Positions 1 through 64,000 of a DNA stretch of 64,000 nt are shown in pieces. The DNA comes from Verrucomicrobiales bacterium (GTDB lineage Bacteria > Verrucomicrobiota > Verrucomicrobiia > Verrucomicrobiales > DEV007): contig JARGOD010000018.1 in NCBI GenBank assembly GCA_029210205.1, positions 1-64,000 on the forward strand. The letters are read 5' to 3'. Every line of letters begins with the position of its first letter. The stretch's first letter is position 1. The position numbers and the translations under genes are program-made. Under the pieces are notes generated by a model. That model saw only the letters and a program-made list of their open reading frames with translations, was not told the DNA's origin and searched no databases.

Positions 1-607
1 TCCATATAGCGAGATATTTTTAAGATTCAGACAAATATCCTCTCAATTTTGAAAAAGTTTTTAAAAGTAAGTTGCAGATGTTAAAATACTTGGTAATGTT
101 GATTATCGCTGAAACGAAAACTCTGCTTCGAATTCGATGCCTTTTTCCATCCAACCTTTCAAAAGTGCCCTCACCCGAAAAGAGGATGATCGACGCACTG
201 TCAGGGCCTCGGCGATTTTTTATTTCACACAAACAGACAGATCATCAATTTTGCTTCAGCAGAGTGCTAACTTGCTGAGCATCAAATTGGTCCATTGGTA
301 AAGTTTGGGAGAAAATATCCGGCACCTTCCCTTGTTTATGAGGTTGTCAGGATATTCCTCCCGAGTTGAGGGGTAGTCGCAGTCCGGGTCATTGGCAGGT
401 GTCCGGGCTGCGACTCGTTTGTTTAAAGGCGACCGACTATTAACCGCGCTTAATAGTGAAAGTGACGAAGCTGTCGCTTTATCAAAGATCGGTTCAGGAG
501 ATAATCGCTTAACGATTTTCGATGATCTGATCTGTTCATTTCACCGCAGATTGTCGGGGAGGTCCTCGCTAAGGGCCGCTCAAACTCTGAAACGAAAATT
601 GAACTCT
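1..607. other. Left-edge stretch without a convincing gene
   Basis: Small open frames exist on both strands here, but none has a recognisable motif, a good ribosome site or a composition like the neighbouring genes. The first 300 bases or so are visibly AT-richer than the rest of the window. The frame of the glycosyltransferase downstream stays open back to 392, but its translation before 608 is unlike any family start, so I treat 392-607 as leader or upstream region. I see no tRNA, terminator or clear promoter. Confidence 0.5.
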
Positions 608-1771
608 ATGAATATCACCTTTGTTACTGATACATACTCTCCTCAGGCGAACGGCGTTGCGACAACGCTGGAGCGCCTGGTAAAAGGTTTGCGTGAACGA
701 GGTCACAGCGTCGATGTAATTCGGCCTGCCATTCTCGCCTGTGATGAGGAGGGATTGCAGGTTCCCTCTATCGGCCTTCCAGGATACAAAGAGGTTCGGT
801 TCGGCTTCCCCATCAAGCTGGTGCTGCAGGCGCGATGGTATAAGCGTCGCCCCGATGTGATCTACGTGGCGACAGAAACCCCGCTGGGCGCTTCAGCTAT
901 CTCTGCGGCACGCGCCCTTGGGATTCCCGCTGCTTCCGGCTTCCACACCAACTTCCAGCAGTACATGGCCCACTACCAGGTCCCGCTGCTCGAGAAGGCG
1001 GCTGTGAAATACCTTCGTCACGTCCACAACCGCTCCACCTGCACCTTTGTTCCCTCCCGGGACGTCATCGCAGATCTGGATTCGAGAGGGTTTCGAAATC
1101 TGGAATTACTCCCAAAGGGCGTCGATACGCAATTTTTCTCTCCGAAGAAACGATCGCAGGCCCTCCGTCAATCCTGGGGTGCCCGTGAAGGAACGCTCGT
1201 CGGGCTTTATGTCGGGCGCATCGCTCCCGAAAAAAATCTCCCGCTCCTCGTGAAAAGCTTTCTCGAAATCCAGAAGCGCATCCCTGATTTTAAGGGCGTT
1301 TTTGTCGGGGAGGGTCCAAAATTGGAAGAGCTGAAGCGGGAATACCCGCAGTTCATTTACCCCGGTGTTCTCCGCGGGGAGGATCTTGCCGAGCACTACG
1401 CTTCGGCGGACTTGTTCCTGTTCCCGAGCATCACCGAAACCTTTGGAAATGTGACGATGGAGGCGATGGCAAGCGGCCTGGCGGTCGTGGCCTATGACTA
1501 CGCGGCCGCTCGACAGCATATTCGGAACGGTGAGAACGGATTCATCGCTCCTTTTGATGATAGCGATGCCTACCTCGAACTGGCCATGAGTGCGGCAAAC
1601 TCGGATGTCTCAGATATCCGAGAAAATGCCCGTGCCTCGGCTCGGAAGGTTCGATGGAAAAAGGTGATTAAGCGATTTGAAAAGCAGCTTTCGATTCTCG
1701 CCTCCGGGGAAACTGTCCTCCCGACTCCGGAGAGCCTCGAACTCGAAGAACTCAACAATGCCCTCTCATGA
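608..1771 (+). CDS. Glycosyltransferase family 4 protein
   Basis: This is a 387-residue GT4 (GT-B fold) glycosyltransferase that probably adds a sugar, possibly mannose, to a lipid or glycan at the cytoplasmic membrane. The start at 608 is chosen because the protein then opens with the typical beta strand and glycine loop (MNITFVTDTYSPQANGVAT). The C-terminal nucleotide-sugar domain shows YVGRIAPEKN at residues 201-210 and the E-x7-E motif ETFGNVTMEAMASG, with E277 and E285 as the expected donor-binding pair. A longer open frame back to 392 has no family resemblance. No clear Shine-Dalgarno sequence precedes 608. The stop overlaps the next start by four bases (ATGA), so it is co-translated with an LpxH-like phosphoesterase, which points to envelope lipid or glycolipid work. 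The exact donor and acceptor cannot be read from sequence. Confidence 0.85.
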   Translation: MNITFVTDTYSPQANGVATTLERLVKGLRERGHSVDVIRPAILACDEEGLQVPSIGLPGYKEVRFGFPIKLVLQARWYKRRPDVIYVATETPLGASAISAARALGIPAASGFHTNFQQYMAHYQVPLLEKAAVKYLRHVHNRSTCTFVPSRDVIADLDSRGFRNLELLPKGVDTQFFSPKKRSQALRQSWGAREGTLVGLYVGRIAPEKNLPLLVKSFLEIQKRIPDFKGVFVGEGPKLEELKREYPQFIYPGVLRGEDLAEHYASADLFLFPSITETFGNVTMEAMASGLAVVAYDYAAARQHIRNGENGFIAPFDDSDAYLELAMSAANSDVSDIRENARASARKVRWKKVIKRFEKQLSILASGETVLPTPESLELEELNNALS

Positions 1772-2607
1772 AAAAGAACGAATACCACAGTATCTTTATC
1801 TCTGATGTTCACCTTGGAACCCGGGACAGCAAGGCGACTGAAGTGATTGAGTTTCTCAAGGCGACACGCTGTAAGAAGTTGATTTTGAATGGCGATATCG
1901 TGGACGGTTGGGCGCTGCGAGGCGGCGGAAAATGGTTGCCTGATCACACCAAATTTGTGCGGACTGTCCTGAAAAAGATGGAGAAGCAGGGGACGGAAGT
2001 GATCTATCTTCGCGGAAACCACGATGATATCCTCGAACGCTTCCTTCCGATTAATTTTGGGAACCTGAAAATTGTCGATGAATACATCCACGAGACCCCA
2101 CAGGGCGATTATCTTGTGGTTCATGGAGACGGGTTCGACTCAGTGACGACAGATCATCGATGGGTCGCCATTGCCGGTGCGAAAGGATATGAGCTTCTTC
2201 TCAGCGTGAACAGGCTCTACAACAAGTGGCGCGTCTTTCGCGGCAAGGAATACTATTCTTTGAGTAAGAGAATTAAGGAGAAGGTGAAGTCAGCGGTGAG
2301 TTTCGTTGATCGTTACGAAGACCAACTCAAAGAGCTCGCCATCGTGAAGCGCTGCCGGGGCATTATTTGCGGGCATATTCACACACCTGCCGATAAGGAT
2401 CTCGACGGTGAAATACACTACCTGAATTCGGGTGATTGGGTTGAGTCGTTGACGGCTATTGTTGAAGTCGAGCCAGGCCAATTTGAATTGATCCATCACG
2501 ACGAGTTCATGGCACGACAGGAGACCGAAGAGAGTCTCGTTGAGCATGAATCTGATTTTGTCGAGACTATCGAGGAAGATTCTGCTAAGGTTGTCGCGGC
2601 AGCGTAA
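1768..2607 (+). CDS. LpxH-like metallophosphoesterase
   Basis: This 279-residue protein belongs to the calcineurin-like metallophosphoesterase superfamily and most resembles the UDP-2,3-diacylglucosamine pyrophosphatase group. The dinuclear-metal motifs are all present: SDVHLGT at residues 12-18, GDIVD at 42-46, GNHDD at 83-87, a VVHGDGFD block near 117-124 and GHIHT at 202-206. No signal peptide is visible, so it should act in the cytoplasm or at the inner membrane face. The start overlaps the stop of the GT4 gene in an ATGA junction, implying translational coupling. In lipid A synthesis LpxH cleaves UDP-diacylglucosamine; whether this copy does that or hydrolyses another phospho-lipid linked to the upstream glycosyltransferase is not resolved. 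The last 30 residues are acidic and probably disordered. Confidence 0.85.
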   Translation: MKKNEYHSIFISDVHLGTRDSKATEVIEFLKATRCKKLILNGDIVDGWALRGGGKWLPDHTKFVRTVLKKMEKQGTEVIYLRGNHDDILERFLPINFGNLKIVDEYIHETPQGDYLVVHGDGFDSVTTDHRWVAIAGAKGYELLLSVNRLYNKWRVFRGKEYYSLSKRIKEKVKSAVSFVDRYEDQLKELAIVKRCRGIICGHIHTPADKDLDGEIHYLNSGDWVESLTAIVEVEPGQFELIHHDEFMARQETEESLVEHESDFVETIEEDSAKVVAAA

Positions 2608-2639
2608 GCAACAGGTTCACGTCCGCCGGCCATCTTGAT

Positions 2640-3347
2640 ATGCCTGATTCCACTCACCGACTAGGAAACTTCGATACGGCGCTTCGTGAGGCGCGGGAAA
2701 ACGTCTTCCGGATGGCAAGCATCGCGGAACAGAATCTTGAAAGTGCAATCCGGGGATTGCTGAGTCGGAACGAAGAGCTCTGCAATGCCGCTATTGTCGA
2801 GGACGATGAGGTTAATTCGCTCGAGAAAAAGATCGATGCGGATTCATTCGAGATCCTGATGCGTTACAATCCTGTCGCCAGTGATCTGCGTGAGGTGATT
2901 GCGGGAATGAAAGTGGCGAACAATCTTGAGCGGGTTTCTGATGAAGCGCAGAATATCGCGAGGCGTGCTCGGAAGATGTTGAAACACCCGGAAATCAAAG
3001 AGGCTGCTCTGATTGAGCCGCTCTATGAGAAGGCGCTGAGTCTCCTGCGTGACGGAATGCGTTCTTACGTCGAAGGGGATACCGATCTGGGAATTTCCCT
3101 TTATGATCGTGATAAAGAGCTCGACTCTGATCATAACGATGTCATCCGAGAGTTAACCAAGCAAATGGACAGTGCCTCGGGGAGGATCAAATCGTTCCTT
3201 CATTTAGTCTTTATTGTCCGCAGTATTGAGCGGGTCGGTGACCATGCCGTCAACATAGCGGAAGACGGTATCTTTCTCGAGAGCGCCGCTGATATTCGTC
3301 ACCTCGGGCCAAAACTGGCAGCTGAGGAGATCGACGCTCAGATCTAG
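2640..3347 (+). CDS. phoU: Phosphate-signalling protein PhoU
   Basis: This 235-residue all-helical protein has the two PhoU repeats, each with the conserved metal-cluster signature: NNLERVSDEA in the first half and RSIERVGDHA in the second. PhoU proteins dampen PhoR-type kinases and control the Pst transporter, keeping the phosphate regulon off when phosphate is sufficient. The usual pst genes are not adjacent here; instead phoU follows the LpxH-like gene by 32 bases on the same strand. That position suggests shared transcription with the glycosyltransferase and phosphoesterase genes, which would fit phosphate-dependent envelope lipid remodelling, but that link is inferred from order only. 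The length is normal for the family. Confidence 0.93.
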   Translation: MPDSTHRLGNFDTALREARENVFRMASIAEQNLESAIRGLLSRNEELCNAAIVEDDEVNSLEKKIDADSFEILMRYNPVASDLREVIAGMKVANNLERVSDEAQNIARRARKMLKHPEIKEAALIEPLYEKALSLLRDGMRSYVEGDTDLGISLYDRDKELDSDHNDVIRELTKQMDSASGRIKSFLHLVFIVRSIERVGDHAVNIAEDGIFLESAADIRHLGPKLAAEEIDAQI

Positions 3348-3447
3348 GTAGGTGGAACTGAGGTTGCTGCCCGGACAGTGGAGAACAAGGAGAATAATGT
3401 TCTCGCCACGGGATCTATGGCCGAAGAGGGGCCTTCCCGAAACGCAA

Positions 3448-3478
3448 AACAGGGTTGAGTGAAACACTCAACCCTGTT
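3448..3478 (-). terminator. Rho-independent terminator of rpsI
   Basis: A perfect 14-bp stem (3448-3461 with 3465-3478) encloses a 3-base loop. Read on the minus strand, the hairpin is followed by GTTTTGC, a short U-run, so it best serves the rplM-rpsI transcript. It lies between convergent phoU and rpsI and could work for both. The stem carries the core AACAGGGTT that recurs in the terminator after glyA. Confidence 0.8.
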
Positions 3479-3525
3479 GTCAAAAGATCGGCAATGTCTT
3501 TGCTGCCGAATGAAGGTCGAAGGGA

Positions 3526-3915
3526 TTAACGCTTCGAGAACTGGAAACGCTTCCGTGCTTTCGGCTGTCCAGGCTTCTTGCGCTCCTTCTTACGGGAGTC
3601 ACGAGTGAGGAGGTCAGACTCGCGAAGGGTGTCTTTCAACTCTTCATTCGTTTTGAGAAGGGCCCGTGCGATACCGAGCTGAATCGCTCCGATTTGACCA
3701 GTGACTCCGCCGCCCTTGGCGTTTACCGATACGTCATACTGGTTCACCGCATTCGCGACTTGAAAGGGAAGGAGAACCTGATTCTGAAGCGAAACAGTGC
3801 CGAAGTAATCTTCGAATGGTCGCTTGTTAATCGTGATTGTTCCGCTCCCGGGCTTCAGGGTAACACTCGCAGTTGACGTCTTCCGTCGACCGGTTGCTGA
3901 AAAGGATTCGCTCAT
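3526..3915 (-). CDS. rpsI: 30S ribosomal protein S9
   Basis: This is a 129-residue ribosomal protein S9, a component of the 30S head whose C-terminal tail reaches the P-site tRNA. The start SATGRRKTSTASVTLKPGSG is typical for the family, as are the internal GGGVTGQIGAIQLGIARALL-like region and the basic tail. The tail ends in the diagnostic SKR. It sits 21 bases downstream of rplM, the standard L13-S9 order, and is followed by a strong hairpin terminator. Length is normal and I see no defect. Confidence 0.98.
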   Translation of the reverse strand: MSESFSATGRRKTSTASVTLKPGSGTITINKRPFEDYFGTVSLQNQVLLPFQVANAVNQYDVSVNAKGGGVTGQIGAIQLGIARALLKTNEELKDTLRESDLLTRDSRKKERKKPGQPKARKRFQFSKR

Positions 3916-3936
3916 AGCTCAATTACAGTAGAAAGA

Positions 3937-4365
3937 TTAGACGTCGTAGGATTCAACTTCCTGGGCATCATGGGGGTGCTCGCTGCCGGCATATACCTTA
4001 AGCTTCTTCGAAATCTGGCGTCCAAGTCGGTTGTGGGGAATCATCCCGTTAACGGCCCGCTCAACGATGAGCTCGGGACGGCGCTGGCGGAGTTTTTCAA
4101 CAGACTCGCGCTTCTGGCCCCCGACATAGCCGGAATACGAAGTGTAGATCTTCTGCTGCTCTTTGTTGCCACTCAACTTCACCTTGTCAGCGTTGATAAC
4201 GACGACGAAATCTCCGCAATCAACGTGGGAAGTGAAAAGAGGTTTGTCTTTGCCCCTGAGGAGGCGGGCAGCAGCGACGGCGACTTCTCCAAGAACCTTA
4301 TTCTCGGCGTCGATGACATACCACTTGCGATCAATTTCTTCAGCTTTTGCAGAAAACGTTTTCAT
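3937..4365 (-). CDS. rplM: 50S ribosomal protein L13
   Basis: This 142-residue protein is ribosomal protein L13, an early-assembly component of the 50S subunit. It opens with [19 protein letters not shown], followed by the conserved [17 protein letters not shown] stretch and, later, [19 protein letters not shown] with [10 protein letters not shown] near the C-terminus. It is the first gene of the rplM-rpsI operon. The 262 bases upstream (4366-4627), shared with the divergent gene at 4628, hold no other gene I can support and should contain the operon promoter. Confidence 0.98.
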
Positions 4366-4627
4366 TTCCGTCCTTTATTACTCCCAACTCCAATATCCGT
4401 TAGGCGCTGTCCACGTTCGATTGTGGTCTCAATTGCCGCCGAGGGAGCTGGGGAGCGGGAATCTAGGCGGTTTGGATCGCTTGTCAAGAGGTTGGAGAGC
4501 CGAAAAGTCAGCGAATATGAGAGAGCGGCAGAAGTAGTGCTCAAAATGGCTCTCAAACACTGGATTTCATGAGGCAGGTCTAAGGCGGGGGCGAGGTCGA
4601 CCGTTCCAAATGTGACCCCTCTTCATC

Positions 4628-4933
4628 ATGAAAAAACTCACTCTGCTTTGCCTCCTTTCGGTAATCTCACTTCCGCCATTACTATTTGCGTCTACTTCCG
4701 GCGAATCCGATAACCTCGGTGAGCCTCAAATAAGTCGGGGAATCACTCTCCCAACCTGGGAGAATGAAGAGATTCATGAGAGTTTTGATATTAGAATTTG
4801 GCCCAACGAGGTGATTCTCTGGCTTGAGCAGGAAAATTTAAGGGATTTGATCGCCGACCCTTCGACTCCTGTCGCTGAGCGCAACGAGTTGAAGCGCATT
4901 CTCGCGATGCAGAGGGCATGGCGAACTTCGTAA
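4628..4933 (+). CDS. Small secreted protein of unknown function
   Basis: I do not recognise this 101-residue protein. It starts with a clear signal peptide (two lysines, then a leucine-rich hydrophobic core, with probable cleavage after the SLPPLLFAS region near residue 22). The mature part is acidic, contains several tryptophans (PTWENEE, IRIWPNEVILWLEQ) and ends in a helix rich in charged residues. It has no cysteines after the signal region. It lies 18 bases upstream of another secreted protein on the same strand, so the two are probably co-expressed and may work together in the periplasm or outside the cell. Confidence 0.65.
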   Translation: MKKLTLLCLLSVISLPPLLFASTSGESDNLGEPQISRGITLPTWENEEIHESFDIRIWPNEVILWLEQENLRDLIADPSTPVAERNELKRILAMQRAWRTS

Positions 4934-4951
4934 ATCTCGTCATAGTAATCG

Positions 4952-5797
4952 ATGCTCACACCAAGACTGCCCATTATTGCTTGCCTGTGCCTTGTTGCTA
5001 TTGACGCAAGCGCAGAGGATCTGAATGACATTCTCGTGAGAAAAATCACCGCGATGCCTCAGGGTGGGGTCTACGCGTCTTATCGTCGGGAATTACCGGA
5101 GTCACAGCGTTTTGATGACCTCTACGAGACGGTCGATGAGTTGGGGCGGTCATTGCAAGTTGGACTGAATGGAAAATTAAAGGTCGAGCCTCGAAAAGCG
5201 TCAGGTTACAGTTTTTGTTCGAGCGCGACTTACCTCCTCTTTTGTGCCGTCCTTGAAGATTTGCAGAAGAACGGTCAGTTGAAGTTTCCCAAGCAGCTCA
5301 ATCGCGAACTTGCCGATGTTGGAGGCTCCCGGGCGGTGATTCACGGGGAGTTCGACGGAGTCGGGCTCTTCGGGCACTGGAATGCAAATGGACCGGGGAC
5401 GGCCCGTCTCTTCGAGCGCCTTGATCTGGGAAGCAATTTTGAATCGTTTTCAGAGGCAAAAGCCGGAGACTTCCTCAAAATTTTCTGGAACGAGAAGATA
5501 GGAAAGGGAGAGCGGGGGCATCTCGTCGTTTATTTGGGAGCCAATTCAGATGGAAGTGCCATTCAGGTCTGGTCGAGCAACCAGAATAACGAGGACGGAT
5601 CTCACGGCTACGGAATGATGTGGATCGACCGTGATCGAATTCATCGAGCGGTTTTCTCGCGACTTGAGAGACCGGGAAATCTGGTAGGGTGGCTCGATTT
5701 TTCGGAAGAAGAGAAGACCTGCGACTATCTCGTGGGGATTTTGAAAAACCCTTCGAGCCCGGAAGAGATGCGAAAAGTCATCGGGCTGGGTGAGTGA
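4952..5797 (+). CDS. Secreted protein with NlpC/P60-like Cys-His pattern
   Basis: This 281-residue exported protein has a signal peptide (residues 1 to about 21, ending SAEDL). Its central part looks like a papain-fold NlpC/P60 or CHAP-type domain: a cysteine at the start of a helix in SGYSFCSSATYLLF (C89), and a histidine opening a strand in GERGHLVVYLG (H190), preceded by the AGDFLKIFWN strand typical of such folds. If right, it could be an amidase or peptidase cutting peptidoglycan peptides or a related substrate. The overall match is weak and I cannot name a family; the assignment rests on the Cys-His spacing and the strand pattern. It follows the small secreted protein at 4628 in what looks like a two-gene operon. 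Confidence 0.5.
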   Translation: MLTPRLPIIACLCLVAIDASAEDLNDILVRKITAMPQGGVYASYRRELPESQRFDDLYETVDELGRSLQVGLNGKLKVEPRKASGYSFCSSATYLLFCAVLEDLQKNGQLKFPKQLNRELADVGGSRAVIHGEFDGVGLFGHWNANGPGTARLFERLDLGSNFESFSEAKAGDFLKIFWNEKIGKGERGHLVVYLGANSDGSAIQVWSSNQNNEDGSHGYGMMWIDRDRIHRAVFSRLERPGNLVGWLDFSEEEKTCDYLVGILKNPSSPEEMRKVIGLGE

Positions 5798-5984
5798 AGG
5801 CATCATTGAGTGCTGCCGCTTCTCGATTACGATCGAACGGACGGCGTGACGATATCCGCGAATTTGAGCTGATTATGGTTAAGCTACTCGGTTAATATTT
5901 TTATCAAACACGTCAAATTTTTAGGTAATTTAAAAAATTATCATTAATTATTGTGAATAGTTAGGAAAGGCGTAATATTTCTGA

Positions 5985-7514
5985 ATGCGAGAGGCCGAGC
6001 ATTCGATCAACCAGAAATCGAACGATCTGAGTTCCCCCGGTGACGGGGTGGCGGAGCGTCATCATCATCGGCCGGGGATGGATTGGGTCCGTCCACTTGA
6101 AGAAGTGAACCGCGTCACGACTCCTTCCGGCGACGGGATTATTGTCGGGCCTTCAGATCACTACGATGTCGGGGAAATGCTTCGCCCCCACGTTCTGACT
6201 CGCGTCTTGAATCTCGGAAAATTCCGTTGCTCGTCTCTGGTTAGTTCTGACATGACCGGTTTTGGAGGACACTCGGTCCGGAATTATGGTGAAAGCGCTC
6301 TTGAGATGATCGGAAACCGCCTCCAGTTAATCCACTGTGGTGGAGATGTTTTGAGTAGGGATCTGAAGACTGGTTATTCTGCTGCGGTGAAGGGTGAGGA
6401 ATCCGAGCGCTTCGAGAGTCTCGCCATGATTGGCGGCGATGAGGAGTTGGCTTCTTACGTGAAACGTCGCTCCGGGCAAGCTGATGATCTCGCTTACGTT
6501 CTGGCCGCTGAGGGAGAGTTTTACGGTGCCAGTCTCAGCTTTCATGCCCTGGGCTTGTCAGACCCTTCGGTTCTCACGGCGAATCAGAAATCTCATTTGT
6601 TCAGGACTTTGAAACAGGCTAATTTCATTGGAATTCGTGATGAGAATGGAGCGAGTTTTCTTGAGTCTGAGGGATTTGCGGTCAGAAAAATGCCATGCCC
6701 CCTCACTGTTCTGCCGCAGGTAGGCGCCCGCCAACTGCGCGAGCATCGCGATTGCGATTCGCTTGAGGAACTTCGCCGCCGATTTCCAAATGGTTGGATT
6801 GCGGTCGAGGTCAGCAAGGTTGTCAGCAGTCAGAAAGAGCGCCTCTCCCATGCCTTGCGGGAAGTCGCAGAGCGCGATGGTCTTGGTCTGGTCTTTTTCG
6901 AGGCCGCTACCGAAAGTCCGGGGGGGAGGTCTTCCAAAGTCCGTTCCTGGGTTGATCTTTTTCCGGAATGGAATGCGGCGGCATTTGGTTCGGCAAATAT
7001 CTGGGATGTTGCGTCGATGCTTCTTCATTCGCGCCTCTACTGCGGAAGCGATCTTGATTGTCGCATCATCTGCATGTCTGGCGGCGTTGCGCGGCTCAAT
7101 ATTCCGTCGGGCAGCCAGGCTGCGCTCAGCTATTGCGAACTTTGGGAGCACGATGAGGTGCCGATTGAATTCGCTGAGGAGGAAGACTGGATCGTTGCGC
7201 TCGATGAAGCATTGTCAGTGGATCTCTCCGTTCTCCAGCAGCATTCGATTTTTCTCCATCGCGAATACATGGATGCGCTTTCGGCTTTCTGTGATGCGAC
7301 GGGAGTTTATCAGCGTCTTACCGCAGAACGTGCTGAGACTGTCCATGAGCGGGTTTCCGCCGAAATGCACCACTTGCATGATGAATGGTTGAGTGATGAG
7401 GATAGCCTTCAGCGTTTCAGACGTCTCAACCGGCATTCTCCCACGAGAAAATTGCGTCGTGCCATGGGGAAAAAATTCGGGCAGGGCAGGAATGCGGCAA
7501 GGGCTTCCCGCTAG
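5985..7514 (+). CDS. Polysaccharide pyruvyl transferase-like protein
   Basis: This 509-residue cytoplasmic protein resembles the polysaccharide pyruvyl transferase family, which adds ketal-linked pyruvate to cell-wall or exopolysaccharide sugars. Visible family-like elements are LIHCGGDVL after the first Rossmann strand, IGIRDENGASFLESEGF followed by a conserved proline block, and near the C-terminus MLLHSRLYCGSDLDCRIICM, which matches the usual arginine-rich donor-site helix region. The first 30 residues, including a histidine run, look unstructured. It is preceded by about 120 bases of very AT-rich DNA with AGGAAAGG at 5963-5970 as a possible ribosome site. No other polysaccharide genes are adjacent, so the target is unknown. 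Confidence 0.55.
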   Translation: MREAEHSINQKSNDLSSPGDGVAERHHHRPGMDWVRPLEEVNRVTTPSGDGIIVGPSDHYDVGEMLRPHVLTRVLNLGKFRCSSLVSSDMTGFGGHSVRNYGESALEMIGNRLQLIHCGGDVLSRDLKTGYSAAVKGEESERFESLAMIGGDEELASYVKRRSGQADDLAYVLAAEGEFYGASLSFHALGLSDPSVLTANQKSHLFRTLKQANFIGIRDENGASFLESEGFAVRKMPCPLTVLPQVGARQLREHRDCDSLEELRRRFPNGWIAVEVSKVVSSQKERLSHALREVAERDGLGLVFFEAATESPGGRSSKVRSWVDLFPEWNAAAFGSANIWDVASMLLHSRLYCGSDLDCRIICMSGGVARLNIPSGSQAALSYCELWEHDEVPIEFAEEEDWIVALDEALSVDLSVLQQHSIFLHREYMDALSAFCDATGVYQRLTAERAETVHERVSAEMHHLHDEWLSDEDSLQRFRRLNRHSPTRKLRRAMGKKFGQGRNAARASR

Positions 7515-7658
7515 ATTTGTGGCAGAGGGCTGCCTCCGTCCATGCGGGAACGATTGCATCCTTGCTTGCCCCGTCCAGAGTGGCGCTCTACAATGTGAGT
7601 CCCCGATAAACTGGGTCGCAGAAGCGGTCTCACCAATTATCGGACGCCCTGATTTTGC

Positions 7659-8954
7659 ATGCGTCGCTACGTTCTGACATTTCTTTATATCGGCGGAGGT
7701 GTATCGCTCCTCGTCCTCACGCTGTTTTTTCTGGGTGTGTTTGAGCCGATGACGGAGTGGCTTCGTTCCAAGTGGACAAGTCAGGGGATTCTCAATTCCG
7801 AAGATCCTCTGCGATTGAAATGGCTTGAGGGACTTATAATAATCACGTTGTCAGGGGGGGTGGCGTGGTGCGTCATCGACGTGACCAGTCCGTCGCAAAA
7901 GGTTCTCATCATTTTCTGCACGGTGCTTCTCGTGCTGGGAATTTCTCCGACCCTGGCGCTTCACAATGTCATCTTCGATCCGTTTTCCTCCCTCACCGCC
8001 GTCGCTCTCGCCGCCGTGGCGGGTTTCGTTTTCGCCGGCACGGAGCGGGGAATGCGGAAAAGAGTCCTCGAAAATTTGATCGGTCGACGCGTTTCCCATC
8101 GAACATTCAATGATTTGCTGGAAGCCGATGACCCTCCCAATTTCAGTGGAGTTTCTCATGAGGTCACGGTGGTGACCTGTCGCCTCTTCAATCATGATGA
8201 GATGCAGGCAAAGCTCAAACCCGCGGATCTCGTGAAAATGAGCAACCTGTTTTTACGCAGTGTTTCCACCTTTCTCACGGGTCGGGGTGCTTATCTCGAT
8301 GAGTCGGGTCCGGAGTTGGTTCGCGGCTATTTCGGAATGTTGAAGCCCTCGGAAACTCATGCGGTTGAAGCCTGTCGCGCGGCTCTCGAACTGCGATCAC
8401 GTCTGCGGAACCTCAGCCATGAATGTGAGACCCGGTGGTTTCAGGGATTAAGTTACGGCGTCGGGATAAGCTCGGGACCGATGACAATCGGAGTTTACGG
8501 AGCCGACGAGCATTACTTCTTCAGTGGGATTGGTGCAGAGACTGATTATTCCCGCCGGCTCGCTCATGCGAATGGACGCTATGGGTCGGATCTCCTTATT
8601 GGTCCGCAGACTTATCATTTGGTGCGGGAGGCATTCGAAGTGAGGCCGATGGAAATGTTTTTTGACCCGGAGTCAAAACTCATGACTGAAATCTATCAAC
8701 TGCTCGCTCCCGCAGACAGCTTTTCTGACGTCGAAAAGGAGAAGCGTGACCTCTATTGGAAGGGTATCATATTTCTTCGCGAAGAGAAGTTTGAGGAGGC
8801 GCTTGATCACCTCAGCCGGGCCCGGAGTTCAGGGATCGATGATGGTCCTCTCGAGTTCTTCATTTCCAGGGCGCAGTCCGGTCTCGCAGATTCATCGGGC
8901 GAGGGGAGTGAAGTGACACCGGGCAAGCATGCGAGGTTGATCAATCTCATGTGA
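7659..8954 (+). CDS. Membrane protein with degenerate class III cyclase domain
   Basis: This 431-residue protein has an N-terminal membrane part with about four hydrophobic segments (residues 5-28, 56-75, 82-102, 112-128), a class III adenylate/guanylate cyclase homology domain (about 165-345) and a C-terminal TPR-like helical region. The fold signature is clear from VGISSGPMTIGVYG and RYGSDLLIGPQTY. However, the residues that bind the two catalytic metals are changed: the position of the first aspartate is R175 in VTVVTCRLFN, and the second is E219 in YLDESGPELV. The transition-state asparagine region is AETDYSRRLAH instead of DxxNxAxR. It is therefore probably a pseudo-cyclase with a regulatory or scaffold role. 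Its stop overlaps the recR frame, and recR probably follows on the same transcript. Confidence 0.7.
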   Translation: MRRYVLTFLYIGGGVSLLVLTLFFLGVFEPMTEWLRSKWTSQGILNSEDPLRLKWLEGLIIITLSGGVAWCVIDVTSPSQKVLIIFCTVLLVLGISPTLALHNVIFDPFSSLTAVALAAVAGFVFAGTERGMRKRVLENLIGRRVSHRTFNDLLEADDPPNFSGVSHEVTVVTCRLFNHDEMQAKLKPADLVKMSNLFLRSVSTFLTGRGAYLDESGPELVRGYFGMLKPSETHAVEACRAALELRSRLRNLSHECETRWFQGLSYGVGISSGPMTIGVYGADEHYFFSGIGAETDYSRRLAHANGRYGSDLLIGPQTYHLVREAFEVRPMEMFFDPESKLMTEIYQLLAPADSFSDVEKEKRDLYWKGIIFLREEKFEEALDHLSRARSSGIDDGPLEFFISRAQSGLADSSGEGSEVTPGKHARLINLM

Positions 8955-8971
8955 GGAGCGTAGTAATCACC

Positions 8972-9586
8972 ATGGCGAACGTTGACTATCCTGATCCTGT
9001 TAGAGCTCTTATTGTGCATCTGAAGCAGTTGCCCGGGATCGGTCCTAAGAGCGCCGAACGGATTGCGGTGTGGCTCATGCAACAGGGAGAAGAAGTCTCC
9101 ACTCCATTCTCGGAGGTGATGGAATCTGCCGGTAGGGAAGTGATCGAGTGCCGGCTCTGCGGATTTTTCTCCACTCACGAAAAAGGATGTGCGGTCTGTG
9201 ATGGATTGCAGCGTGATGGGTCACTCCTCTGCGTCGTCGAGCAGCCAACAGATATATTGCCGCTGGAGAGATCAGGCGCGTTTCGTGGTCACTATCATTC
9301 ACTTCGTGGAAGGATTTCACCGCTTGATAATATTGGTCCGGAGGAACTGCGAATCCGTGAGCTGTTGGATCGCCTTCGAGCCGGAGCCTTCACTGAAGTG
9401 ATTCTCGCGCTGAGTTCTGATGTCGAAGGCGAAGCGACGGCTAACTATATTGCTGAGTTATTGAGAGGGATCGAAGGAATCTCGGTGACCCGGTTGGCTC
9501 AGGGAATGCCTGCCGGTGGCGGTCTCGAGTCAGCGGATGAACTGACCTTGATGCGGGCCCTGCAGGGCCGGGTCGGCCTTGGTTAG
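8972..9586 (+). CDS. recR: Recombination mediator protein RecR
   Basis: This 204-residue protein is RecR, which with RecO loads RecA on gapped single-stranded DNA. It shows the helix-hairpin-helix KQLPGIGPKSAERIA, a four-cysteine zinc site (CRLCG and CAVC), the Toprim acidic motifs (LCVVEQPTD; LSSDVEGEATANYI) and the C-terminal RLAQGMPAGGGLESADELTL. The ATG at 8972 is preferred over a GTG at 8951, because AGGAG at 8954-8958 lies in front of it and the resulting length is typical. It ends 15 bases from the convergent PDZ gene. Confidence 0.97.
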   Translation: MANVDYPDPVRALIVHLKQLPGIGPKSAERIAVWLMQQGEEVSTPFSEVMESAGREVIECRLCGFFSTHEKGCAVCDGLQRDGSLLCVVEQPTDILPLERSGAFRGHYHSLRGRISPLDNIGPEELRIRELLDRLRAGAFTEVILALSSDVEGEATANYIAELLRGIEGISVTRLAQGMPAGGGLESADELTLMRALQGRVGLG

Positions 9587-9601
9587 CCTGCGGAAAATTT
9601 C

Positions 9602-10507
9602 TCAAGGTGCTTCGGCAACAACCTGTTCAGCAAATTCAGGAGTTAGCGTCAAAGACATCTGCTTCAGTCCACGAAGGACAACGACTTCGACAGCGTCTCC
9701 GGCTGTGAGAAGGTGGATCGTTTGTGTGAGGTCATCGAGATCGGGGACTTCGTGTCCGCCCACACTCAGAATGACATCTCCCGGGAGGAGCCCTGAGGCA
9801 TCTGCGGGTGAGCCGGGACGGACTTCAACGACCTGCGGTGTTTTTGCGCGGTCTTCAAAGACAAGTCCGACCCACACTCGACCGGTGCGATTATAACGTT
9901 CGAATTCAGTTAAAAGCTTATGAAGGCAGGACGCGGGAATGGCATGGGCTTCGCCCTCGACTGATGATGAGACCTCGGCGAGAATCCCGAAAAGCTTTCC
10001 CTTGCCGCAGACGAGCGGAGTGCCCGGATGGCAAAACTCTTCGGCGTCGGCGACGCGAACCCGAAGAAGAGGGGAGGAAAGTGGCTCACCGCGGATGCTA
10101 TATTCTTTCCCTGCCACCGTGGTCGGACAACTTGAGCCCGGTTTCCAACAGTGGAGCTTCTCGCCGGCTCCGGGGAGCGGGAAGGTTGCTAATTCGGGGA
10201 CTGTTAGCCCACTGATCGGACTGGAACTTTGAATTAAGCAAAGGCGATGCGATTGATCGAAATGAATGATCCGGGATGAGATTTCATTTCCTCCTACCTT
10301 CAATGTAACCCCGGTATCCTCGGGTAGGGTGATCGATTTCGGGGCCACGCCAATAAACCACGAATCGTTTGTTGTCGGCACCGCCGGAGTCCAGTTCGAG
10401 GGCGACCATTGAATAATGACCTCCTTCTCAGCCTCATCGGCACAGAGCGGCGACAAGGTTACCAGTATCAAAGCAAGCGCAGCCTGGCGAATGATGGAGA
10501 GTGCCAT
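9602..10507 (-). CDS. Exported PDZ protein with inactive trypsin-like fold
   Basis: This 301-residue protein has a signal peptide (cleavage near CADEAEKE), a middle region organised like an HtrA/Deg protease domain and a C-terminal PDZ domain (about 205-295; VWVGLVFEDR, GSPADASGLLPGDVILSVGG). The protease part appears dead: where the catalytic His loop should be it reads NDSWFIGVAPKSI, the Asp segment reads SHRLCLIQ, and the Ser loop reads HPGTPLVCGKG instead of GNSGGP. It should act in the periplasm as a binding or chaperone-like protein. It is the last gene of a four-gene unit with a thioredoxin-like protein, an ECF sigma factor and a membrane protein, which suggests envelope-stress sensing or response. 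Confidence 0.7.
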   Translation of the reverse strand: MALSIIRQAALALILVTLSPLCADEAEKEVIIQWSPSNWTPAVPTTNDSWFIGVAPKSITLPEDTGVTLKVGGNEISSRIIHFDQSHRLCLIQSSSPISGLTVPELATFPLPGAGEKLHCWKPGSSCPTTVAGKEYSIRGEPLSSPLLRVRVADAEEFCHPGTPLVCGKGKLFGILAEVSSSVEGEAHAIPASCLHKLLTEFERYNRTGRVWVGLVFEDRAKTPQVVEVRPGSPADASGLLPGDVILSVGGHEVPDLDDLTQTIHLLTAGDAVEVVVLRGLKQMSLTLTPEFAEQVVAEAP

Positions 10508-10518
10508 GTCTCCCGGAA

Positions 10519-10977
10519 TTAAAGTTCGCGAAATCCCCGGGCGGCGCCTGCGGTGAGAATGCTACTGTTCTGCTGAAGCGCCTCGCCGGGAATACGGCTT
10601 GATGGTTTCGGGAGTGAGAGCTCGATCACTTCGTCTGTCGTTCCTTCAAACCGGGGAAGCGTCGATGGGAGCGTCTCCACTTCAGCAACGGAATTTTCAG
10701 CGGACACGGTCTCACCCGGCTGGAAGGCGACGAATGCTCCCACGGTGAGGGCTGCGGCGCAGGCGGTGGCTGTTGCGGGGATTGCCCAGCGATTCGGGCT
10801 CATCTCATCGAGCCAGAGGGACGCCCGTTCGATTAAGAGAGACCGGGCGGAGCCTTTCAGGAGCTCGGAACGCTGTCTGTCTTTAAAGTCCTCGGAAAAT
10901 TGCTGGAAGTATTCCTCTCCTGGCGATTCATAGCGTTTGAGGCGGAGGAGCTTTTGTACGTCTTCAGAGTCTTTCAT
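10519..10977 (-). CDS. Single-pass membrane protein, possible anti-sigma factor
   Basis: This 152-residue protein has a charged N-terminal helix region (MKDSEDVQKLLRLKRYESP, then EYFQQFSEDFKDRQRSELL), one membrane segment around residues 65-86 (alanine-rich, WAIPATATACAAALTVGAF) and an extracytoplasmic tail of about 65 residues. It follows the ECF sigma gene directly and has anti-sigma topology, but no zinc-binding ZAS motif is visible. The start at 10977 is preferred because the KLLRLKRYE opening resembles proteins found beside sigma factors in related bacteria. A GTG at 11064 overlapping the sigma stop would add 29 residues and cannot be excluded. The anti-sigma role is inferred from position and topology only. 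Confidence 0.6.
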   Translation of the reverse strand: MKDSEDVQKLLRLKRYESPGEEYFQQFSEDFKDRQRSELLKGSARSLLIERASLWLDEMSPNRWAIPATATACAAALTVGAFVAFQPGETVSAENSVAEVETLPSTLPRFEGTTDEVIELSLPKPSSRIPGEALQQNSSILTAGAARGFREL

Positions 10978-11060
10978 CGAAAATACCGGGGCAAGTGAGA
11001 AGTTACGAGGATCAAGGTTGTAATTCAACGACAGATCCAACTTTCCTTGCGCCTCGAAAA

Positions 11061-11762
11061 TCACTTTCGAAAATCGTCTAGATAGGTTTGAAGCTGTCGA
11101 TGGGCGTAGAAGAGACGTGACCGGATCGTTCCTTCAGAAACCCCCAGAATCTTTGAGATCTGTGCGTGGGGCATTCCCTGAATGTCGAACATGGTGACCA
11201 CTGCTCTGTGATCTTCTGACAGCTCCTGCATTGCCATGTTCAATCTTTCCTGTAATTCAGAGATGTTTGCTTCACGAACGGGATCAGACTTGCTGGTCGC
11301 TTCAATAAAGTCGGGATCATTCTGGATCGCCATGTCGACATCGTCGAGGCTCATGCCGCGTCGTCGGTTCCTCTTCTTGAGGAAATTCAGCGTCATGTTC
11401 GTCGCGATCGAGTAGATCCAGGTGTAGAAAGTCGACTTGCCTTTAAAGCGCTTCAGGGCGCGATACGCTTTTGCAAAAACATCCTGTAGGACATCGTTCG
11501 TGTCCTCATGATTTGAGGTCATGTGGTAGACCAGCCCGTAAAGCTTCGGGGTATACTTTCGCACCAACTCATCGAACGCCTCGGTGTCGCCGTCCCGCGA
11601 GCGGTCGATGAGATCCTGGTCGGGATCGATTCTGGGTGGTTTTCTCTTATCGCTCATGGAGCGTTTCCGGTCAGCCTCGGCGTCAGCCACATCCTTTGCA
11701 CGAGCCGGTTCAATCGCAACGATATTCTCGGTCGGTTCAGGGTATGTGAGTTTGTTAGGCAT
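11061..11762 (-). CDS. ECF-family RNA polymerase sigma factor
   Basis: This roughly 233-residue protein is a sigma-70 family ECF factor. Region 2 is seen in DTEAFDELVRKYTPKLYGLV, DVLQDVFAKAYRALKRFKG and STFYTWIYSIATNMTLNFLK (the last reads the -10 element), and region 4 in LSEDHRAVVTMFDIQGMPHA plus the helix-turn-helix ISKILGVSEGTIRSRLFYAHR. The ATG at 11762 overlaps the end of the upstream thioredoxin-like gene by eight bases, so translation is probably coupled; MSDKRKPP at 11657 is an alternative start that removes a low-complexity N-terminal tail. The gene downstream may encode its anti-sigma factor. Its target promoters are unknown; ECF operons often autoregulate, so the promoter upstream of 12273 is a likely target. 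Confidence 0.93.
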   Translation of the reverse strand: MPNKLTYPEPTENIVAIEPARAKDVADAEADRKRSMSDKRKPPRIDPDQDLIDRSRDGDTEAFDELVRKYTPKLYGLVYHMTSNHEDTNDVLQDVFAKAYRALKRFKGKSTFYTWIYSIATNMTLNFLKKRNRRRGMSLDDVDMAIQNDPDFIEATSKSDPVREANISELQERLNMAMQELSEDHRAVVTMFDIQGMPHAQISKILGVSEGTIRSRLFYAHRQLQTYLDDFRK

Positions 11763-12273
11763 TGGGTGTTTCAAATTTAAGCCACTGTCCAAAAACCGTT
11801 TCCGGTTCACTTATGATTGCCTCAACCCCCTCGTTAGTGACAATGTTTCCGTTAGGGTCGAGAATGATGAGGGTCGGGTAGCCCGACACCTGATACGTTT
11901 CCATGAGAGTTTTTGATGCCTTACGTCGTGCTCCCGGAACGGATGGCCATTCCATCCCTGAATCTCGAATGTAGCGACGTTTGTCGGTATTCGATCTGTC
12001 AAAATTGACGAGAACGACCTCAAATCCCTCGTCGAGATGATCATCTCTGAATTGCTTCAGAAGTGGAGTGAAGGCACGGCAGGGGGCGCACCATGAAGCT
12101 GAAAAATAGAGGCCGATATATTTTCCGGCGAGACCGCTACTGTCTATTTTTTTGCCCTTCGAATTCTCAAGCTTTTCGGGTAGAAAATTCGGGCGCACCA
12201 ACTCTTCTGCCGTCGACGCGGATGCTGAGAGGGCTGTAGCGAAGCAGATGAGAAAGAGGCTGCGTAAATTCAT
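11755..12273 (-). CDS. Exported thioredoxin-like protein
   Basis: This 172-residue protein has a signal peptide (MNLRSLFLICFATALSASAS) and a thioredoxin fold with the redox motif WCAPC in LYFSASWCAPCRAFTPLL, followed by the strand FEVVLVNFDRS, a nucleoredoxin/TlpA-type arrangement. A cis-proline loop is seen in SGYPTLIILDP. It should act in the periplasm as a thiol-disulfide oxidoreductase or reductant. It is the first gene of the unit that contains the ECF sigma factor and overlaps the sigma start, so a redox signal to the sigma system is possible. The 161 bases upstream (12274-12434) are shared with a divergent gene. Confidence 0.85.
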   Translation of the reverse strand: MNLRSLFLICFATALSASASTAEELVRPNFLPEKLENSKGKKIDSSGLAGKYIGLYFSASWCAPCRAFTPLLKQFRDDHLDEGFEVVLVNFDRSNTDKRRYIRDSGMEWPSVPGARRKASKTLMETYQVSGYPTLIILDPNGNIVTNEGVEAIISEPETVFGQWLKFETPNA

Positions 12274-12434
12274 TTGGGTGCGGTTATATGAGATATGACG
12301 AATGAAGCGATCACTTCTTTCAGTAAATACGGAGCTTTAGCCTCTATTCTTAGTGGAATCGGCGGTCCGGCCTCCCTGAATGAAGGGAGGTGAAGAGGGT
12401 TGATTGCCCTGCCTGAAAATGGCAAAGATCTGCT

Positions 12435-13397
12435 ATGCAGCAAAAGTCTTCACTATCCTCACTCACCGGTCGACGCGACTTCTTTCGTTCGAGCAGTCTA
12501 CTCGCGGGGGGAGGAGTGTTGCTCGGCTCCACTTCTGCGAAGTCGGAAGTAGAGCCCGTCGACAAAACCTTCAAGCTCTGCCTCAACATGTCGACGATCC
12601 GGGGTCAGGAACTCGATGCGGCTGAGGAGATTGAAGTGGCTGGAAAGGCCGGGTATGACTCCATTGAGCCGTGGTTTCGTCGCATCAATGCCTATGTTGA
12701 GGGTGGTGGATCGCTCAAGGACTTGAAGACAAGGATCGACGACTATGGGCTCACTGTTGAAAGCGCGATTGGCTTTGCTCCCTGGGCGGTCAGTGATGAG
12801 GCGCAGCGTGCGGCAGGCCTTGAGGAGGCGAAACGTGATATGGATACTCTGGCCCAACTGGGCGGAGTAAGAATCGCAGCCCCTCCGGCAGGAATCAAGA
12901 AGGGTGAGGTCGTAGATCTCGACGATGTCGCGGACCGGTATCGTGCCCTTCTTGAGCTTGGCGATGAAATGGGGATCGTTCCTCAGGTAGAAATGTGGGG
13001 AGGTCATCCGACGATTGGCACGGTGGAAAAAGCTCTCTATGTGGCAATCCGCGCCGGACATCCAAAGGCTTGTTTCCTTGGAGATGTCTATCACACCTAC
13101 AAAGGCGGATCTTCCTTCGATTCAATTCTTCTCATGGGCCCGCAAGCGTTGCAGGCCTATCACATGAATGATTATCCAGCTGATCCTCCCCGCGAGACGA
13201 TCAAAGACTCTGATCGTGTTTTCCCCGGTGATGGAATTGCTCCGATTTCCTCCATTCTGAAAAAGTTCAAAGCGGTGGGTGCATACCCGGCCTTATCGCT
13301 TGAGCTTTTTAATCAATCATACTGGGAAATGCCGGCTCTTGAGTGTGCAAAGCTCGGCCTCGAGAAAATGAAAAATGCGGTAGCTGCCGCGTCCTGA
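12435..13397 (+). CDS. Tat-exported sugar isomerase/epimerase-like TIM barrel
   Basis: This 320-residue protein belongs to the xylose isomerase-like TIM-barrel superfamily (sugar phosphate isomerase/epimerase, hydroxypyruvate isomerase group). The N-terminus carries a twin-arginine signal, GRRDFFRSS followed by a hydrophobic LLAGGGVLLG segment, so it is likely folded and cofactor-loaded before export. Barrel elements include AGYDSIEPWF near strand 1, the metal-region PQVEMWGGHPTIG, CFLGDVYHTYKGG and LSLELFNQSYW, each contributing likely Glu/Asp/His metal ligands. Paralogues of this type are abundant in PVC bacteria and often sit by oxidoreductases for unusual sugars. The substrate is unknown. 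Its stop lies one base from the convergent methyltransferase stop. Confidence 0.82.
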   Translation: MQQKSSLSSLTGRRDFFRSSSLLAGGGVLLGSTSAKSEVEPVDKTFKLCLNMSTIRGQELDAAEEIEVAGKAGYDSIEPWFRRINAYVEGGGSLKDLKTRIDDYGLTVESAIGFAPWAVSDEAQRAAGLEEAKRDMDTLAQLGGVRIAAPPAGIKKGEVVDLDDVADRYRALLELGDEMGIVPQVEMWGGHPTIGTVEKALYVAIRAGHPKACFLGDVYHTYKGGSSFDSILLMGPQALQAYHMNDYPADPPRETIKDSDRVFPGDGIAPISSILKKFKAVGAYPALSLELFNQSYWEMPALECAKLGLEKMKNAVAAAS

Positions 13398-13398
13398 G

Positions 13399-13977
13399 TT
13401 ACCGTTCGCAACGATAGACAAACGCAGGAGGAAGATTCCTCCACGCTGTGGGGCTTTGCTCGACGGTGGAAAAGTGCTGCTTCAGGTATTTGCGGAATCG
13501 CTGTCCTGCCGGAAGGAGAAGTCCCTGCCAATAGGCAAACGTCGCGAACTGCCCGCCTTTGGGAAGGACTTCGAACATCGCATCGAGGAATTCATCCTGA
13601 ATCTCTGACGAAAAAGAAGCCCATGGGAGGCCGCAGACGATCGCGTCCACTTTCGTAATGCCGGCTTCTTCGCAAATAGCGGCAACGCGGCTCACGCAAC
13701 TCTCGTGGAGGTCGACTCCGGGGCAGCGGTTGCGGGTAATCTCTGCAAGAACAGGATCTCTTTCGATGGCAAAAAAATTGCCGCCCGGTTTGAGATGACT
13801 CTGCACCGCTTCCGTGAAAACTCCGGTTCCGGCTCCAAATTCGACAACGCAGTCGATCGAGTCCCAGTCCATCCACTCAAGCATGAGGGCTGCCAGTTCC
13901 GGCGAGCTCGGGGCGACCGCGCCAACCTGCCCTGAGTTTCGCAGGAAAGCGCGGAAGAAGTGACGATGGTGCGACAT
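13399..13977 (-). CDS. SAM-dependent methyltransferase, phospholipid methyltransferase-like
   Basis: This 192-residue class I methyltransferase shows motif I in VVEFGAGTGVFTEAV, the acidic ribose-binding residue in FFAIERDP, and motif IV as VDAIVCGLPWASF. The pattern is close to the PmtA/rRNA-dimethylase-like group; phosphatidylethanolamine methylation is the most common role of that group, and the N-terminal FFRAFLRNSGQVGAVAPSSPELA fits. The start codon overlaps the stop of the upstream kinase-fold-like gene by one base (TGATG), a coupling arrangement. Substrate cannot be fixed; a lipid or a product of the upstream protein are both possible. Confidence 0.75.
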   Translation of the reverse strand: MSHHRHFFRAFLRNSGQVGAVAPSSPELAALMLEWMDWDSIDCVVEFGAGTGVFTEAVQSHLKPGGNFFAIERDPVLAEITRNRCPGVDLHESCVSRVAAICEEAGITKVDAIVCGLPWASFSSEIQDEFLDAMFEVLPKGGQFATFAYWQGLLLPAGQRFRKYLKQHFSTVEQSPTAWRNLPPAFVYRCER

Positions 13978-15041
13978 CAGGATTCAGTTTTAGAAACGGA
14001 GACGTCCAGATTCATTTGGACGAGATCTCCCATTGTCTCGCAAGCTGAGAAAGCGGTTGTCTCATGATATTCGTTTAGGCCTTCGCGCAGAGAGAGGATG
14101 TGTTCTGCCGGCGCGATATCATCCGGACGCATCGTTCTCCAGAAATCCTTGAGTCGGTTATGGGCCAGTCTGATCCGGCGGTCCATGAGGGTGCGTTCCT
14201 CGTCCTGATACTGTCGCATTGTCTTGTAGTTGATGCGTTCAGTGCAAAGTCCCACCGCCTGAGCATTCTCCTCAAAAAACTGCGGAAGATACATCTTGGT
14301 GTATCCCATGTAGCTCTGCTGATCGAAGTCAATCGCGCGGACACGATACTGGGCGTCTTCGAAATCGGGTGTGATGTCGACGACGTAATTGTAGCTTCTC
14401 ATGTCACCTAACAATCGCATGAAACTACGTTCGCTGAACTTCACGAACTCCTTCGCAACTCGAACCAAATTTGTGTCCTCACGCTCAAAGTAGTCGCGGA
14501 TGAAGATGTCGCCGGGCACCCCTGCAATATGCTCTTCGATAAGGGTGTCGCCATTGACGAGGTAGTTGATCCGGTTGGGTGAAAGAATGTGCTCCAGCTC
14601 AAGTCCGTAGATACGCGACGCATCTGCGATCTTCACATAGAAGTGATCGTAGTTGTCATTGTATTGGTTCACGATACGAACACGGAAAGGGCGGGAATTT
14701 CCGAATTCGCAGAAGTCGACCCGCTCCATGATGAGGTGCTCACTGACCCTTACGTCGTTAGTTTTAATGAGAGAGTAAATCCGGATGAGCTTTTCGCTCA
14801 TCTCTTCCCGAATCGAGGGCTCGTAGTGAGCGGTCTTCCAGAGAGTATCGTTGCCCTCGCGGTCGAAGAGGGGATACAAAGCCGAGTAGCGATGCAGGTC
14901 ATCGTAGACAACCGGAATATCGAGCGAGCGCTGGTAGTTGCCCAGATACTCACCGAGCAGTTCACTGACCGGGTAGAACTTTTTCTTTTTTAGAATAACA
15001 CTCACGTTTTTCCCCGGGTTCAGTGAGCTACGTTCGGTCAA
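13977..15041 (-). CDS. Unknown protein with protein-kinase-like (PKL) fold signature
   Basis: I do not recognise a named family for this 354-residue cytoplasmic protein, but it carries an ordered set of kinase-fold features: K137 in FYVKIAD as a VAIK-like lysine, acidic E148/E150 in YGLELE as a C-helix glutamate, a hinge-like TLIEEHIAGVPGD (166-178), the catalytic-loop pattern LGDMRSYNYVVD with D213 and N218 at the D-x4-N spacing, and IDFD (D238, D240) in place of DFG. This order and spacing match aminoglycoside-phosphotransferase and HipA-type kinases. It is translationally coupled to a methyltransferase and lies 24 bases after a D,D-carboxypeptidase gene. A sugar, lipid or envelope-related phosphotransferase is possible. 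The N-terminal 120 residues are an extra domain of unknown kind. Confidence 0.5.
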   Translation of the reverse strand: MTERSSLNPGKNVSVILKKKKFYPVSELLGEYLGNYQRSLDIPVVYDDLHRYSALYPLFDREGNDTLWKTAHYEPSIREEMSEKLIRIYSLIKTNDVRVSEHLIMERVDFCEFGNSRPFRVRIVNQYNDNYDHFYVKIADASRIYGLELEHILSPNRINYLVNGDTLIEEHIAGVPGDIFIRDYFEREDTNLVRVAKEFVKFSERSFMRLLGDMRSYNYVVDITPDFEDAQYRVRAIDFDQQSYMGYTKMYLPQFFEENAQAVGLCTERINYKTMRQYQDEERTLMDRRIRLAHNRLKDFWRTMRPDDIAPAEHILSLREGLNEYHETTAFSACETMGDLVQMNLDVSVSKTES

Positions 15042-15065
15042 ACGGCAAAACGCTCAAGTCGCTTC

Positions 15066-16046
15066 CTACATGCCCAGCCCATATCGGAGGAGGGCTTCGG
15101 ATTCCTTCCAGACCGTGGGAGAAGTGCTGCCGAGAATAACGGCAACGACGTTGCGGCCGTTGGCGCTCCCTGACGAGACGAGGCAACGACCCGCGGCATT
15201 GGTAAAACCCGTTTTAGCACCGGTGCAGTAGGGAAAGTTGCGAAGAACCAGATTTGTATTCGAAATCGAAGTCGTCCGACCATCCGAGAATCGGAAGACC
15301 ATTCCTTTTGTGCGAACCGCATCCCGCACCGTGGGATTTCGAAGCGCGGCCTTCCCAAGTTTGGAGAGGTCGCGTGCCGTCGAGTATTGACCTGCCGGAG
15401 TCGGGAGGCCGCTCGCATTGGTGAAATAGGAATTATTCATTCCCAGTGACCGGGCCCGCCGGTTCATATTGGCGGCAAAATTAGAAACACTTCCGGAATG
15501 ATCGCGCGCGAGGGCGCGGGCGATGTCATTGCTGCTTCGCACGAGTACCGCTCGGAGGAGTTCACTTCGAGTGTATGTTTGCCCGGTCTTGATTCCCATT
15601 TTCGTGGGTTCTGCCCAGGTATCGGGGTCCTGAATGGTGATGATTTCGTTCAATCCCCCTCGCTCGGCTATCATGATTCCGAGAAGAAGTTTTTGTGTGC
15701 TTGCCACCGGCATCCGGCTGTCGGCATTTTTTTCAAATAAAACCCGGCCTGAGCCATCCACAAGAATAGCGGCTCGCGCCGTGATTTTGGGAGGTGGGCT
15801 CTGCAAGTTTGCGGATCGCCCCCCGAAATTAACGGCGAGAGGATTAGGATATCTGTTTGTTTCCCGTCCTTGAGATGTTTCCGTCTCCACCGTCGAACTG
15901 CCATCTTCGGAGACCTGAGCCCCGATCGACATGGGCTCATCCGAAGTCGACTGGCAACCTGTCTGGCTAAATAATAGAGAAACTCCGAGGGCCAGGGCGG
16001 AAAGGGCCATTGCCGGTCGTGAACTGAATATGGTTTTGCCTCTCAT
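15066..16046 (-). CDS. D-alanyl-D-alanine carboxypeptidase-like lipoprotein
   Basis: This 326-residue protein is a serine peptidase of family S11 (PBP5/PBP7-like), which trims or opens peptidoglycan peptides. All penicillin-binding motifs are present: S116-T-Q-K119 (SxxK), S171-S-N173 (SxN) and K278-T-G. The N-terminus has a hydrophobic stretch ending LFSQTGC, a plausible lipobox with C31 as the lipid-anchored residue. There is no long C-terminal beta domain or amphipathic anchor of classic PBP5, so it is closer to the short PBP7 or spore-type group. It lies between a TPR membrane protein (41 bases upstream) and the kinase-fold-like gene, in a four-gene minus-strand run. Confidence 0.9.
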   Translation of the reverse strand: MRGKTIFSSRPAMALSALALGVSLLFSQTGCQSTSDEPMSIGAQVSEDGSSTVETETSQGRETNRYPNPLAVNFGGRSANLQSPPPKITARAAILVDGSGRVLFEKNADSRMPVASTQKLLLGIMIAERGGLNEIITIQDPDTWAEPTKMGIKTGQTYTRSELLRAVLVRSSNDIARALARDHSGSVSNFAANMNRRARSLGMNNSYFTNASGLPTPAGQYSTARDLSKLGKAALRNPTVRDAVRTKGMVFRFSDGRTTSISNTNLVLRNFPYCTGAKTGFTNAAGRCLVSSGSANGRNVVAVILGSTSPTVWKESEALLRYGLGM

Positions 16047-16087
16047 AGTCGAACGGCGCAGGCTAAGCGATTTTCAAAAAAAATCAT

Positions 16088-17032
16088 TTAATCGTTTTCA
16101 CTCATCGAACGAAAAACAGCTTCAATCTCGGGAGAGGATTCGGCCCCCCGATCAATGGCTGCATAGTAGTGCCTTCGGGCGAGCTCGACTTTTGGCGGCT
16201 TGAGATCGAGATAACTGACCGCGAGATTATAGTGGGCGTCTGCGAAATCCGGATCGGTTTTAACCGCCCTCTCCAATTCAGTGATAGAAGCTTCGATCCA
16301 TCCATAGGAACGAACGACAGCGGCGAGATAGAGGCGTGACCTGGCATCGGAAGGGTCTTCATGAATCGCCCGGGTCAGAGAAGAGATTGCCAGTTCAAGT
16401 TCTTCCCGTTCGTAGTGAATGATTCCGAGGGTCTGCCAGTTCTGGGCAATCGAAGGGTTTATTTCCAGTGACTTACGTAGATTTCCAGAAGCGGCAAGCA
16501 GATTTCCAAGCTGGTGTTCAGCAACCCCCAGATTGGCATATCCAAGCGCATTGCCGGGTGCCTCCTTCACCAGTTGGAGATACAGTTCCCGGGCCTTTTC
16601 CCAGTCCTGTCTCGCTACCGCCTTGGCACCTTCTTCTGCGACAGCGAAGACTTCGGGGGGCAGTTTTGACTGACCCTCGACGAGGCCGACGATCATGGTC
16701 GCATCGGATTCCGGTGTCTTCTCAGGTTCGGAAGCAATTGAAGGAGGATCCTGCTGAGCAGCCGGAACGGCGGGGTTCTCGTTATTCCGGATCAAGTTCA
16801 CCGCACTGGTGACGGCTTGTTTTGAATCCTCTTCTCCGGATTCCGCCTCCTGCTCGGCAATTCTCGGCGCCTTAGTCGGTTCGACCGGTCGCGCGATCAC
16901 CCGTTCCTCCGGAGCCCCGTCAAAAGCTTCAGAGGGTTCGAGAGGCGCGGCATTGCGCTGGGTCAAAACGAACAGGAGAATATGAATCGCAGCAACAATG
17001 AGCACGATAACAATGAGGAATTTCGATTTCAT
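16088..17032 (-). CDS. Membrane-anchored TPR protein
   Basis: This 314-residue protein starts with one membrane segment (FLIVIVLIVAAIHILLFVL, residues 5-23), followed by a proline- and glutamate-rich linker of about 110 residues and then at least five tetratricopeptide repeats, seen in ALGYANLGVAEHQLGNLLAA, AQNWQTLGIIHYEREELELA, ARSRLYLAAVVRSYGWIEA and ADAHYNLAVSYLDLKPPKVE. It is a protein-interaction scaffold facing the periplasm. It is the first gene of the run leading to the carboxypeptidase, so peptidoglycan machinery is a reasonable partner. It is divergent from lexA across 78 bases. Confidence 0.85.
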   Translation of the reverse strand: MKSKFLIVIVLIVAAIHILLFVLTQRNAAPLEPSEAFDGAPEERVIARPVEPTKAPRIAEQEAESGEEDSKQAVTSAVNLIRNNENPAVPAAQQDPPSIASEPEKTPESDATMIVGLVEGQSKLPPEVFAVAEEGAKAVARQDWEKARELYLQLVKEAPGNALGYANLGVAEHQLGNLLAASGNLRKSLEINPSIAQNWQTLGIIHYEREELELAISSLTRAIHEDPSDARSRLYLAAVVRSYGWIEASITELERAVKTDPDFADAHYNLAVSYLDLKPPKVELARRHYYAAIDRGAESSPEIEAVFRSMSEND

Positions 17033-17087
17033 TTAGATTAGCTAATAAAAATCCGATTTTCTCTTGCGCATCCGCTAATTTAAAGAA

Positions 17088-17101
17088 TGTTCCTATTAAC
17101 A
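17088..17101 (+). promoter_or_regulatory. Candidate LexA operator of lexA
   Basis: The sequence TGTTC, four bases, TAACA matches, with one mismatch, the TGTTC-N4-GAACA dyad that I recall being reported for Verrucomicrobia LexA. It ends nine bases before the preferred lexA start at 17111, and it also lies in the divergent region of the TPR gene. It overlaps an alternative ATG at 17087, which argues against that start. Confidence 0.6.
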
Positions 17102-17110
17102 CTGTTCAAA

Positions 17111-17728
17111 ATGAAACTTACGGCACGCCAACAAGAAATTCTTGATTACCTTCAATCAGTTCATCGCCAGTCAGGTATCATGCCTTCGACCCGGGAAATC
17201 CAGGAGCATTTTGGCTTTGCAAGTCAGACTGCTGCGGTGAGCCATCTGCGTGCTCTTGAGAAAAAGGGAGCCATTATTAAGAAGGATCGTAAGGCTCGCT
17301 CACTTCAACTTGCGGATGCAGCAGATCGGGAGCCTATCGTCGATGTTCCTATCTACGGCGCGATCCCGGCTGGTTATGCCGATGATACGATGCCGGATGC
17401 GGACGGAACACTTTCTGTGGATGTCCGGTCGATGGGATTGAGTGAGCGCTCAAAGGCCTATGCACTGAAAGTTCGTGGCGAGTCGATGATTGATGCCCAT
17501 ATCATGGATGGAGATCATGTTGTATTAGAATACCGCGAACCGCGTGATCAGGACATCGTCGCAGCCCTGATCGACGGGGAAACAACTTTGAAGCGTTTTG
17601 TCTCGAACGGACGGAAGCCCTACTTGAAGGCAGAAAATGAAATGTTCCCGGACCTTATTCCGGCACAGGAACTGTTGATTCAAGGAGTCATGGTCGGCCT
17701 CGTCCGAGGTGCGACCCGACGATGGTAA
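17111..17728 (+). CDS. lexA: LexA repressor of the SOS response
   Basis: This 205-residue protein is LexA. The N-terminal winged helix-turn-helix is KLTARQQEILDYLQSVH with SQTAAVSHLRALEKKG as the recognition region, and the C-terminal S24 self-cleavage domain has the scissile A87-G88 in YGAIPAGYAD, the nucleophile S125 in VRGESMIDAHI and the general base K161 in GETTLKRFV. RecA filaments trigger its self-cleavage and so derepress DNA repair genes. The start at 17111 is chosen over the ATG at 17087 because the protein then begins in the usual MKLTxRQ way and because a LexA-type box overlaps the upstream ATG. No Shine-Dalgarno is visible, so the message may have a very short leader. Confidence 0.96.
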   Translation: MKLTARQQEILDYLQSVHRQSGIMPSTREIQEHFGFASQTAAVSHLRALEKKGAIIKKDRKARSLQLADAADREPIVDVPIYGAIPAGYADDTMPDADGTLSVDVRSMGLSERSKAYALKVRGESMIDAHIMDGDHVVLEYREPRDQDIVAALIDGETTLKRFVSNGRKPYLKAENEMFPDLIPAQELLIQGVMVGLVRGATRRW

Positions 17729-17743
17729 CCAGTGGTTACAAGT

Positions 17744-17793
17744 GGTAGGCGCTGGTAGGCGCTGGTAGGCGCTGGTAGGCGCTGGTAGGCGCT
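17744..17793 (+). repeat. Five tandem copies of a 10-bp unit
   Basis: Five perfect copies of GGTAGGCGCT lie head to tail 15 bases after the lexA stop, with decayed copies on both sides (17734-17743 and 17794-17803). The 10-bp period equals about one helical turn. It lies in the 207-base non-coding gap before the gene at 17936. It is a simple minisatellite, too short and spacerless for CRISPR. A small inverted repeat, GTAACC with GGTTAC, overlaps the lexA stop at 17725-17739. Confidence 0.9.
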
Positions 17794-17935
17794 GGTAGAC
17801 GCGGGTTGGCGGAAGTAATCGGCGCTAGCCGGACGACTCTGTCGATAAATTACTCGCGCCTGGTCTCGTGACGGTTTTTTGTCGCGGTTCTTTTCCGTGT
17901 ATCATTTTCGCTGGTGGGCTCGGTGAAAGTTGTCC

Positions 17936-19789
17936 ATGATTCCGATTATGTCGGGTCTTAATCACTCATTAACTGGTATCGTATTCGCGGCTGTTTTGGT
18001 TGCGAGTTTGGCCTCCGCTGAAATTCAAATTGAAACGGTCGCGGGGACAGGAAGCCGCGACTACTCAGGAGATTCGGGGCCTGCGGCAGAGGCAACATTA
18101 AATAATCCTTTTGGAGTTATTGTCGCTCCTGACGGGGATATAATTTTCTGTGATACAGGGAACCATGTGATTCGGCGAATCTCACGAGCTTCGGGTGACA
18201 TCGAAACGCTGGTGGGGACGGGCGAAATTGGGTTGAATGGGGATGAAGGAGATCCCCTCCAAGCGTCCCTGCATGAGCCTTACGAAGTTAGATTTCATCC
18301 TAGCGGCGACCTTTATTGGGTTGAGATGAAAAATCATGTGATTCGCCGCCTCGATGCGAGGACCAATAAAGTGGAGCGCGTCGCAGGGACAGGGAAGAGT
18401 GGATTCTCCGGAGACGGCGGTCTCGCAGTCGAAGCGACAATGAATCGCCCGCACTCGATCCAGTTTGATGCCTCAGGTGAGACTTTGCTCATTTGCGACA
18501 TCGGGAATCATCGAATTAGAGCAGTTGACTTAAGCTCAGGAATTATTTCGACCTGGTGCGGGAATGGAAGCGCGGAGGCAACCCCTGACGGTGCTCTTGT
18601 TAGTTCAAAGACACCCTTAAAAGGTCCTCGTGCTCTCGATCTTGCCCCGAACGGTGATTTATGGTTGGCGCTCCGTGAGGGCAATCAAGTGTTTCGAATC
18701 GATGCGAAAGCAATGACTCTTCACCATATCGCGGGAAGCGGGAAGAAGGGATTCCATCCCGAACCGCGATCCGCGCAGGATGCCGAACTTTCGGGTCCGA
18801 AAGGAGTTGCGATTTCGCCCGATGGAAAGTTGGTTTATCTCGCGGATACGGAGTCCCACACCGTTCGGGCAATCGACTTCAGAGGAGATGAACCTGTTGT
18901 TCGATTGATTGCAGGGACTGGTTCGAGGGGGGATGGCCCTGACACTCCTGATCCCCTGGTCTGTGAAATGAATAGACTCCACGGCGTGGGAGTTGATCCC
19001 GTGAATGGCGATCTTTACATCGGCGATTCGGAAACCAATAAGGTAAGAAAAGTCAGCGGCCTTCCCGGCGAGCTTCCAATGGCGAGACGGAGCCTCAAAG
19101 AGTATGAAACTGATGAATTTTTGATCGATGGTAGAGCGTGTCGCGTCACGAAACCCACAGTGCCGGCGGAGGGAAATCCATGGATCTGGCGCGCTCGATT
19201 TTACGGTGCATTTCCTGCGGTCGATGAGGCTCTCCTCGCTGAAGGATGGCATGTTGCCTGGATTGATGTGGGGCATCTTTTCGGAGGCCCTGAAGCGATG
19301 AAGACCTTCGATCAGTTCTACTTGTCTGCTTTAGAGCGTTACGACTTGAAGAATACGCCGATCCTTGAAGGGTTCAGTCGGGGAGGGCTGGCGGCGACAA
19401 ACTGGGCGATTCAGAATCCGGGCAGAGTGGCGGGACTTTACCTCGATGCGCCGGTATTGGATATCAACAGTTGGCCTCGGCAAGCTTCCGATGAGTTGTA
19501 TTCAAAGGCATTGGATGCGTATGGATTGGATGAAGCGACTCTGGATGAATGGAGAGGGCCCTTAGACCGACTCGAAGCTCTTATCTCTGAAAAAGTCCCC
19601 CTCTTTCTCGTTGCCGGTGGAAATGATAAGGTGGTTCCCTACAATGAAAACGGAGGGCGCCTCGAGAAATTCTACCGGGCGAAAGAGGGGGCGATCACGA
19701 CACTGATAAAAGCTGGCGCCGGTCATCATCCGCATTCGCTGCATGACCCAAGTAAAGTCGTGGAGTGGGCAAAATCACTCGTCGAGTAA
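17936..19789 (+). CDS. Exported NHL-repeat protein fused to an alpha/beta hydrolase
   Basis: This 617-residue protein has a signal peptide (about 1-28), a beta propeller of about six NHL repeats (about 30-385; repeats marked by VAGTGSRDYSGD, LVGTGEIGLNGD, VAGTGKSGFSGDGG, IAGSGKKGFH, LIAGTGSRGDG and their ADTESHTVR-type strands) and then an alpha/beta hydrolase domain with a complete triad pattern: the nucleophile in EGFSRGGLA, the acid in AGGNDKVVP and the histidine in GAGHHPHSL. An esterase or peptidase coupled to a ligand-binding propeller is likely, acting outside the cytoplasm. The ATG at 17936 is preferred over a TTG at 17930; GGTGA at 17922-17926 is a possible ribosome site. Its stop is four bases from a convergent protease gene. 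Confidence 0.85.
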   Translation: MIPIMSGLNHSLTGIVFAAVLVASLASAEIQIETVAGTGSRDYSGDSGPAAEATLNNPFGVIVAPDGDIIFCDTGNHVIRRISRASGDIETLVGTGEIGLNGDEGDPLQASLHEPYEVRFHPSGDLYWVEMKNHVIRRLDARTNKVERVAGTGKSGFSGDGGLAVEATMNRPHSIQFDASGETLLICDIGNHRIRAVDLSSGIISTWCGNGSAEATPDGALVSSKTPLKGPRALDLAPNGDLWLALREGNQVFRIDAKAMTLHHIAGSGKKGFHPEPRSAQDAELSGPKGVAISPDGKLVYLADTESHTVRAIDFRGDEPVVRLIAGTGSRGDGPDTPDPLVCEMNRLHGVGVDPVNGDLYIGDSETNKVRKVSGLPGELPMARRSLKEYETDEFLIDGRACRVTKPTVPAEGNPWIWRARFYGAFPAVDEALLAEGWHVAWIDVGHLFGGPEAMKTFDQFYLSALERYDLKNTPILEGFSRGGLAATNWAIQNPGRVAGLYLDAPVLDINSWPRQASDELYSKALDAYGLDEATLDEWRGPLDRLEALISEKVPLFLVAGGNDKVVPYNENGGRLEKFYRAKEGAITTLIKAGAGHHPHSLHDPSKVVEWAKSLVE

Positions 19790-19793
19790 TTCG

Positions 19794-20648
19794 TCACTTC
19801 CCCTGAATCAGTTTGAGTAACGATCTCGCAGGGACGCCGGAATGAATGACCATCTGTAAATTACGATCATGGCGATCGTCTTCCTCGTAGTAGATCGAGT
19901 TCGTCGCCGAAGCAATGCCGACCAGATTTCCCCGCTGATCGAAAATCCCTGATCCGCTCGAACCTCTCGCAAAGGGAGCGGTCACCTCAATCCTGAGAGC
20001 GCGTATCTTGGGGGTGATTGAGAAACGGGAGATTTCGCCGGAAGTGAAGGTATAAAAATGAGCGTCGGGGTGAGAAACAATTCCAATCGGATCGCCTACT
20101 GAAGAAGTCGGGGAGACTGGTAAAGGGTCTAATCCTTTCTCAACCTCTAGCTGAATCACGGCAAGATCATTTTTCCTATCGCTGGCAAGAACCTTGCGAA
20201 TCGGGAAAACCCTTTGCTGCTGGTCCATTGCAGCGAAAATTGAGGCTCTTTCAAACTGCAGCACATGGTAATTCGTCGCGACAATGCCATCTTTTGAGAG
20301 GGCAACTCCTCCTGCCAGATTAGTCCGCCATTGTTCGCCTGAGTCGGAAAGATAAAGGTGTCCGATGATGAGAGTCGCATTTTTCGCCAGCTCATAGAGT
20401 TCCTGTTTTGATAGCTCAGAAGTTCTCGGCGGATGAAGTTTTAGATCGGGGATCCCGCGCCTTTCTTCCTTTAGCTCCCTTCTCAGTGCGGCAGCATTTA
20501 ATCCCCCTGATCCGCCCGTTTCCTTCAGCGCAATGATCTGTTTGAGGAAGCTTTTCCTGATCGCCGCGTCATCGATTACCGGCTCCTCTCCGGAAAGCGA
20601 ATCCGCCTGTGAGAGGGCGAACAAAAACAGGATGAGAAGCCGTGGCAT
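19794..20648 (-). CDS. Exported trypsin-like serine protease
   Basis: This 284-residue protein has a signal peptide (MPRLLILFLFALSQADS) and a trypsin-fold protease domain with an intact triad: His in IVATNYHVLQF, Asp in RKNDLAVIQLE and Ser in APFARGSSGSGIFD. It has no PDZ domain, unlike HtrA. An N-terminal helical region of about 90 residues precedes the protease domain. It should be a periplasmic protease with unknown substrates. The ATG at 20648 is chosen over one 33 bases upstream because it gives the clean signal peptide and starts five bases after the upstream stop; the two genes are probably co-transcribed with the aminotransferase. Confidence 0.88.
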   Translation of the reverse strand: MPRLLILFLFALSQADSLSGEEPVIDDAAIRKSFLKQIIALKETGGSGGLNAAALRRELKEERRGIPDLKLHPPRTSELSKQELYELAKNATLIIGHLYLSDSGEQWRTNLAGGVALSKDGIVATNYHVLQFERASIFAAMDQQQRVFPIRKVLASDRKNDLAVIQLEVEKGLDPLPVSPTSSVGDPIGIVSHPDAHFYTFTSGEISRFSITPKIRALRIEVTAPFARGSSGSGIFDQRGNLVGIASATNSIYYEEDDRHDRNLQMVIHSGVPARSLLKLIQGK

Positions 20649-20652
20649 GGGT

Positions 20653-21489
20653 CTAAAGAGATGACGCGACGAGATCTGCAAAGTCGCGTTTCAAAATTTC
20701 TATATCTGGACCGCCACTGTCTCCAAGGAGAAGACCATCAATGCTCGCAATGGGTTGTATCTCCCTGATCGATGAAGTCAGAAACGCCGCTTCAATTTCA
20801 TCAAGTCTTGCCAGTTCAATGGGTGTTTCACTTATCACTATTCGGCGGCTCCGTGCGAGGGAGAGTAGCTTTTCCCGGGTAACCCCGGGAAGGCAACCTG
20901 ACGAAAGTGGCGGCGTTTTCCAGCCTCCTTCAATCCGAACAAAAATATTTGACCAGGTCCCTTCACAAAGTTCACCCATCGTATTTGTCCAAATTGCTTC
21001 GTCGGCACCTACTGCCTTGACGTGACGGGTGGCGACGGCATTTTCGCCATAGCTCAAGGTCTTAAAACCACAAAGAAGGCTCCGCTCATTTCTAACGAAG
21101 TTTCCAGTCACGACATTTGCCGTTTCAGGATGAGATGGGCACTCGGACGACTGATAGAAAATTGATGGTGCATCGACTCCGCCGGTGAGCGTGATTCGAA
21201 CACGACAGGTTTGTGCTTTTTCCTGCTCATTTGCGAGGAGGAGACGGTTTATCGATTTCGTGGCTTCGTCGAGTGACGGTGCTTCAATTCCCAACGCTTC
21301 ACCGCCTCGCTTCATCCGTTCGATATGCTCGGACAAAGCAAACGGCCGGCCCTGATAAACTTTGATCGTTTCGAATAAGCCGTGGCCCTGAACGATGGCC
21401 GCATCATTCAGGCGGACGACAGGAAGGCTCGAAGATACGAGCGCGTCGTTCTGAAGAATGTAGAAGGTGGTTGTAGGGCCGGTCTTCAT
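20653..21489 (-). CDS. Class IV aminotransferase (branched-chain aminotransferase or aminodeoxychorismate lyase group)
   Basis: This 278-residue PLP enzyme belongs to fold type IV. The Schiff-base lysine is K143 in GFKTLSYGEN, the cofactor-ring partner is E176 in GELCEGTWSNIF, and the phosphate-binding region is TSSIREIQPI near the C-terminus. It is either a branched-chain/D-amino acid transaminase or a 4-amino-4-deoxychorismate lyase; those share these motifs and I cannot separate them by eye. The ATG at 21489 is preferred over one at 21528 because the protein then begins in the family manner. It is divergent from an EamA transporter and probably co-transcribed with the protease downstream. 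Confidence 0.87.
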   Translation of the reverse strand: MKTGPTTTFYILQNDALVSSSLPVVRLNDAAIVQGHGLFETIKVYQGRPFALSEHIERMKRGGEALGIEAPSLDEATKSINRLLLANEQEKAQTCRVRITLTGGVDAPSIFYQSSECPSHPETANVVTGNFVRNERSLLCGFKTLSYGENAVATRHVKAVGADEAIWTNTMGELCEGTWSNIFVRIEGGWKTPPLSSGCLPGVTREKLLSLARSRRIVISETPIELARLDEIEAAFLTSSIREIQPIASIDGLLLGDSGGPDIEILKRDFADLVASSL

Positions 21490-21563
21490 TGACTTTACAA
21501 ACCTTTCCGGATGGAGTTGCCTTTGCAACTGCTGATCTTCCTTTTGCGGGGCGGCGTCTTTTC

Positions 21564-22475
21564 ATGATCGGTGCGCTTCTTACTCCATTGTTTTTCGCCT
21601 TTTCAGCGGTCACTGGCCAGCGCGTTGCAGTTCGCCTCGGAGCCGTTCGGGGGAATTTTGTCCGCCTTGGTATCGCGACGACGATTCTCGGACTTCTCGT
21701 CGCAGTTTTTTGGCCTCAATCTTTAGATCTCGAAACCTTCAGCTGGTTTTTTGTGAGCGGCTTGATTGGATTCGGGATTGGAGATGTTGCCCTGTTTCTG
21801 GCTTATGAAAGGCTCGGAAGTCGACTCACGATTCTCTTAAACCTCTGTCTTGCGCCTCTTTTCGCGATGGCGATGGAATGGTTTTGGCTGGGGAATGCCG
21901 TTTCAATTCAGGTCATTTTCTGCGCTGCCATGATTCTGACCGGGGTGACGATGGCGATTCGTCCGGGGGCAAAAGCGCGACAAAAGATCGAGCGTCGGGG
22001 GAATTTTCTCTTTGGCGTTTGCATGGCCGTAACTGCTGGGTTTGGCCAGGGGACTGGAGCAGTAATCAGCCGAAAGGCAGAGGAGGTTGCTCTCGTGAAC
22101 GGGATCATGATCAACGGTATCAGCGCAGCGTTTCAGCGGGTTTTTGCGGGGCTCATTTTTGCCGCGGTCGCGATGGCGGTCGTTCGGTGGGTCATGAAGC
22201 GCCGATACCCTGAGACACTCCGTGAAACAATGAGGCCTGAACTGATTCCATGGCTTTTCGGGGCAGCGCTCTTTGGTCCGGTGATCGGAGTGAGCTGTTT
22301 CCAATGGGCCCTTCATTCGCTCGAAAGTGGAATCGTCCTCGCGATCACGGCGATGACACCCATCGTTTTGATGCCATTAGCAGCGATGACTGAAGGAGAT
22401 CACCCTTCACGATTGGCGATTGTTGGCGCGATTGTCGCAGTCGCCGGAGTGGCTCTGCTATATCTATGGGCCTGA
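21564..22475 (+). CDS. EamA/DMT-family transporter
   Basis: This 303-residue integral membrane protein shows about ten hydrophobic helices in two halves, the drug/metabolite transporter arrangement. Typical pieces are IGALLTPLFFAFSAVTGQ at the start, GFGIGDVALFLAYERLG in the first half and GPVIGVSCFQWALHSLESGI then ITAMTPIVLMPLAAM in the second, the last being the usual EamA tail. It probably exports a small metabolite or amino acid across the inner membrane. The ATG at 21564 gives the normal length; a TTG at 21489 would add 25 hydrophilic residues. It is divergent from the aminotransferase gene. Confidence 0.9.
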   Translation: MIGALLTPLFFAFSAVTGQRVAVRLGAVRGNFVRLGIATTILGLLVAVFWPQSLDLETFSWFFVSGLIGFGIGDVALFLAYERLGSRLTILLNLCLAPLFAMAMEWFWLGNAVSIQVIFCAAMILTGVTMAIRPGAKARQKIERRGNFLFGVCMAVTAGFGQGTGAVISRKAEEVALVNGIMINGISAAFQRVFAGLIFAAVAMAVVRWVMKRRYPETLRETMRPELIPWLFGAALFGPVIGVSCFQWALHSLESGIVLAITAMTPIVLMPLAAMTEGDHPSRLAIVGAIVAVAGVALLYLWA

Positions 22476-22539
22476 CGCGGGTGCGTTGCGTTTTCTCTTG
22501 CCGCGGCCACGGGAAGCAGGAACGATCTGGCTTTAGAAA

Positions 22540-23574
22540 ATGATGAAAGTTGCCCTGTTAGGAGCTGGCTGGTTTGGCCGCGAAGCCCATTTGAGAAATC
22601 TGATCCGAATGGATGATGTCGAGATTGCTGCAGTGAGCAGTCGAAGTGATGAAAGTCTCGAAGCGGCCAGAGAGCTCGTTGGTCCTGATTTGTACTGCTC
22701 AAAAGACTGGCGCGAGGTCGTCGCAATGGACGGTCTCGATGCCGTCATTATTGCCCTGACAAACGATCAGCATCACGCGGCGGCGATGGCTGCATTGGAC
22801 GCAGGAAAGCATGTCATGTGTGAGAAGCCACTCGGATTAAATCTTCAGCAATGTGACGAAATAATCTCTCTTTCCGAGAGGAACGGTAAGGTGCTTCAAA
22901 TTGGTCATGAGATGCGATTCCAGGCCCTCTACGGGCAGATGAAGCAGCGCATTGATCGCGGTGATGTCGGTGATCTTCAACTGATGTGGTGTCGGGAATT
23001 CCGCGGGCCGATGCGTCCCGGTTGGCGTTCGAGTGAGGCCTACACCGGCGGCACGATCCTCGAAAAAAATGTGCACCACATTGACCTTTTCAACTGGATG
23101 ATGGATCGTCCTCCGCTTCGCGTTTCCGCCCACGGAGGGACCAATGTTCTGACAGATCGCGAAGGACTGGACAATGCTCAGGTCCTCATCGAGTACGAGG
23201 GAGGTCGACGGGCCTCCCTCGAACTTTGTTTATTCGCGCCCAAGGGAGGGGAATGCGAAATTGGTGTCTGCGGAGATGGGGGAAGAATCGATACGAGAAA
23301 CCAGGCTCTCGAACTAACCTATCATTCTTTCGATGAACGTGATCCCGAGCAGTTGGTAATCACTGACGAAGGAGATGCTGCAAATTTCGTGGACAGCTCC
23401 GGGCGCGTTGATCGTGGGATCGGACCGCAGCTCGAGCATTTCATCGGCTGCGTTCGGACGGGAGAGACTCCCCTCAACGACGGCCCTTCGGCACGGCTTG
23501 CGGTTGCCGTTTGCCTCGCGGCGCAGGAATCAATCAAGCGCCGCGAGAGCGTCGAGATGAGTGAATTCGGTTAG
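22540..23574 (+). CDS. Gfo/Idh/MocA-family oxidoreductase
   Basis: This 344-residue NAD(P)-dependent dehydrogenase has the N-terminal Rossmann motif VALLGAGWFGREAH (4-17), the family EKPLGLNL motif near residue 93, and the C-terminal substrate domain with GGTILEKNVHHIDLFNWM, where the histidines are the expected active-site region. The family oxidises or reduces sugars, inositols and related polyols; the substrate cannot be told from sequence. No signal is present. It starts 64 bases after the transporter on the same strand. Two adjacent ATG codons (22540, 22543) are both possible starts. Confidence 0.92.
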   Translation: MMKVALLGAGWFGREAHLRNLIRMDDVEIAAVSSRSDESLEAARELVGPDLYCSKDWREVVAMDGLDAVIIALTNDQHHAAAMAALDAGKHVMCEKPLGLNLQQCDEIISLSERNGKVLQIGHEMRFQALYGQMKQRIDRGDVGDLQLMWCREFRGPMRPGWRSSEAYTGGTILEKNVHHIDLFNWMMDRPPLRVSAHGGTNVLTDREGLDNAQVLIEYEGGRRASLELCLFAPKGGECEIGVCGDGGRIDTRNQALELTYHSFDERDPEQLVITDEGDAANFVDSSGRVDRGIGPQLEHFIGCVRTGETPLNDGPSARLAVAVCLAAQESIKRRESVEMSEFG

Positions 23575-23600
23575 TCGCTCAACAAACTGATCGCAGAGTC

Positions 23601-23693
23601 TTTCCGTGTCTTCTGTGATTTCCGTGGTTGGAAATTCCAATTCCCCTGGGCCGTGCAGGGCCTCCGGGGTTGAAACACGGAGGACACAGAAGT
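23601..23693. repeat. Inverted pair of CCGTGTCTTCTGTG-like repeat units
   Basis: Between convergent genes, the left copy (23601-23630, TTTCCGTGTC TTCTGTG onward) and an inverted right copy (23671-23692, ACACGGAGGACACAGAAG) belong to the same loosely repeating CTGTGT/CCGTG family of short dispersed repeats seen in many bacteria. An 8-bp perfect stem, CTTCTGTG (23610-23617) with CACAGAAG (23685-23692), could form a hairpin. It may act as a bidirectional terminator, though it lacks a clear U-run. Confidence 0.5.
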
Positions 23694-23715
23694 TTTCCAG
23701 CGTTTCGTTGTTCCG

Positions 23716-24126
23716 TCAGGCCGTCCCGAAGCCGACATCGCGGCGCGCGGTTGAAATTGAAATCGTGAACCCTCCCACGACATCAAGCAGAGCCAGGAGC
23801 ATGAGAATTACGCAGGTGGAGTTCGCTGCAGGCGGATAAACGATGAACTGCACGAGGAAAACAAGAAACACGAGCAGCGAAAAGACGTGCTCGATGATCG
23901 CGCTGACGCTGGTGCGGGTCGCCTTGAAGAGTTCGAGATAAAGCAGGATGACGCCGGCAATGATGAGGAGGTCACTCATGGTCGCTTCCCACGGCACTCC
24001 GGAGGGCAGCGGCAGAGTGAAGACAGCTTCTGCATCCGGCCGCAGCGAGAGCGGGTTGTTGAGAATGATGACATTGAAGACGACGAGAATGATACCGAGC
24101 AGGGGGATTTGTAAGAGCAGTTTCAT
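23716..24126 (-). CDS. Conserved four-helix membrane protein of unknown function
   Basis: This 136-residue protein has about four membrane helices (around residues 3-24, 50-67, 78-97 and 104-122). Characteristic pieces are LELFKATRTSVSAIIEH between helices 2 and 3 and LLALLDVVGGFTISISTARRD at the end; I recall similar small membrane proteins in proteobacteria, without an assigned function. Its start overlaps the stop of the DenD-like gene by four bases, so it is translationally coupled and may belong to the same pathway, for example as an accessory to uptake. No catalytic motif is visible. Confidence 0.8.
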   Translation of the reverse strand: MKLLLQIPLLGIILVVFNVIILNNPLSLRPDAEAVFTLPLPSGVPWEATMSDLLIIAGVILLYLELFKATRTSVSAIIEHVFSLLVFLVFLVQFIVYPPAANSTCVILMLLALLDVVGGFTISISTARRDVGFGTA

Positions 24127-25121
24127 GAGGTGTAGGAAGTGAAGTCGTCGATATAGTCACGGATGATGTCTTTGACTGATTTCGGTTCCGGAACGCCGAG
24201 TTTGAGCGCCCGAGACCCATCCGTTGCGGTCGGCCAAGTGTCAACAATTGCCTGAATGACCGGATCGAAGTCGTCGACAACGATGCCGGGAGAAATTTGT
24301 CGTTCTTCGGCGACTTGCTCAAGCATCGTTAACCCTTCTGCGACTGAAATGCGATGGCTCGGGAGACCGAAGGCGCGGTCACTGCCGATCAGTTGTGGAT
24401 CGGCATCGTGCAGGGCGATGAATGATTCCACCACATCTCGGTAACCGAGCATGGGATGGCATTGGTCGCGGTGAACCGGCAGATAACATGTCTCGCCATT
24501 GAGGGGTTCCCGAAACATACCGCTCGCCCAGCTTGAGGCTGCCGCGTTGGGGGCGCCGGGGCGAATGATGATGGTCGGAAGTCGGGCGGAACGGCCATCG
24601 AGAAATCCTTTGCGTGAGTAGTCATTGATCATCAGCTCTCCGATTACCTTACTCATCCCGTAAGTCGTGCGCGGCGTTTGCTTCGTGAGATCACCAACCG
24701 TGTCCGGCATGTCTTCACCGCCGTATGATCCGACGCTGCTGGCGAAAACAATCCGAGGGATTCCTGATCTTTCCCTGAGTGCTTCAAGGACATGGCGCGT
24801 GCCATCGAGGTTCACCGCGAGGGCATCGTCGAAGCGCTGTTCGCATTCTCCGCTCACCATCGCGGCGAGATGGAATACGGCGATGTCATCCCTGTCGATG
24901 GAGGAAAAGACGGAATCGCGATCAGTGAGGTCGCCACTTAAGAGGGTTAGGTCGGGAACATTACCCTGTTGAATGGCCGGAGAAAAATGGGAATCGAAGA
25001 GGACAATGGAATCGATTTTCTCCTGTTCCCCGGAGGGGCCGATAAGGCTGCCTTTCTCGCCGAGCCGCTTTGCCAGCTGACTTCCGATAAATCCACCTCC
25101 ACCGGTGATAAGAACTTTCAT
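24123..25121 (-). CDS. denD: D-erythronate dehydrogenase-like NAD-dependent epimerase family protein
   Basis: This 332-residue extended short-chain dehydrogenase has the NAD motif TGGGGFIGSQL (6-16), the catalytic Y154-x3-K158 in TTYGMSKVIGELMINDYS, and the stretch RLPTIIIRPGAPNAAASSWA, which I associate with the DenD (D-erythronate 2-dehydrogenase) group rather than with sugar epimerases. DenD acts with an LtnD-type partner in four-carbon sugar acid catabolism, and an LtnD-like gene is divergent 42 bases away, which supports the call. The start at 25121 is fixed by the Rossmann motif; the frame stays open 537 bases further upstream, but that part overlaps the neighbour and has no family resemblance. 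Confidence 0.75.
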   Translation of the reverse strand: MKVLITGGGGFIGSQLAKRLGEKGSLIGPSGEQEKIDSIVLFDSHFSPAIQQGNVPDLTLLSGDLTDRDSVFSSIDRDDIAVFHLAAMVSGECEQRFDDALAVNLDGTRHVLEALRERSGIPRIVFASSVGSYGGEDMPDTVGDLTKQTPRTTYGMSKVIGELMINDYSRKGFLDGRSARLPTIIIRPGAPNAAASSWASGMFREPLNGETCYLPVHRDQCHPMLGYRDVVESFIALHDADPQLIGSDRAFGLPSHRISVAEGLTMLEQVAEERQISPGIVVDDFDPVIQAIVDTWPTATDGSRALKLGVPEPKSVKDIIRDYIDDFTSYTS

Positions 25122-25163
25122 TCGCGTTTCGTATTGAGATCTGAGAGCGTAGCTGCTGTGAAG

Positions 25164-26048
25164 ATGAGTGAAACCACCTTGAGAGACAAGATTGGATTTA
25201 TTGGCCTTGGAAATATGGGCTGGCCGATGGCCTGCCACTTGCAGGATTCCGGGGCAGAGATGGTCGTCTGGAACAGGAGCGAGGCCCGGTCGCTCGAAGC
25301 GGCGGAGCGCGGCATGCTCGTTGCGACCGACCCTGCCGCTCTCGCCAAAGCAGTCGGTGATGGGATCATTTGCTTCAACTTGACCCATAGTCACGTTGTC
25401 GAGGGGCTCGTCGAGACTATTCTCCCTTCGGTTGCCGCCGGTGCCTGTGTGATCGATTTTGGAACGACAGGCTATAATGAGACGCTCGGCTTTGCCGCTG
25501 CGATGGAAGAGCGCGGCGCTTTCTGGATTGATGCGCCGGTTTCCGGCGGGCAGGTTGGTGCCGAAGCTGGCAACTTGACGATCATGGCGGGAGGTGCTGA
25601 CGAACCCTTTGCGCGAGTATTGCCAGTCATGAAAGTGGTCGGTGAGAAAGTGACTCACCTCGGGAGGAGCGGTTCAGGTCAGGTCACAAAGCTCGCGAAC
25701 CAACTCATCGTCGCGCAGACGATCGATGCGGTTGCGCAGGCACTACGGATGGCGGAACTCGCGGGTGTCGATCCCGCTCTCGTGCGCGAGGCACTCCGTG
25801 GAGGTTTTGCCGAAAGCAGGATCCTCGAGTTGCATGGTGAGCGAATGGTTTCCCGCAATTTTGAACCGGGTGGGAGGAGCGAGCTACAACTCAAGGACGT
25901 GAAACTGATGGCGGAGCTGGCAGAGCAGGTAGGGCTGAATTCGAGCACACTCGCGAACTCGAAAGCTCTTTGGATTCGTTTTGTTGAGGAGTTGGGTCAT
26001 GGCGATCTCGATCACTCGGCCCTTTTTAAACTCTATGAGGACGCTTGA
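25164..26048 (+). CDS. Beta-hydroxyacid dehydrogenase, LtnD/3-hydroxyisobutyrate dehydrogenase-like
   Basis: This 294-residue protein is a beta-hydroxyacid dehydrogenase. It has the cofactor motif GFIGLGNMGWPMACHL (11-26), the substrate motif DAPVSGGQVGAEAG (123-136) and the catalytic lysine K176 in GSGQVTKLANQ. It could oxidise 3-hydroxyisobutyrate, glycerate-type acids, L-threonate or a related acid. The divergent DenD-like gene makes a four-carbon sugar acid such as threonate or erythronate the best guess. The ATG at 25164 is chosen because the Rossmann strand follows at once; the frame is open back to 24969, antisense to the neighbour, and that part is not plausible protein. Confidence 0.85.
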   Translation: MSETTLRDKIGFIGLGNMGWPMACHLQDSGAEMVVWNRSEARSLEAAERGMLVATDPAALAKAVGDGIICFNLTHSHVVEGLVETILPSVAAGACVIDFGTTGYNETLGFAAAMEERGAFWIDAPVSGGQVGAEAGNLTIMAGGADEPFARVLPVMKVVGEKVTHLGRSGSGQVTKLANQLIVAQTIDAVAQALRMAELAGVDPALVREALRGGFAESRILELHGERMVSRNFEPGGRSELQLKDVKLMAELAEQVGLNSSTLANSKALWIRFVEELGHGDLDHSALFKLYEDA

Positions 26049-26078
26049 CGCGGATTCACCTGCAACGACTTTCATGAC

Positions 26079-26624
26079 ATGAGCAAGATGCACCAGATGC
26101 AGCTTTCCTACGTTTCCACGGAGGACCGCATACTTTTCCGCCTGAATACGAAAGCACGTCAGGAGTTTCGTTTCTGGATGACGCGACGATATGCAGGACT
26201 GCTTTGGAACACGCTCTCGAAGCTTCTTGGCACAGACCCAGCCGACGAACCCCCGGCTTCGGAGAGAGGTGCGCCACCGCTGAAGGATGCCCTTGTCGAA
26301 TCGGCAAAGCAGGAGATTAAGCACAAAGAGGTCGTGTCTCAGGCTGATTTTGAAACGCAGTATCAGGAGAGCACCTATCTCCCGCTCGGTGAAGAGCCGG
26401 CTCTGCTTTTCAGTGTCGGTCTCAAAACGGGACCGGATGGAAACCAGCTTCTCTGCATGCATCCGGAAAAAGGTCAGGGGATTGAGATGGCGCTGAATGA
26501 TCAAATTCTGCACTCGCTCGCCAAACTGATCGTCGATACGACCGGTAAGGCAGGCTGGAATCTCGATCTTCGGTTTGTGCCACCGAACAAAGAGGGTGAT
26601 GAGCCACCGACGGGATTAAACTAG
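26079..26624 (+). CDS. Conserved cytoplasmic protein of unknown function
   Basis: I cannot assign a function to this 181-residue protein. It is soluble, with an opening MHQMQLSYVSTEDRILFRLN, then EFRFWMTRRYAGLLWNTL and KHKEVVSQADFETQYQES, and near the end NDQILHSLAKLIVD. This arrangement matches, from memory, a conserved uncharacterised family also found in proteobacteria. It starts 30 bases after the hydroxyacid dehydrogenase and its stop overlaps the end of the convergent regulator gene by four bases. Confidence 0.7.
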   Translation: MSKMHQMQLSYVSTEDRILFRLNTKARQEFRFWMTRRYAGLLWNTLSKLLGTDPADEPPASERGAPPLKDALVESAKQEIKHKEVVSQADFETQYQESTYLPLGEEPALLFSVGLKTGPDGNQLLCMHPEKGQGIEMALNDQILHSLAKLIVDTTGKAGWNLDLRFVPPNKEGDEPPTGLN

Positions 26625-27790
26625 AGAGAGGTTCGGTTCTTCTTCCGATATTCTCCGGGCGTGAGTCCGTATCGCTCGCGGAACGATGCATGAAGGTAGT
26701 GGGTGTGTGAAAATCCGGCCATCCCCGCAATTGTTTCGATCGTGAAATCGGTATTTCGCAAAAGGCGGTTAACCTCGCGAAAGCGGACCCGTAGCATTTC
26801 GTCTTTAGTGCCGCGCTTGAGGTGCTGTTTCATGCGGCGTTCGAGCGTACTCCGCGAAACGTTGAGTCGCTCACAGATTTGACCGACGGTCACGCCTTTG
26901 AGTGCCTCTTCGCGAATCATGCGAACCGCTTGTAGGACGAGCCCGTCTTCGATGACCAGTTCATCTGAAGAGCCACGAACTTCGATCCCTTTCGGCGGGA
27001 TCAAGATCTGCTGCGCGGGCTTCTTTCCCTGCATAAGAAGATCGAGCGTTTCCGCCGCGCGATAGCCAACCTGTTCGCCGTCGAATTGTACGCTTGTTAA
27101 GGGAGGCGAGGTAAAAGTGCAGAGTGTTTCCTCGTTCTCACAACCTACCACCGCGACCTCCTCAGGAACCGCGATAGCGGCCCGCCGGCAGGCATCGAGA
27201 ACGCGGGATGCGAGCTGGTCGTTGGTCGCGAAAATTCCGATTGGTTTCTCCAACGACCGAAGCCATTGCATTAACTCGGTCTGGTGCATCTCCCAGTCGA
27301 GCGGACTCGATTCCCCCTGAGAGGGAAGCAACTCACAATGTGCTCCACTCGCCTCGACTCGATTGACGAAATTACTGACCCGTTCGCGAAAAAAGGATTC
27401 GGTATCGAGGGTGTAGGCCGCAAATCTCTGATAGCCACGATTCAGGAAGTGCTCCGCCACCATCGCTCCGATGAGAGCGTTGTCCATTCCCACAAAGGGA
27501 AAGCCCTGATGATAGTTGGTGGAGCGCAATTCCACCGCAGGAACTCCGGTTAGCGCGATTGCGTCTGCCATCGCCTGACTATGTGTTCGAGTTAAAATGC
27601 CGTCTCCGTCCCATTTTCCGAGCCATGGCGGTAGTGATGATTCAAGCGCGCGCAGTTCGAGAAAAGTCGACCAGCGTCCCGCGCCCTCTAGGTAGTGGCT
27701 AACTCCGGCGAGCATTTCCCGCGTGTAGGAGCGCGTCGTTTCGACGAGGATCGCGACACGCTTCACTTCACTGTTTTGCTTTGATTTCAA
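26621..27790 (-). CDS. XylR-type AraC transcription factor with periplasmic-binding-protein domain
   Basis: This 389-residue regulator fuses an N-terminal LacI/ribose-binding-protein-like sugar sensor (about 1-265; VAILVETTRSYTREMLAGV at the start, EEVAVVGCENEE and FTSPPLTSVQFDGEQVGYRA later) to a C-terminal AraC DNA-binding domain (about 285-389; VTVGQICERLNVSRSTLERR and IETIAGMAGFSHTHYLHASF). This layout is that of the xylose activator XylR, so the inducer is probably a sugar or sugar acid. The apparent start is TTG at 27790; a GTG at 27766 directly before KRVAIL is an alternative. It is divergent from a DJ-1 gene with a palindrome between them, so it likely controls one or both sides. Confidence 0.92.
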   Translation of the reverse strand: MKSKQNSEVKRVAILVETTRSYTREMLAGVSHYLEGAGRWSTFLELRALESSLPPWLGKWDGDGILTRTHSQAMADAIALTGVPAVELRSTNYHQGFPFVGMDNALIGAMVAEHFLNRGYQRFAAYTLDTESFFRERVSNFVNRVEASGAHCELLPSQGESSPLDWEMHQTELMQWLRSLEKPIGIFATNDQLASRVLDACRRAAIAVPEEVAVVGCENEETLCTFTSPPLTSVQFDGEQVGYRAAETLDLLMQGKKPAQQILIPPKGIEVRGSSDELVIEDGLVLQAVRMIREEALKGVTVGQICERLNVSRSTLERRMKQHLKRGTKDEMLRVRFREVNRLLRNTDFTIETIAGMAGFSHTHYLHASFRERYGLTPGEYRKKNRTSL

Positions 27791-27813
27791 GATGACGAAA
27801 AACCTGATGTTTC

Positions 27814-27830
27814 CTGCACCATAGGTGTAG
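27814..27830. promoter_or_regulatory. Candidate operator for the XylR-type regulator
   Basis: CTGCACC, three bases, GGTGTAG forms a 17-bp inverted repeat (six of seven positions pair) in the 73-base gap between the divergent regulator and DJ-1 genes. Its dyad symmetry and place suggest binding by the regulator; no binding data exist here. Confidence 0.4.
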
Positions 27831-27863
27831 AGACAGCAGCGTCAATCCTGTTAGGGTGGTGCC

Positions 27864-28442
27864 ATGCCAGAAATGATTGGAAAAGCACTCATCGTCGTCG
27901 GGGACGCGACCGAAACCGTGGATACTCTCTATCCTTTTTACCGACTTCAGGAAGCGGGGATCCAGCCCGTCGTGATTGCCCCTGAAAAACGACTCTACCA
28001 AATGGTGATGCACGAAGTGCGCCCCGGTTGGACGATCACCCGTGAGTGGGAAGGGTATCAAATCCAGGCCGACCTCGCTTTCTCCGAGGTTAATCCTGAA
28101 GAGTATCTCGGCATTCTCTTTTCCGGCGGACGTGCTCCGGAATACATCCGTGAAGATCCGGATTTGATTTCAATGACGCAGTGGTTTTTTGATGAGAAGA
28201 AGCCGATCGCGAGTGTCTGTCACGGAGTCGAAATCCCGGCGAGGGCGGACCGGGTCAAGGGACGCAGGATGGCAACGGTCGCGAAGTGCCAGTTTGATCT
28301 CGAGATCTGTGGCGGAATTTTTGTGAATGAGCCTTGTGTAATCGATGGGAACATGGTTTCCGGCCGGACATTCCACGACAATGGCTCCTACGTTGGGCCG
28401 TGGATCAAGATGCTCGAAGAGGAGGCCGCGAAGAGAGCCTGA
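27864..28442 (+). CDS. DJ-1/PfpI-family protein
   Basis: This 192-residue protein belongs to the DJ-1/PfpI superfamily (class I glutamine-amidotransferase fold). The nucleophile elbow is the cysteine of SVCHGVEIPA, and a likely partner glutamate lies near the start (DATETVDTLYP). Members include glyoxalase III, protein deglycases and isonitrile hydratases, so the reaction is open. It is cytoplasmic. It is the first gene on the plus strand after the XylR-type regulator, followed 22 bases later by an exported TIM barrel, so these are likely members of one regulated unit. Confidence 0.87.
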   Translation: MPEMIGKALIVVGDATETVDTLYPFYRLQEAGIQPVVIAPEKRLYQMVMHEVRPGWTITREWEGYQIQADLAFSEVNPEEYLGILFSGGRAPEYIREDPDLISMTQWFFDEKKPIASVCHGVEIPARADRVKGRRMATVAKCQFDLEICGGIFVNEPCVIDGNMVSGRTFHDNGSYVGPWIKMLEEEAAKRA

Positions 28443-28464
28443 ACGAAAGACTTTCTCCATTATC

Positions 28465-29376
28465 ATGAATCGCAGAAAAGCGTGTCAACTTCTCGGCGCT
28501 GCCGCAGTCCTTCCGGCTGTTGCCAGTGCGAAATCGTCTCACCCCCGTTACGTGCTCTCGTCTGCGATGTATGGAGACATGCCGCTCGACACTGTGCTCG
28601 GCGAGGTGAAGAAGGCCGGTTGTGAAGCGATTGATATCTGGCGGAAGGTTCACGCAACGCATCGTGAACAGATCACGGAGATGGGTGATGAGCCGTTTCG
28701 GGAGCTCCTGAAAAAGCACCATACGACGATGGCGATTTCGACCTGTTATCCGCTCGGACCCTTCGGGCAGGATGAAGAAATGGCCTGGGTGAAAAAGAAC
28801 GGTGGTTACATGACGGTTTGTGCTTCCGGAAGGATGGGTGAGATCGATGCGAGCGGGTCTGAGGCAAGATCGCAGGTGAAGGCCTTCTTTGAGAAACTGA
28901 AACCTCACTATGAGTTGGCGGAAGAACTCGGGATCACGATGGCGATTGAGAACCACAAGAAGGCGATGCTTTCTTCACCGGATTCGATTCGCTACTTCGC
29001 GGAGTTAAATCCGTCAAAAAATGTCGGGATCGCTTTTGCGCCGCATCATTTGTATGACGCGGTTGAGGATATTCCAAAACTGATCGAAGACTGCGGCAAA
29101 GAGAACCTGCCATTCATCTATTTTCAGGAATTCCATCCGTCGTCGAAAGAGAAAATGGCGAAGGAGGAAGAGCTGAAACAGTTGCCCGGATTCGGAACGC
29201 TTGACTATGAGCCGATTTTGGAGGCGTTGAAGAAAATTGAGTTTGATGGATTGGCGGAGATCTTTATGCACCCGGTGCCGAGAGGGATTCCGATGCTCGA
29301 TACGGCGGAAGAAATCACGGCGGCGATCAATGAGTCGCGAAGCTACATCGGGGAGTGTCTTGCGAAACTTTCCTGA
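28465..29376 (+). CDS. Exported sugar isomerase/epimerase-like TIM barrel
   Basis: This 303-residue protein is another xylose isomerase-like TIM barrel. It begins with NRRKACQLLGAAAVLPAVASA, a signal with two arginines that could use the Tat or Sec route. Expected metal-site residues appear in TMAIENHKKAM, FAPHHLYDAV, YFQEFHPS and LAEIFMHPVP. The start at 28465 is chosen for this signal; the frame is open back to 28345 without family match. It ends one base before the cytochrome c gene and so heads the long oxidative operon. Sugar substrate unknown. Confidence 0.8.
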   Translation: MNRRKACQLLGAAAVLPAVASAKSSHPRYVLSSAMYGDMPLDTVLGEVKKAGCEAIDIWRKVHATHREQITEMGDEPFRELLKKHHTTMAISTCYPLGPFGQDEEMAWVKKNGGYMTVCASGRMGEIDASGSEARSQVKAFFEKLKPHYELAEELGITMAIENHKKAMLSSPDSIRYFAELNPSKNVGIAFAPHHLYDAVEDIPKLIEDCGKENLPFIYFQEFHPSSKEKMAKEEELKQLPGFGTLDYEPILEALKKIEFDGLAEIFMHPVPRGIPMLDTAEEITAAINESRSYIGECLAKLS

Positions 29377-29377
29377 G

Positions 29378-31534
29378 ATGCGTGCATTCGAAACAGGTGC
29401 AGGTGGAGGCCAAATCTTCGGCGTGCTGCGGAGGCGAAACGGGTTCGGCAAACCGTCCTGCCTGCTGCTTGCTGTGTTCGCCCTATTTTGCTGCCTTTCG
29501 CCGGCGAAGGCTTCGCCACATGTGGTTGGCTTTGAGCGTTTTCATTCTGAGGAGCCGACCGCCGAGGGTGGCGCGGTGCTCTATTCTGAATTGGGTTGCG
29601 CGAGCTGCCACGGAGGCTCGGCGACGGTGGTTCCGCGTCAGGGCCCTCGGCTCATCAACCTCTCTCAGCGGATCGAGCGCGATTGGCTGGTCTCTTTTCT
29701 GAAAGATCCCGAATCAGGACGCGAGGGTTCTAACATGCCGCAAATGTTTCATGGGGTCGCCGACGGTGAGGTGGAGGCTGTCGTCGCTTACCTTGGAAGC
29801 GTCGGAAAGGATATCAAATTTCCGGCTGATCGACATGCTAACGCAGAGCGTGGAAGTGCGCTTTATCATGAGAAAGGCTGCATCGCCTGCCATGCGCCGA
29901 CATCTGACTTTCGCTCGCCGCATGGAAGCGGCGAAGCGCTGGTTCCGGAACTCGCGATAGCTCATCCGGATTTTCAGAAGAAGACGAGTCTCGAAGCCTT
30001 GAATCTATTTCTTTCGAGTCCTTCGTCATATCGGACTGACGGACGGATGCCGCACATTCAATTGGATCGGCAGGAGTCTCTCGATATCGCAGCGCACCTC
30101 ATCGACTATCAGGGGTCCGATCCGCGTGAGCTCTCCGGCGTAATACTCTGGCCGAAAGCGTCGGCGGAGTTGATTGAATCCGGTAAAGCCATTGTCACGA
30201 AACTCAATTGCGCGTCGTGTCATGACCTCCCCGGACTCAAGGCGGATGCGATGAAGCCGCTTTCCAGGGTCGTAGAAGAGGAGGGTGCTCATTGCCTCTC
30301 AAGTGAGCCGACTCCGGGAGTTCCCTACTACGATCTGACCGCGCCACAGCTCGCCTCTCTCAATCTGTTCCTTACCGGGGCACGTCCTGAGAATGATCCT
30401 GATGGCCAACTCACCCTCGCGGCGATGAATTGCTACGCGTGTCATGACCGCGACGGGGTCGGTGGCCCTACAAGTGAGACGAATCACTTCTTCATCGGTG
30501 ATGAAGGTCTCGGTGATTCCGGTCGGCTCCCGCCGCCACTCACCGGGATCGGGCATAAGCTGCAGGGAGACTGGATGAAGTCTGTTTTCGCGGGGGAAGC
30601 GGAAAGCCGCGTACGCCCCTACATGAGTACACAAATGCCGCCCTACGCTGCTCATGCCGAAGCGTTCACAAAATGGTTTCAGGAAATGGACGCCAAGCCT
30701 GAAGCGAAGGATATCGTGATCCGCCCCGATGACATTGAGTCAGGGAGGAAGTTGCTCGGAATCCACGGAGGAACGAATTGCATCACCTGTCACAACTGGG
30801 GTGAGCAGAAATCACTCGGGATTCCGGCTCTCGATATCAGCAACCTCGATGCGAGGCTTCAGTCGAGTTGGTTTCATGAATATCTCATCAATCCTGCAAG
30901 CTATCGTCCCGGCACGCTCATGCCTCCACTCTGGCCGGGTGGGCAGTCGACGGTGCCGGACGTGCTCGAAGGCGATACGGATCGACAGATCGCGGCAATA
31001 TGGGGGTTCATTAAAGATGGCCAGGGATCGCCGGAAGGCTTTCCTGACCGGAGTGGCGGCCAGTTTGAACTGGTTCCGGGAGAGCGGCCGATCATTCAGC
31101 GAACCTTTCTCGAAGGGGCTGGAACGAAGGCGATTCTCGTCGGCTTTCCCGGGGAGATTCATCTCGCCTACGATGGCAGTCTTGGATATCCATCTCTCGT
31201 TTGGCGCGGTAAGTTCTTCGATGCCTACGACACCTGGTTCACGCGAGCAGCACCGTTCGAGAACCCCCTCAGCGATGATGTCTATGCCTTCGGAGAAGGG
31301 GGTGGCGAAGGACGTTTCTCTGGATATCAACTCGACGCGAACGGCAATCCAGTTTTCCTGATTGAGCGTGACGGACATATGATTGAAGAAAGTTTCCGCG
31401 TCGAAACTGGAAAGCTGATTCGCTCTTTGAAGTGGGAAGATGGCGAGGCTCCAAAAGTGTCCCATCCCCACGGAGTTGAAGTCGCAAGCGAAGCCTCTGC
31501 GAAATCCCTGACATTCATTTATTCATGGAAATGA
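29378..31534 (+). CDS. Exported multihaem c-type cytochrome
   Basis: This 718-residue protein has a hydrophobic export segment (about 28-45) and five CxxCH haem-binding motifs: CASCH at 74, CIACH at 168, CASCH at 278, CYACH at 352 and CITCH at 468. The C-terminal 230 residues carry no haem motif and resemble a beta-rich domain. It should carry electrons in the periplasm or at the outer surface, probably from the dehydrogenase encoded next. The ATG at 29378 starts right after the stop of the TIM barrel, and its end overlaps the next gene by ten bases, so the operon is tightly coupled. A longer frame from 29237 overlaps the previous gene and is unlikely. Confidence 0.88.
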   Translation: MRAFETGAGGGQIFGVLRRRNGFGKPSCLLLAVFALFCCLSPAKASPHVVGFERFHSEEPTAEGGAVLYSELGCASCHGGSATVVPRQGPRLINLSQRIERDWLVSFLKDPESGREGSNMPQMFHGVADGEVEAVVAYLGSVGKDIKFPADRHANAERGSALYHEKGCIACHAPTSDFRSPHGSGEALVPELAIAHPDFQKKTSLEALNLFLSSPSSYRTDGRMPHIQLDRQESLDIAAHLIDYQGSDPRELSGVILWPKASAELIESGKAIVTKLNCASCHDLPGLKADAMKPLSRVVEEEGAHCLSSEPTPGVPYYDLTAPQLASLNLFLTGARPENDPDGQLTLAAMNCYACHDRDGVGGPTSETNHFFIGDEGLGDSGRLPPPLTGIGHKLQGDWMKSVFAGEAESRVRPYMSTQMPPYAAHAEAFTKWFQEMDAKPEAKDIVIRPDDIESGRKLLGIHGGTNCITCHNWGEQKSLGIPALDISNLDARLQSSWFHEYLINPASYRPGTLMPPLWPGGQSTVPDVLEGDTDRQIAAIWGFIKDGQGSPEGFPDRSGGQFELVPGERPIIQRTFLEGAGTKAILVGFPGEIHLAYDGSLGYPSLVWRGKFFDAYDTWFTRAAPFENPLSDDVYAFGEGGGEGRFSGYQLDANGNPVFLIERDGHMIEESFRVETGKLIRSLKWEDGEAPKVSHPHGVEVASEASAKSLTFIYSWK

Positions 31535-33024
31535 AATTGATTTTTTTCTCGGCAATCGCCCTCCTGATTCCTGTGCTTGGTCAGACGGAGGAGGAAAAGG
31601 CTTCCTATGAGGTCTTCGAGTTAATGACCGCAAGTTCGCCGAGTGATTCCCGCTCGAAAGAGTGGAAGCCCGGCGACGGAATTACGCTGGAAGTGAGTGG
31701 GATGGAGTGGATGGGTGACACCCTTGCGATCTCGATCCGGAAGGGTGAGGTCTGGATGATCGATAACGCGCTCTCCGACAAAATTGAAGACATTTCATAC
31801 CGTCTCTTTGCCTCGGGGCTTCACGAGCCGCTTGGGCTTGCCCGCGACGGAGACGATCTTCTCGTTTCGCAGCGGGCGGAGATCACCCGCCTGCAGGATA
31901 ATGACGGTGACGGGGTCGCGGATGCCTACCTCACGGAGTGCGACGGGTGGAATGTGTCAGGAAACTATCATGCCTACACCTATGGTCCTGAGCGTGACGG
32001 GGAAGGGAATCTCTGGGTTACTCTGAATCTTGGAATGGGCAAGCTCTCGGACAACAGCATGGGCTGGCGTGGCTGGGGCGGAATCATTGGTGACGATCAT
32101 CGCTTTGTCCCGAAGGCGCTCGGGATGCGTTCGCCCAGTGGAATGGGGGCGAATCTGGAAGGTGATATGTTCTATTCCGATCAACAGGGAACGTGGGTGC
32201 CCGCGAGTCCCATCTATCACTTACGCGAAGGTGTTTTCTTCGGGAATCAGGAGTCGCTGGGAACTTTGAAGGATCCTGACGCGCCGTTTCAACTTTCAGC
32301 GGTACCGAAAGCGAATGTTCCGTATCCGATTGCGTTGAAGCAGAGTGAAGAATTTGTTCCGCCCGCAGTCTGGCTGCCTTACAACAAAGTAGGCCGAAGT
32401 ACCACTGATATTCAGGTGATCGACACCGATGGAAAGTTCGGCCCTTTCGACGGGCAACTGCTTATCGGAGAGTTCACCAATTCCTCCGTCAGTCGTGTCT
32501 TTTTAGAAGAGGTGGGCGGTGAATATCAAGGAGCGTGTTTTCCCTTTCTTAATGGCTTCCCTGCGGCAGTGGTAAGACTTTCGTTTGCGCCTGACGGATC
32601 GCTCTTTGTGGGAATGACGAACCGTGGATGGTCTTCGCTCGGGAATCGTTCCTATGGTCTCTCCCGGATTTCTTTCAAGGGAGTGACTCCGTTTTCAATT
32701 CAGGAAATGAGTGCCCGCTCCGATGGCTTCGACCTGCTCTTCACGGAGCCGGTCGATGAAGCTTCGCTGGAAGGAGCATTCGAAATGAGCAGCTATACCT
32801 ACGAATATTCATCGTCCTATGGCAGTGAGGAGATCCAGACTAAGGACCACGGTCTCAGTGTCGGGAGTATTTCTGACGATGGGAAGCGTGTCAGGATTAA
32901 AGTCGAAGAACTCCGCCCCCTTTATGTTCACGAGCTTCGGACGAAGGGGGTTCGTTCCTCCGATGGGCGCAGCCTTGATTTTCCAAACGCCTACTACACG
33001 CTCAACAAGATCCCGAAGTCATGA
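31525..33024 (+). CDS. Exported PVC-type sugar dehydrogenase-like beta-propeller
   Basis: This 499-residue exported protein (signal MKLIFFSAIALLIPVLGQ) resembles the soluble PQQ-glucose/L-sorbosone dehydrogenase-like propellers abundant in Planctomycetes and Verrucomicrobia. Propeller strands repeat as GMEWMGDTLAISIRKGEVWM, GLHEPLGLARDGDDLLVSQR and RLQDNDGDGVADAYLT, the last a calcium-binding aspartate-rich turn. The C-terminal part (about 400-499) looks like a separate beta sandwich. It is coupled to the multihaem cytochrome by overlap, so electrons from oxidation of a sugar or sugar alcohol may pass to it. No PQQ is encoded nearby, so the cofactor is open. Confidence 0.75.
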   Translation: MEMKLIFFSAIALLIPVLGQTEEEKASYEVFELMTASSPSDSRSKEWKPGDGITLEVSGMEWMGDTLAISIRKGEVWMIDNALSDKIEDISYRLFASGLHEPLGLARDGDDLLVSQRAEITRLQDNDGDGVADAYLTECDGWNVSGNYHAYTYGPERDGEGNLWVTLNLGMGKLSDNSMGWRGWGGIIGDDHRFVPKALGMRSPSGMGANLEGDMFYSDQQGTWVPASPIYHLREGVFFGNQESLGTLKDPDAPFQLSAVPKANVPYPIALKQSEEFVPPAVWLPYNKVGRSTTDIQVIDTDGKFGPFDGQLLIGEFTNSSVSRVFLEEVGGEYQGACFPFLNGFPAAVVRLSFAPDGSLFVGMTNRGWSSLGNRSYGLSRISFKGVTPFSIQEMSARSDGFDLLFTEPVDEASLEGAFEMSSYTYEYSSSYGSEEIQTKDHGLSVGSISDDGKRVRIKVEELRPLYVHELRTKGVRSSDGRSLDFPNAYYTLNKIPKS

Positions 33025-34925
33025 AGTATCTCCCTTTTTTCCTTTTCTTTGTCAGTGTTTCGGCAAAGGCACAAAATCAGCCATGGCCGGATCCAGTTGC
33101 CAATCACGTCGTGCCGTATCAGAGCCTCGGGATCACTCATGGACCGGTCCTCGGTCAGGTGAACGACAAATCTATCCGGGTTTGGATTCGCACTGCCGAG
33201 GTCATGGACTTTTCAGTGGCGGTGTCGGAGTCGTTGCCATTCACGGGTGCGCCGGAAACAGCGGGTGAGACACTCGCGAAACAGGATGGTGCCGGCTGGG
33301 TTACGGTCAGCGATTTGAAGCCGAACACCCGCTATTATTACGCGGTAAAACTGCGGGGCGAGATCGTGGACACCCGGGCAAACCTTCAGGATCCCTGGCC
33401 ATCTTTCCGAACTCTGCCGGACATGACAAGTTTCGCGCATGAGTTCAATCCCGACGGGAAGTTCAACTTTTCTTTTTCAATCGGGGCCTGTCAGCGCCAG
33501 CGCTCACCTGAGGATACTTACGGTATCTACGCGAATCCTCCCGCTTTTGATCAGCTTTGGGAAAAGCATCGAGAGCAGCTTTCGTTTCATATCATTAACG
33601 GTGACTACACCTATGAGGAGACGCTCGATGGAACGGCGCAGGGACTTGAGAGTAACTACAAGCTCTACCTTGAGCGCGGACGTTCTCTGAACCGTTTCCT
33701 CCGGCACGTCCCGATGTTCACGATGTTCAATGACCATGAAGTGACCGACAACATCGATGGGGCTGGTGAGGTTGGGCTCGACGACGGAAATTATCTGGTG
33801 AGGGATCCGGCTGTTGCGGTCTGGCAATACTACGCGAACTGGGCCAACGACGCGGCTCCTCAGCGAGGCGATCTCTGGTTCGGTGACGCAAAACTGGAAG
33901 AAGATAGTGACATCCTCCACGATCCGGGAGCTGATTTTTCCGAGCTGAATCTCGATCAGGTTAGCACGCTTCACATCGGGCCTTTTATGAAAGGCGGCGA
34001 CAAAGAGGCAGCTCACAAGCGTCATCGTGGCGGCCCCAATGCCGGGGTCTATAAAATCGAAGAAGTGATCGATGGTCAACGTCTACGAATTTCTCCTCAG
34101 CTTCGCGCGACGAACACAGCGCCCTACAGTATCGGGACACACCACTACTTTGATCGAATCATCGGGAACTCCCATTTCGTTTTTCTCGACACGCGAAGCG
34201 AGCGGACGGAATTCAAAGGACCGAAGTACGCGAAGAAGGAAGGGGAGTCTATCCTCGGCCCGGTGCAGAAAAAGTGGTTCATCGAAACAGTGAAAGCTTC
34301 CGAGGCCGATTTTATTTTCATTGTCTCGGGAGATCCCTGGGTCATCTTTCACTCGGCCTATCATATGCGAGGGGAAAGCACGGAGACAAAGGGCGATGGC
34401 TTTGCAGGGTATGTGCATGAACGTGAGCAGTTGCTCGAGGTTCTCGATGAAATCGAAAAGCCGGTCCTGATCTTGACGGGGGATTTACATCAGCCCTTCG
34501 CCGCACAGATCACAGATAACGTGTGGGAGTTCCTCTGCTCACCGATTAACTCGGCAAACCATCCTATCGGAACAGCGGGCTTGCCTCCGCTAGGTGGTTG
34601 GTTTGACAGTCAGGGGCGCAAGGTGAAAATAAAATGGTGTGGCGGATACCCTGATAATGTTCATTACCTCCGACAGCGGCACACAAATTACACCGTTGTT
34701 CAGGTCAATAATGTGGTTCGGGCAGGATTAAACGACGGTCAAGGATATCAGTATCTTGCTTACGATGAACCGCAGGTCGTGGTGCGGTTTCATGACGGCT
34801 ATACCGGTGATTTGCTTTACGCTGAATCGATTTCAACGATTGATGCAAAGCCGGAAGGGCCCGCCGTGCCGAAGGAAAATCGTTTCGGGCATTGGTTTAA
34901 GAAGGATGAAGCGGAGAAAGAATGA
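33021..34925 (+). CDS. PhoD-like alkaline phosphatase/phosphodiesterase
   Basis: This 634-residue exported protein (signal KYLPFFLFFVSVSA) belongs to the PhoD family, whose members use Fe/Ca ions to cleave phosphomonoesters or phosphodiesters. An N-terminal fibronectin-like region (GPVLGQVNDKSIRVWIRTAE) precedes the phosphatase core, which shows FSIGACQRQ, INGDYTYEE, MFNDHEVTDN and, later, LILTGDLHQPF, the usual metal-binding Asp, His and Asn positions. It overlaps both neighbours by four bases (ATGA). In the operon it may strip phosphate from the substrate worked on by the dehydrogenase and sulfatase. Confidence 0.85.
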   Translation: MKYLPFFLFFVSVSAKAQNQPWPDPVANHVVPYQSLGITHGPVLGQVNDKSIRVWIRTAEVMDFSVAVSESLPFTGAPETAGETLAKQDGAGWVTVSDLKPNTRYYYAVKLRGEIVDTRANLQDPWPSFRTLPDMTSFAHEFNPDGKFNFSFSIGACQRQRSPEDTYGIYANPPAFDQLWEKHREQLSFHIINGDYTYEETLDGTAQGLESNYKLYLERGRSLNRFLRHVPMFTMFNDHEVTDNIDGAGEVGLDDGNYLVRDPAVAVWQYYANWANDAAPQRGDLWFGDAKLEEDSDILHDPGADFSELNLDQVSTLHIGPFMKGGDKEAAHKRHRGGPNAGVYKIEEVIDGQRLRISPQLRATNTAPYSIGTHHYFDRIIGNSHFVFLDTRSERTEFKGPKYAKKEGESILGPVQKKWFIETVKASEADFIFIVSGDPWVIFHSAYHMRGESTETKGDGFAGYVHEREQLLEVLDEIEKPVLILTGDLHQPFAAQITDNVWEFLCSPINSANHPIGTAGLPPLGGWFDSQGRKVKIKWCGGYPDNVHYLRQRHTNYTVVQVNNVVRAGLNDGQGYQYLAYDEPQVVVRFHDGYTGDLLYAESISTIDAKPEGPAVPKENRFGHWFKKDEAEKE

Positions 34926-36307
34926 GGGCGTTAATTTTTGTCGCACTGCTTTTTCTGGTTCCATTCGCTTTAAGCGAGGAGCGTCCGAACATCGTCTATA
35001 TCATTTCCGATGATCAAACATGGTCGGACTTCGGGTTTATGGGGAATGATCGTGTTTACACGCCGAACCTGGACCGTCTCGCCTCGCAGTCGGCGACATT
35101 CCCGAATGGCTACCTCACGACGAGTGTTTGCCGGCCTTCTCTCGTGACCTTGATGACAGGACTGTATCCTCATCAGCATCAGATCCATTTCAATCACGGC
35201 CCTCCCGGCAACTCGGCATACAACCGGATGACGAGTGTCGAGGAATACCTGACGACGCGGGAGAGGGAATTCGATCTGATCGGGAAAGTTGAAACGCTCC
35301 CACGCCTGCTCGTCGAGAACCTGGGATACCGTGCTCTGCAAACGGGGAAGTATTGGGAAGGGCATTGGCGGAATGGTGGCTTCACTGAAGGAATGTCGAC
35401 CTTCACGGCGCCGCCGGCTACTCAGACTTATGGTGGAATTCGCAAGCTTGCGTCCGGCGATTTGGTTGCGCACGGCAATGGCGATTCCGGTCTTCAGATC
35501 GGACGGGAAACGATGAAACCGATCCAGGAATTTATTCTTGATTGCGAGAGGGAGAAGGAACCGTGGCTGGTTTGGTATGCGCCCTACCTGCCGCATCAGC
35601 CACATGATTCACCGGAGCAATTCTATGATATCGCCGAAAGCACGCCGGGGGTGAAACCTCACGAGATTCCCTACTTTGCAGCGATTGCGCAATTTGACGA
35701 GACGGTAGGAGATTTGATCGATTTTGTAGAGTCCAATTCAGATGCAGGAAATACAATCTTCGTGTTCGTGTCAGATAATGGATGGGCTCCCAGTGAGAGT
35801 CCCGAGAAAAAGCGCCCCCAGGAGTTTGCTCATACGAAAACGAGCAAGCGGGCCCCCTTTGATGAAGGGGTAAGAAGCCCGATCCTGATTCGTTGGGACG
35901 GAGTCATACCGGCAGCGCGATATGAGAATCTCGTGAGCAGTATCGACATTGTCCCGACCTTGTTGAAACTGGCGGGCGCTGCCGCGGAGGATTTTGAGAG
36001 AATGCCCGGTTGTGATCTGCTGGGTGACCTCGATCCGGAGCGGGCTGTTTTCGGGGCGATTTATCCGGGGGATGCAGGAGCGCTCGGGCAACCGGACCGC
36101 GATGTCGCCTATCGGTGGGTTCGTCAGGGTGATTTCAAATTGATTGTTCCGGTAGGCCCGAATGCGTGGGGTTCTTATCTGAAAAAACCGGCGCTCTATA
36201 ATGTGATGAAGGATCCGGAGGAGAAAGTAAATCTGATCGATAATTCTGAGATGGATGAAGTTGTCTCAGATTTAGAAACCCGACTGGACCATTGGTGGAA
36301 ACCGTGA
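34922..36307 (+). CDS. Exported sulfatase
   Basis: This 461-residue protein has a signal peptide (about 1-18) and the alkaline-phosphatase-fold sulfatase core. Metal residues lie in NIVYIISDDQTWSD (D30, D31), and the formylglycine precursor is C70 in TSVCRPSLVTLMTG. The usual C-x-P-S-R signature is C-R-P-S-L here, so the conserved arginine is a leucine. Later family elements are YLPHQPHDSPEQFYD, FVSDNGWAPSE and KTSKRAPFDEGVRSPIL. Target is probably a sulfated polysaccharide or sugar. It overlaps the PhoD gene in an ATGA junction and ends the operon. It needs a formylglycine-generating enzyme, not seen in this window. Confidence 0.9.
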   Translation: MRALIFVALLFLVPFALSEERPNIVYIISDDQTWSDFGFMGNDRVYTPNLDRLASQSATFPNGYLTTSVCRPSLVTLMTGLYPHQHQIHFNHGPPGNSAYNRMTSVEEYLTTREREFDLIGKVETLPRLLVENLGYRALQTGKYWEGHWRNGGFTEGMSTFTAPPATQTYGGIRKLASGDLVAHGNGDSGLQIGRETMKPIQEFILDCEREKEPWLVWYAPYLPHQPHDSPEQFYDIAESTPGVKPHEIPYFAAIAQFDETVGDLIDFVESNSDAGNTIFVFVSDNGWAPSESPEKKRPQEFAHTKTSKRAPFDEGVRSPILIRWDGVIPAARYENLVSSIDIVPTLLKLAGAAAEDFERMPGCDLLGDLDPERAVFGAIYPGDAGALGQPDRDVAYRWVRQGDFKLIVPVGPNAWGSYLKKPALYNVMKDPEEKVNLIDNSEMDEVVSDLETRLDHWWKP

Positions 36308-36399
36308 TTTTTAGCAGTCCTTCTGTGTATTCCGAGCTTCAAAAAGGCAGAAGTATGGCAAGAGGCGGGTAAGGCAGGTTGTTATACCGTCGCTCGCGA

Positions 36400-37548
36400 C
36401 TACGCATAAACTGCCTCGACTAAATCGAGCGACTTCTGATTGGGCAGGACACCGACTTCCATCTGATTCATGACGTAGGCAAAGCTGAATCCATTTTCAG
36501 GATCGGCAAAGGCGTGGCTGCCGCCGGCCCCGGGTTGTCCGAAAGCGCGTGTCGAGGGACCGAAACGATGCCTCAGTTTTTCGCCTGATACATCAGTCGG
36601 GTCTTTCATGAAACCGCAGGTGAAAGCGGTCGGTATCATGAAGGTTTTGTCCTCTCCATCACACTGGAGAGATCTGGCTGCTTCGACAACGGGTTTTGGA
36701 ATAACCGTGACGCCATTCTGAACTCCGTCGTGCGCGAGGATGGAGTAAAATTCACCGAGAGCAGATGCGGTTCCGATACCGCCGAGCGACGGAATTCCCG
36801 CCTGCAGATACTCCAGTTTGTTGATGTCACTGAGGGCGCGCATTCCTGCGGGTGAACTGAAGGCAGACTGAGCGATGGAGTCTTTCTGCGCAAGGGCGCG
36901 GAAGAAGGGGAGCTCCTCTTCACTTGGGCGCGACACGGTCGGAGGGATCATTGTCGCGAGGCGGTCGAGGTGACTCTGATTCAGATCCCCAAGGTGGAAA
37001 TCAAGGCGTAGTGGTTTCGCAAGACGTGTGTTCCAGAATTGTGCCAACGTCGTTCCTCCAGTGGCGCGGCGGACGATTTCGTCGAGGAGAAATCCGAAGG
37101 TCCGGGGATGATATCCATGTCCCTTCCCGGGTTCCCAGAACGGCGTTTGCGTTTCCAGTTCCCGAATGACGCCCCGATGGCTGAGAATAGTAGCGCGCTT
37201 GTCAGGATCCAGTGCGGGAAGGCCGGACTGATGCGAGAGCAGTCCGGCAAGTTTCAGTTTACTCGAAGAAGCAGCTCTGAGCTCGGGCCACAGTTCGGCG
37301 ACACGGGAGTGAATGGCGAAGCCGTTCTCATGCAGCGCGAGCAAAGTCGCGACCGCCGCCGGTCCTTTCGTGGCTGACCATACCGGGACAAGGGTATTCT
37401 TTTCCCACGGAATTGTTTTCTCTTTGTCGCACCATCCCCGATTCAGTGAAACGACTTCCTCCCCGTCTTTCCAAACCGAGACGGCAGCTCCTAGCTCTCC
37501 TTTTTTCTCGAAGTTTCTGAGAAAACGTTCTTCGATCAGTTCCCGCAT
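36400..37548 (-). CDS. Serine beta-lactamase-fold hydrolase
   Basis: This 382-residue protein belongs to the beta-lactamase/esterase EstB-like family. The SxxK motif is S58-A-T-K61 in VPVWSATKGPAA, and Y147 in GKGHGYHPRTFGF fills the usual YxN-like tyrosine role. No signal peptide is seen, so it is more likely an intracellular esterase than a resistance beta-lactamase. The ATG at 37548 directly follows the stop of the TPR gene; an upstream start at 37611 is less plausible since it overlaps that gene. It is probably co-transcribed with TPR and argS. Confidence 0.87.
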   Translation of the reverse strand: MRELIEERFLRNFEKKGELGAAVSVWKDGEEVVSLNRGWCDKEKTIPWEKNTLVPVWSATKGPAAVATLLALHENGFAIHSRVAELWPELRAASSSKLKLAGLLSHQSGLPALDPDKRATILSHRGVIRELETQTPFWEPGKGHGYHPRTFGFLLDEIVRRATGGTTLAQFWNTRLAKPLRLDFHLGDLNQSHLDRLATMIPPTVSRPSEEELPFFRALAQKDSIAQSAFSSPAGMRALSDINKLEYLQAGIPSLGGIGTASALGEFYSILAHDGVQNGVTVIPKPVVEAARSLQCDGEDKTFMIPTAFTCGFMKDPTDVSGEKLRHRFGPSTRAFGQPGAGGSHAFADPENGFSFAYVMNQMEVGVLPNQKSLDLVEAVYA

Positions 37549-37549
37549 C

Positions 37550-38032
37550 CTACGTTTCTTTAGGTGGGACTTTGTCGTGGAGAATTTCGAGATCGGCGTC
37601 AGCGAGAGCACGAATTCGATTCCGGGGATCCAGTTCGATGGACTGAAGTAGCCAGGTCAGGGCGGCTTCAGTTCGTCCGAGGGCAACTTCGTAGCAGGCG
37701 AGGTTGTAAAAATAGCACTGCTCTTCGCGGAGCGAGGTTGGACCGGTCTGAAGAAAGTCGATTGCTTTCTGTGTCTGCTGGAGAGAATGCAGTGCGTAGG
37801 CTCCCTGAATGAAGCCGGCGTGATTTTCAGGCTGCATGAGAACGAGGTTGCGACAGAGGGATAGAGCCTCTTCGAATTCTTTGCGATCGAGGAGGATGAT
37901 CACTCGCATTTCCTGCGCGTCGGAACGAACCGCCTCATCGGGAGGTAGCGCCTCAATAACATCCCAGGCCTCATCTAGCATGCCGAGTTCGAGGTATCCC
38001 TGCGCTTTCTCCAACCAGACGGGTTCGTTCAT
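37550..38032 (-). CDS. TPR-repeat protein
   Basis: This 160-residue cytoplasmic protein consists of about four tetratricopeptide-like helical hairpins (KAQGYLELGMLDEAWDVIEA, FEEALSLCRNLVLMQPENHA, GAYALHSLQQTQKAIDFL, CYEVALGRTEAALTWLLQSI). It is likely a small interaction scaffold. It lies six bases after argS and one base before the hydrolase. No enzymatic motif is present. Confidence 0.85.
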   Translation of the reverse strand: MNEPVWLEKAQGYLELGMLDEAWDVIEALPPDEAVRSDAQEMRVIILLDRKEFEEALSLCRNLVLMQPENHAGFIQGAYALHSLQQTQKAIDFLQTGPTSLREEQCYFYNLACYEVALGRTEAALTWLLQSIELDPRNRIRALADADLEILHDKVPPKET

Positions 38033-38038
38033 CGCAAA

Positions 38039-39769
38039 TCACATTTTCTCTGTCGTCTTAATACCGAGGAGGCCAAGGCCACAGCGGAGGACACGACCCG
38101 TCAGTTCGCAAAGCGCGAGACTTGTCTCGCGAACGGCTCCTTCTTCCTTAAGAACCGGGCAGGCTTCCCAGAAACGATGATAGGTCGTTGCCAGTTCGTA
38201 GAGGTAGGTCGCGAGGGTGTTGGGGCGAAAGTCGGAGAGGACTGAGGGCACTGTCTCGGCGAATTGAGCGAGCTTCAGGGTCAGTTCTTTCTCGGCATCG
38301 GCAGTGAGGGTAATGCTGCCTCCACTTTCGAAATCGCTCCCGAGTTTTCGGAAAATCGCACGCGTTCTTACATACGCATTGATGAGATAGGGTGCCGTAT
38401 TGCCTTTGAGGGCGAGCATCGTGTCCCAGTCGAAAATATAGTCGGTCATCCGATATTGGCTCAGCTCTGCGTATTTCACCGAGCCAATCCCAATGATCTC
38501 AGCGATTTCCTTTTTTTCTTCGCTGGAGAATTCAGGATTCTTCTCTTCGACAATCTTGAGAGCGCGTTCGACGGCCTCGTCGAGAACGTCGGCGAGCTGC
38601 ACGGTGTCTCCGGAACGGGTCCGAAGCATCTTTCGGTCTTTCCCGAGGATAGATCCGAAGGGAATAAATTCGAGCTCGGCGTTTTGTCCCCGCTGCTTTG
38701 CGATCCTGAAAATTTGATCAAAGTGCAACTGCTGGGGCGCACCGACAACATACCAAACTTCATCTGCTTTAAGTTCCTCGATCCGATAGTCAATCGTCGC
38801 GAGATCCGTCGTCGCGTAGAGAAAGCCTCCATCGGATTTCCGGATCAAGGCAGGTTTGTCGGCGAGCTGCTTTTCGTCGGGAAAGAAAACACAGATCGCG
38901 CCGTCGGACTCTTCAGCGATCTTCGAGGCAAGGAGCGAGTCGACGAGAGGAGCGAGACGGTCGTTGTAAAAACTTTCGCCGAGCCAGAGATCGAAGCTCA
39001 CATCAAGCCGGTCGTAAATCTTCTGTAATCCGATTTTTGAAAGGTCGATACACCGCTCCCAGATAGCGAGATTTTCAGCATCGCCGCCCTGCAAGTTCAC
39101 GAGTTCGTTTTTGCACTCTTCACGCAGGGATTCGTCCTCCTTCGTTTTTGCATTCACCTCGCGATAGATGCGGAGGAGTTCTGGAATCGGGTCTGCCTCA
39201 AGGGCTTTTTCGTTGAGTAGATTTTTCCATCCCCACAAGATCATGCCGAACTGTGTGCCCCAATCTCCGATGTGATTATCGGAGATTACTTTGTGACCCA
39301 GGAATTCAGCAATACGGGTGAGGCTGTCGCCGATGATCGTGCTCCGGATGTGGCCTACGTGCATAGGCTTCGCGACGTTTGGAGCCGAGAAATCTGCGAC
39401 GATCGTTTGCGGGGTTTCCGCTGTTGGTACGCCAAGTTTTTCCTCGTCATCCAGCAGATCCCGGAGACGCTCTTCGAGGAAGCCTGTCTTGAGCCGGAAA
39501 TTGATGAAACCCGGACCTGCGATCTCCGGGGTGTCGCTGATTTCCCCCCCATCGAAAGCTTCGATGATCGCCGCGGCGACCTCGCGCGGGTTACGTTTTA
39601 CCTGTTTCGCGAGAATCATCGCCGCGTTGGATTGGTAATCTCCAAACTGACGGTTCTGCGCCTGCTCGACCTGAGCGATGAAGCCGTCGGGAAGATCTTC
39701 GGCAAAGGAAGTGCCCGGTAGCGCCTCGTTGAGGCGGGTGGCAAGAATATCGGCAATGGTAGCGGACAT
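38039..39769 (-). CDS. argS: Arginyl-tRNA synthetase
   Basis: This 576-residue class I synthetase charges tRNA-Arg. It shows the HIGH-like motif HVGH in FSAPNVAKPMHVGHIRST, the KMSK-equivalent region KMLRTRSGDTV, an N-terminal ArgS-specific tRNA domain (about 1-110) and a C-terminal DALR anticodon-binding domain (about 460-576). Length is normal. It is followed by a TPR gene and a hydrolase on the same strand and preceded 23 bases away by an EIIA-like gene. Confidence 0.98.
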   Translation of the reverse strand: MSATIADILATRLNEALPGTSFAEDLPDGFIAQVEQAQNRQFGDYQSNAAMILAKQVKRNPREVAAAIIEAFDGGEISDTPEIAGPGFINFRLKTGFLEERLRDLLDDEEKLGVPTAETPQTIVADFSAPNVAKPMHVGHIRSTIIGDSLTRIAEFLGHKVISDNHIGDWGTQFGMILWGWKNLLNEKALEADPIPELLRIYREVNAKTKEDESLREECKNELVNLQGGDAENLAIWERCIDLSKIGLQKIYDRLDVSFDLWLGESFYNDRLAPLVDSLLASKIAEESDGAICVFFPDEKQLADKPALIRKSDGGFLYATTDLATIDYRIEELKADEVWYVVGAPQQLHFDQIFRIAKQRGQNAELEFIPFGSILGKDRKMLRTRSGDTVQLADVLDEAVERALKIVEEKNPEFSSEEKKEIAEIIGIGSVKYAELSQYRMTDYIFDWDTMLALKGNTAPYLINAYVRTRAIFRKLGSDFESGGSITLTADAEKELTLKLAQFAETVPSVLSDFRPNTLATYLYELATTYHRFWEACPVLKEEGAVRETSLALCELTGRVLRCGLGLLGIKTTEKM

Positions 39770-39792
39770 GATAAGGGGAAAAGTTGAGGGAC

Positions 39793-40248
39793 CTAAGCCT
39801 CAGCGAGAATTCGATAAATTTCTTCAGCGCTTCCGGCACTGCTAAGTTGGGTTCGCGTTTCTGCGCTGTTGAGTGTTTTGGCAATTGAGGCCAGCGTCTT
39901 TAAGTGGGCTCCGTGTTGTCCTTCAGGCACGAGAAAGAGCACGATGTAGTGAACGGGGGCGCAATCCTGGGCGCAGAAATCGACTCCGGGGTTGGATCGT
40001 CCAAATACGGCAACGAGTTCATCGAGATGCGGGATCTTCGCATGGGGAATCGCGATTCCACCGCCGATGCCAGTGCTGCCATGCTCTTCACGGGCCTTTA
40101 ATGCCGAAAGCGCCGGTTCCTTTTGGGCCGTCGTAAGGGTGCTGGTCGTGATAAGATGATCTACCAACTCCACAATCGCGGGCCAGTGTTCTTCGGATTG
40201 CATCTCGGCAATGACCCGCTCTGGATTGAGTATTTCGGACAGAGTCAT
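39793..40248 (-). CDS. PTS EIIA-type (PtsN-like) protein
   Basis: This 151-residue cytoplasmic protein has the EIIA-fructose/nitrogen fold with the phosphorylated histidine H69 in GGIAIPHAKIP, the conserved STGIGGG before it and the later VPEGQHGAHLKTLASIA stretch. It resembles PtsN, which reports the phosphorylation state of the nitrogen-PTS to targets such as potassium transport. No EI, HPr or sugar permease is adjacent, so a regulatory role is more likely than transport. It lies upstream of argS. Confidence 0.88.
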   Translation of the reverse strand: MTLSEILNPERVIAEMQSEEHWPAIVELVDHLITTSTLTTAQKEPALSALKAREEHGSTGIGGGIAIPHAKIPHLDELVAVFGRSNPGVDFCAQDCAPVHYIVLFLVPEGQHGAHLKTLASIAKTLNSAETRTQLSSAGSAEEIYRILAEA

Positions 40249-40385
40249 GTCGGAGTCGAAGCGCTTGCTTCGAGAGGGACCGCGACCATAATCCGCGCAC
40301 TCGCAGGATCAAGGCGGATTTTATGGCTTGAGGCTTTACAATCGGGCGTTCTCCGCTCCATTGAATTACCCCGTCGTTTCGATTA

Positions 40386-40877
40386 ATGAACGCCCGAATT
40401 CTTTTTGTCTGCACTGGAAATGTTTGCCGGAGCCCAATGGCTGAGGGGCTTCTTCGTGACCTCGCAGAAAAGGGTGGCCACGAAATCGAGGTCGCTTCCG
40501 CCGGTCTAGGCGCGATGGAGGGGCACCCGCCAAGCTCGAACTCAACGATTGCGATGAAGGAACGCGGGATTGACATCACCTCGCAGCGGAGTCAGATGAT
40601 CACCCCTGAGATGATTGAGGAATTTACTCACATTTTCGGATTGGGAGAGGGACATATTGAGACGATTCGGGCCTACTTTCCTCATAGCCTCGAAAAAACC
40701 TTCGTTCTCCGAGAGTTCGTGGCGCGTGATGAATACGATGTGAACGTCCCTGATCCGATCGGAGGAGATCTCGAAGAATATCAGCTCACTCGTGATCTCA
40801 TCGAGGAGGCGATGCCGTCGATTCTGAGTTTTGTCACGACGGGGGATCCTTCGCCGGATGCTCTCGAAGGAAAGTGA
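40386..40877 (+). CDS. Low-molecular-weight protein tyrosine phosphatase
   Basis: This 163-residue protein is an LMW-PTP with the P-loop FVCTGNVCRSPMAEG (C9 as nucleophile, R15) and the general acid D123 in VNVPDPIGG. It may dephosphorylate tyrosine in a capsule or envelope kinase or be an arsenate-reductase-like or sugar-phosphatase relative; the intact CxxGNxCRSP favours phosphatase. The 137 bases upstream are shared with the divergent EIIA gene, and it is followed by the rpiB-glyA gene. Confidence 0.9.
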   Translation: MNARILFVCTGNVCRSPMAEGLLRDLAEKGGHEIEVASAGLGAMEGHPPSSNSTIAMKERGIDITSQRSQMITPEMIEEFTHIFGLGEGHIETIRAYFPHSLEKTFVLREFVARDEYDVNVPDPIGGDLEEYQLTRDLIEEAMPSILSFVTTGDPSPDALEGK

Positions 40878-40986
40878 TGAAGCTCGTCGTGCGCCGCGTC
40901 GGTAAGTTATTTTGACTTTTAGGGTCTCCCGATCTAGCTAACGATTCGTAAATCCTTACTCCCCGCAAGATTTCGCCAATTTACTC

Positions 40987-42678
40987 ATGGATAAACCTAC
41001 CCTCATCATTGGAACCGACCACGGCGGTTTTGAACTGAAAGAAGCCGTTGTCGCCCATCTTAAAGGTCAAGGCTATGAAGTCGAGGACATCGGCTGCTTT
41101 TCGTCTGAGTCCGTCGATTACCCTGACTACGCAAATCTCGTCGCTGGTGCTGTCGTTTCCGGCAAGAAAGATCTCGGGATTCTCTGTTGCACCACGGGTA
41201 TCGGAATGTCTGTTGCGGCGAATCGTTTTCCCGGAATTCAGGCGGCTGTGGTGACTGATGTTGCACTGGCGGCGAAGACCCGTGTGCACAACAACACGAA
41301 CGTTCTTTGTCTCGCCGGCGATTTTAACACGGCGGAGGAAGCTGGTGAGATCGTCGACTCCTGGCTCGGTGCTGAATTTGATGCCGGAGGGCGTCATGAG
41401 CGACGTGTTGCGAAGATGAATGCGTGCGGTGCTGCCGTGAGCGCGCCAAACGTGGCTGTCGTGGACCCTGAAATTTATGCGGTGATCGAAGAAGAAGAAG
41501 CGCGCCAAGCTGGCAACATCGAGCTGATCGCTTCAGAAAATTTTGCCTCAAAAGCAATTCAGCAGGCTCAGGGAAGCTGCCTCACTAATAAGTACGCGGA
41601 AGGTTACCCCGGAAAGCGATGGTATGGAGGTTGTGAGAACGTCGACGTTGCTGAAACTCTCGCGATTGAGCGGGCGAAGGAACTCTTTAATTGTGGCTTC
41701 GCGAACGTGCAGCCGCATTCGGGTTCCCAGGCAAACGCGGCAGTTTACTTCAGCGTTCTTGAGCCGGGCGACAAGATTCTGACGATGGATCTCGCGCACG
41801 GCGGACACCTCACACATGGTCATTTCGCGAACTTCTCCGGTAAGTTGTACGAGGTAAAGCATTACGGAGTAAGCGAAGCGGACCAAACGATCGACTACGA
41901 TCTCCTTGCCGAAACAGCAAAAGAGTATCAGCCGAAGATGATCACCGCGGGTGCTTCTGCCTATTCGCGAATCATTGATTTCAAGCGGATGCGTGAAATT
42001 GCTGATTCCGTCGGCGCTTATCTGTTTGTCGATATGGCTCACATTGCCGGGCTCGTTGCTGCCGGTGTTCATCCTTCTCCGATTGAGCACGCCCATTTTG
42101 TGACGACGACTACTCACAAGAGCCTTCGCGGCCCGCGTGGTGGACTTATCCTTACCAGTGACGCCGATCTCGCGAAAAAAGTCGATTCGCTCGTTTTCCC
42201 TGGAATTCAGGGCGGGCCCCTCATGCATGTCATCGCGGCAAAAGCCGTTTGTTTCCACGAGGCGCTTCAGGATGGCTTCAAGGCTTATCAGGAACAAATC
42301 GTGAAGAACGCGAAGGCACTCGCTGCGAAAATGGAGTCGCTCGGTTACACCATCATTTCCGGTGGAACCGACAACCACCTCTTCATGGTCGATCTCCGAC
42401 CTGCGGGCCTTAATGGAAAGATCGTCCAGGAAACCCTCGATAAGGCGGGGGTCACGGTGAACAAGAATTCAATTCCCTTCGATACCGAGAGTCCTTTTAA
42501 AGGTGGCGGTATCCGCATCGGAACTCCTGCGGTCACAACTCGTGGGATGAAAGAGTCCGACATGGAGACGGTGGGGCAGTTCATCCACGATGCGATTACC
42601 CACCGGGAAGATGCCGAGAAGCTTGAGGAAATCCGCCTCAAAGTGAAGGCGATGAACGAAGAATTTCCGCTTCCCTGA
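40987..42678 (+). CDS. RpiB-GlyA fusion: ribose-5-phosphate isomerase B plus serine hydroxymethyltransferase
   Basis: This single 563-residue frame joins two enzymes. Residues 1-145 are RpiB ([12 protein letters not shown] at the start, catalytic-region C68 in [17 protein letters not shown]), which interconverts ribose-5-phosphate and ribulose-5-phosphate. Residues from about 155 are GlyA, the PLP enzyme making glycine and one-carbon units from serine: [13 protein letters not shown], the active-site K378 in [14 protein letters not shown], and the C-terminal [15 protein letters not shown]. No stop separates them; M144 (MNACGAA) would be a natural internal start for GlyA. Fusion links pentose-phosphate and folate supply for nucleotides. 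Both domains look intact. The operon promoter candidate TTGACT at 40912 with TAGCTA 17 bases on is weak. A strong terminator follows. Confidence 0.93.
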
Positions 42679-42703
42679 AAAAGTCGAAATAGAGCCTCTT
42701 TTT

Positions 42704-42741
42704 AAACAGGGTTAGGTCGATGACCTAACCCTGTTTTGTTT
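42704..42741 (+). terminator. Rho-independent terminator of rpiB-glyA
   Basis: A perfect 15-bp stem (42704-42718 with 42722-42736) closes a 3-base loop and is followed by TGTTTTT. It lies 25 bases after the fusion stop. The core AACAGGGTT also occurs in the rpsI terminator stem, so the organism reuses this hairpin family. Confidence 0.9.
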
Positions 42742-42754
42742 TTAGAGGCGTAAA

Positions 42755-42873
42755 GATTGCCTGAAAAGTGACAAGTGAGTCGAATTTTGGATTGCAGCCC
42801 CTTGAAAATGGCCATTTTTAGGTAAAGCGGGCAATATTCGGATTGCAAATCGGTCAAAGATTGCGATTATTAT
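42755..42873 (+). promoter_or_regulatory. Repeat-rich upstream region of ilvB with a palindrome
   Basis: This stretch holds four GATTGC direct repeats (starting at 42755, 42790, 42841 and 42859) and a perfect 14-bp palindrome, AAAATGGCCATTTT (42805-42818). A weak promoter-like pair, TTGCAA at 42843 and TATTAT at 42868, would place the start near 42880. The layout looks like regulator binding sites for the ilv operon, but no regulator is known. Confidence 0.4.
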
Positions 42874-42895
42874 CCAAACAATCACCCATTTCCTT

Positions 42896-44644
42896 ATGGC
42901 GACGCAAAAACAAATTGAACTCGACGGCGCTCAGGCGCTCATTAAGACACTCGATGCTCTCGGCGTTGAATATGTCTTTGGCTATTCCGGTGGCGCTGCG
43001 CTTCCGATCTTCGATGCTCTCGAAACGGTCGAATCTGATATTAAGTTTGTCCTCACTCGCCACGAGCAGGGGGCGACTCACATGGCTGACGGCTACGCTC
43101 GCGCCACAGGTAAGCCGGCGGTGGTTCTCGTGACTTCAGGTCCCGGTGCCGGTAATACCATCACCGGTATCATGACGGCGCAGATGGATTCCGTGCCGAT
43201 GATTATCGTGACCGGTCAACAGGTGACCTGGATGCTCGGTAAAGACGCTTTTCAAGAGGCTGACATTTTTGGCATCACAATTCCGATCGTGAAGCACAAC
43301 TATTTGGTTCGCGAGACGAACGCGCTTCCCCGCATCGCGAAGGAGGCGTTTCATATCGCGACAACGGGTCGTCCCGGCCCGGTGTTGATCGACGTGCCGA
43401 AGAACATCAGCCAGTCGCCGTTCACGGCCGACTTTGAGGATGAGCTCGCAGCGGAGTTGGATCTCCCCGGTTACAAGCCGGAGAAAGCGATGGATGTTGA
43501 TTCTGTGTCCGTTGAGGAGGCTGCCCGTCTCATTAATCTAGCGAAGAAGCCGCTGATTCTTGCTGGCCATGGTGCCATGATTTCAGGCGCTGAGTCTGAA
43601 CTCATGGAGATTGCGAACAAGATGGAGTGTCCGGTGACGATGACCTTGCTGGGTAAGGGTGTTTTCCCTGAGTCCCATCCGCTTTCCCTCGGCATGCTGG
43701 GAATGCATGGCACTGCTTACGCGAACAAAGCGATTTGTGAATGTGATCTTATTTTCAATATTGGTTCCCGATTTGACGATCGTATCATCGGACAGGCCGA
43801 TAAGTTTGGCCATCAGGCGAAGATCATTCACGTCGATATTGATGTCGCAGAGATGGGCAAGATGATTGTCCCTGATGTGCAAGTGGTGGGCGATGCTAAA
43901 GCGGTTCTCCAGAAGCTTCTTCCAATGGTGGAGAAAGCTGACCACGCTGATTGGCTTGAGCACCTTAACGGCTACAAAAAGAAGTTTCCTCTCGGCTACA
44001 AGAAGCAGGGCGGGCTCCGCATGCAGCAGGTTCTCGACGAGATTCACGATCTCACCGACGGGAATGCGATTATTTCCACTGACGTGGGACAGCACCAGAT
44101 GTGGGCCGCTCAGTTCTACACCAACGACGCTTCCTTCAAGTGGCTCAGCTCCGGCGGAGCAGGCACGATGGGATTTGGATTTCCTGCGGCGATCGGGGCG
44201 CAGTTTGCCTGCCCGGATGAGACGGTGATTTCAGTTTCCGGCGATGGTGGCTTCCAAATGACTTTGTGCGAACTGGCGACGGCGGTGATTCACAAGTTAC
44301 CGATCAAGATTCTCGTTTTGAATAACCACTATCTTGGAATGGTGCGCCAGTGGCAGGAGCTTTTCTTCGACAATCGTGAGAGTGGAGTGGACCTCGAAGG
44401 TAATCCAGACTTCGTGAAATTGGCTGAGGCCTATGGAGCGAAGGGGATAAATATCAAGCGTCCTGCTGATGTGAGAAAGAAACTTCAGGAAGCGCTCGAC
44501 TACAATGATGGTCCGGTCGTCATCAATGCTGAATGTATTAAGACGGACAACGTGTTCCCGATGATCCCGGCCGGTGCCGCACTCGAAGACATGTTGATCG
44601 AGCCTCCGAAATACAAGATGGACAAGCCTATCGGCTCTACTTGA
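42896..44644 (+). CDS. ilvB: Acetolactate synthase, large (catalytic) subunit
   Basis: This 582-residue thiamine-diphosphate enzyme makes acetolactate and acetohydroxybutyrate for valine, leucine and isoleucine synthesis. The N-terminal ThDP region has VFGYSGGAALPIFDAL and the catalytic glutamate in TRHEQGATHMADGYARATG; the ThDP-diphosphate region is the VSGDGGFQM near residue 445 with the following NNHYLGMVRQWQ. It is the IlvB/IlvI type, cytoplasmic, and functions with the small subunit downstream (112 bases). The upstream region holds palindromic and repeated elements. Length and motifs are normal. Confidence 0.97.
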   Translation: MATQKQIELDGAQALIKTLDALGVEYVFGYSGGAALPIFDALETVESDIKFVLTRHEQGATHMADGYARATGKPAVVLVTSGPGAGNTITGIMTAQMDSVPMIIVTGQQVTWMLGKDAFQEADIFGITIPIVKHNYLVRETNALPRIAKEAFHIATTGRPGPVLIDVPKNISQSPFTADFEDELAAELDLPGYKPEKAMDVDSVSVEEAARLINLAKKPLILAGHGAMISGAESELMEIANKMECPVTMTLLGKGVFPESHPLSLGMLGMHGTAYANKAICECDLIFNIGSRFDDRIIGQADKFGHQAKIIHVDIDVAEMGKMIVPDVQVVGDAKAVLQKLLPMVEKADHADWLEHLNGYKKKFPLGYKKQGGLRMQQVLDEIHDLTDGNAIISTDVGQHQMWAAQFYTNDASFKWLSSGGAGTMGFGFPAAIGAQFACPDETVISVSGDGGFQMTLCELATAVIHKLPIKILVLNNHYLGMVRQWQELFFDNRESGVDLEGNPDFVKLAEAYGAKGINIKRPADVRKKLQEALDYNDGPVVINAECIKTDNVFPMIPAGAALEDMLIEPPKYKMDKPIGST

Positions 44645-44662
44645 TCAGCTTCGCTGAGTAAA

Positions 44663-44736
44663 AGGTTAAAGGTAGGAAGGTGCGAAAGTGCCAGGTCCGA
44701 GTCTTTTTCCTGCTCGGCACTTTTTACTTTTAACCT
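44663..44736 (+). ncRNA. Two-tier hairpin between ilvB and ilvN, possible attenuator
   Basis: Two perfect 8-bp stems nest: AGGTTAAA (44663-44670) with TTTAACCT (44729-44736), and AAAGTGCC (44685-44692) with GGCACTTT (44716-44723). A competing 5-bp stem, CCGAG (44697-44701) with CTCGG (44713-44717), shares bases with the inner one. A run of T follows GGCAC. This could be a translation or attenuation switch for ilvN; function unproved. Confidence 0.35.
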
Positions 44737-44756
44737 GTAACTTTCTACTTTCTGAA

Positions 44757-45302
44757 ATGAGCCAAACTATCACCACCACGGATAAGAAGCCGGCACCACG
44801 CCCTGATGTAGTTGGCGGACATACTTTGAGCATGTTCGTGAATAACGAGCCGGGTGTTCTCATGCGGATCTGTCAGATCTTTGCCCGCCGTGCTTACAAC
44901 ATCGATTCACTAGTCGTCTCCCAGGGGCGCGATCCCCAGTTCTCGAGACTGACGCTTGGCATCAGTGGCGATCCAGCCGGGTTGTCGCAGATCATTCTGC
45001 AGTGCGACAAGCTGATCGATGTGATTCATTGCTACGAGCATACGCCCGATGATTCGGTGACCCGGGAAATGGCGCTTGTGAAAGTGTCAGTCGATAGTGG
45101 GGAGAAGCGGACCGAAGTCCTTCAAATTGTCGAGCACTTCGGCGGAAAGACAGTCGACATGAGCGAGGGCTCGATGATCGTTCGGATCGAAGGCGCCAGC
45201 GATAAGGTTGATGCAGCCATTCGACTCCTCACCAATTACGACATTGTTGAGACGGTGCGAACCGGCAAGGTGGTGATGGCTCGTGGCGAGCAATCGACCT
45301 GA
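44757..45302 (+). CDS. ilvN: Acetolactate synthase, small (regulatory) subunit
   Basis: This 181-residue protein is the ACT-domain regulatory subunit, which binds valine for feedback control of the large subunit. The N-terminal ACT domain reads TLSMFVNNEPGVLMRICQIF, RRAYNIDSLVVSQGRDPQFS; the C-terminal half follows from RTEVLQIVEHFGGK. The ATG at 44757 is the natural start; a GTG at 44688 in the same frame would add 23 residues, six of them leucine, which looks more like a leader. It follows ilvB by 112 bases and is ended by a strong terminator. Confidence 0.96.
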   Translation: MSQTITTTDKKPAPRPDVVGGHTLSMFVNNEPGVLMRICQIFARRAYNIDSLVVSQGRDPQFSRLTLGISGDPAGLSQIILQCDKLIDVIHCYEHTPDDSVTREMALVKVSVDSGEKRTEVLQIVEHFGGKTVDMSEGSMIVRIEGASDKVDAAIRLLTNYDIVETVRTGKVVMARGEQST

Positions 45303-45330
45303 TTCTTTCCATACCCCTGGCTGGATTTTG

Positions 45331-45360
45331 AAGACGGAGCTTCGGCTCCGTCTTTTTTTT
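45331..45360 (+). terminator. Rho-independent terminator of ilvN
   Basis: The hairpin GACGGAGC (45333-45340), UUCG tetraloop, GCTCCGTC (45345-45352) is followed by eight T. The stem can be extended outward by two A-T pairs. It lies 28 bases after the ilvN stop. Confidence 0.96.
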
Positions 45361-45408
45361 GACCGAGAAAGGATTGCCGGGGAGGTGATCCTCAGAGTAA
45401 TTTGCGAT

Positions 45409-48378
45409 ATGTCCCGCATTCTCCTTCTCTGTCTTGCCTCTCTCGTCTCAGCCTCAACTGTAGTACAATCGCAGGTCCCTCCGAATGTTCAGCCACTTTG
45501 GGATGAACTTTTTGAGAAATGGGGGGCGAATGACCTCGTGGGTGCGGAGGAGGCGGTGAATCGCCTTGTTGAGGCTCTTGAGCCTGTTGCATCGGATTTC
45601 TCAAAAGGGATTGAGATGAATTCCGCTCTGCATAACAGGGCATCAATGAGGTATAACCTCGGAGATTATGCGGGGGCTGAAGCTGACTTGAAGCGGAGTG
45701 TTGAGCAGGCCCGTGGTATTCAACCTCCCGCCGGGCTTCCGGCAGCGGCAGCACCACAGCTGATGACGATGGTCGATGGTCGGGTTCGCATTAGTCTTCG
45801 CGGGCTCACGAACTTTTATCTGGCAGCAGGTGATTTGGAGCGGGCAACTGCTTCATTTCAGGAAGCGCTCGCGATTATCCCGCTCTGGAAAAAACAAGCC
45901 GCGGACAATCCCTCGATGGGATATCAAATCCTTGCGGCGGAAGTTTCTTCAATGGAAGGAACTTTTTACAGGGCAACGGGAGACTATCCGAAAGCGATGG
46001 AGGCTTTCCTGACCCGCGTCGAGGAAATCGATGGAGCCTGGGAGATGGTGCTCAAAATGCATGGTGGTCAGGAAAATGATTTCTCAGATTCCCTGAAAAT
46101 GAATTATCTACGTGCCCGGGCCAATCTGGTCATGGAAATGGCGGAGGTTGCGACCTTGCAGGGGAACCATAAAGAGGCGGTAGGATTTTGTGAAGAAGCC
46201 AGGGAAGCGGCAGCGGCTATGATGCCTCTCTATCGTAAATGGGCTGAGACGACGGTGGCGACAAATCCAGCGGTCGATAAAGAGATGATCGCGAAAACCT
46301 TGCAAGGGGTTGAGATCAACACCAACTATCTGATTTTTGAGCGGGCTGCGATCGTGTTTCGTGCTGCCGGTGAGGAGCAGGCTGCTCTGGACCTTATGCT
46401 CGAGGGCCTGAAGCGCCGCGGGGAGGATTTTAAAGTGCAGCGCATGCTGACTTTGGAATACAATGTGATTCGTCCCGAGGAGAGCCTGAAGTTGATCGGG
46501 GATCTCCAGGCAATTCTCGGTAAGTTTGATGACGCGGCAGAATCATATTCCAAAGCTATTGCTTTGATCGGTGAGCAGTATCCGGAAGGTCATCCCGCGG
46601 CACTGGATATCATGGAAAGTGAGGTCATGCTCGCGCAGAAAGGAGGCGACGAAAAGCTGGCGGTAGCGAAAGCGAAGGAAGTCTTTTCGGCGCGGATGAA
46701 GAATCTCGAGACAGTTCTCTCATTCGCAGATGAGGGACAGCGGCTGGCTTATCGGTCTTCGATTGATCCCTGGAGTCTTTTTGCAACTCTCGATGAACCG
46801 GATTTTCTCTACGAAGCTGTCCTGCGGAGCAAGGGTATTGTTCTTGAGTCTATTCTTGAAGACCGGGGACTCGCAAGGAAAGCGAGTGATCCTGAGCTGG
46901 CAAAGGATCTTGTCGTCTTGGAATCACTCCGCCGCGAGTTAATGGAGGCATTGCTGGGAGCTCGGAAGGAAATTGACACAGTCGCTTTGCGAAAGCGAAT
47001 CACGGAATTGGAGGGCAGCCTTTCAAAGGGGGATGATTCATTTGGCCGCGCGCGCGCCTCGTTAGAGACGACGGTCGCGGAAGTGGCAAAGGCGATTCCG
47101 AAAGATGCTGTTTTGATAGAGTATGTCCGCTACCGTGACTATTCAGCTCCGGGGCGTTTCGTGTCCCGCTACGGCGCGGTGGTGATCGAGCGGGGAGGGG
47201 ACCCTCAATTCTTTCCTCTCGGTGAGGCGGGGCAGATAGAAAAGGGTATGGAAATCTACGCAGATGCAGTTCGATCAAAAGCATCTGATGAAGAGATGAC
47301 TAAATTTCTGGGGGAACTCGGGGATCTAATTTGGACACCTCTCGCCGATGCTCTGCCGGATCCCGGCGATCGAATCATCTTATCCCCTGACGGAACATTA
47401 AACTTTTTCTCTTTTGCTACGCTCTTAGGAGACGGTGGCCGTTTTGCAGGGGAAATTTGGCCGATGACTTATGTCACGTCGGGACGCGACCTTTTGCGCG
47501 AGTCCAATTCAAAACGCAATGAGACGATGGAAATAATCGCAAACCCTGATTTCCAGACGCCGGCGACTGATGATGTCGCAGCGGAACGGTCTCCCGGTGG
47601 GGATGCTGCGGTTTCGATGAGAGGAGTTCTTGGGAGAATCGGGCTTTCGCCTCTGCCGGGAACGAAGGCGGAGGAGGAAGCTCTCAGGGAATTGATTCGT
47701 GAAGAGTGGAAGTGGGAAATTCACAGTCATCTCGAACTGGCCGCTACCGAAGTGGCCGTGAATAAGGTGGATTCACCGGGGGTGCTTCATCTCGCGACTC
47801 ACGGGTTTCATCTCCCGAGGACCGGCAAGGCGGATCCGCTCCAGCGAGCGCAACGATATTGGGATCCTAAAGTCGCGAGTCAGGCCGCCGCTGCTCTCGA
47901 TTCTTTCAGTGACGTTGTCCTCGATAATCCGATGCATCGCAGTGGGATTGCTCTTGCAGGTGCCGAAGCAACGTTGAAACAGTGGGGTGCCGGTCGGATC
48001 CTCGACACTTCGAAAGATGGTATTCTCACGGCGGAGGAAATGACCCAGCTCAACCTCGATGGAACCTGGATGGTCGTTCTTTCAGCCTGTGAAACCGGGC
48101 TTGGCGAAGCTCGGTCCGGTGAAGGGGTTCTCGGAATGCGTCGCGGATTAATGCAGGCGGGAGCGCAGCATCTTCTCCTGACCCTCTGGCCGGTTGCGGA
48201 CCGCGAGACAGCACTCTTCATGATTGATCTGTATCGAAATCTTAATGGAGGGAAGGCTTCCCCGGTCGAGATTGCGCCTGCGATTCAAGCGGCATATCTG
48301 AAAGCATTTCGCGAAGATAGGGGCGTGACTGCTGCGGTGCAGTTGGCAGGCCCTTTTATCCTCAGCTATCACCCCTGA
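45409..48378 (+). CDS. Secreted TPR-CHAT protein (caspase-like protease)
   Basis: This 989-residue protein has a signal peptide (SRILLLCLASLVSASTVVQS), TPR-like helical repeats through about residue 500, an intermediate helical linker, and a C-terminal CHAT domain. The catalytic dyad is present: H798 in HLATHGFHLP and C894 in VLSACETGLGEARSGEG. CHAT domains are caspase-like cysteine proteases or scaffolds, and several work in defence systems with gasdermins or CRISPR effectors, but this one is exported and has no adjacent partner gene. The ATG at 45409 is chosen for the signal peptide over an open frame back to 45283. Its stop is back to back with the convergent beta-helix gene at 48379. Confidence 0.85.
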   Translation: MSRILLLCLASLVSASTVVQSQVPPNVQPLWDELFEKWGANDLVGAEEAVNRLVEALEPVASDFSKGIEMNSALHNRASMRYNLGDYAGAEADLKRSVEQARGIQPPAGLPAAAAPQLMTMVDGRVRISLRGLTNFYLAAGDLERATASFQEALAIIPLWKKQAADNPSMGYQILAAEVSSMEGTFYRATGDYPKAMEAFLTRVEEIDGAWEMVLKMHGGQENDFSDSLKMNYLRARANLVMEMAEVATLQGNHKEAVGFCEEAREAAAAMMPLYRKWAETTVATNPAVDKEMIAKTLQGVEINTNYLIFERAAIVFRAAGEEQAALDLMLEGLKRRGEDFKVQRMLTLEYNVIRPEESLKLIGDLQAILGKFDDAAESYSKAIALIGEQYPEGHPAALDIMESEVMLAQKGGDEKLAVAKAKEVFSARMKNLETVLSFADEGQRLAYRSSIDPWSLFATLDEPDFLYEAVLRSKGIVLESILEDRGLARKASDPELAKDLVVLESLRRELMEALLGARKEIDTVALRKRITELEGSLSKGDDSFGRARASLETTVAEVAKAIPKDAVLIEYVRYRDYSAPGRFVSRYGAVVIERGGDPQFFPLGEAGQIEKGMEIYADAVRSKASDEEMTKFLGELGDLIWTPLADALPDPGDRIILSPDGTLNFFSFATLLGDGGRFAGEIWPMTYVTSGRDLLRESNSKRNETMEIIANPDFQTPATDDVAAERSPGGDAAVSMRGVLGRIGLSPLPGTKAEEEALRELIREEWKWEIHSHLELAATEVAVNKVDSPGVLHLATHGFHLPRTGKADPLQRAQRYWDPKVASQAAAALDSFSDVVLDNPMHRSGIALAGAEATLKQWGAGRILDTSKDGILTAEEMTQLNLDGTWMVVLSACETGLGEARSGEGVLGMRRGLMQAGAQHLLLTLWPVADRETALFMIDLYRNLNGGKASPVEIAPAIQAAYLKAFREDRGVTAAVQLAGPFILSYHP

Positions 48379-50877
48379 TCAGTTGCGCGACTGGAGGGTA
48401 TGCATTTCCTGAGCCAGCAACATGGCCATGGCTCCGGCCCGCTTGTCAGGTCCGGTAATCGGCACCCTTTGATAGTAATCTTCAAGGGTTGCCTGCTTGC
48501 CGGTGCCGGGGCAAACATTGACGAATGAACTTCCATCGAGGCTGATCAGTGTTTTGATCGTTTCCCATGCCGAGTAGAGCCTTGGCATCCAGGTGGAAGT
48601 ATCGAGCCTCTCTTCATTAATGCCCCGCGCGATGCAGTAAGCGATCATCGCGCTGGCGGTGAATTCAGGATAGGTGTCGGTCAAGTCGATCATTTGATGC
48701 CACAAGCCATCGATGTTCTGATACTGGGCGAGTGCTTCGAGATGAGAGTGAAGACTTTCGATAACGAAAGCACGTCCGGGGTGGTCTTCCGGGAGATGAT
48801 CGAGGATTTTCGTGAGACCGAGAGCTGGGAAGCCGTTACCGCGTCCCCACGCTGCTTCGTTGATTGGCGAGTGTCGATATAGCCCGTCTTCCCGCTGGCA
48901 GAGATCCTGAATGAAGCGCACATGCTTCAAGCATTGATCAAAGTAGCGATCCTCTCCACTGATCCTTCCGGCAGCCGCGAGAAGGGGGCCGGCCATGAAA
49001 ATCGAATCACTCATTTCATTGTGCCCCGGCATCGCTTCCCTAGGTTCTCCGCTTTCATGGAATGCCTGATCTGCGGCGCGCTGAACACGCTCCCTTGCCC
49101 ATGGTTCATCGATCCAGGTGTAGAGCAAATTTGCAGAGAGCTTCCCGGGATTGGTTGAGACCGGTGTCTCAAGATGGGACTCAGCAAGTTCGGATCCTGA
49201 ATGAGGTTTCGAAGCACGGATCCGGGCGATAATCGCAAGTCCATCGAGATAGGTTCCGTCGAAAGTGTTTCCGTAGACACTGGCGAGAGCTGCAAAGATT
49301 TCCTCGGGGCTCCGGCGGAGTCGTTTGTTCATCGCATCACTCGCGGAAGGCAGGTCCTCGCGCAAGTGTGAGAGAACCGAAGTCCGGGTCTCTCCTTCGC
49401 TCGTTTTTTCTGACAGGAATACATTCACGATACCAACGCCCGCGGGTGGGTGGGACCGGAGTGCTTCAGCGAGGGATCGACCTCCAGGGTTATCCGGCAC
49501 GAAGACTGAGTTGGGAGCGCAGAGCCCGATCCAGGTCCAGATTGCGCGGGCAGTTTCTGTTTGCGGATCGTTCTCTCTCGCAGCAGGCGGATAATTCAAT
49601 TCCGGGAGCGGACCGAGCAATCCAAACCAGTCATTCTCAGGGGAAATTTTCGCTGCAATTTCATTAGGATCATGCTTGTCAAAATGGATGATGCGATAAC
49701 TGCTCGAGCGGGGATTTCCGGTTCCGCCACCAACCCAGGCCATGAGAGGTGAACCATCAGGGTGACGCCCAATCGGGAAGGTTCGGTAGAGCTCCTCCGT
49801 GATGCGGGATGAAGGGTGCTTATCAAGCGTGAGGTCAGAGGTCGCCTTCAGCGTTTCATGGTCGATGAAGACCGTAACCCCGGCTCCGACGCTCCATTTT
49901 TTCTGACGGAGCGCGGACGTCTCGACACTTACCCGTCTGAGGACGAGGCTAGCGGAGTTTTCCTCGTTTCCGCGGATCGAAATAGGCAGGGAGTCGGCGG
50001 ACGGTTCAATGCGGCAGTCGGTGAGGCTGTGACGCCCCCCTTGAAACAGGACTTCGACACTCACACTTTGTCCGAAGAGGCAGTCCGTATAATAGGTGTC
50101 GGCGCGATTCACATCAGCAACGGCATGCTCGTTGCGGAGAAATTTTCCTCCGCGAATCCAGCAGGTTGAACTGTCGTGGGCACTGAACCCTTCGTCAAAG
50201 TTTTCAATGCCTGTGATGTTAAAAAATTGAATTCCTCTCGCATTGCCGTGGATATTGAAACCGTCGTTGAGGAAATGACGGGTGTTCAAATCGAAAACCT
50301 TGATGTTTCCGTGATCTCCTGACGTGGCCAGGCCATTGCCCCGCGTCGACCATTCGAGTCCTTCGATACTTCCGCGATAAGTTAGCCATCCTTCTTCCTC
50401 GTCGATGAGGTCCCAGCGGAACTCACCTTCTTTGAGGTCTTCGGTGGCCGGGAAATCAATGGGGTTAGCGCAAAGCCGACCCATCCTCTGCGCTGTGCCG
50501 TTAACAATGAGTAGGTGACGGTCCCAGCGTGTGCGTGGTAGTCGAATGCGATGAAGATCGTCGCCCAGAGCTTCCCATTGGTTTTCCGGAAGAGGGTCCG
50601 CGCCGGTGAGGGTGACGCCATTCCCTTCGATGACGATACCTGATTTAGGAGACTTCAGAGTGATGGACTGTCGGTAGAGTGCATTTGCAGGAAAGAGAAG
50701 AATACGGTCATCGGTTCCGGCTCGATTGATGGCGACTTGCGCAGTTTTGAGTGGCGCTGATTGAGAGCCGTCGTTGTCATCAGATCCCTGCTCGGGATGA
50801 ACGTGCCAGTCTTTGGTGTTACCTGAAGCACACGTGAGAAGAATCGCTGAACACAAATATATTCCGAATTGATGCAT
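48379..50877 (-). CDS. Beta-helix plus GH105-like unsaturated-uronate hydrolase fusion
   Basis: This 832-residue exported protein (signal FGIYLCSAILLTCASG) joins an N-terminal right-handed parallel beta helix (about 25-400; DWHVHPEQGSDDNDGSQSA, IVIEGNGVTLTGADPLP) to an (alpha/alpha)6 barrel of the GH88/GH105 kind. The barrel shows MPGHNEMSDSIFMAGPLLAA, AAWGRGNGFPALGLTKIL and DGLWHQMIDLTDTYPEFTAS. GH105 enzymes hydrolyse unsaturated rhamnogalacturonan or alginate-type fragments made by lyases, and the beta helix may bind or cut pectin-like polymer, so this looks like a two-step polysaccharide tool. It follows an inositol-monophosphatase-family gene by seven bases. Confidence 0.78.
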   Translation of the reverse strand: MHQFGIYLCSAILLTCASGNTKDWHVHPEQGSDDNDGSQSAPLKTAQVAINRAGTDDRILLFPANALYRQSITLKSPKSGIVIEGNGVTLTGADPLPENQWEALGDDLHRIRLPRTRWDRHLLIVNGTAQRMGRLCANPIDFPATEDLKEGEFRWDLIDEEEGWLTYRGSIEGLEWSTRGNGLATSGDHGNIKVFDLNTRHFLNDGFNIHGNARGIQFFNITGIENFDEGFSAHDSSTCWIRGGKFLRNEHAVADVNRADTYYTDCLFGQSVSVEVLFQGGRHSLTDCRIEPSADSLPISIRGNEENSASLVLRRVSVETSALRQKKWSVGAGVTVFIDHETLKATSDLTLDKHPSSRITEELYRTFPIGRHPDGSPLMAWVGGGTGNPRSSSYRIIHFDKHDPNEIAAKISPENDWFGLLGPLPELNYPPAARENDPQTETARAIWTWIGLCAPNSVFVPDNPGGRSLAEALRSHPPAGVGIVNVFLSEKTSEGETRTSVLSHLREDLPSASDAMNKRLRRSPEEIFAALASVYGNTFDGTYLDGLAIIARIRASKPHSGSELAESHLETPVSTNPGKLSANLLYTWIDEPWARERVQRAADQAFHESGEPREAMPGHNEMSDSIFMAGPLLAAAGRISGEDRYFDQCLKHVRFIQDLCQREDGLYRHSPINEAAWGRGNGFPALGLTKILDHLPEDHPGRAFVIESLHSHLEALAQYQNIDGLWHQMIDLTDTYPEFTASAMIAYCIARGINEERLDTSTWMPRLYSAWETIKTLISLDGSSFVNVCPGTGKQATLEDYYQRVPITGPDKRAGAMAMLLAQEMHTLQSRN

Positions 50878-50884
50878 TCAGTTT

Positions 50885-51658
50885 TCAGGTGTTGAGAATA
50901 TTCACGACTTCGTCTTTCAGGAGGCGATTAGTGGCGAGCGCTTCGCCGCCATTAATATTGCCTTCATTGCCGGCCCAATCTCCGAAGTATCCTCCGGCTT
51001 CACGAAAGATGGGCGGGAACGGGCCGCAATCCCATACTGCCATAACGGGATCGAGCATGACTTCGGCGCGACCGGTAGCAACGAGAAGGTAGCCATACGC
51101 ATCGCACCAACCGGCGTTGTAGTAGACTGCCTTCTGGAGGCGGTCCCAGGGCTCGCCTTTTCCATTTTGAGCGAAGTAGGCGGTGTCAATGTGCGCGCAG
51201 ACCGCTCGGTCAATTTTTCCCTCTTCTGAGACGTGACAGGGTTTTCCGTTCCAGCGTGCGCCAAGGCCTGTTCCTGCAACAATCATTTCATCAAGGGCAG
51301 GGAAGTAAGCGCAACCTACTTCGACCTTTCCGTTGATCTCAAGCGCAAGGAGGACGGCATAAAGGGGGACTCCATGAACGAAGGATTTTGTTCCGTCGAT
51401 CGGATCGATAATCCACCGGTGCGTTGAGTCGGTCTCGCTCTTAGTCTCGCCGAATTCTTCCCCGACAATTTGGTGATCCGGGAATGTTTCGGCAATCCGC
51501 TCCCGTATCAGCGTTTCTGCATTCCGGTCAGCGATCGTGACCGGCGTGTCGTCTCCTTTGAATTCTGCCGGAGCGAGGTCAGTGAGGAAATACTCGAGGG
51601 TTAAAGCACCCGCTTCCCGGGCGGTTTTTTCGGCAAATTCGAGGTAGGTTTCCAGCAT
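50885..51658 (-). CDS. Inositol monophosphatase-family phosphatase (HisN-like)
   Basis: This 257-residue enzyme has the full IMPase metal set: E67/E68 in IVGEEFGET, D85 and D88 in WIIDPIDGTKSF and an aspartate in AVWDCGPFPPIF. It resembles histidinol-phosphatase HisN as well as inositol monophosphatase and cannot be assigned to one. No signal peptide, so it is cytoplasmic. It lies seven bases before the glycosidase gene and 24 bases after the ThuA gene on the minus strand. Confidence 0.88.
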   Translation of the reverse strand: MLETYLEFAEKTAREAGALTLEYFLTDLAPAEFKGDDTPVTIADRNAETLIRERIAETFPDHQIVGEEFGETKSETDSTHRWIIDPIDGTKSFVHGVPLYAVLLALEINGKVEVGCAYFPALDEMIVAGTGLGARWNGKPCHVSEEGKIDRAVCAHIDTAYFAQNGKGEPWDRLQKAVYYNAGWCDAYGYLLVATGRAEVMLDPVMAVWDCGPFPPIFREAGGYFGDWAGNEGNINGGEALATNRLLKDEVVNILNT

Positions 51659-51682
51659 CGGAAAAAAGTAAGTGAAAGTCGG

Positions 51683-52660
51683 TTATTCTGCGTCCGGTGC
51701 ACTCACGATCTCGACATTGATTTCGTCAGAAGGAATCGCCTCAGCTTCGATGTCACCGAGAGCATATTGGATGCCATCGAGCATGTGGAGGAGGACGGTT
51801 TCGTCGGCGAAGGTCATGTCGTTGTGACCGAGATTGGTGTAGAAGAGACGGCCTTCGCCGATTTCGCGACACCAGGAAACGGGCACGTCCACCTTCTTGG
51901 GATCTTCGACTTTCCCTTTCCACTTTTCTGCTTTGAACGGCTCCGCATTCTCCGGTTTCGACATGTCGAGGCTGAGAAGGACGCGGAGTTTGTCGCGGCC
52001 TTCGAAGCTGTCTTTCTTATACCAATAAATCTCATCCTTATGCCAAAGGCCTTTTCCCTTAAAGGCGGCATTCAATGGATGATTCGGATCTTCCACTTTG
52101 AAAGCCCAGGTTCCTCCGGCAGTCCAGGGATGGCCGTCGAAGATGCCGCCGATCATGGCGATACCTTCCTCCCACCCTTTGAAATTGTCCGCGGCAGCAT
52201 GAAATCCGATGATTCCTTTTCCAGATTTTACGAAATCGAGGATCGCATCCCTCTGGGGTGCAGAAGGCTTGAGGTGAGTCGTGTTATTGAAAATGATACC
52301 GTCGTATTGGGCGAGGTTCTCCTTTGTGAAAACATCGTATTCATCGGCGAGATCCATCGAGAAAGCTCCGGTGTCGCGCGCGAGGGCTTCCATCGCATAG
52401 TTGCCGAAAGGGATCGAAGTGTGGACGAAACCCTCGCATCGATAGAAGACGAGGACTTTTCGATCTTTGGCAGGATCCGCGGTGCGGGTTGGAATCCCGG
52501 CATCGATTGTCGCTTTATGTTCGGGCGTAGGATTGTCTTTGAACTTCTCGATCGCCGTTTCCGGCCAGGTCTTGGGCTTCTTCTCAGGCTTGTTTTGAGC
52601 CATGGCAAAACAGGCGAGAGACAGGGTGATCAAGGCGGTGATGACAGAGGCGTTTCTCAT
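51683..52660 (-). CDS. Exported ThuA-domain protein
   Basis: This 325-residue protein has a signal peptide (SVITALITLSLACFAMAQ) and a ThuA/GATase1-like domain, seen in KVLVFYRCEGFVHTSIPFG, EYDVFTKENLAQYDGIIFNN, GKGIIGFHAAADNFKGW and REIGEGRLFYTNLGHND. ThuA-type proteins bind or modify sugars; in PVC bacteria they are common in organic-matter operons. The mature part starts with a basic PEKKPKTWP tail. It lies 24 bases before the HisN-like gene and 50 bases after the large VWA gene. Catalysis is not evident. Confidence 0.85.
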   Translation of the reverse strand: MRNASVITALITLSLACFAMAQNKPEKKPKTWPETAIEKFKDNPTPEHKATIDAGIPTRTADPAKDRKVLVFYRCEGFVHTSIPFGNYAMEALARDTGAFSMDLADEYDVFTKENLAQYDGIIFNNTTHLKPSAPQRDAILDFVKSGKGIIGFHAAADNFKGWEEGIAMIGGIFDGHPWTAGGTWAFKVEDPNHPLNAAFKGKGLWHKDEIYWYKKDSFEGRDKLRVLLSLDMSKPENAEPFKAEKWKGKVEDPKKVDVPVSWCREIGEGRLFYTNLGHNDMTFADETVLLHMLDGIQYALGDIEAEAIPSDEINVEIVSAPDAE

Positions 52661-52710
52661 AGGAATGTCGGGTCGAGAATCTTAGCCGTTTGTCAGAGGT
52701 CTCAAAAGGC

Positions 52711-55425
52711 CTAATGACGTTTTTTTGCTTTTTGGAAACGGGTTCGTCTCGCCGGGGAGAACTCTTCCGGAGCGGGTTCTGCTTCTGCTTCAGTTGGATG
52801 GCTTTCGACAGGGGCGGTCTGCGTCTTGGTTTTTCGCTTTCTAGCTCCAACTTTAGTCGCTGCTTCAATGCGGGGACCAAAGTGAAGCATTGACCAACCA
52901 GTACGGGTCGCAAACGTCTCGAGGAGAAAAATGAATAGTGCGGAAAGAAAAAACCATTCACGAATGGGAGTGATACCGGAGGCTTCGGGCTTCCGCCATG
53001 CCTGAGAAAGGTCGAGTAGTTCTCCACCTCCACTGGTTCGAGAAGTTTCCTCAAGCTCAATAACACGTTCGCGATGAAACTCCCACTCGAGAGCAGACCC
53101 GGCGACAACGGGGCCAAAGGGAAGAGCGGTTCCGGAAACTTGCACCGCTCCCCGCAAAGGCTCGGATTCACGCAGTTCGGTCTTCACGGAGTAGTGACCC
53201 GGAGCAAGGCGTTCCCAAATAAGCTCTTCCGCTCTGTTTCCGAGATCTCCCTGCTCGATGACAAGACGGGGAGGCGACTTCGCGAATTCCGAAGCCCAGA
53301 TTTCAGAATCGTAAATGAGGTCGATCCTTAATTCTGAGCCCGTGATTTCATGGCGAACGCCAATGCCGGGAGGAATCTGCTCGCCGATGAGCCAGCGCGC
53401 AAAGGTCTGTTGGAAATCGCCATAGCTTTCCCAACTCCTCACGGATTCTGAGTAGTCTCCGCCGAGCGGGAAAGCGACCGCGGCTGTCCGGCCAATACCC
53501 CGTCTTCCGAAAGCGACCAGAGGGGCGGCATAGCGGTCCGTGCTCACGAGTGCAGTTTCATCTCCTTCGCGAAGGTAGCTAAGATTGTATCCATCTACCG
53601 ACTGGGGCCAATTGAGATCACGTTGCGCGATTTCATGCCATTTTCCTGATGACTGAGGCGGAACAGCTTCTTCGACAAAGGTGGAGCGAGCTACGGAGAC
53701 GGTTTCTTGAGCAAAGATGTTCGGAATTTCTCCGGGAATTGTGGTGAAGAACATGCGCCCGTTTCCGCGCGAAGCGATATCCTGAATGAAATTGGCGTCT
53801 GCGTCACTGCGGGTTCCAAGGCCGATGACACTGACGGTTGCCCCTTTGTCCTGCATTTCTTTGAGAAGTGCTTTGTATTCGCCGGGTTCTTCAGAGTCAG
53901 CGGCATCGGTAAAAAGGATCATATGCCGTTGTCCTGCCTCGGCTTGCTTAAGTTGATCCCAGGCGGCTTTCATTCCTGTGTAGACGAAGATGCCGCCACC
54001 CATCGATTCAATGCTGCGGACTCGCTTGATCAATTCGCCACGACTTTTTCCGACGTTCAGGAGTGGACTGATTTCGTGGGCCTGACTGTCGACAGCGAAT
54101 ACAGTGACTGCATCGGTCTCGCCAAGTAGTTCAATGGCGCGGGCTCCGCCTTCGTTGGCGAGCTGCATCTTCGAATTGCCACTCGAAGTGATGGCAGCCA
54201 TAGAGCCAGAGCGGTCCATGACGATGGCCATCGCGACGGAGAGGCGGCGATGCTCGTTTTTCAGCTCCATCGTTACCGGGAGCAGTTCGTCCACTGCAGA
54301 TTGGTAGTAGCCTCCGGACCCGAAACTGTTTTTCCCGCCTGCCATGAGTAATCCTCCGCCTTGTTCCTTAACGAAAAAATCGAGCGCGTTGAGGAATTCG
54401 GAGGGCAATTCGTAGGCGGGTACGTTGTTGAGAATGACAGCCCGTGCGCCGGTCAAGGCTCCTGAAGTGAGCGAGAGGAGATCGTCGCTGACGGTTTCAA
54501 CGGCAAACCCTTGATTGGAAAGGGTGCTGGCGAGAGGGTCGTTGTTGTAGCGGGTCACGAGGAGTAGGCGGGGACCGGCGACGATTTCGATCCACTGTTC
54601 GCGTTGGTTGTTGCCTGCGTGCGTGTCGAGTTCAGGTGCGACAACGGCGCGGTAGCGATGGGCACCGGGGGAAGTGATCCGATCCGCGAAACGGAGGTGC
54701 CCCGTTCCCTCGACGATTTCCACTTCACGAGTGAAGAGCGCCGTTTCGTTTCGGTAGACAGTGAGCGGTGTGGTGCCGCTCTGGCTTGCTTTCACTGTGA
54801 TATCGACAACAAAAGGCTCTGCGAGCTGTGAGCGGGAAGGGAGTTTGAGTTCAGTGACTTGAAAATCGATGACATCAGGAGCCCGCAAAAGGCGGTAATC
54901 GAGCGGCACATTAGCAGCCATCAGTTTCGCGGCGATGCCATCGAGTGGCTCGGTGCTGTAGCCGTCGGTGAAAACTAGAATACCGTGGTGACGGTCTGAC
55001 TCCATTCTCGCAAGCGTGTCATTTATGGCGAGTCCTGTCCGGGTTTGGTCGGTTGCCCCGCTGTAAAAATTCGTTTCGGCATTCGTTCCCGGAATGACCT
55101 CGCTGGCATAGTCAATGAAGTGGAGCTGGTTCTCACGTCCCGGTTTCGTTCTCAGAAGGAGTGATTTCCATTCGTCTTCTCCGGCCTCCACCATTTCGGA
55201 TGCTGAGGATGATCGATCAAATAGCACCCAGAGATCCATCTTGTCGGACCGGAGCCGAAGAGCGGGGTCGCAAAGAGCAGTAACGAGTAGGATTAGAAGG
55301 AGAGCCCGAAGCGGGCGCCACAGCGCGAGGCTCCTGAAAAACCAACCTGCTAAAAAGAGCAGAGGAAGTAAGATGAGAAATTGAGGTGCTCCAAAGGACA
55401 TCGAAGCCAGAATAGTCGATTCCAT
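52711..55425 (-). CDS. Large membrane protein with VWA and GATase-like domains
   Basis: This 904-residue protein has N-terminal hydrophobic helices (about residues 13-60), a first VWA-like domain (DLWVLFDRSSSASEM), a GATase1-like domain (GGGLLMAGGKNSFGSGGYYQ) and a second VWA with an intact MIDAS motif (VMDRSGSMAA), then a beta-sandwich part and a final membrane helix (WFFLSALFIFLLE) near the C-terminus, with a basic cytoplasmic tail. Such proteins are widespread in PVC bacteria beside MoxR/DUF58 genes but here precede ThuA. MIDAS residues suggest metal-dependent adhesion or assembly at the inner membrane. The start 55425 is preferred over ATG 55449 and a later ATG 55401. Confidence 0.82.
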   Translation of the reverse strand: MESTILASMSFGAPQFLILLPLLFLAGWFFRSLALWRPLRALLLILLVTALCDPALRLRSDKMDLWVLFDRSSSASEMVEAGEDEWKSLLLRTKPGRENQLHFIDYASEVIPGTNAETNFYSGATDQTRTGLAINDTLARMESDRHHGILVFTDGYSTEPLDGIAAKLMAANVPLDYRLLRAPDVIDFQVTELKLPSRSQLAEPFVVDITVKASQSGTTPLTVYRNETALFTREVEIVEGTGHLRFADRITSPGAHRYRAVVAPELDTHAGNNQREQWIEIVAGPRLLLVTRYNNDPLASTLSNQGFAVETVSDDLLSLTSGALTGARAVILNNVPAYELPSEFLNALDFFVKEQGGGLLMAGGKNSFGSGGYYQSAVDELLPVTMELKNEHRRLSVAMAIVMDRSGSMAAITSSGNSKMQLANEGGARAIELLGETDAVTVFAVDSQAHEISPLLNVGKSRGELIKRVRSIESMGGGIFVYTGMKAAWDQLKQAEAGQRHMILFTDAADSEEPGEYKALLKEMQDKGATVSVIGLGTRSDADANFIQDIASRGNGRMFFTTIPGEIPNIFAQETVSVARSTFVEEAVPPQSSGKWHEIAQRDLNWPQSVDGYNLSYLREGDETALVSTDRYAAPLVAFGRRGIGRTAAVAFPLGGDYSESVRSWESYGDFQQTFARWLIGEQIPPGIGVRHEITGSELRIDLIYDSEIWASEFAKSPPRLVIEQGDLGNRAEELIWERLAPGHYSVKTELRESEPLRGAVQVSGTALPFGPVVAGSALEWEFHRERVIELEETSRTSGGGELLDLSQAWRKPEASGITPIREWFFLSALFIFLLETFATRTGWSMLHFGPRIEAATKVGARKRKTKTQTAPVESHPTEAEAEPAPEEFSPARRTRFQKAKKRH

Positions 55426-55511
55426 GACCGAGAAAAGATCAAACCTCAAGGTCCCGAGGTCGAATTTGACCGTGAGTGCAGCCGGACAAATATGTAATTA
55501 TGAGAAAATAG

Positions 55512-55540
55512 TTGCATTTATCATAAAAAAAGATAATAAT
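55512..55540 (+). promoter_or_regulatory. Candidate sigma-70-like promoter of the gene at 55566
   Basis: TTGCAT (55512-55517), a 17-base spacer and AATAAT (55535-55540) lie in AT-rich divergent DNA, giving a start near 55547, 19 bases before the ATG. The -35 half is poor, the -10 half good. Confidence 0.4.
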
Positions 55541-55565
55541 TGGAATACTTGGCGAACTCGTTCTG

Positions 55566-56141
55566 ATGAATTTCCGATTTCCATTGCTTGTGACGGCACT
55601 CCTGATTTTTTCAGGAAGTGCGAGTGATCTTGCGGCCCAGATTCGCGACGATGAACAGTCGACGAACTATCTCGCTGTTCAATGTGCGATGAGCAGTGGC
55701 GGAGACTCGGCAAGCTACGAGGAATATGGCCGCAAGTTAGCGAAAACTGTCGCGCTACTTTCGGCCGGACAGCAAGAAAGAGTTTTCGGATATGTTCCGC
55801 GACCAATCACCTTCGCCCGTCCCGAAGACCCGGAGCAATCGAACGGGGAATATGGCGGAATGGCTGCGAACACTCCTGAGTCGGATTCGCAATCAGCCAG
55901 TACCGCAGGATCTCCAGTAGGAAATGGGCAGTCTTCCGATGAAGATGTCCCGCCCGTAGCAGGAGCCTCAGCCCAGGAGAGTGAGTCTCTAGATGAAAAG
56001 CTTACCGATGAATCATTTTCCGAAGAATTAGAAGAGGAAAAATCCGGTAACGATTGGTGGGGAGGCTTTATGGATTGGCTTGATGGGCTCCTTCAGTCAA
56101 TTGTCGACGATATTGCGCTTAAACAACAGTCTGCGAAATAG
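55566..56141 (+). CDS. Secreted acidic low-complexity protein of unknown function
   Basis: I do not recognise this 191-residue protein. It has a signal peptide (NFRFPLLVTALLIFSGSAS), a short ordered-looking region (about 30-85, with SYEEYGRKLAKTVALLSAGQ), then a serine/glutamate-rich low-complexity stretch and a final tryptophan-containing helix (DWWGGFMDWLDGLLQSIVDD). The amphipathic tail might attach to membrane or a partner. It is divergent from the VWA gene and not linked to a pathway. Confidence 0.65.
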   Translation: MNFRFPLLVTALLIFSGSASDLAAQIRDDEQSTNYLAVQCAMSSGGDSASYEEYGRKLAKTVALLSAGQQERVFGYVPRPITFARPEDPEQSNGEYGGMAANTPESDSQSASTAGSPVGNGQSSDEDVPPVAGASAQESESLDEKLTDESFSEELEEEKSGNDWWGGFMDWLDGLLQSIVDDIALKQQSAK

Positions 56142-56196
56142 AGTTGGATTCCCTATTGAAGGCTCTTGCGCGAGATCGCCTTTCGCGGGATGATCG

Positions 56197-56976
56197 ATGA
56201 TGTCTTCTTTAACTGGAAAAACAGCGATTATCACGGGTGGTGCTTCAGGGATAGGCCTGGCCATTTCGAGCCACTTTGCAGAATCGGGCGCATCGGTTGC
56301 AATCCTTGATTTTGATGAAGCTTCAGGAAAATCCGCGGCCAAAGACATCGAATCCAAAGGTGGTGACGCCTACGCGGTGAAGTGTGATGTTGCTGACAAC
56401 AGTTCCATTGCCAGTGCCGTGAGCGCCGTTCACGAGCGCTTCGGGAAGGTAGACATCCTCGTCAACAATGCTGGCGTCGCCAATATCGGAACAGCAACGA
56501 CGACATCAGAAGAGGACTTCGATCGTGTCATGCGAGTGAACGTAAAAGGCGTCTATCAATGCCTCAATGCAATTCTTCCGATCATGGTCGAGTCCGGTGG
56601 TGGCGTTGTCCTCAACATGTCAAGCATCGCCGCGGTCACCGCTCTAAAGGACCGCTTCGCCTACTCTGCGAGCAAAGGTGCCGTTCACACGATGACTTAT
56701 TCGGTCGCGGCGGATTATCTGGAGCATGGCATCCGCTGCAACTCCATTTGCCCCGCCCGTGTCCACACGCCGTTCGTCGATGGCTACCTCGAGAAAAATT
56801 ATCCGGACAACAAAGAGGAAATGTTTCAGAAGCTTTCAGCGGTTCAGCCCATCGGGAGAATGGCTAAGCCGGAGGAGATTGCTAAATTGGCTCTCTATCT
56901 ATGTAGCGAAGATTCTTCCTACATCACGGGTCAGAGCTTCAATATCGATGGAGGGTATCTGAACCTTCGGGTTTAG
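56197..56976 (+). CDS. Short-chain dehydrogenase/reductase
   Basis: This 259-residue SDR has the NAD(P) motif TGGASGIG (about 13-20), NNAG in ILVNNAGVANIG, the catalytic serine in NMSSIAAVTA, and the Y-x3-K motif YSASKGAVHT, then the family C-terminus YITGQSFNIDGG. It should oxidise or reduce a sugar, polyol or ketoacid in the cytoplasm; the substrate is not visible. Two ATG codons (56197 and 56200) overlap. It stands between the acidic secreted protein and the convergent DUF1501 gene. Confidence 0.93.
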   Translation: MMSSLTGKTAIITGGASGIGLAISSHFAESGASVAILDFDEASGKSAAKDIESKGGDAYAVKCDVADNSSIASAVSAVHERFGKVDILVNNAGVANIGTATTTSEEDFDRVMRVNVKGVYQCLNAILPIMVESGGGVVLNMSSIAAVTALKDRFAYSASKGAVHTMTYSVAADYLEHGIRCNSICPARVHTPFVDGYLEKNYPDNKEEMFQKLSAVQPIGRMAKPEEIAKLALYLCSEDSSYITGQSFNIDGGYLNLRV

Positions 56977-57014
56977 ACGGAACTCCATCTTCAGTTGGTG
57001 TCGAATCGTGTGGC

Positions 57015-58484
57015 TTACGAAAACAGTTTTTCGACCATCTCGCCCTTCACCAGTTCACGTGGCTGATTGAGATGGTTGTAAACGATCGACTGCGGATCGA
57101 TTCCCATCGTGTGATAGATTGTCGCGAGAATTTCTGTTGGGTGTACTGGATCTTCCAGCGGAGCTGAGCCGGTCTTGTCGGATTTACCGTGGACATAGCC
57201 TCGCTTGATCCCCGCTCCTCCGATGAGTGAGGTATAGCAATATGGCCAGTGGTCCCGGCCATCTGCGCTGTTATTGTTTCCGCTCGTTGAGATTCCCATT
57301 TCCGGACTGCGTCCGAACTCGCCGATGGCGACGACGAGGGTTTCATCGAGCAGTCCCCGTGAATCAAGATCGGCAAAGAGTGCCGAGAGACCTTTGTCGA
57401 GCATCGGTGCTGACTGGTCTTTCATGCGCTTCGGCAGCCCGACGTGATGGTCCCAGCTGTGGTCGCTGGAATTGGCGACTTTGGGCCAGATCACTTCCAC
57501 GACCTTAGTTCCCGCCTCGACGAGGCGACGGGCGAGGAGACAGCTTTGACCGAAAGTGTTACGTCCATAGGAGTCGCGCATCTTTTCGGTTTCGGCATCG
57601 AGATTGAAAGCATCGCGGGCGCGCCCGGACACGATCAGGTTCAGCGCCTTGTCGTAGTATTCATCGAGGTTGTAGTCTGCGACTGCTTTCTCGATGATTG
57701 GCATCTGGTCGGTGAGCGTGTTTCGCAGTTTGGCTCGGCGCTGGAGGCGGAGCGAGAAAACGTCCGGACGGAGTTGGAGGTCATCGACACGGATCTTCGT
57801 CATTTTTGACATGTCCATGTCGTCCCCTTCCGGAAAGAGATAGTAGGGATCGTAGGCCTTACCGAGGAAGCCGGCAGTCCCGCCCTTATTAATGACGTTC
57901 GACTCCTGAAGCGGCCGCGGCATCATGACGAAGGGAAGCATGGGCTCGTCGCTGGGTTTCATTCGCACAATGTTAGAGCCGAAATTTGGAAAGTCCTTCG
58001 GACTTGGCGGCTCAAGTTGGCCGGATGGACTCACCTTGTCAGTGGTGTAGCCGGTCATGATCTGGTAGATCGCTGCGGTATGATTGAAGAGACCGTTCGG
58101 CGTATAGCTCATCGAACGAACCGTCGAGAATTTGTCAGTGACCTTGGCAAGATTGGGAAGCAGCTCGGTGTATTGCAGGCCATCAGTCTTCGTGTTGATC
58201 GGCTTGAAGATTGATCTCACATTGTCCGGTGCGTCCGGTTTCGGATCGAACAAGTCGATGTGACTCGGTCCTCCCTGCAGGTAAACCATGATCACTGACT
58301 TGGCCTTGCCCCAACCAGGGCGGCCTGCATGTCCTGAAGCTGCGCTGGCGCTTTGAGCGGCAAGAATGTTGTTGAGTGTCATCCCCAACATGCCAGCACC
58401 ACCGACGCGGAGGAAATCCCGGCGTCCTGGTTTGAGATGGGAATCACAGAGGTCTTTGGCGATTTCTCCTGGGAGTCTGATCAT
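57015..58484 (-). CDS. Tat-exported DUF1501 protein
   Basis: This 489-residue protein belongs to DUF1501, typical of Planctomycetes and Verrucomicrobia and encoded next to the PSCyt1/DUF1549/DUF1553 proteins, as here. It has a twin-arginine signal ([10 protein letters not shown], residues 20-29, then a hydrophobic [11 protein letters not shown] segment). The fold is alkaline-phosphatase/sulfatase-like: [28 protein letters not shown] and [10 protein letters not shown] carry the expected metal ligands. It lies 79 bases after the giant gene on the same strand. The reaction is unknown. Confidence 0.9.
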
Positions 58485-58525
58485 GGTTTTGTGGGAGTAG
58501 TAGAGTAGGAAAGGAGTGGGGAAGG

Positions 58526-58553
58526 AGAGAATTCTTTGCTTCTGAAATTCTCT
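58526..58553 (-). other. Small inverted repeat between PSCyt1 and DUF1501 genes
   Basis: AGAGAATT (58526-58533) and AATTCTCT (58546-58553) form a perfect 8-bp stem with a 12-base loop, in the gap between the two genes. A direct repeat of the TTCT/TGCTTCT kind overlaps it. It could be an intercistronic processing or stability hairpin; a terminator is unlikely, since no U-run follows on the minus strand. Confidence 0.35.
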
Positions 58554-58563
58554 GCTTCTCCTA

Positions 58564-61500
58564 TTAGCGATTAAACAAGAATGACGGGCTGTTGACGAGG
58601 GCCCACACGACGTCCTGTGCGGCGGTTAGTCTTCGATTTGCCGCCTGTTGAATGGAATAACCGGTGTCCTGACGAATCTGGACAAGAGGAACGGGTAGGG
58701 GTACTTCGGTTTGTGCGTTTGCCAGGGCGGTATTGAGGGCGTCCATTTTTGAGTCGGATGGCAGCGGGCGAAGCTCATTGAAATAAACTCCCTGGTGTTT
58801 GCGGAGTTCGGCGTCGTTTTCCGCGACATAGGTTCGGATTGCCAGTGTCTCCTCCTTCGTCCGTTGGACCTTGGGCTTGATCACGGCCTCTGCGACCTTT
58901 GCAGGGAGGCCAAACTGGAGTGGATCCTCTGAGGTGGTATACCAGATGCGGAATTGGCTGATCGGATAGTCCCCGGCGCTGTATCGGCAGAGAACACCAA
59001 CGACAAGGTTGGCTCCGGCAGGATCACCCGGGAGTGGCTCTTCGAATTTCAACATCGCACGATGAGGAATCCTGTAGTCAGCCCCCGCAAGAGCCCATCC
59101 CTTATCGGCACGTGAGACATCCCCGTTGAAGACGTTATTCACGCTGAAACCATTCTGGTTGTGGCTCGCTTTGGCTTCAATCAGTTTCAATGGTAGGCTT
59201 TTCTTCGGATCGGAGAGCGTGTTCCACCGGGTCTGCACTTCCGTGATGACAAAATTGCCATTTGGATTGAGGCCGGCCCCATAGACTTTGTTGTTCTCAT
59301 TCGGAATGGCCTCGATCATGATCCCGGTGATGTTCTGTGAGGTGGTCTTCCCTGTCACGAGGTAATCGATGTTACCTTTCTTAAACGGACCTGTGTAACG
59401 GACCGAACCGTCGTCGAGGATTTCAACTTCAGTCTTGTTAGAGGCGGTGACGCTGGCGACTTCGAGTGCGTGCCATTTCGTCCACAACTGCTCGGCTTTG
59501 ATTTCACTGGCAAACGTGAATGACAGTTTTGGAATCTCGAGTTCACGCGCATTGACCTCTTTTTCAGCCTCGGCAATACGCTTCTTCTGGCTGGCTTCTG
59601 CCTCACGCTTCTTCTTTGCGTATTCGGGCTGATACAATGCAATCCCCGCCTCTGCTTTTTCAATCTTGCGCAGTCGCTCGATCTCTAAATCGGATCGCTT
59701 CATGACCCATTCGGCTTCGGCCTTGGAGGCCTTGCTGAGGAGCGATGCATGATCCGAGGAGATTTCCTTCATGATATCGAGCGCGGCCTTAGTCTCCGTT
59801 TGGGAGGGGGCGCGTGCGAGGACGCGATAGTAGATTTCCTCGATGAGCTTCTTGTCATCAGTTTGTGTTTTAACGAGTTCGGCCAGCTCACTGTCTTCTG
59901 CTCCGATGGCATCGGCGATCGCAGGCCCTGACAGAAACGCCATGACGGCACTCATCTGGAGTTCATCGGAGCGCTCGCACTCGCAGGCGCTTTCACGGGC
60001 AGGGCGACCCAGGTTGGCAAGGAAGCCGCTCTTAAGATCGAGCTTGGCATCAGGCAACTGGCTGGCGCGAACGCCTTTCCCGGCTCCGGGGATGTCGGGA
60101 ATTGCACCAGTGACGGCGTAGACGGCATCATAGAGCGTTTCAGCGGGGAGACGACGGGCTTTCGCGTGGGAAAAGTTAACCTCGTCGGCTTCATTCCATT
60201 CATTGGTCTCGATCGAGAGCTGATAGGTCCGCGATTTGCAGATCATCGCCATGAGCTGGCGAACGTCGAATCCGGATTCGATAAACTCTTTCGTGAGGTG
60301 GTTGAGGAGTTGCGGATTCGTCGGCGGATTGCCGGCGCGTATGTCATCGAGAGGTTCGATGACTCCGGTTCCAAGGAGGTAGCCCCAGATGCGGTTCGCG
60401 TAGCTGGAGGCAAAATACTGGTTGTCGGGACTGGTGATCCATCCGGCAAGTTTTTCGCGCCGGGTAGGAGCCTTGGGATTCGCGAATGCGGCTTTCTCAA
60501 TCGTGGCTTCGTAGGGGAAGGCTGGAGGCTGAAGGACCCCGGTGCGATCATGTTTAATTTCGCCCTCAGCTTTGTCCGCAACGATTTCGTAGAGTGGTTT
60601 TGCACCCTCGACGGCCGAGCCTCCGATGTTTTGTTTCGGAGCGTTTTCGACATCCCGCTTCAGGTCGATCTGCGCAAAGTAAGCTGCGGTTTCGTAGTAT
60701 TGGTCCTGTGTCCATCGCTCGAAGGGATGGTCGTGGCATTTGTTGCAGTTGAATCGGGTTGCTAGAAAAAGATGCGTCGTGTTTTCCATGAGCATGTCAG
60801 GATCACGAAGAATCTTGTAGTAGGACGCGGCCGGGTTCTCTTTATTCGAACCGGAGGCGGTGAGGATTTTGTGAACGAACTCGTCGTATGGCGTGTTTGC
60901 TTCGAGTTCGCGATGAATCCATTCGCGGAACATTTTGGCGCCTTCGGTGCCGAGATACTTAGAATTCACCTGAAGCATGTCTGACCATTTGTTGGTCCAG
61001 TGATCGATGAACTCCGGAGAGCCGATCAGCTCATCCACGAGAGCGTCGCGCTTTTGCCGGGTCGGAGTGTCGTCGGCGAGAAAGGACTTAACCCTCTTGG
61101 ATGCCGGAGGTAACCCTGTCAGGTCGAGATAAACGCGGCGGATGAATTCTCCATCGCTGCTGAGTTGGCTTGGCTTCAACTTCATGCGTTCCCACTTCGC
61201 CGCGACGAGTTGGTCGATCTCGCTCCAGGTTTCGGGGGATTCCCAGGTAAAGCCTTCGCGGTCTCCCATGACTGTGAGCGTCGTTGCGGCGTAGGCGCCC
61301 TCGTAGCGGGCAAGAATAGGGGCTTCGCCGCGGCGAATTGTTTTGAGGAGTGCAAAGTCATCGTGCTCGGCGACTTCGGTGTTTCCGGAATCAATGAAAG
61401 ACTCCAGAGTCACATCTCGCGTTTTCCCGTCGGTGTAGCGGGCGACGACGCGAAGTTGTTGCATCGCGCCGATGTTCTGAATCACCGGATTTTTTGGAAA

Positions 61501-63696
61501 GAGCTCGATCGAGGCAACCTTGGGGGAGTCGAGTTCGACCTTTGCCCCTTCGGCGATCCAGCGACGAATGAGCCCGTAGTATCGGGAGTTATGCTCGGTC
61601 ACAACGCCAGCTTCGTGCGGCACCGCACCGGTCGCTTTGAGCAGCATAAGCGAGTCATCGGGCGAGGCAAAGTTGACACGTCGTGCGGAATGATCGTCGG
61701 CAAATCCGCGAACATCGTAAAGCGGGTCGTAACCACGAAGACTCAATTTGAAGCCGCCCTTGCCGTCCTTGGCGCCATGGCAGGTTCCCATGTTGCAGCC
61801 GAGGCGGGTGATGACGGGATTCACATCGAGAAGAAAATCGGGATGAATGTCTGCGGCAAGGTTCGAGATCGCGAGCGTGACCGGTTTCGTTTTGACGCCA
61901 TTCAGGGAAGCCTCAAGGGTTCCTTCACCAGTCGATTCGGGCCTGATGATTCCGCTCTTAGAAATCGAGGTGAGTTTGTCAGGTTGGCTCCATTTAACAA
62001 GGCGCGTGACATCAGCGGTGTCCCCGGTGTCGAGCGTCGCGGTGACGAGGACCTGGGCGTATTCGTTCGAAGACTGAAATTTCAGCGTTTTCGGCGTGAC
62101 AGCAAGAGAGACGATTTTCCGGCCTTTGGGAAGTGCCTCAGCCTCTTCGTGAGCCTTGGCTCGCTTCCGATCTACCTTATCCGGATCGGCCTTGACGAGA
62201 GGAAGGGAGAATTCTACTTCGGCAGCAGCGAAGGAGGTTGTGGAAGTCAGCTTGGTCGAATTGAGAAGGTGAATTGTTCCGTCGGCTCCGGAGGCGGCGA
62301 CAGTTTTTCCATCCGGAGAAAAAGTGACGCTATACATGGCCGCGTCGAAGTCGCGTGAATGCAGTAGTTTTGCTCCTCGGGTGTGAAACTCGTCGATCTT
62401 TGGATCGCTGTTGCTGCCCTCAGTGTTTCGGCGGGCGGTTTCGAACAGCTTTTTCAACTCCGGGGTAATCGTCGCATCATACTCGGAGGCATAGAGGTTG
62501 AGCTGGCCCTTTCCATCAAGGCTGGAGACCGCGGCAAAGGTTTTCCCATCCGGTGCAAAGGCAACATCCCAGATCCGGCCATTCATCGCGGGATATTTTC
62601 GGATGAGGTTCGCGTTGTCCCCGATCTTACGGGCGGTCTCGCGAACCATGCGATAGATTTGCGGCACACCGTCGGAGCCGCCGACGAGGACGTGATCCTC
62701 TTTCGGGTGACGCGTTACCGCGTTGATCCCGCCTTTGAGCGCTCCGGGAGTGATTGAGGTGATATTATCGACGAATCGCTCGGTCGCCACTTCGGTGAGT
62801 TTCGCCGACATATCGCGTCCGACCGAGACGAGGTGATCACCTTTGAGTGACCATTCTGTGTCGAGGACCCAGTCGTTGTGGCCGCCCATGAGAAGAATCT
62901 GCTCGCCGTTGGATGCCCTGATGCCTCGAACCGTGTTGTCCGGAAGTCCGAAGGCGATGAGTGACCCGTCCGGAGACCAACTTGCGCCATAAGCTGTGTC
63001 ATAACCGACGATCCGTGAGAGTTCGAGTTCCTGTTTTTCGAGATCCCAAACCTGAATTTCACCCATACGACCGGGGAGGCCACCGGCGACGAGAAGTTTT
63101 TTACCGTCAGGTGAGAAGGCAACTGATTCGATGCGTTCGGCGAGACCGACGAGACGCGAGGCAATGCCGGAGCCGTCGGCACGGTGAATGAGAACTTCGT
63201 GAAATCCTGAGACTGCGATGAGTTTTCCATCGGGCGAATAGTCGATTGAGGTCACGAGTGGCGGCACCGCGTAGACCGGCGGGTTCTCCATTGTAAAAAG
63301 CTGCTTCGCATTTTCCGGGGTGTCGTCTTTGGCTCCCTGCGTGATCCACTTTTTCACGAGCCTGACCTCGTAGCCAGTCATCGGCTCATCCTTCGGAGGC
63401 ATTTCGGGGCGGTCTTCGCCTTTCTGCTTCACGATTAGCTCCATGAGGTAGCTTTCGTCCGGCTTTCCGGGGACGATCGCGGTGTCGGTTTCGCCGCCGG
63501 CGATGAGCTTGGCGACCTCGGTCATGATGTAGTCCGACTTTGCTTTTGCCGGCTGGTGGCAACCCTGACATTTCGCCTGCAAAACAGGACGAACGTGTTC
63601 ATAGTAGCTGACCGTTTCGGGTAGCGCGTCGGGTTTCTCAGCGGCGAACAGAACGGATGTCGAAAACAAGAGGAAAGCAGCAAGGAGGCGTTTCAT
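58564..63696 (-). CDS. Giant exported PSCyt1-WD40-DUF1549-DUF1553 protein
   Basis: This 1710-residue protein is typical of PVC bacteria. After a signal peptide comes a planctomycete-cytochrome PSCyt1 region (haem motif CQGCH at 43-47), a WD40-like propeller (about 140-480; [16 protein letters not shown] and similar), a bacterial Ig-like stretch (about 535-620), a second haem-like site in [16 protein letters not shown]1549 (about 840-1080, [14 protein letters not shown] and [17 protein letters not shown]), DUF1553 (about 1095-1330), and a long tail with a charged coiled coil (about 1400-1470) then a beta-rich domain. Its role is thought to be extracellular binding or breakdown of organic matter with the DUF1501 partner. 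It is longer than many relatives, due to the propeller and tail. Confidence 0.92.
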
Positions 63697-63839
63697 GGAG
63701 GAAGCGATCAGAGGAAAGTATCTCTAGACCGTAAATTCTATAAATAGTGCTGTTTGCAAACAATGACGCGTTCACGGGCGGATCAAAGGATATTGGACCG
63801 TAAGATCATCAACTGACTGACAAGCAGGAGGCTCCTGTT

Positions 63840-64000
63840 TCAGCGATCCTCGGGCGTGATTCGGATCACGAGAGGACGATGATCGCTTGCTGTATCCCAG
63901 TCCTCCCAGTGATAAATCGAGGACTGATCACGCTCAATTTCGGGGCTGAGGCCCTGGCTATAGAGCGCAAAATCAAAGCGGGCATATGAGTCGGCGAATG
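63840..64000 (-). CDS. Partial endonuclease/exonuclease/phosphatase-family protein (3' end)
   Basis: The minus-strand frame that ends with TGA at 63840-63842 runs off the right edge. Its last 52 residues include FADSYARFDFALYSQGLSP, SSIYHWEDWDTASDHRPLV and a short tail RITPEDR. The SDHRPL motif is typical of the C-terminal catalytic histidine of the endonuclease/exonuclease/phosphatase (DNase I-like) superfamily, whose members cut DNA, lipids or sphingomyelin. The gene start and type cannot be told. It is separated from the PSCyt1 gene by 143 bases. Confidence 0.7.
   Translation of the reverse strand, partial: FADSYARFDFALYSQGLSPEIERDQSSIYHWEDWDTASDHRPLVIRITPEDR

Follow-up and report, generated by a model that had tools for sequence, protein, structure and literature searches.

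A gene on the reverse strand of the window (the whole 64,000-nucleotide stretch of a Verrucomicrobiales contig analyzed here) probably encodes an ATP-dependent phosphotransferase that is active, cytoplasmic, and made of a single domain. The protein would represent a new family of the protein-kinase-like (PKL) superfamily, isolated in sequence, and the solved folds nearest to it, judged from a predicted model, are the PI3K/PI4K/PIKK kinases. We put the probability of this reading at about 0.68. An earlier note on this DNA had described a kinase-fold protein that belongs to no named family, and this description holds: no member of a set of 48 homologues has a meaningful match in Pfam or NCBIfam, the model has a kinase fold, and the catalytic residues are conserved. 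With 44–60% identity across two phyla, an intact active site, and no Pfam, NCBIfam, or PADLOC model, the family may stand for a basic phosphorylation step overlooked by annotation pipelines.

A Conserved Start Codon and an Almost Invariant Predicted Active Site

The longest open reading frame, which begins with TTG, occupies positions 13977–15041 (-) and has 354 codons. Comparison with homologues places the conserved start at a GTG at 15005, the TTG at 15041 being only an upstream in-frame codon. Because the homologues begin at the GTG, the protein is 342 residues long, and residue numbers are 12 lower than those counted from the TTG, such that K137, E148/E150, D213, N218, and D238/D240 become K125, E136/E138, D201, N206, and D226/D228. 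The open reading frame of the earlier note and its motifs (K137, E148/E150, D213-x4-N218, and IDFD at 237–240, all in TTG numbering) are exactly present; its protein length of 354 residues needs correction. The features of the locus are collected in Table 1.

Table 1. The orphan kinase gene, its predicted active-site motifs, and the adjoining gene (positions in the window)
Feature	Position	Strand	Basis and remarks
PI3K-like orphan kinase gene	13977..15005	(-)	342 aa, GTG start; open reading frame, homologue comparison, AF2 fold, PI3K/PIKK structural matches
P-loop-like motif F101-G-N-[S/T]-x-P106	14688..14705	(-)	N103 and P106 in 85/85, G102 in 84/85; between strands 91–98 and 107–113 of the model
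K125, predicted strand-3 ATP-phosphate lysine, within K-x2-D128-x2-R131	14631..14633	(-)	K125, D128, R131 in 85/85
E138, C-helix (helix 129–141 of the model)	14592..14594	(-)	85/85
Catalytic loop G200-D201-M202-[R/H]203-x-x-N206	14388..14408	(-)	G200, D201, M202, N206 in 85/85
Predicted metal-binding motif D226-F227-D228-Q229	14319..14330	(-)	D226, F227, D228 in 85/85; Q229 in 84/85
SAM-dependent methyltransferase gene, OlsG/PmtA-like	13399..13977	(-)	192 aa; NCBIfam; 1-base overlap with kinase stop; genus-level partner only

Conservation was assessed in two dereplicated sets (less than 85% pairwise identity), one of 48 homologues and one of 85, the latter formed by adding further Bacteroidota sequences and reaching down to 44% identity. 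Among the 48 homologues 69 positions are invariant, and these include every kinase position that had been named earlier except E136, which is near-invariant. In the larger set K125, D128, R131, E138, G200, D201, M202, N206, D226, F227, and D228 are found in all 85 sequences and E136 in 83, and position 203 is arginine in 77 and histidine in eight. Thus, the strand-3 lysine, C-helix glutamate, catalytic D-x4-N, and metal-binding aspartate typical of PKL kinases are all in place in each of the 85 homologues. Conservation of the lysine, the D-x4-N pair, and the two late aspartates had been proposed as a check on the kinase assignment, and all five residues passed it without exception. Such strict conservation of the kinase residues in both sets means that the resemblance to kinases is not due to chance.

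We consider it improbable that the protein is a pseudokinase or a PKL enzyme that carries out a reaction other than phosphorylation, such as AMPylation. Other chemistry is known from several PKL families (PMC10870513), and M202-R203 and D228 depart from the PI3K motif, but the catalytic K, E, D, N, and D positions are all invariant, unlike those of typical pseudokinases.

A Family Isolated in Sequence

Profiles for aminoglycoside phosphotransferases (APH), choline kinases, and fructosamine kinases in Pfam and NCBIfam, as well as the HipA_C and HipA_N profiles, matched none of the 48 members. The PI3_PI4_kinase profile (PF00454) likewise matched none of them and found nothing in 113 genomes of the class, including the source genome. 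The family is recognized by no PADLOC model, and PHROGs returned two weak matches, both of unknown function, that give it no name. Plasmids, phages, and viral contigs yielded no match to the family, and sequence and profile searches of the PDB yielded neither a relative nor any kinase. KINtaro describes 72 PKL families (PMC10870513). Our search of the literature found no description of the orphan kinase family, although an unnamed family is hard to search for.

We also scanned viral contigs for the pattern GDRHxxN...HIDFG as a seed for a PI3K profile to be used in HMM-HMM comparison. The scan returned only one short phage kinase-like protein and was dropped. With LGDRHNGN and HHIDFG, that protein (L206, 7049–7720 (-), 223 residues) seems kinase-like and compact, its catalytic motifs being of the PI3K style.

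A Predicted Fold Resembling PI3K-Type Kinases

An AF2 model built from the 48-row alignment was a confident kinase fold (pLDDT 90.6, pTM 0.90) forming one compact unit, which bears out the kinase fold that had been claimed and for which structure prediction had been suggested as a check. The model is bilobal, the arrangement that defines the PKL superfamily. When the whole model was compared with the PDB by Foldseek, 140 chains were found at E ≤ 0.001; the best 50 of these are all kinase-fold proteins, with Vps34 at rank 1 (E 3e-6). We then aligned the model with VIA-align to Foldseek's top 1000 PDB chains and considered the best 50 rows, all of which were PI3K/PI4K/PIKK kinases. The best was Vps34 (Z 13.3, 268 residues aligned, rmsd 4.3 Å), followed by Tel1/ATM (Z about 13), PI4KIIIb (12.4), p110g (12.0), SMG1 (11.8), and mTOR (11.7). 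The best match of the model in BFVD is a giant-virus PI3K.

Residues 86–342 modeled alone, with the N-terminal 85 residues removed, gave a pLDDT of 90.7 and a pTM of 0.86. Again the best 50 VIA-align rows were all PI3K/PI4K/PIKK kinases (best Z 11.3, 218 residues, rmsd 3.8 Å), the match in human Vps34 spanning residues 584–858. In the Foldseek E-value order for this core, ordinary protein kinases come first, and so the preference for PI3K depends on the second aligner. Because PF00454 is blind to the family and the PDB profile searches found no kinase, the proposed kinship to PI3K depends on comparing folds, and the fold of the protein is a predicted one.

The earlier note had assigned the first 120 residues to an extra domain, a view that the model does not bear out, as the chain forms a single compact unit and most alignments to PI3K-type kinases start at residue 14–19. 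Removing the first 85 residues leaves the PI3K-type matches in place, which suggests that the N-terminus is an extension of the N-lobe and not an unrelated domain.

The signature had been ascribed to APH- or HipA-type kinases. The part of this claim that survives is the APH-like GDM[R/H]xxN and IDFD; the part that finds no support is the nearest kind of kinase, the best 50 rows being filled by PI3K/PI4K/PIKK chains for both whole model and core. APH and HipA chains are not among the best 50 VIA-align rows for either, and HipA chains are also not among the best 50 Foldseek rows for the whole model, though either may still be the nearer kind. The protein could be a small-molecule kinase of the APH/choline-kinase type, acting on a hydroxylated metabolite and only superficially like PI3K. 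We judge this rather doubtful. The GD-[hydrophobic]-[R/H]-xx-N loop and the IDFD agree with the APH and choline kinase patterns, and an APH-type chain, corramycin phosphotransferase (8agy), stands at Foldseek rank 47 for the whole model. Against this, none of the 48 members matches a Pfam or NCBIfam profile of these kinases, and PI3K/PIKK chains occupy all of the best 50 VIA-align rows with and without the N-terminus. The motifs point both ways. The P-loop proline, K-x2-D-x2-R, GD-x4-N, and IDF appear to agree with the PI3K motifs in order and spacing, as does the place of the proline some 19 residues ahead of the lysine. GDM[R/H] and IDFD lean toward APH rather than toward the GDRH and IDFG of PI3K.

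As a minority view, the enzyme may be a protein kinase comparable to HipA or the PIKKs, one that would phosphorylate a conserved cytoplasmic protein. The PIKKs Tel1/ATM, SMG1, and mTOR reach Z scores near those of the lipid kinases, and 55 positions are near-invariant among the 85 homologues, extending well past the active site, a strictness that suits a protein partner. On the other hand, the loci that we examined hold no conserved partner gene, there is no HipA_C match, and the segment after the DFD is short.

Neighboring Genes and Candidate Substrates

The stop codon of the kinase gene (TGA, 13979–13977) shares one base with the ATG (13977) of the methyltransferase gene, an overlap that had been pointed out before and is evident in the sequence. 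The methyltransferase resembles the lipid N-methyltransferases OlsG and PmtA along its full length, with scores far under the curated cut-offs (104.8 bits against OlsG, NF041658, cut-off 350; 56 bits against PmtA, cut-off 250), and hence it is a relative and not an equivalog of these enzymes. Of the 26 named loci with at least 70% identity, 24 have it directly downstream of the kinase gene (L076 and L084 are the exceptions); none of the more distant loci, outside the genus, does. Thus, the coupling to a methyltransferase that had been claimed is upheld within the genus, where the link may matter, and fails beyond it. Convergent to the methyltransferase gene, at 12435–13397 (+) of the window, lies a gene for a xylose-isomerase-like TIM-barrel protein with a Tat-like N-terminus (GRRDFFRSSSLLAGGG).

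Genes for an S11 peptidase (D,D-carboxypeptidase) and a TPR protein adjoin the kinase gene only here and in the two nearest relatives (L060 and L061), and the cell-envelope pathway that had been proposed from this adjacency is therefore unsupported. A Pfam scan of thirty immediate neighbors at other loci revealed no common theme: at some thirty loci these include anthranilate-synthase-type, chitinase, amidohydrolase, aldolase, RuvC, Maf, and CinA proteins, among others. With unrelated neighbors at these loci and a methyltransferase that is local to the genus, we rejected an envelope operon; the kinase gene has no stable partner.

A further proposal is a lipid kinase of envelope metabolism that works with the OlsG/PmtA-like methyltransferase, which we think unlikely. 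It would fit the PI3K and PI4K fold neighbors, which are mostly lipid kinases, and the resemblance of the gene product adjoining at 24 of 26 close loci to lipid N-methyltransferases; it fits poorly with the lack of that neighbor at every locus outside the genus and with a protein that has no recognized membrane-targeting domain. Nor does inositol synthase (MIPS, PF01658) lend it support. MIPS was present in six of the 80 genomes of the class that carry the family and in 20 of the 206 that do not, showing no association, and was not found in the source genome (86.6% complete). A home-made inositol lipid is accordingly unlikely as the substrate. We also considered COX1 as a marker of aerobic respiration and set it aside: by our count it occurs in 79 of 80 positive genomes but also in 158 of 206 negative ones, and genus g4 (see below) is without both the gene and COX1, so that COX1 is uninformative.

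Distribution and Descent

We surveyed genomes of relatives, of the class Verrucomicrobiia, of the phylum Verrucomicrobiota, of Bacteroidota, and of Fibrobacterota. The gene was present in 42 of the 57 relatives. It occurred in 80 of 286 genomes sampled from the class, 49 of 240 from the phylum, and 80 of 296 from Bacteroidota, and was rare in Fibrobacterota (one of 60). It is chromosomal, and nearly always a genome has one strong match or none. The only clear diverged second copy is in a Bacteroidota genome, G427 (C31:94201–95220, E 8.6e-146, and C3:105233–106210, E 2.0e-112). In G585 a short broken remnant (C1:3158148–3158407), in two pieces with stop codons, suggests gene loss in progress. 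Within the order of the source organism, the listed members of genus g4 in family f2, about 20 genomes of 2.2–3.5 Mb, lack the gene, which other genera of that family carry.

In a tree of the family most Bacteroidota stand apart from most Verrucomicrobiota, with three label changes as compared to 25 in shuffles. We read this as mainly vertical descent with a small number of probable transfers. Rows from four Verrucomicrobiota families (f17, f29, f39, and f44; L050 and L191–L196) sit on the Bacteroidota side, possibly reflecting an old transfer between the phyla. Conserved as it is across two bacterial phyla, the protein looks like a real housekeeping enzyme.

Proposed Mechanism and Substrate

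For the activity, the roles in metal binding, and the substrate, we infer the following. ATP would lie between the lobes, beneath the FGN[ST]xP loop, with its phosphates touched by K125, itself held by the helix that bears E138. Magnesium would be bound by N206 and D226 and probably also by D228. D201, as the catalytic aspartate, would bring the acceptor hydroxyl into position, and the arginine or histidine at 203 would stand in for the histidine of the PI3K GDRH and the APH GDLH.

The gene stands alone, is nearly always single-copy and is chromosomal, and its product has a short stretch after the DFD and no recognized targeting domain. On these grounds we favor a housekeeping substrate that Verrucomicrobiota and Bacteroidota have in common. 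We would expect a soluble metabolite or a protein before phosphatidylinositol, although the preference for protein or metabolite is weakly grounded. We offer tentatively, as less likely than the main reading, the further idea that within the PI3K/PIKK branch the family forms a never-named bacterial lineage of housekeeping enzymes, conserved in these two phyla, with a non-phosphoinositide substrate of its own, and an outgroup to the eukaryotic PI3K/PI4K/PIKK kinases. If the placement in the PI3K branch is right, Vps34/ATM/mTOR-type kinases would have a small relative in bacteria, and a bacterial ancestry for them would become testable.

Comparison with Known Kinases

The PI3K/PI4K/PIKK kinases (PF00454; Vps34, PI4KIIIb, p110, ATM, mTOR, and SMG1) are the best VIA-align matches of the model, both across almost the full chain and when the core is compared by itself, and are thus nearest in fold as predicted, at about 10% identity. 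We do not file the orphan kinase under PF00454, because the profile does not detect it and the GDRHxxN loop and IDFG of PI3K are absent, their places being taken in all 85 homologues by GDM[R/H]xxN and DFD. It also differs from these kinases in the short stretch after the DFD and in being without helical, FAT, or C2 domains. With the APH/choline-kinase family it has in common the GD-[LM]-[HR]-xx-N loop, IDF[DE], and the PKL fold, but it is set apart by the profile searches and by a long N-terminal part of the predicted N-lobe (residues 1–90). With HipA-type kinases (PF07804) it shares the PKL fold, the D-x4-N, and the metal-binding aspartate; it differs in matching no HipA_C profile and in having no conserved partner gene at the loci examined. 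The Caulobacter ceramide kinase CpgB was rejected as a parallel, its LCB5/DAG-kinase domain being of a different family (PMC10331486). Finally, LepB, AnkK/OpiA, and MavQ of Legionella and Francisella, which we compared by description, are likewise bacterial proteins and are described as PI kinases with a PKL fold (PMC9758233). These effectors are secreted and act in host cells, whereas the orphan kinase is encoded on the chromosome, by a conserved gene found in bacteria that live in many habitats.
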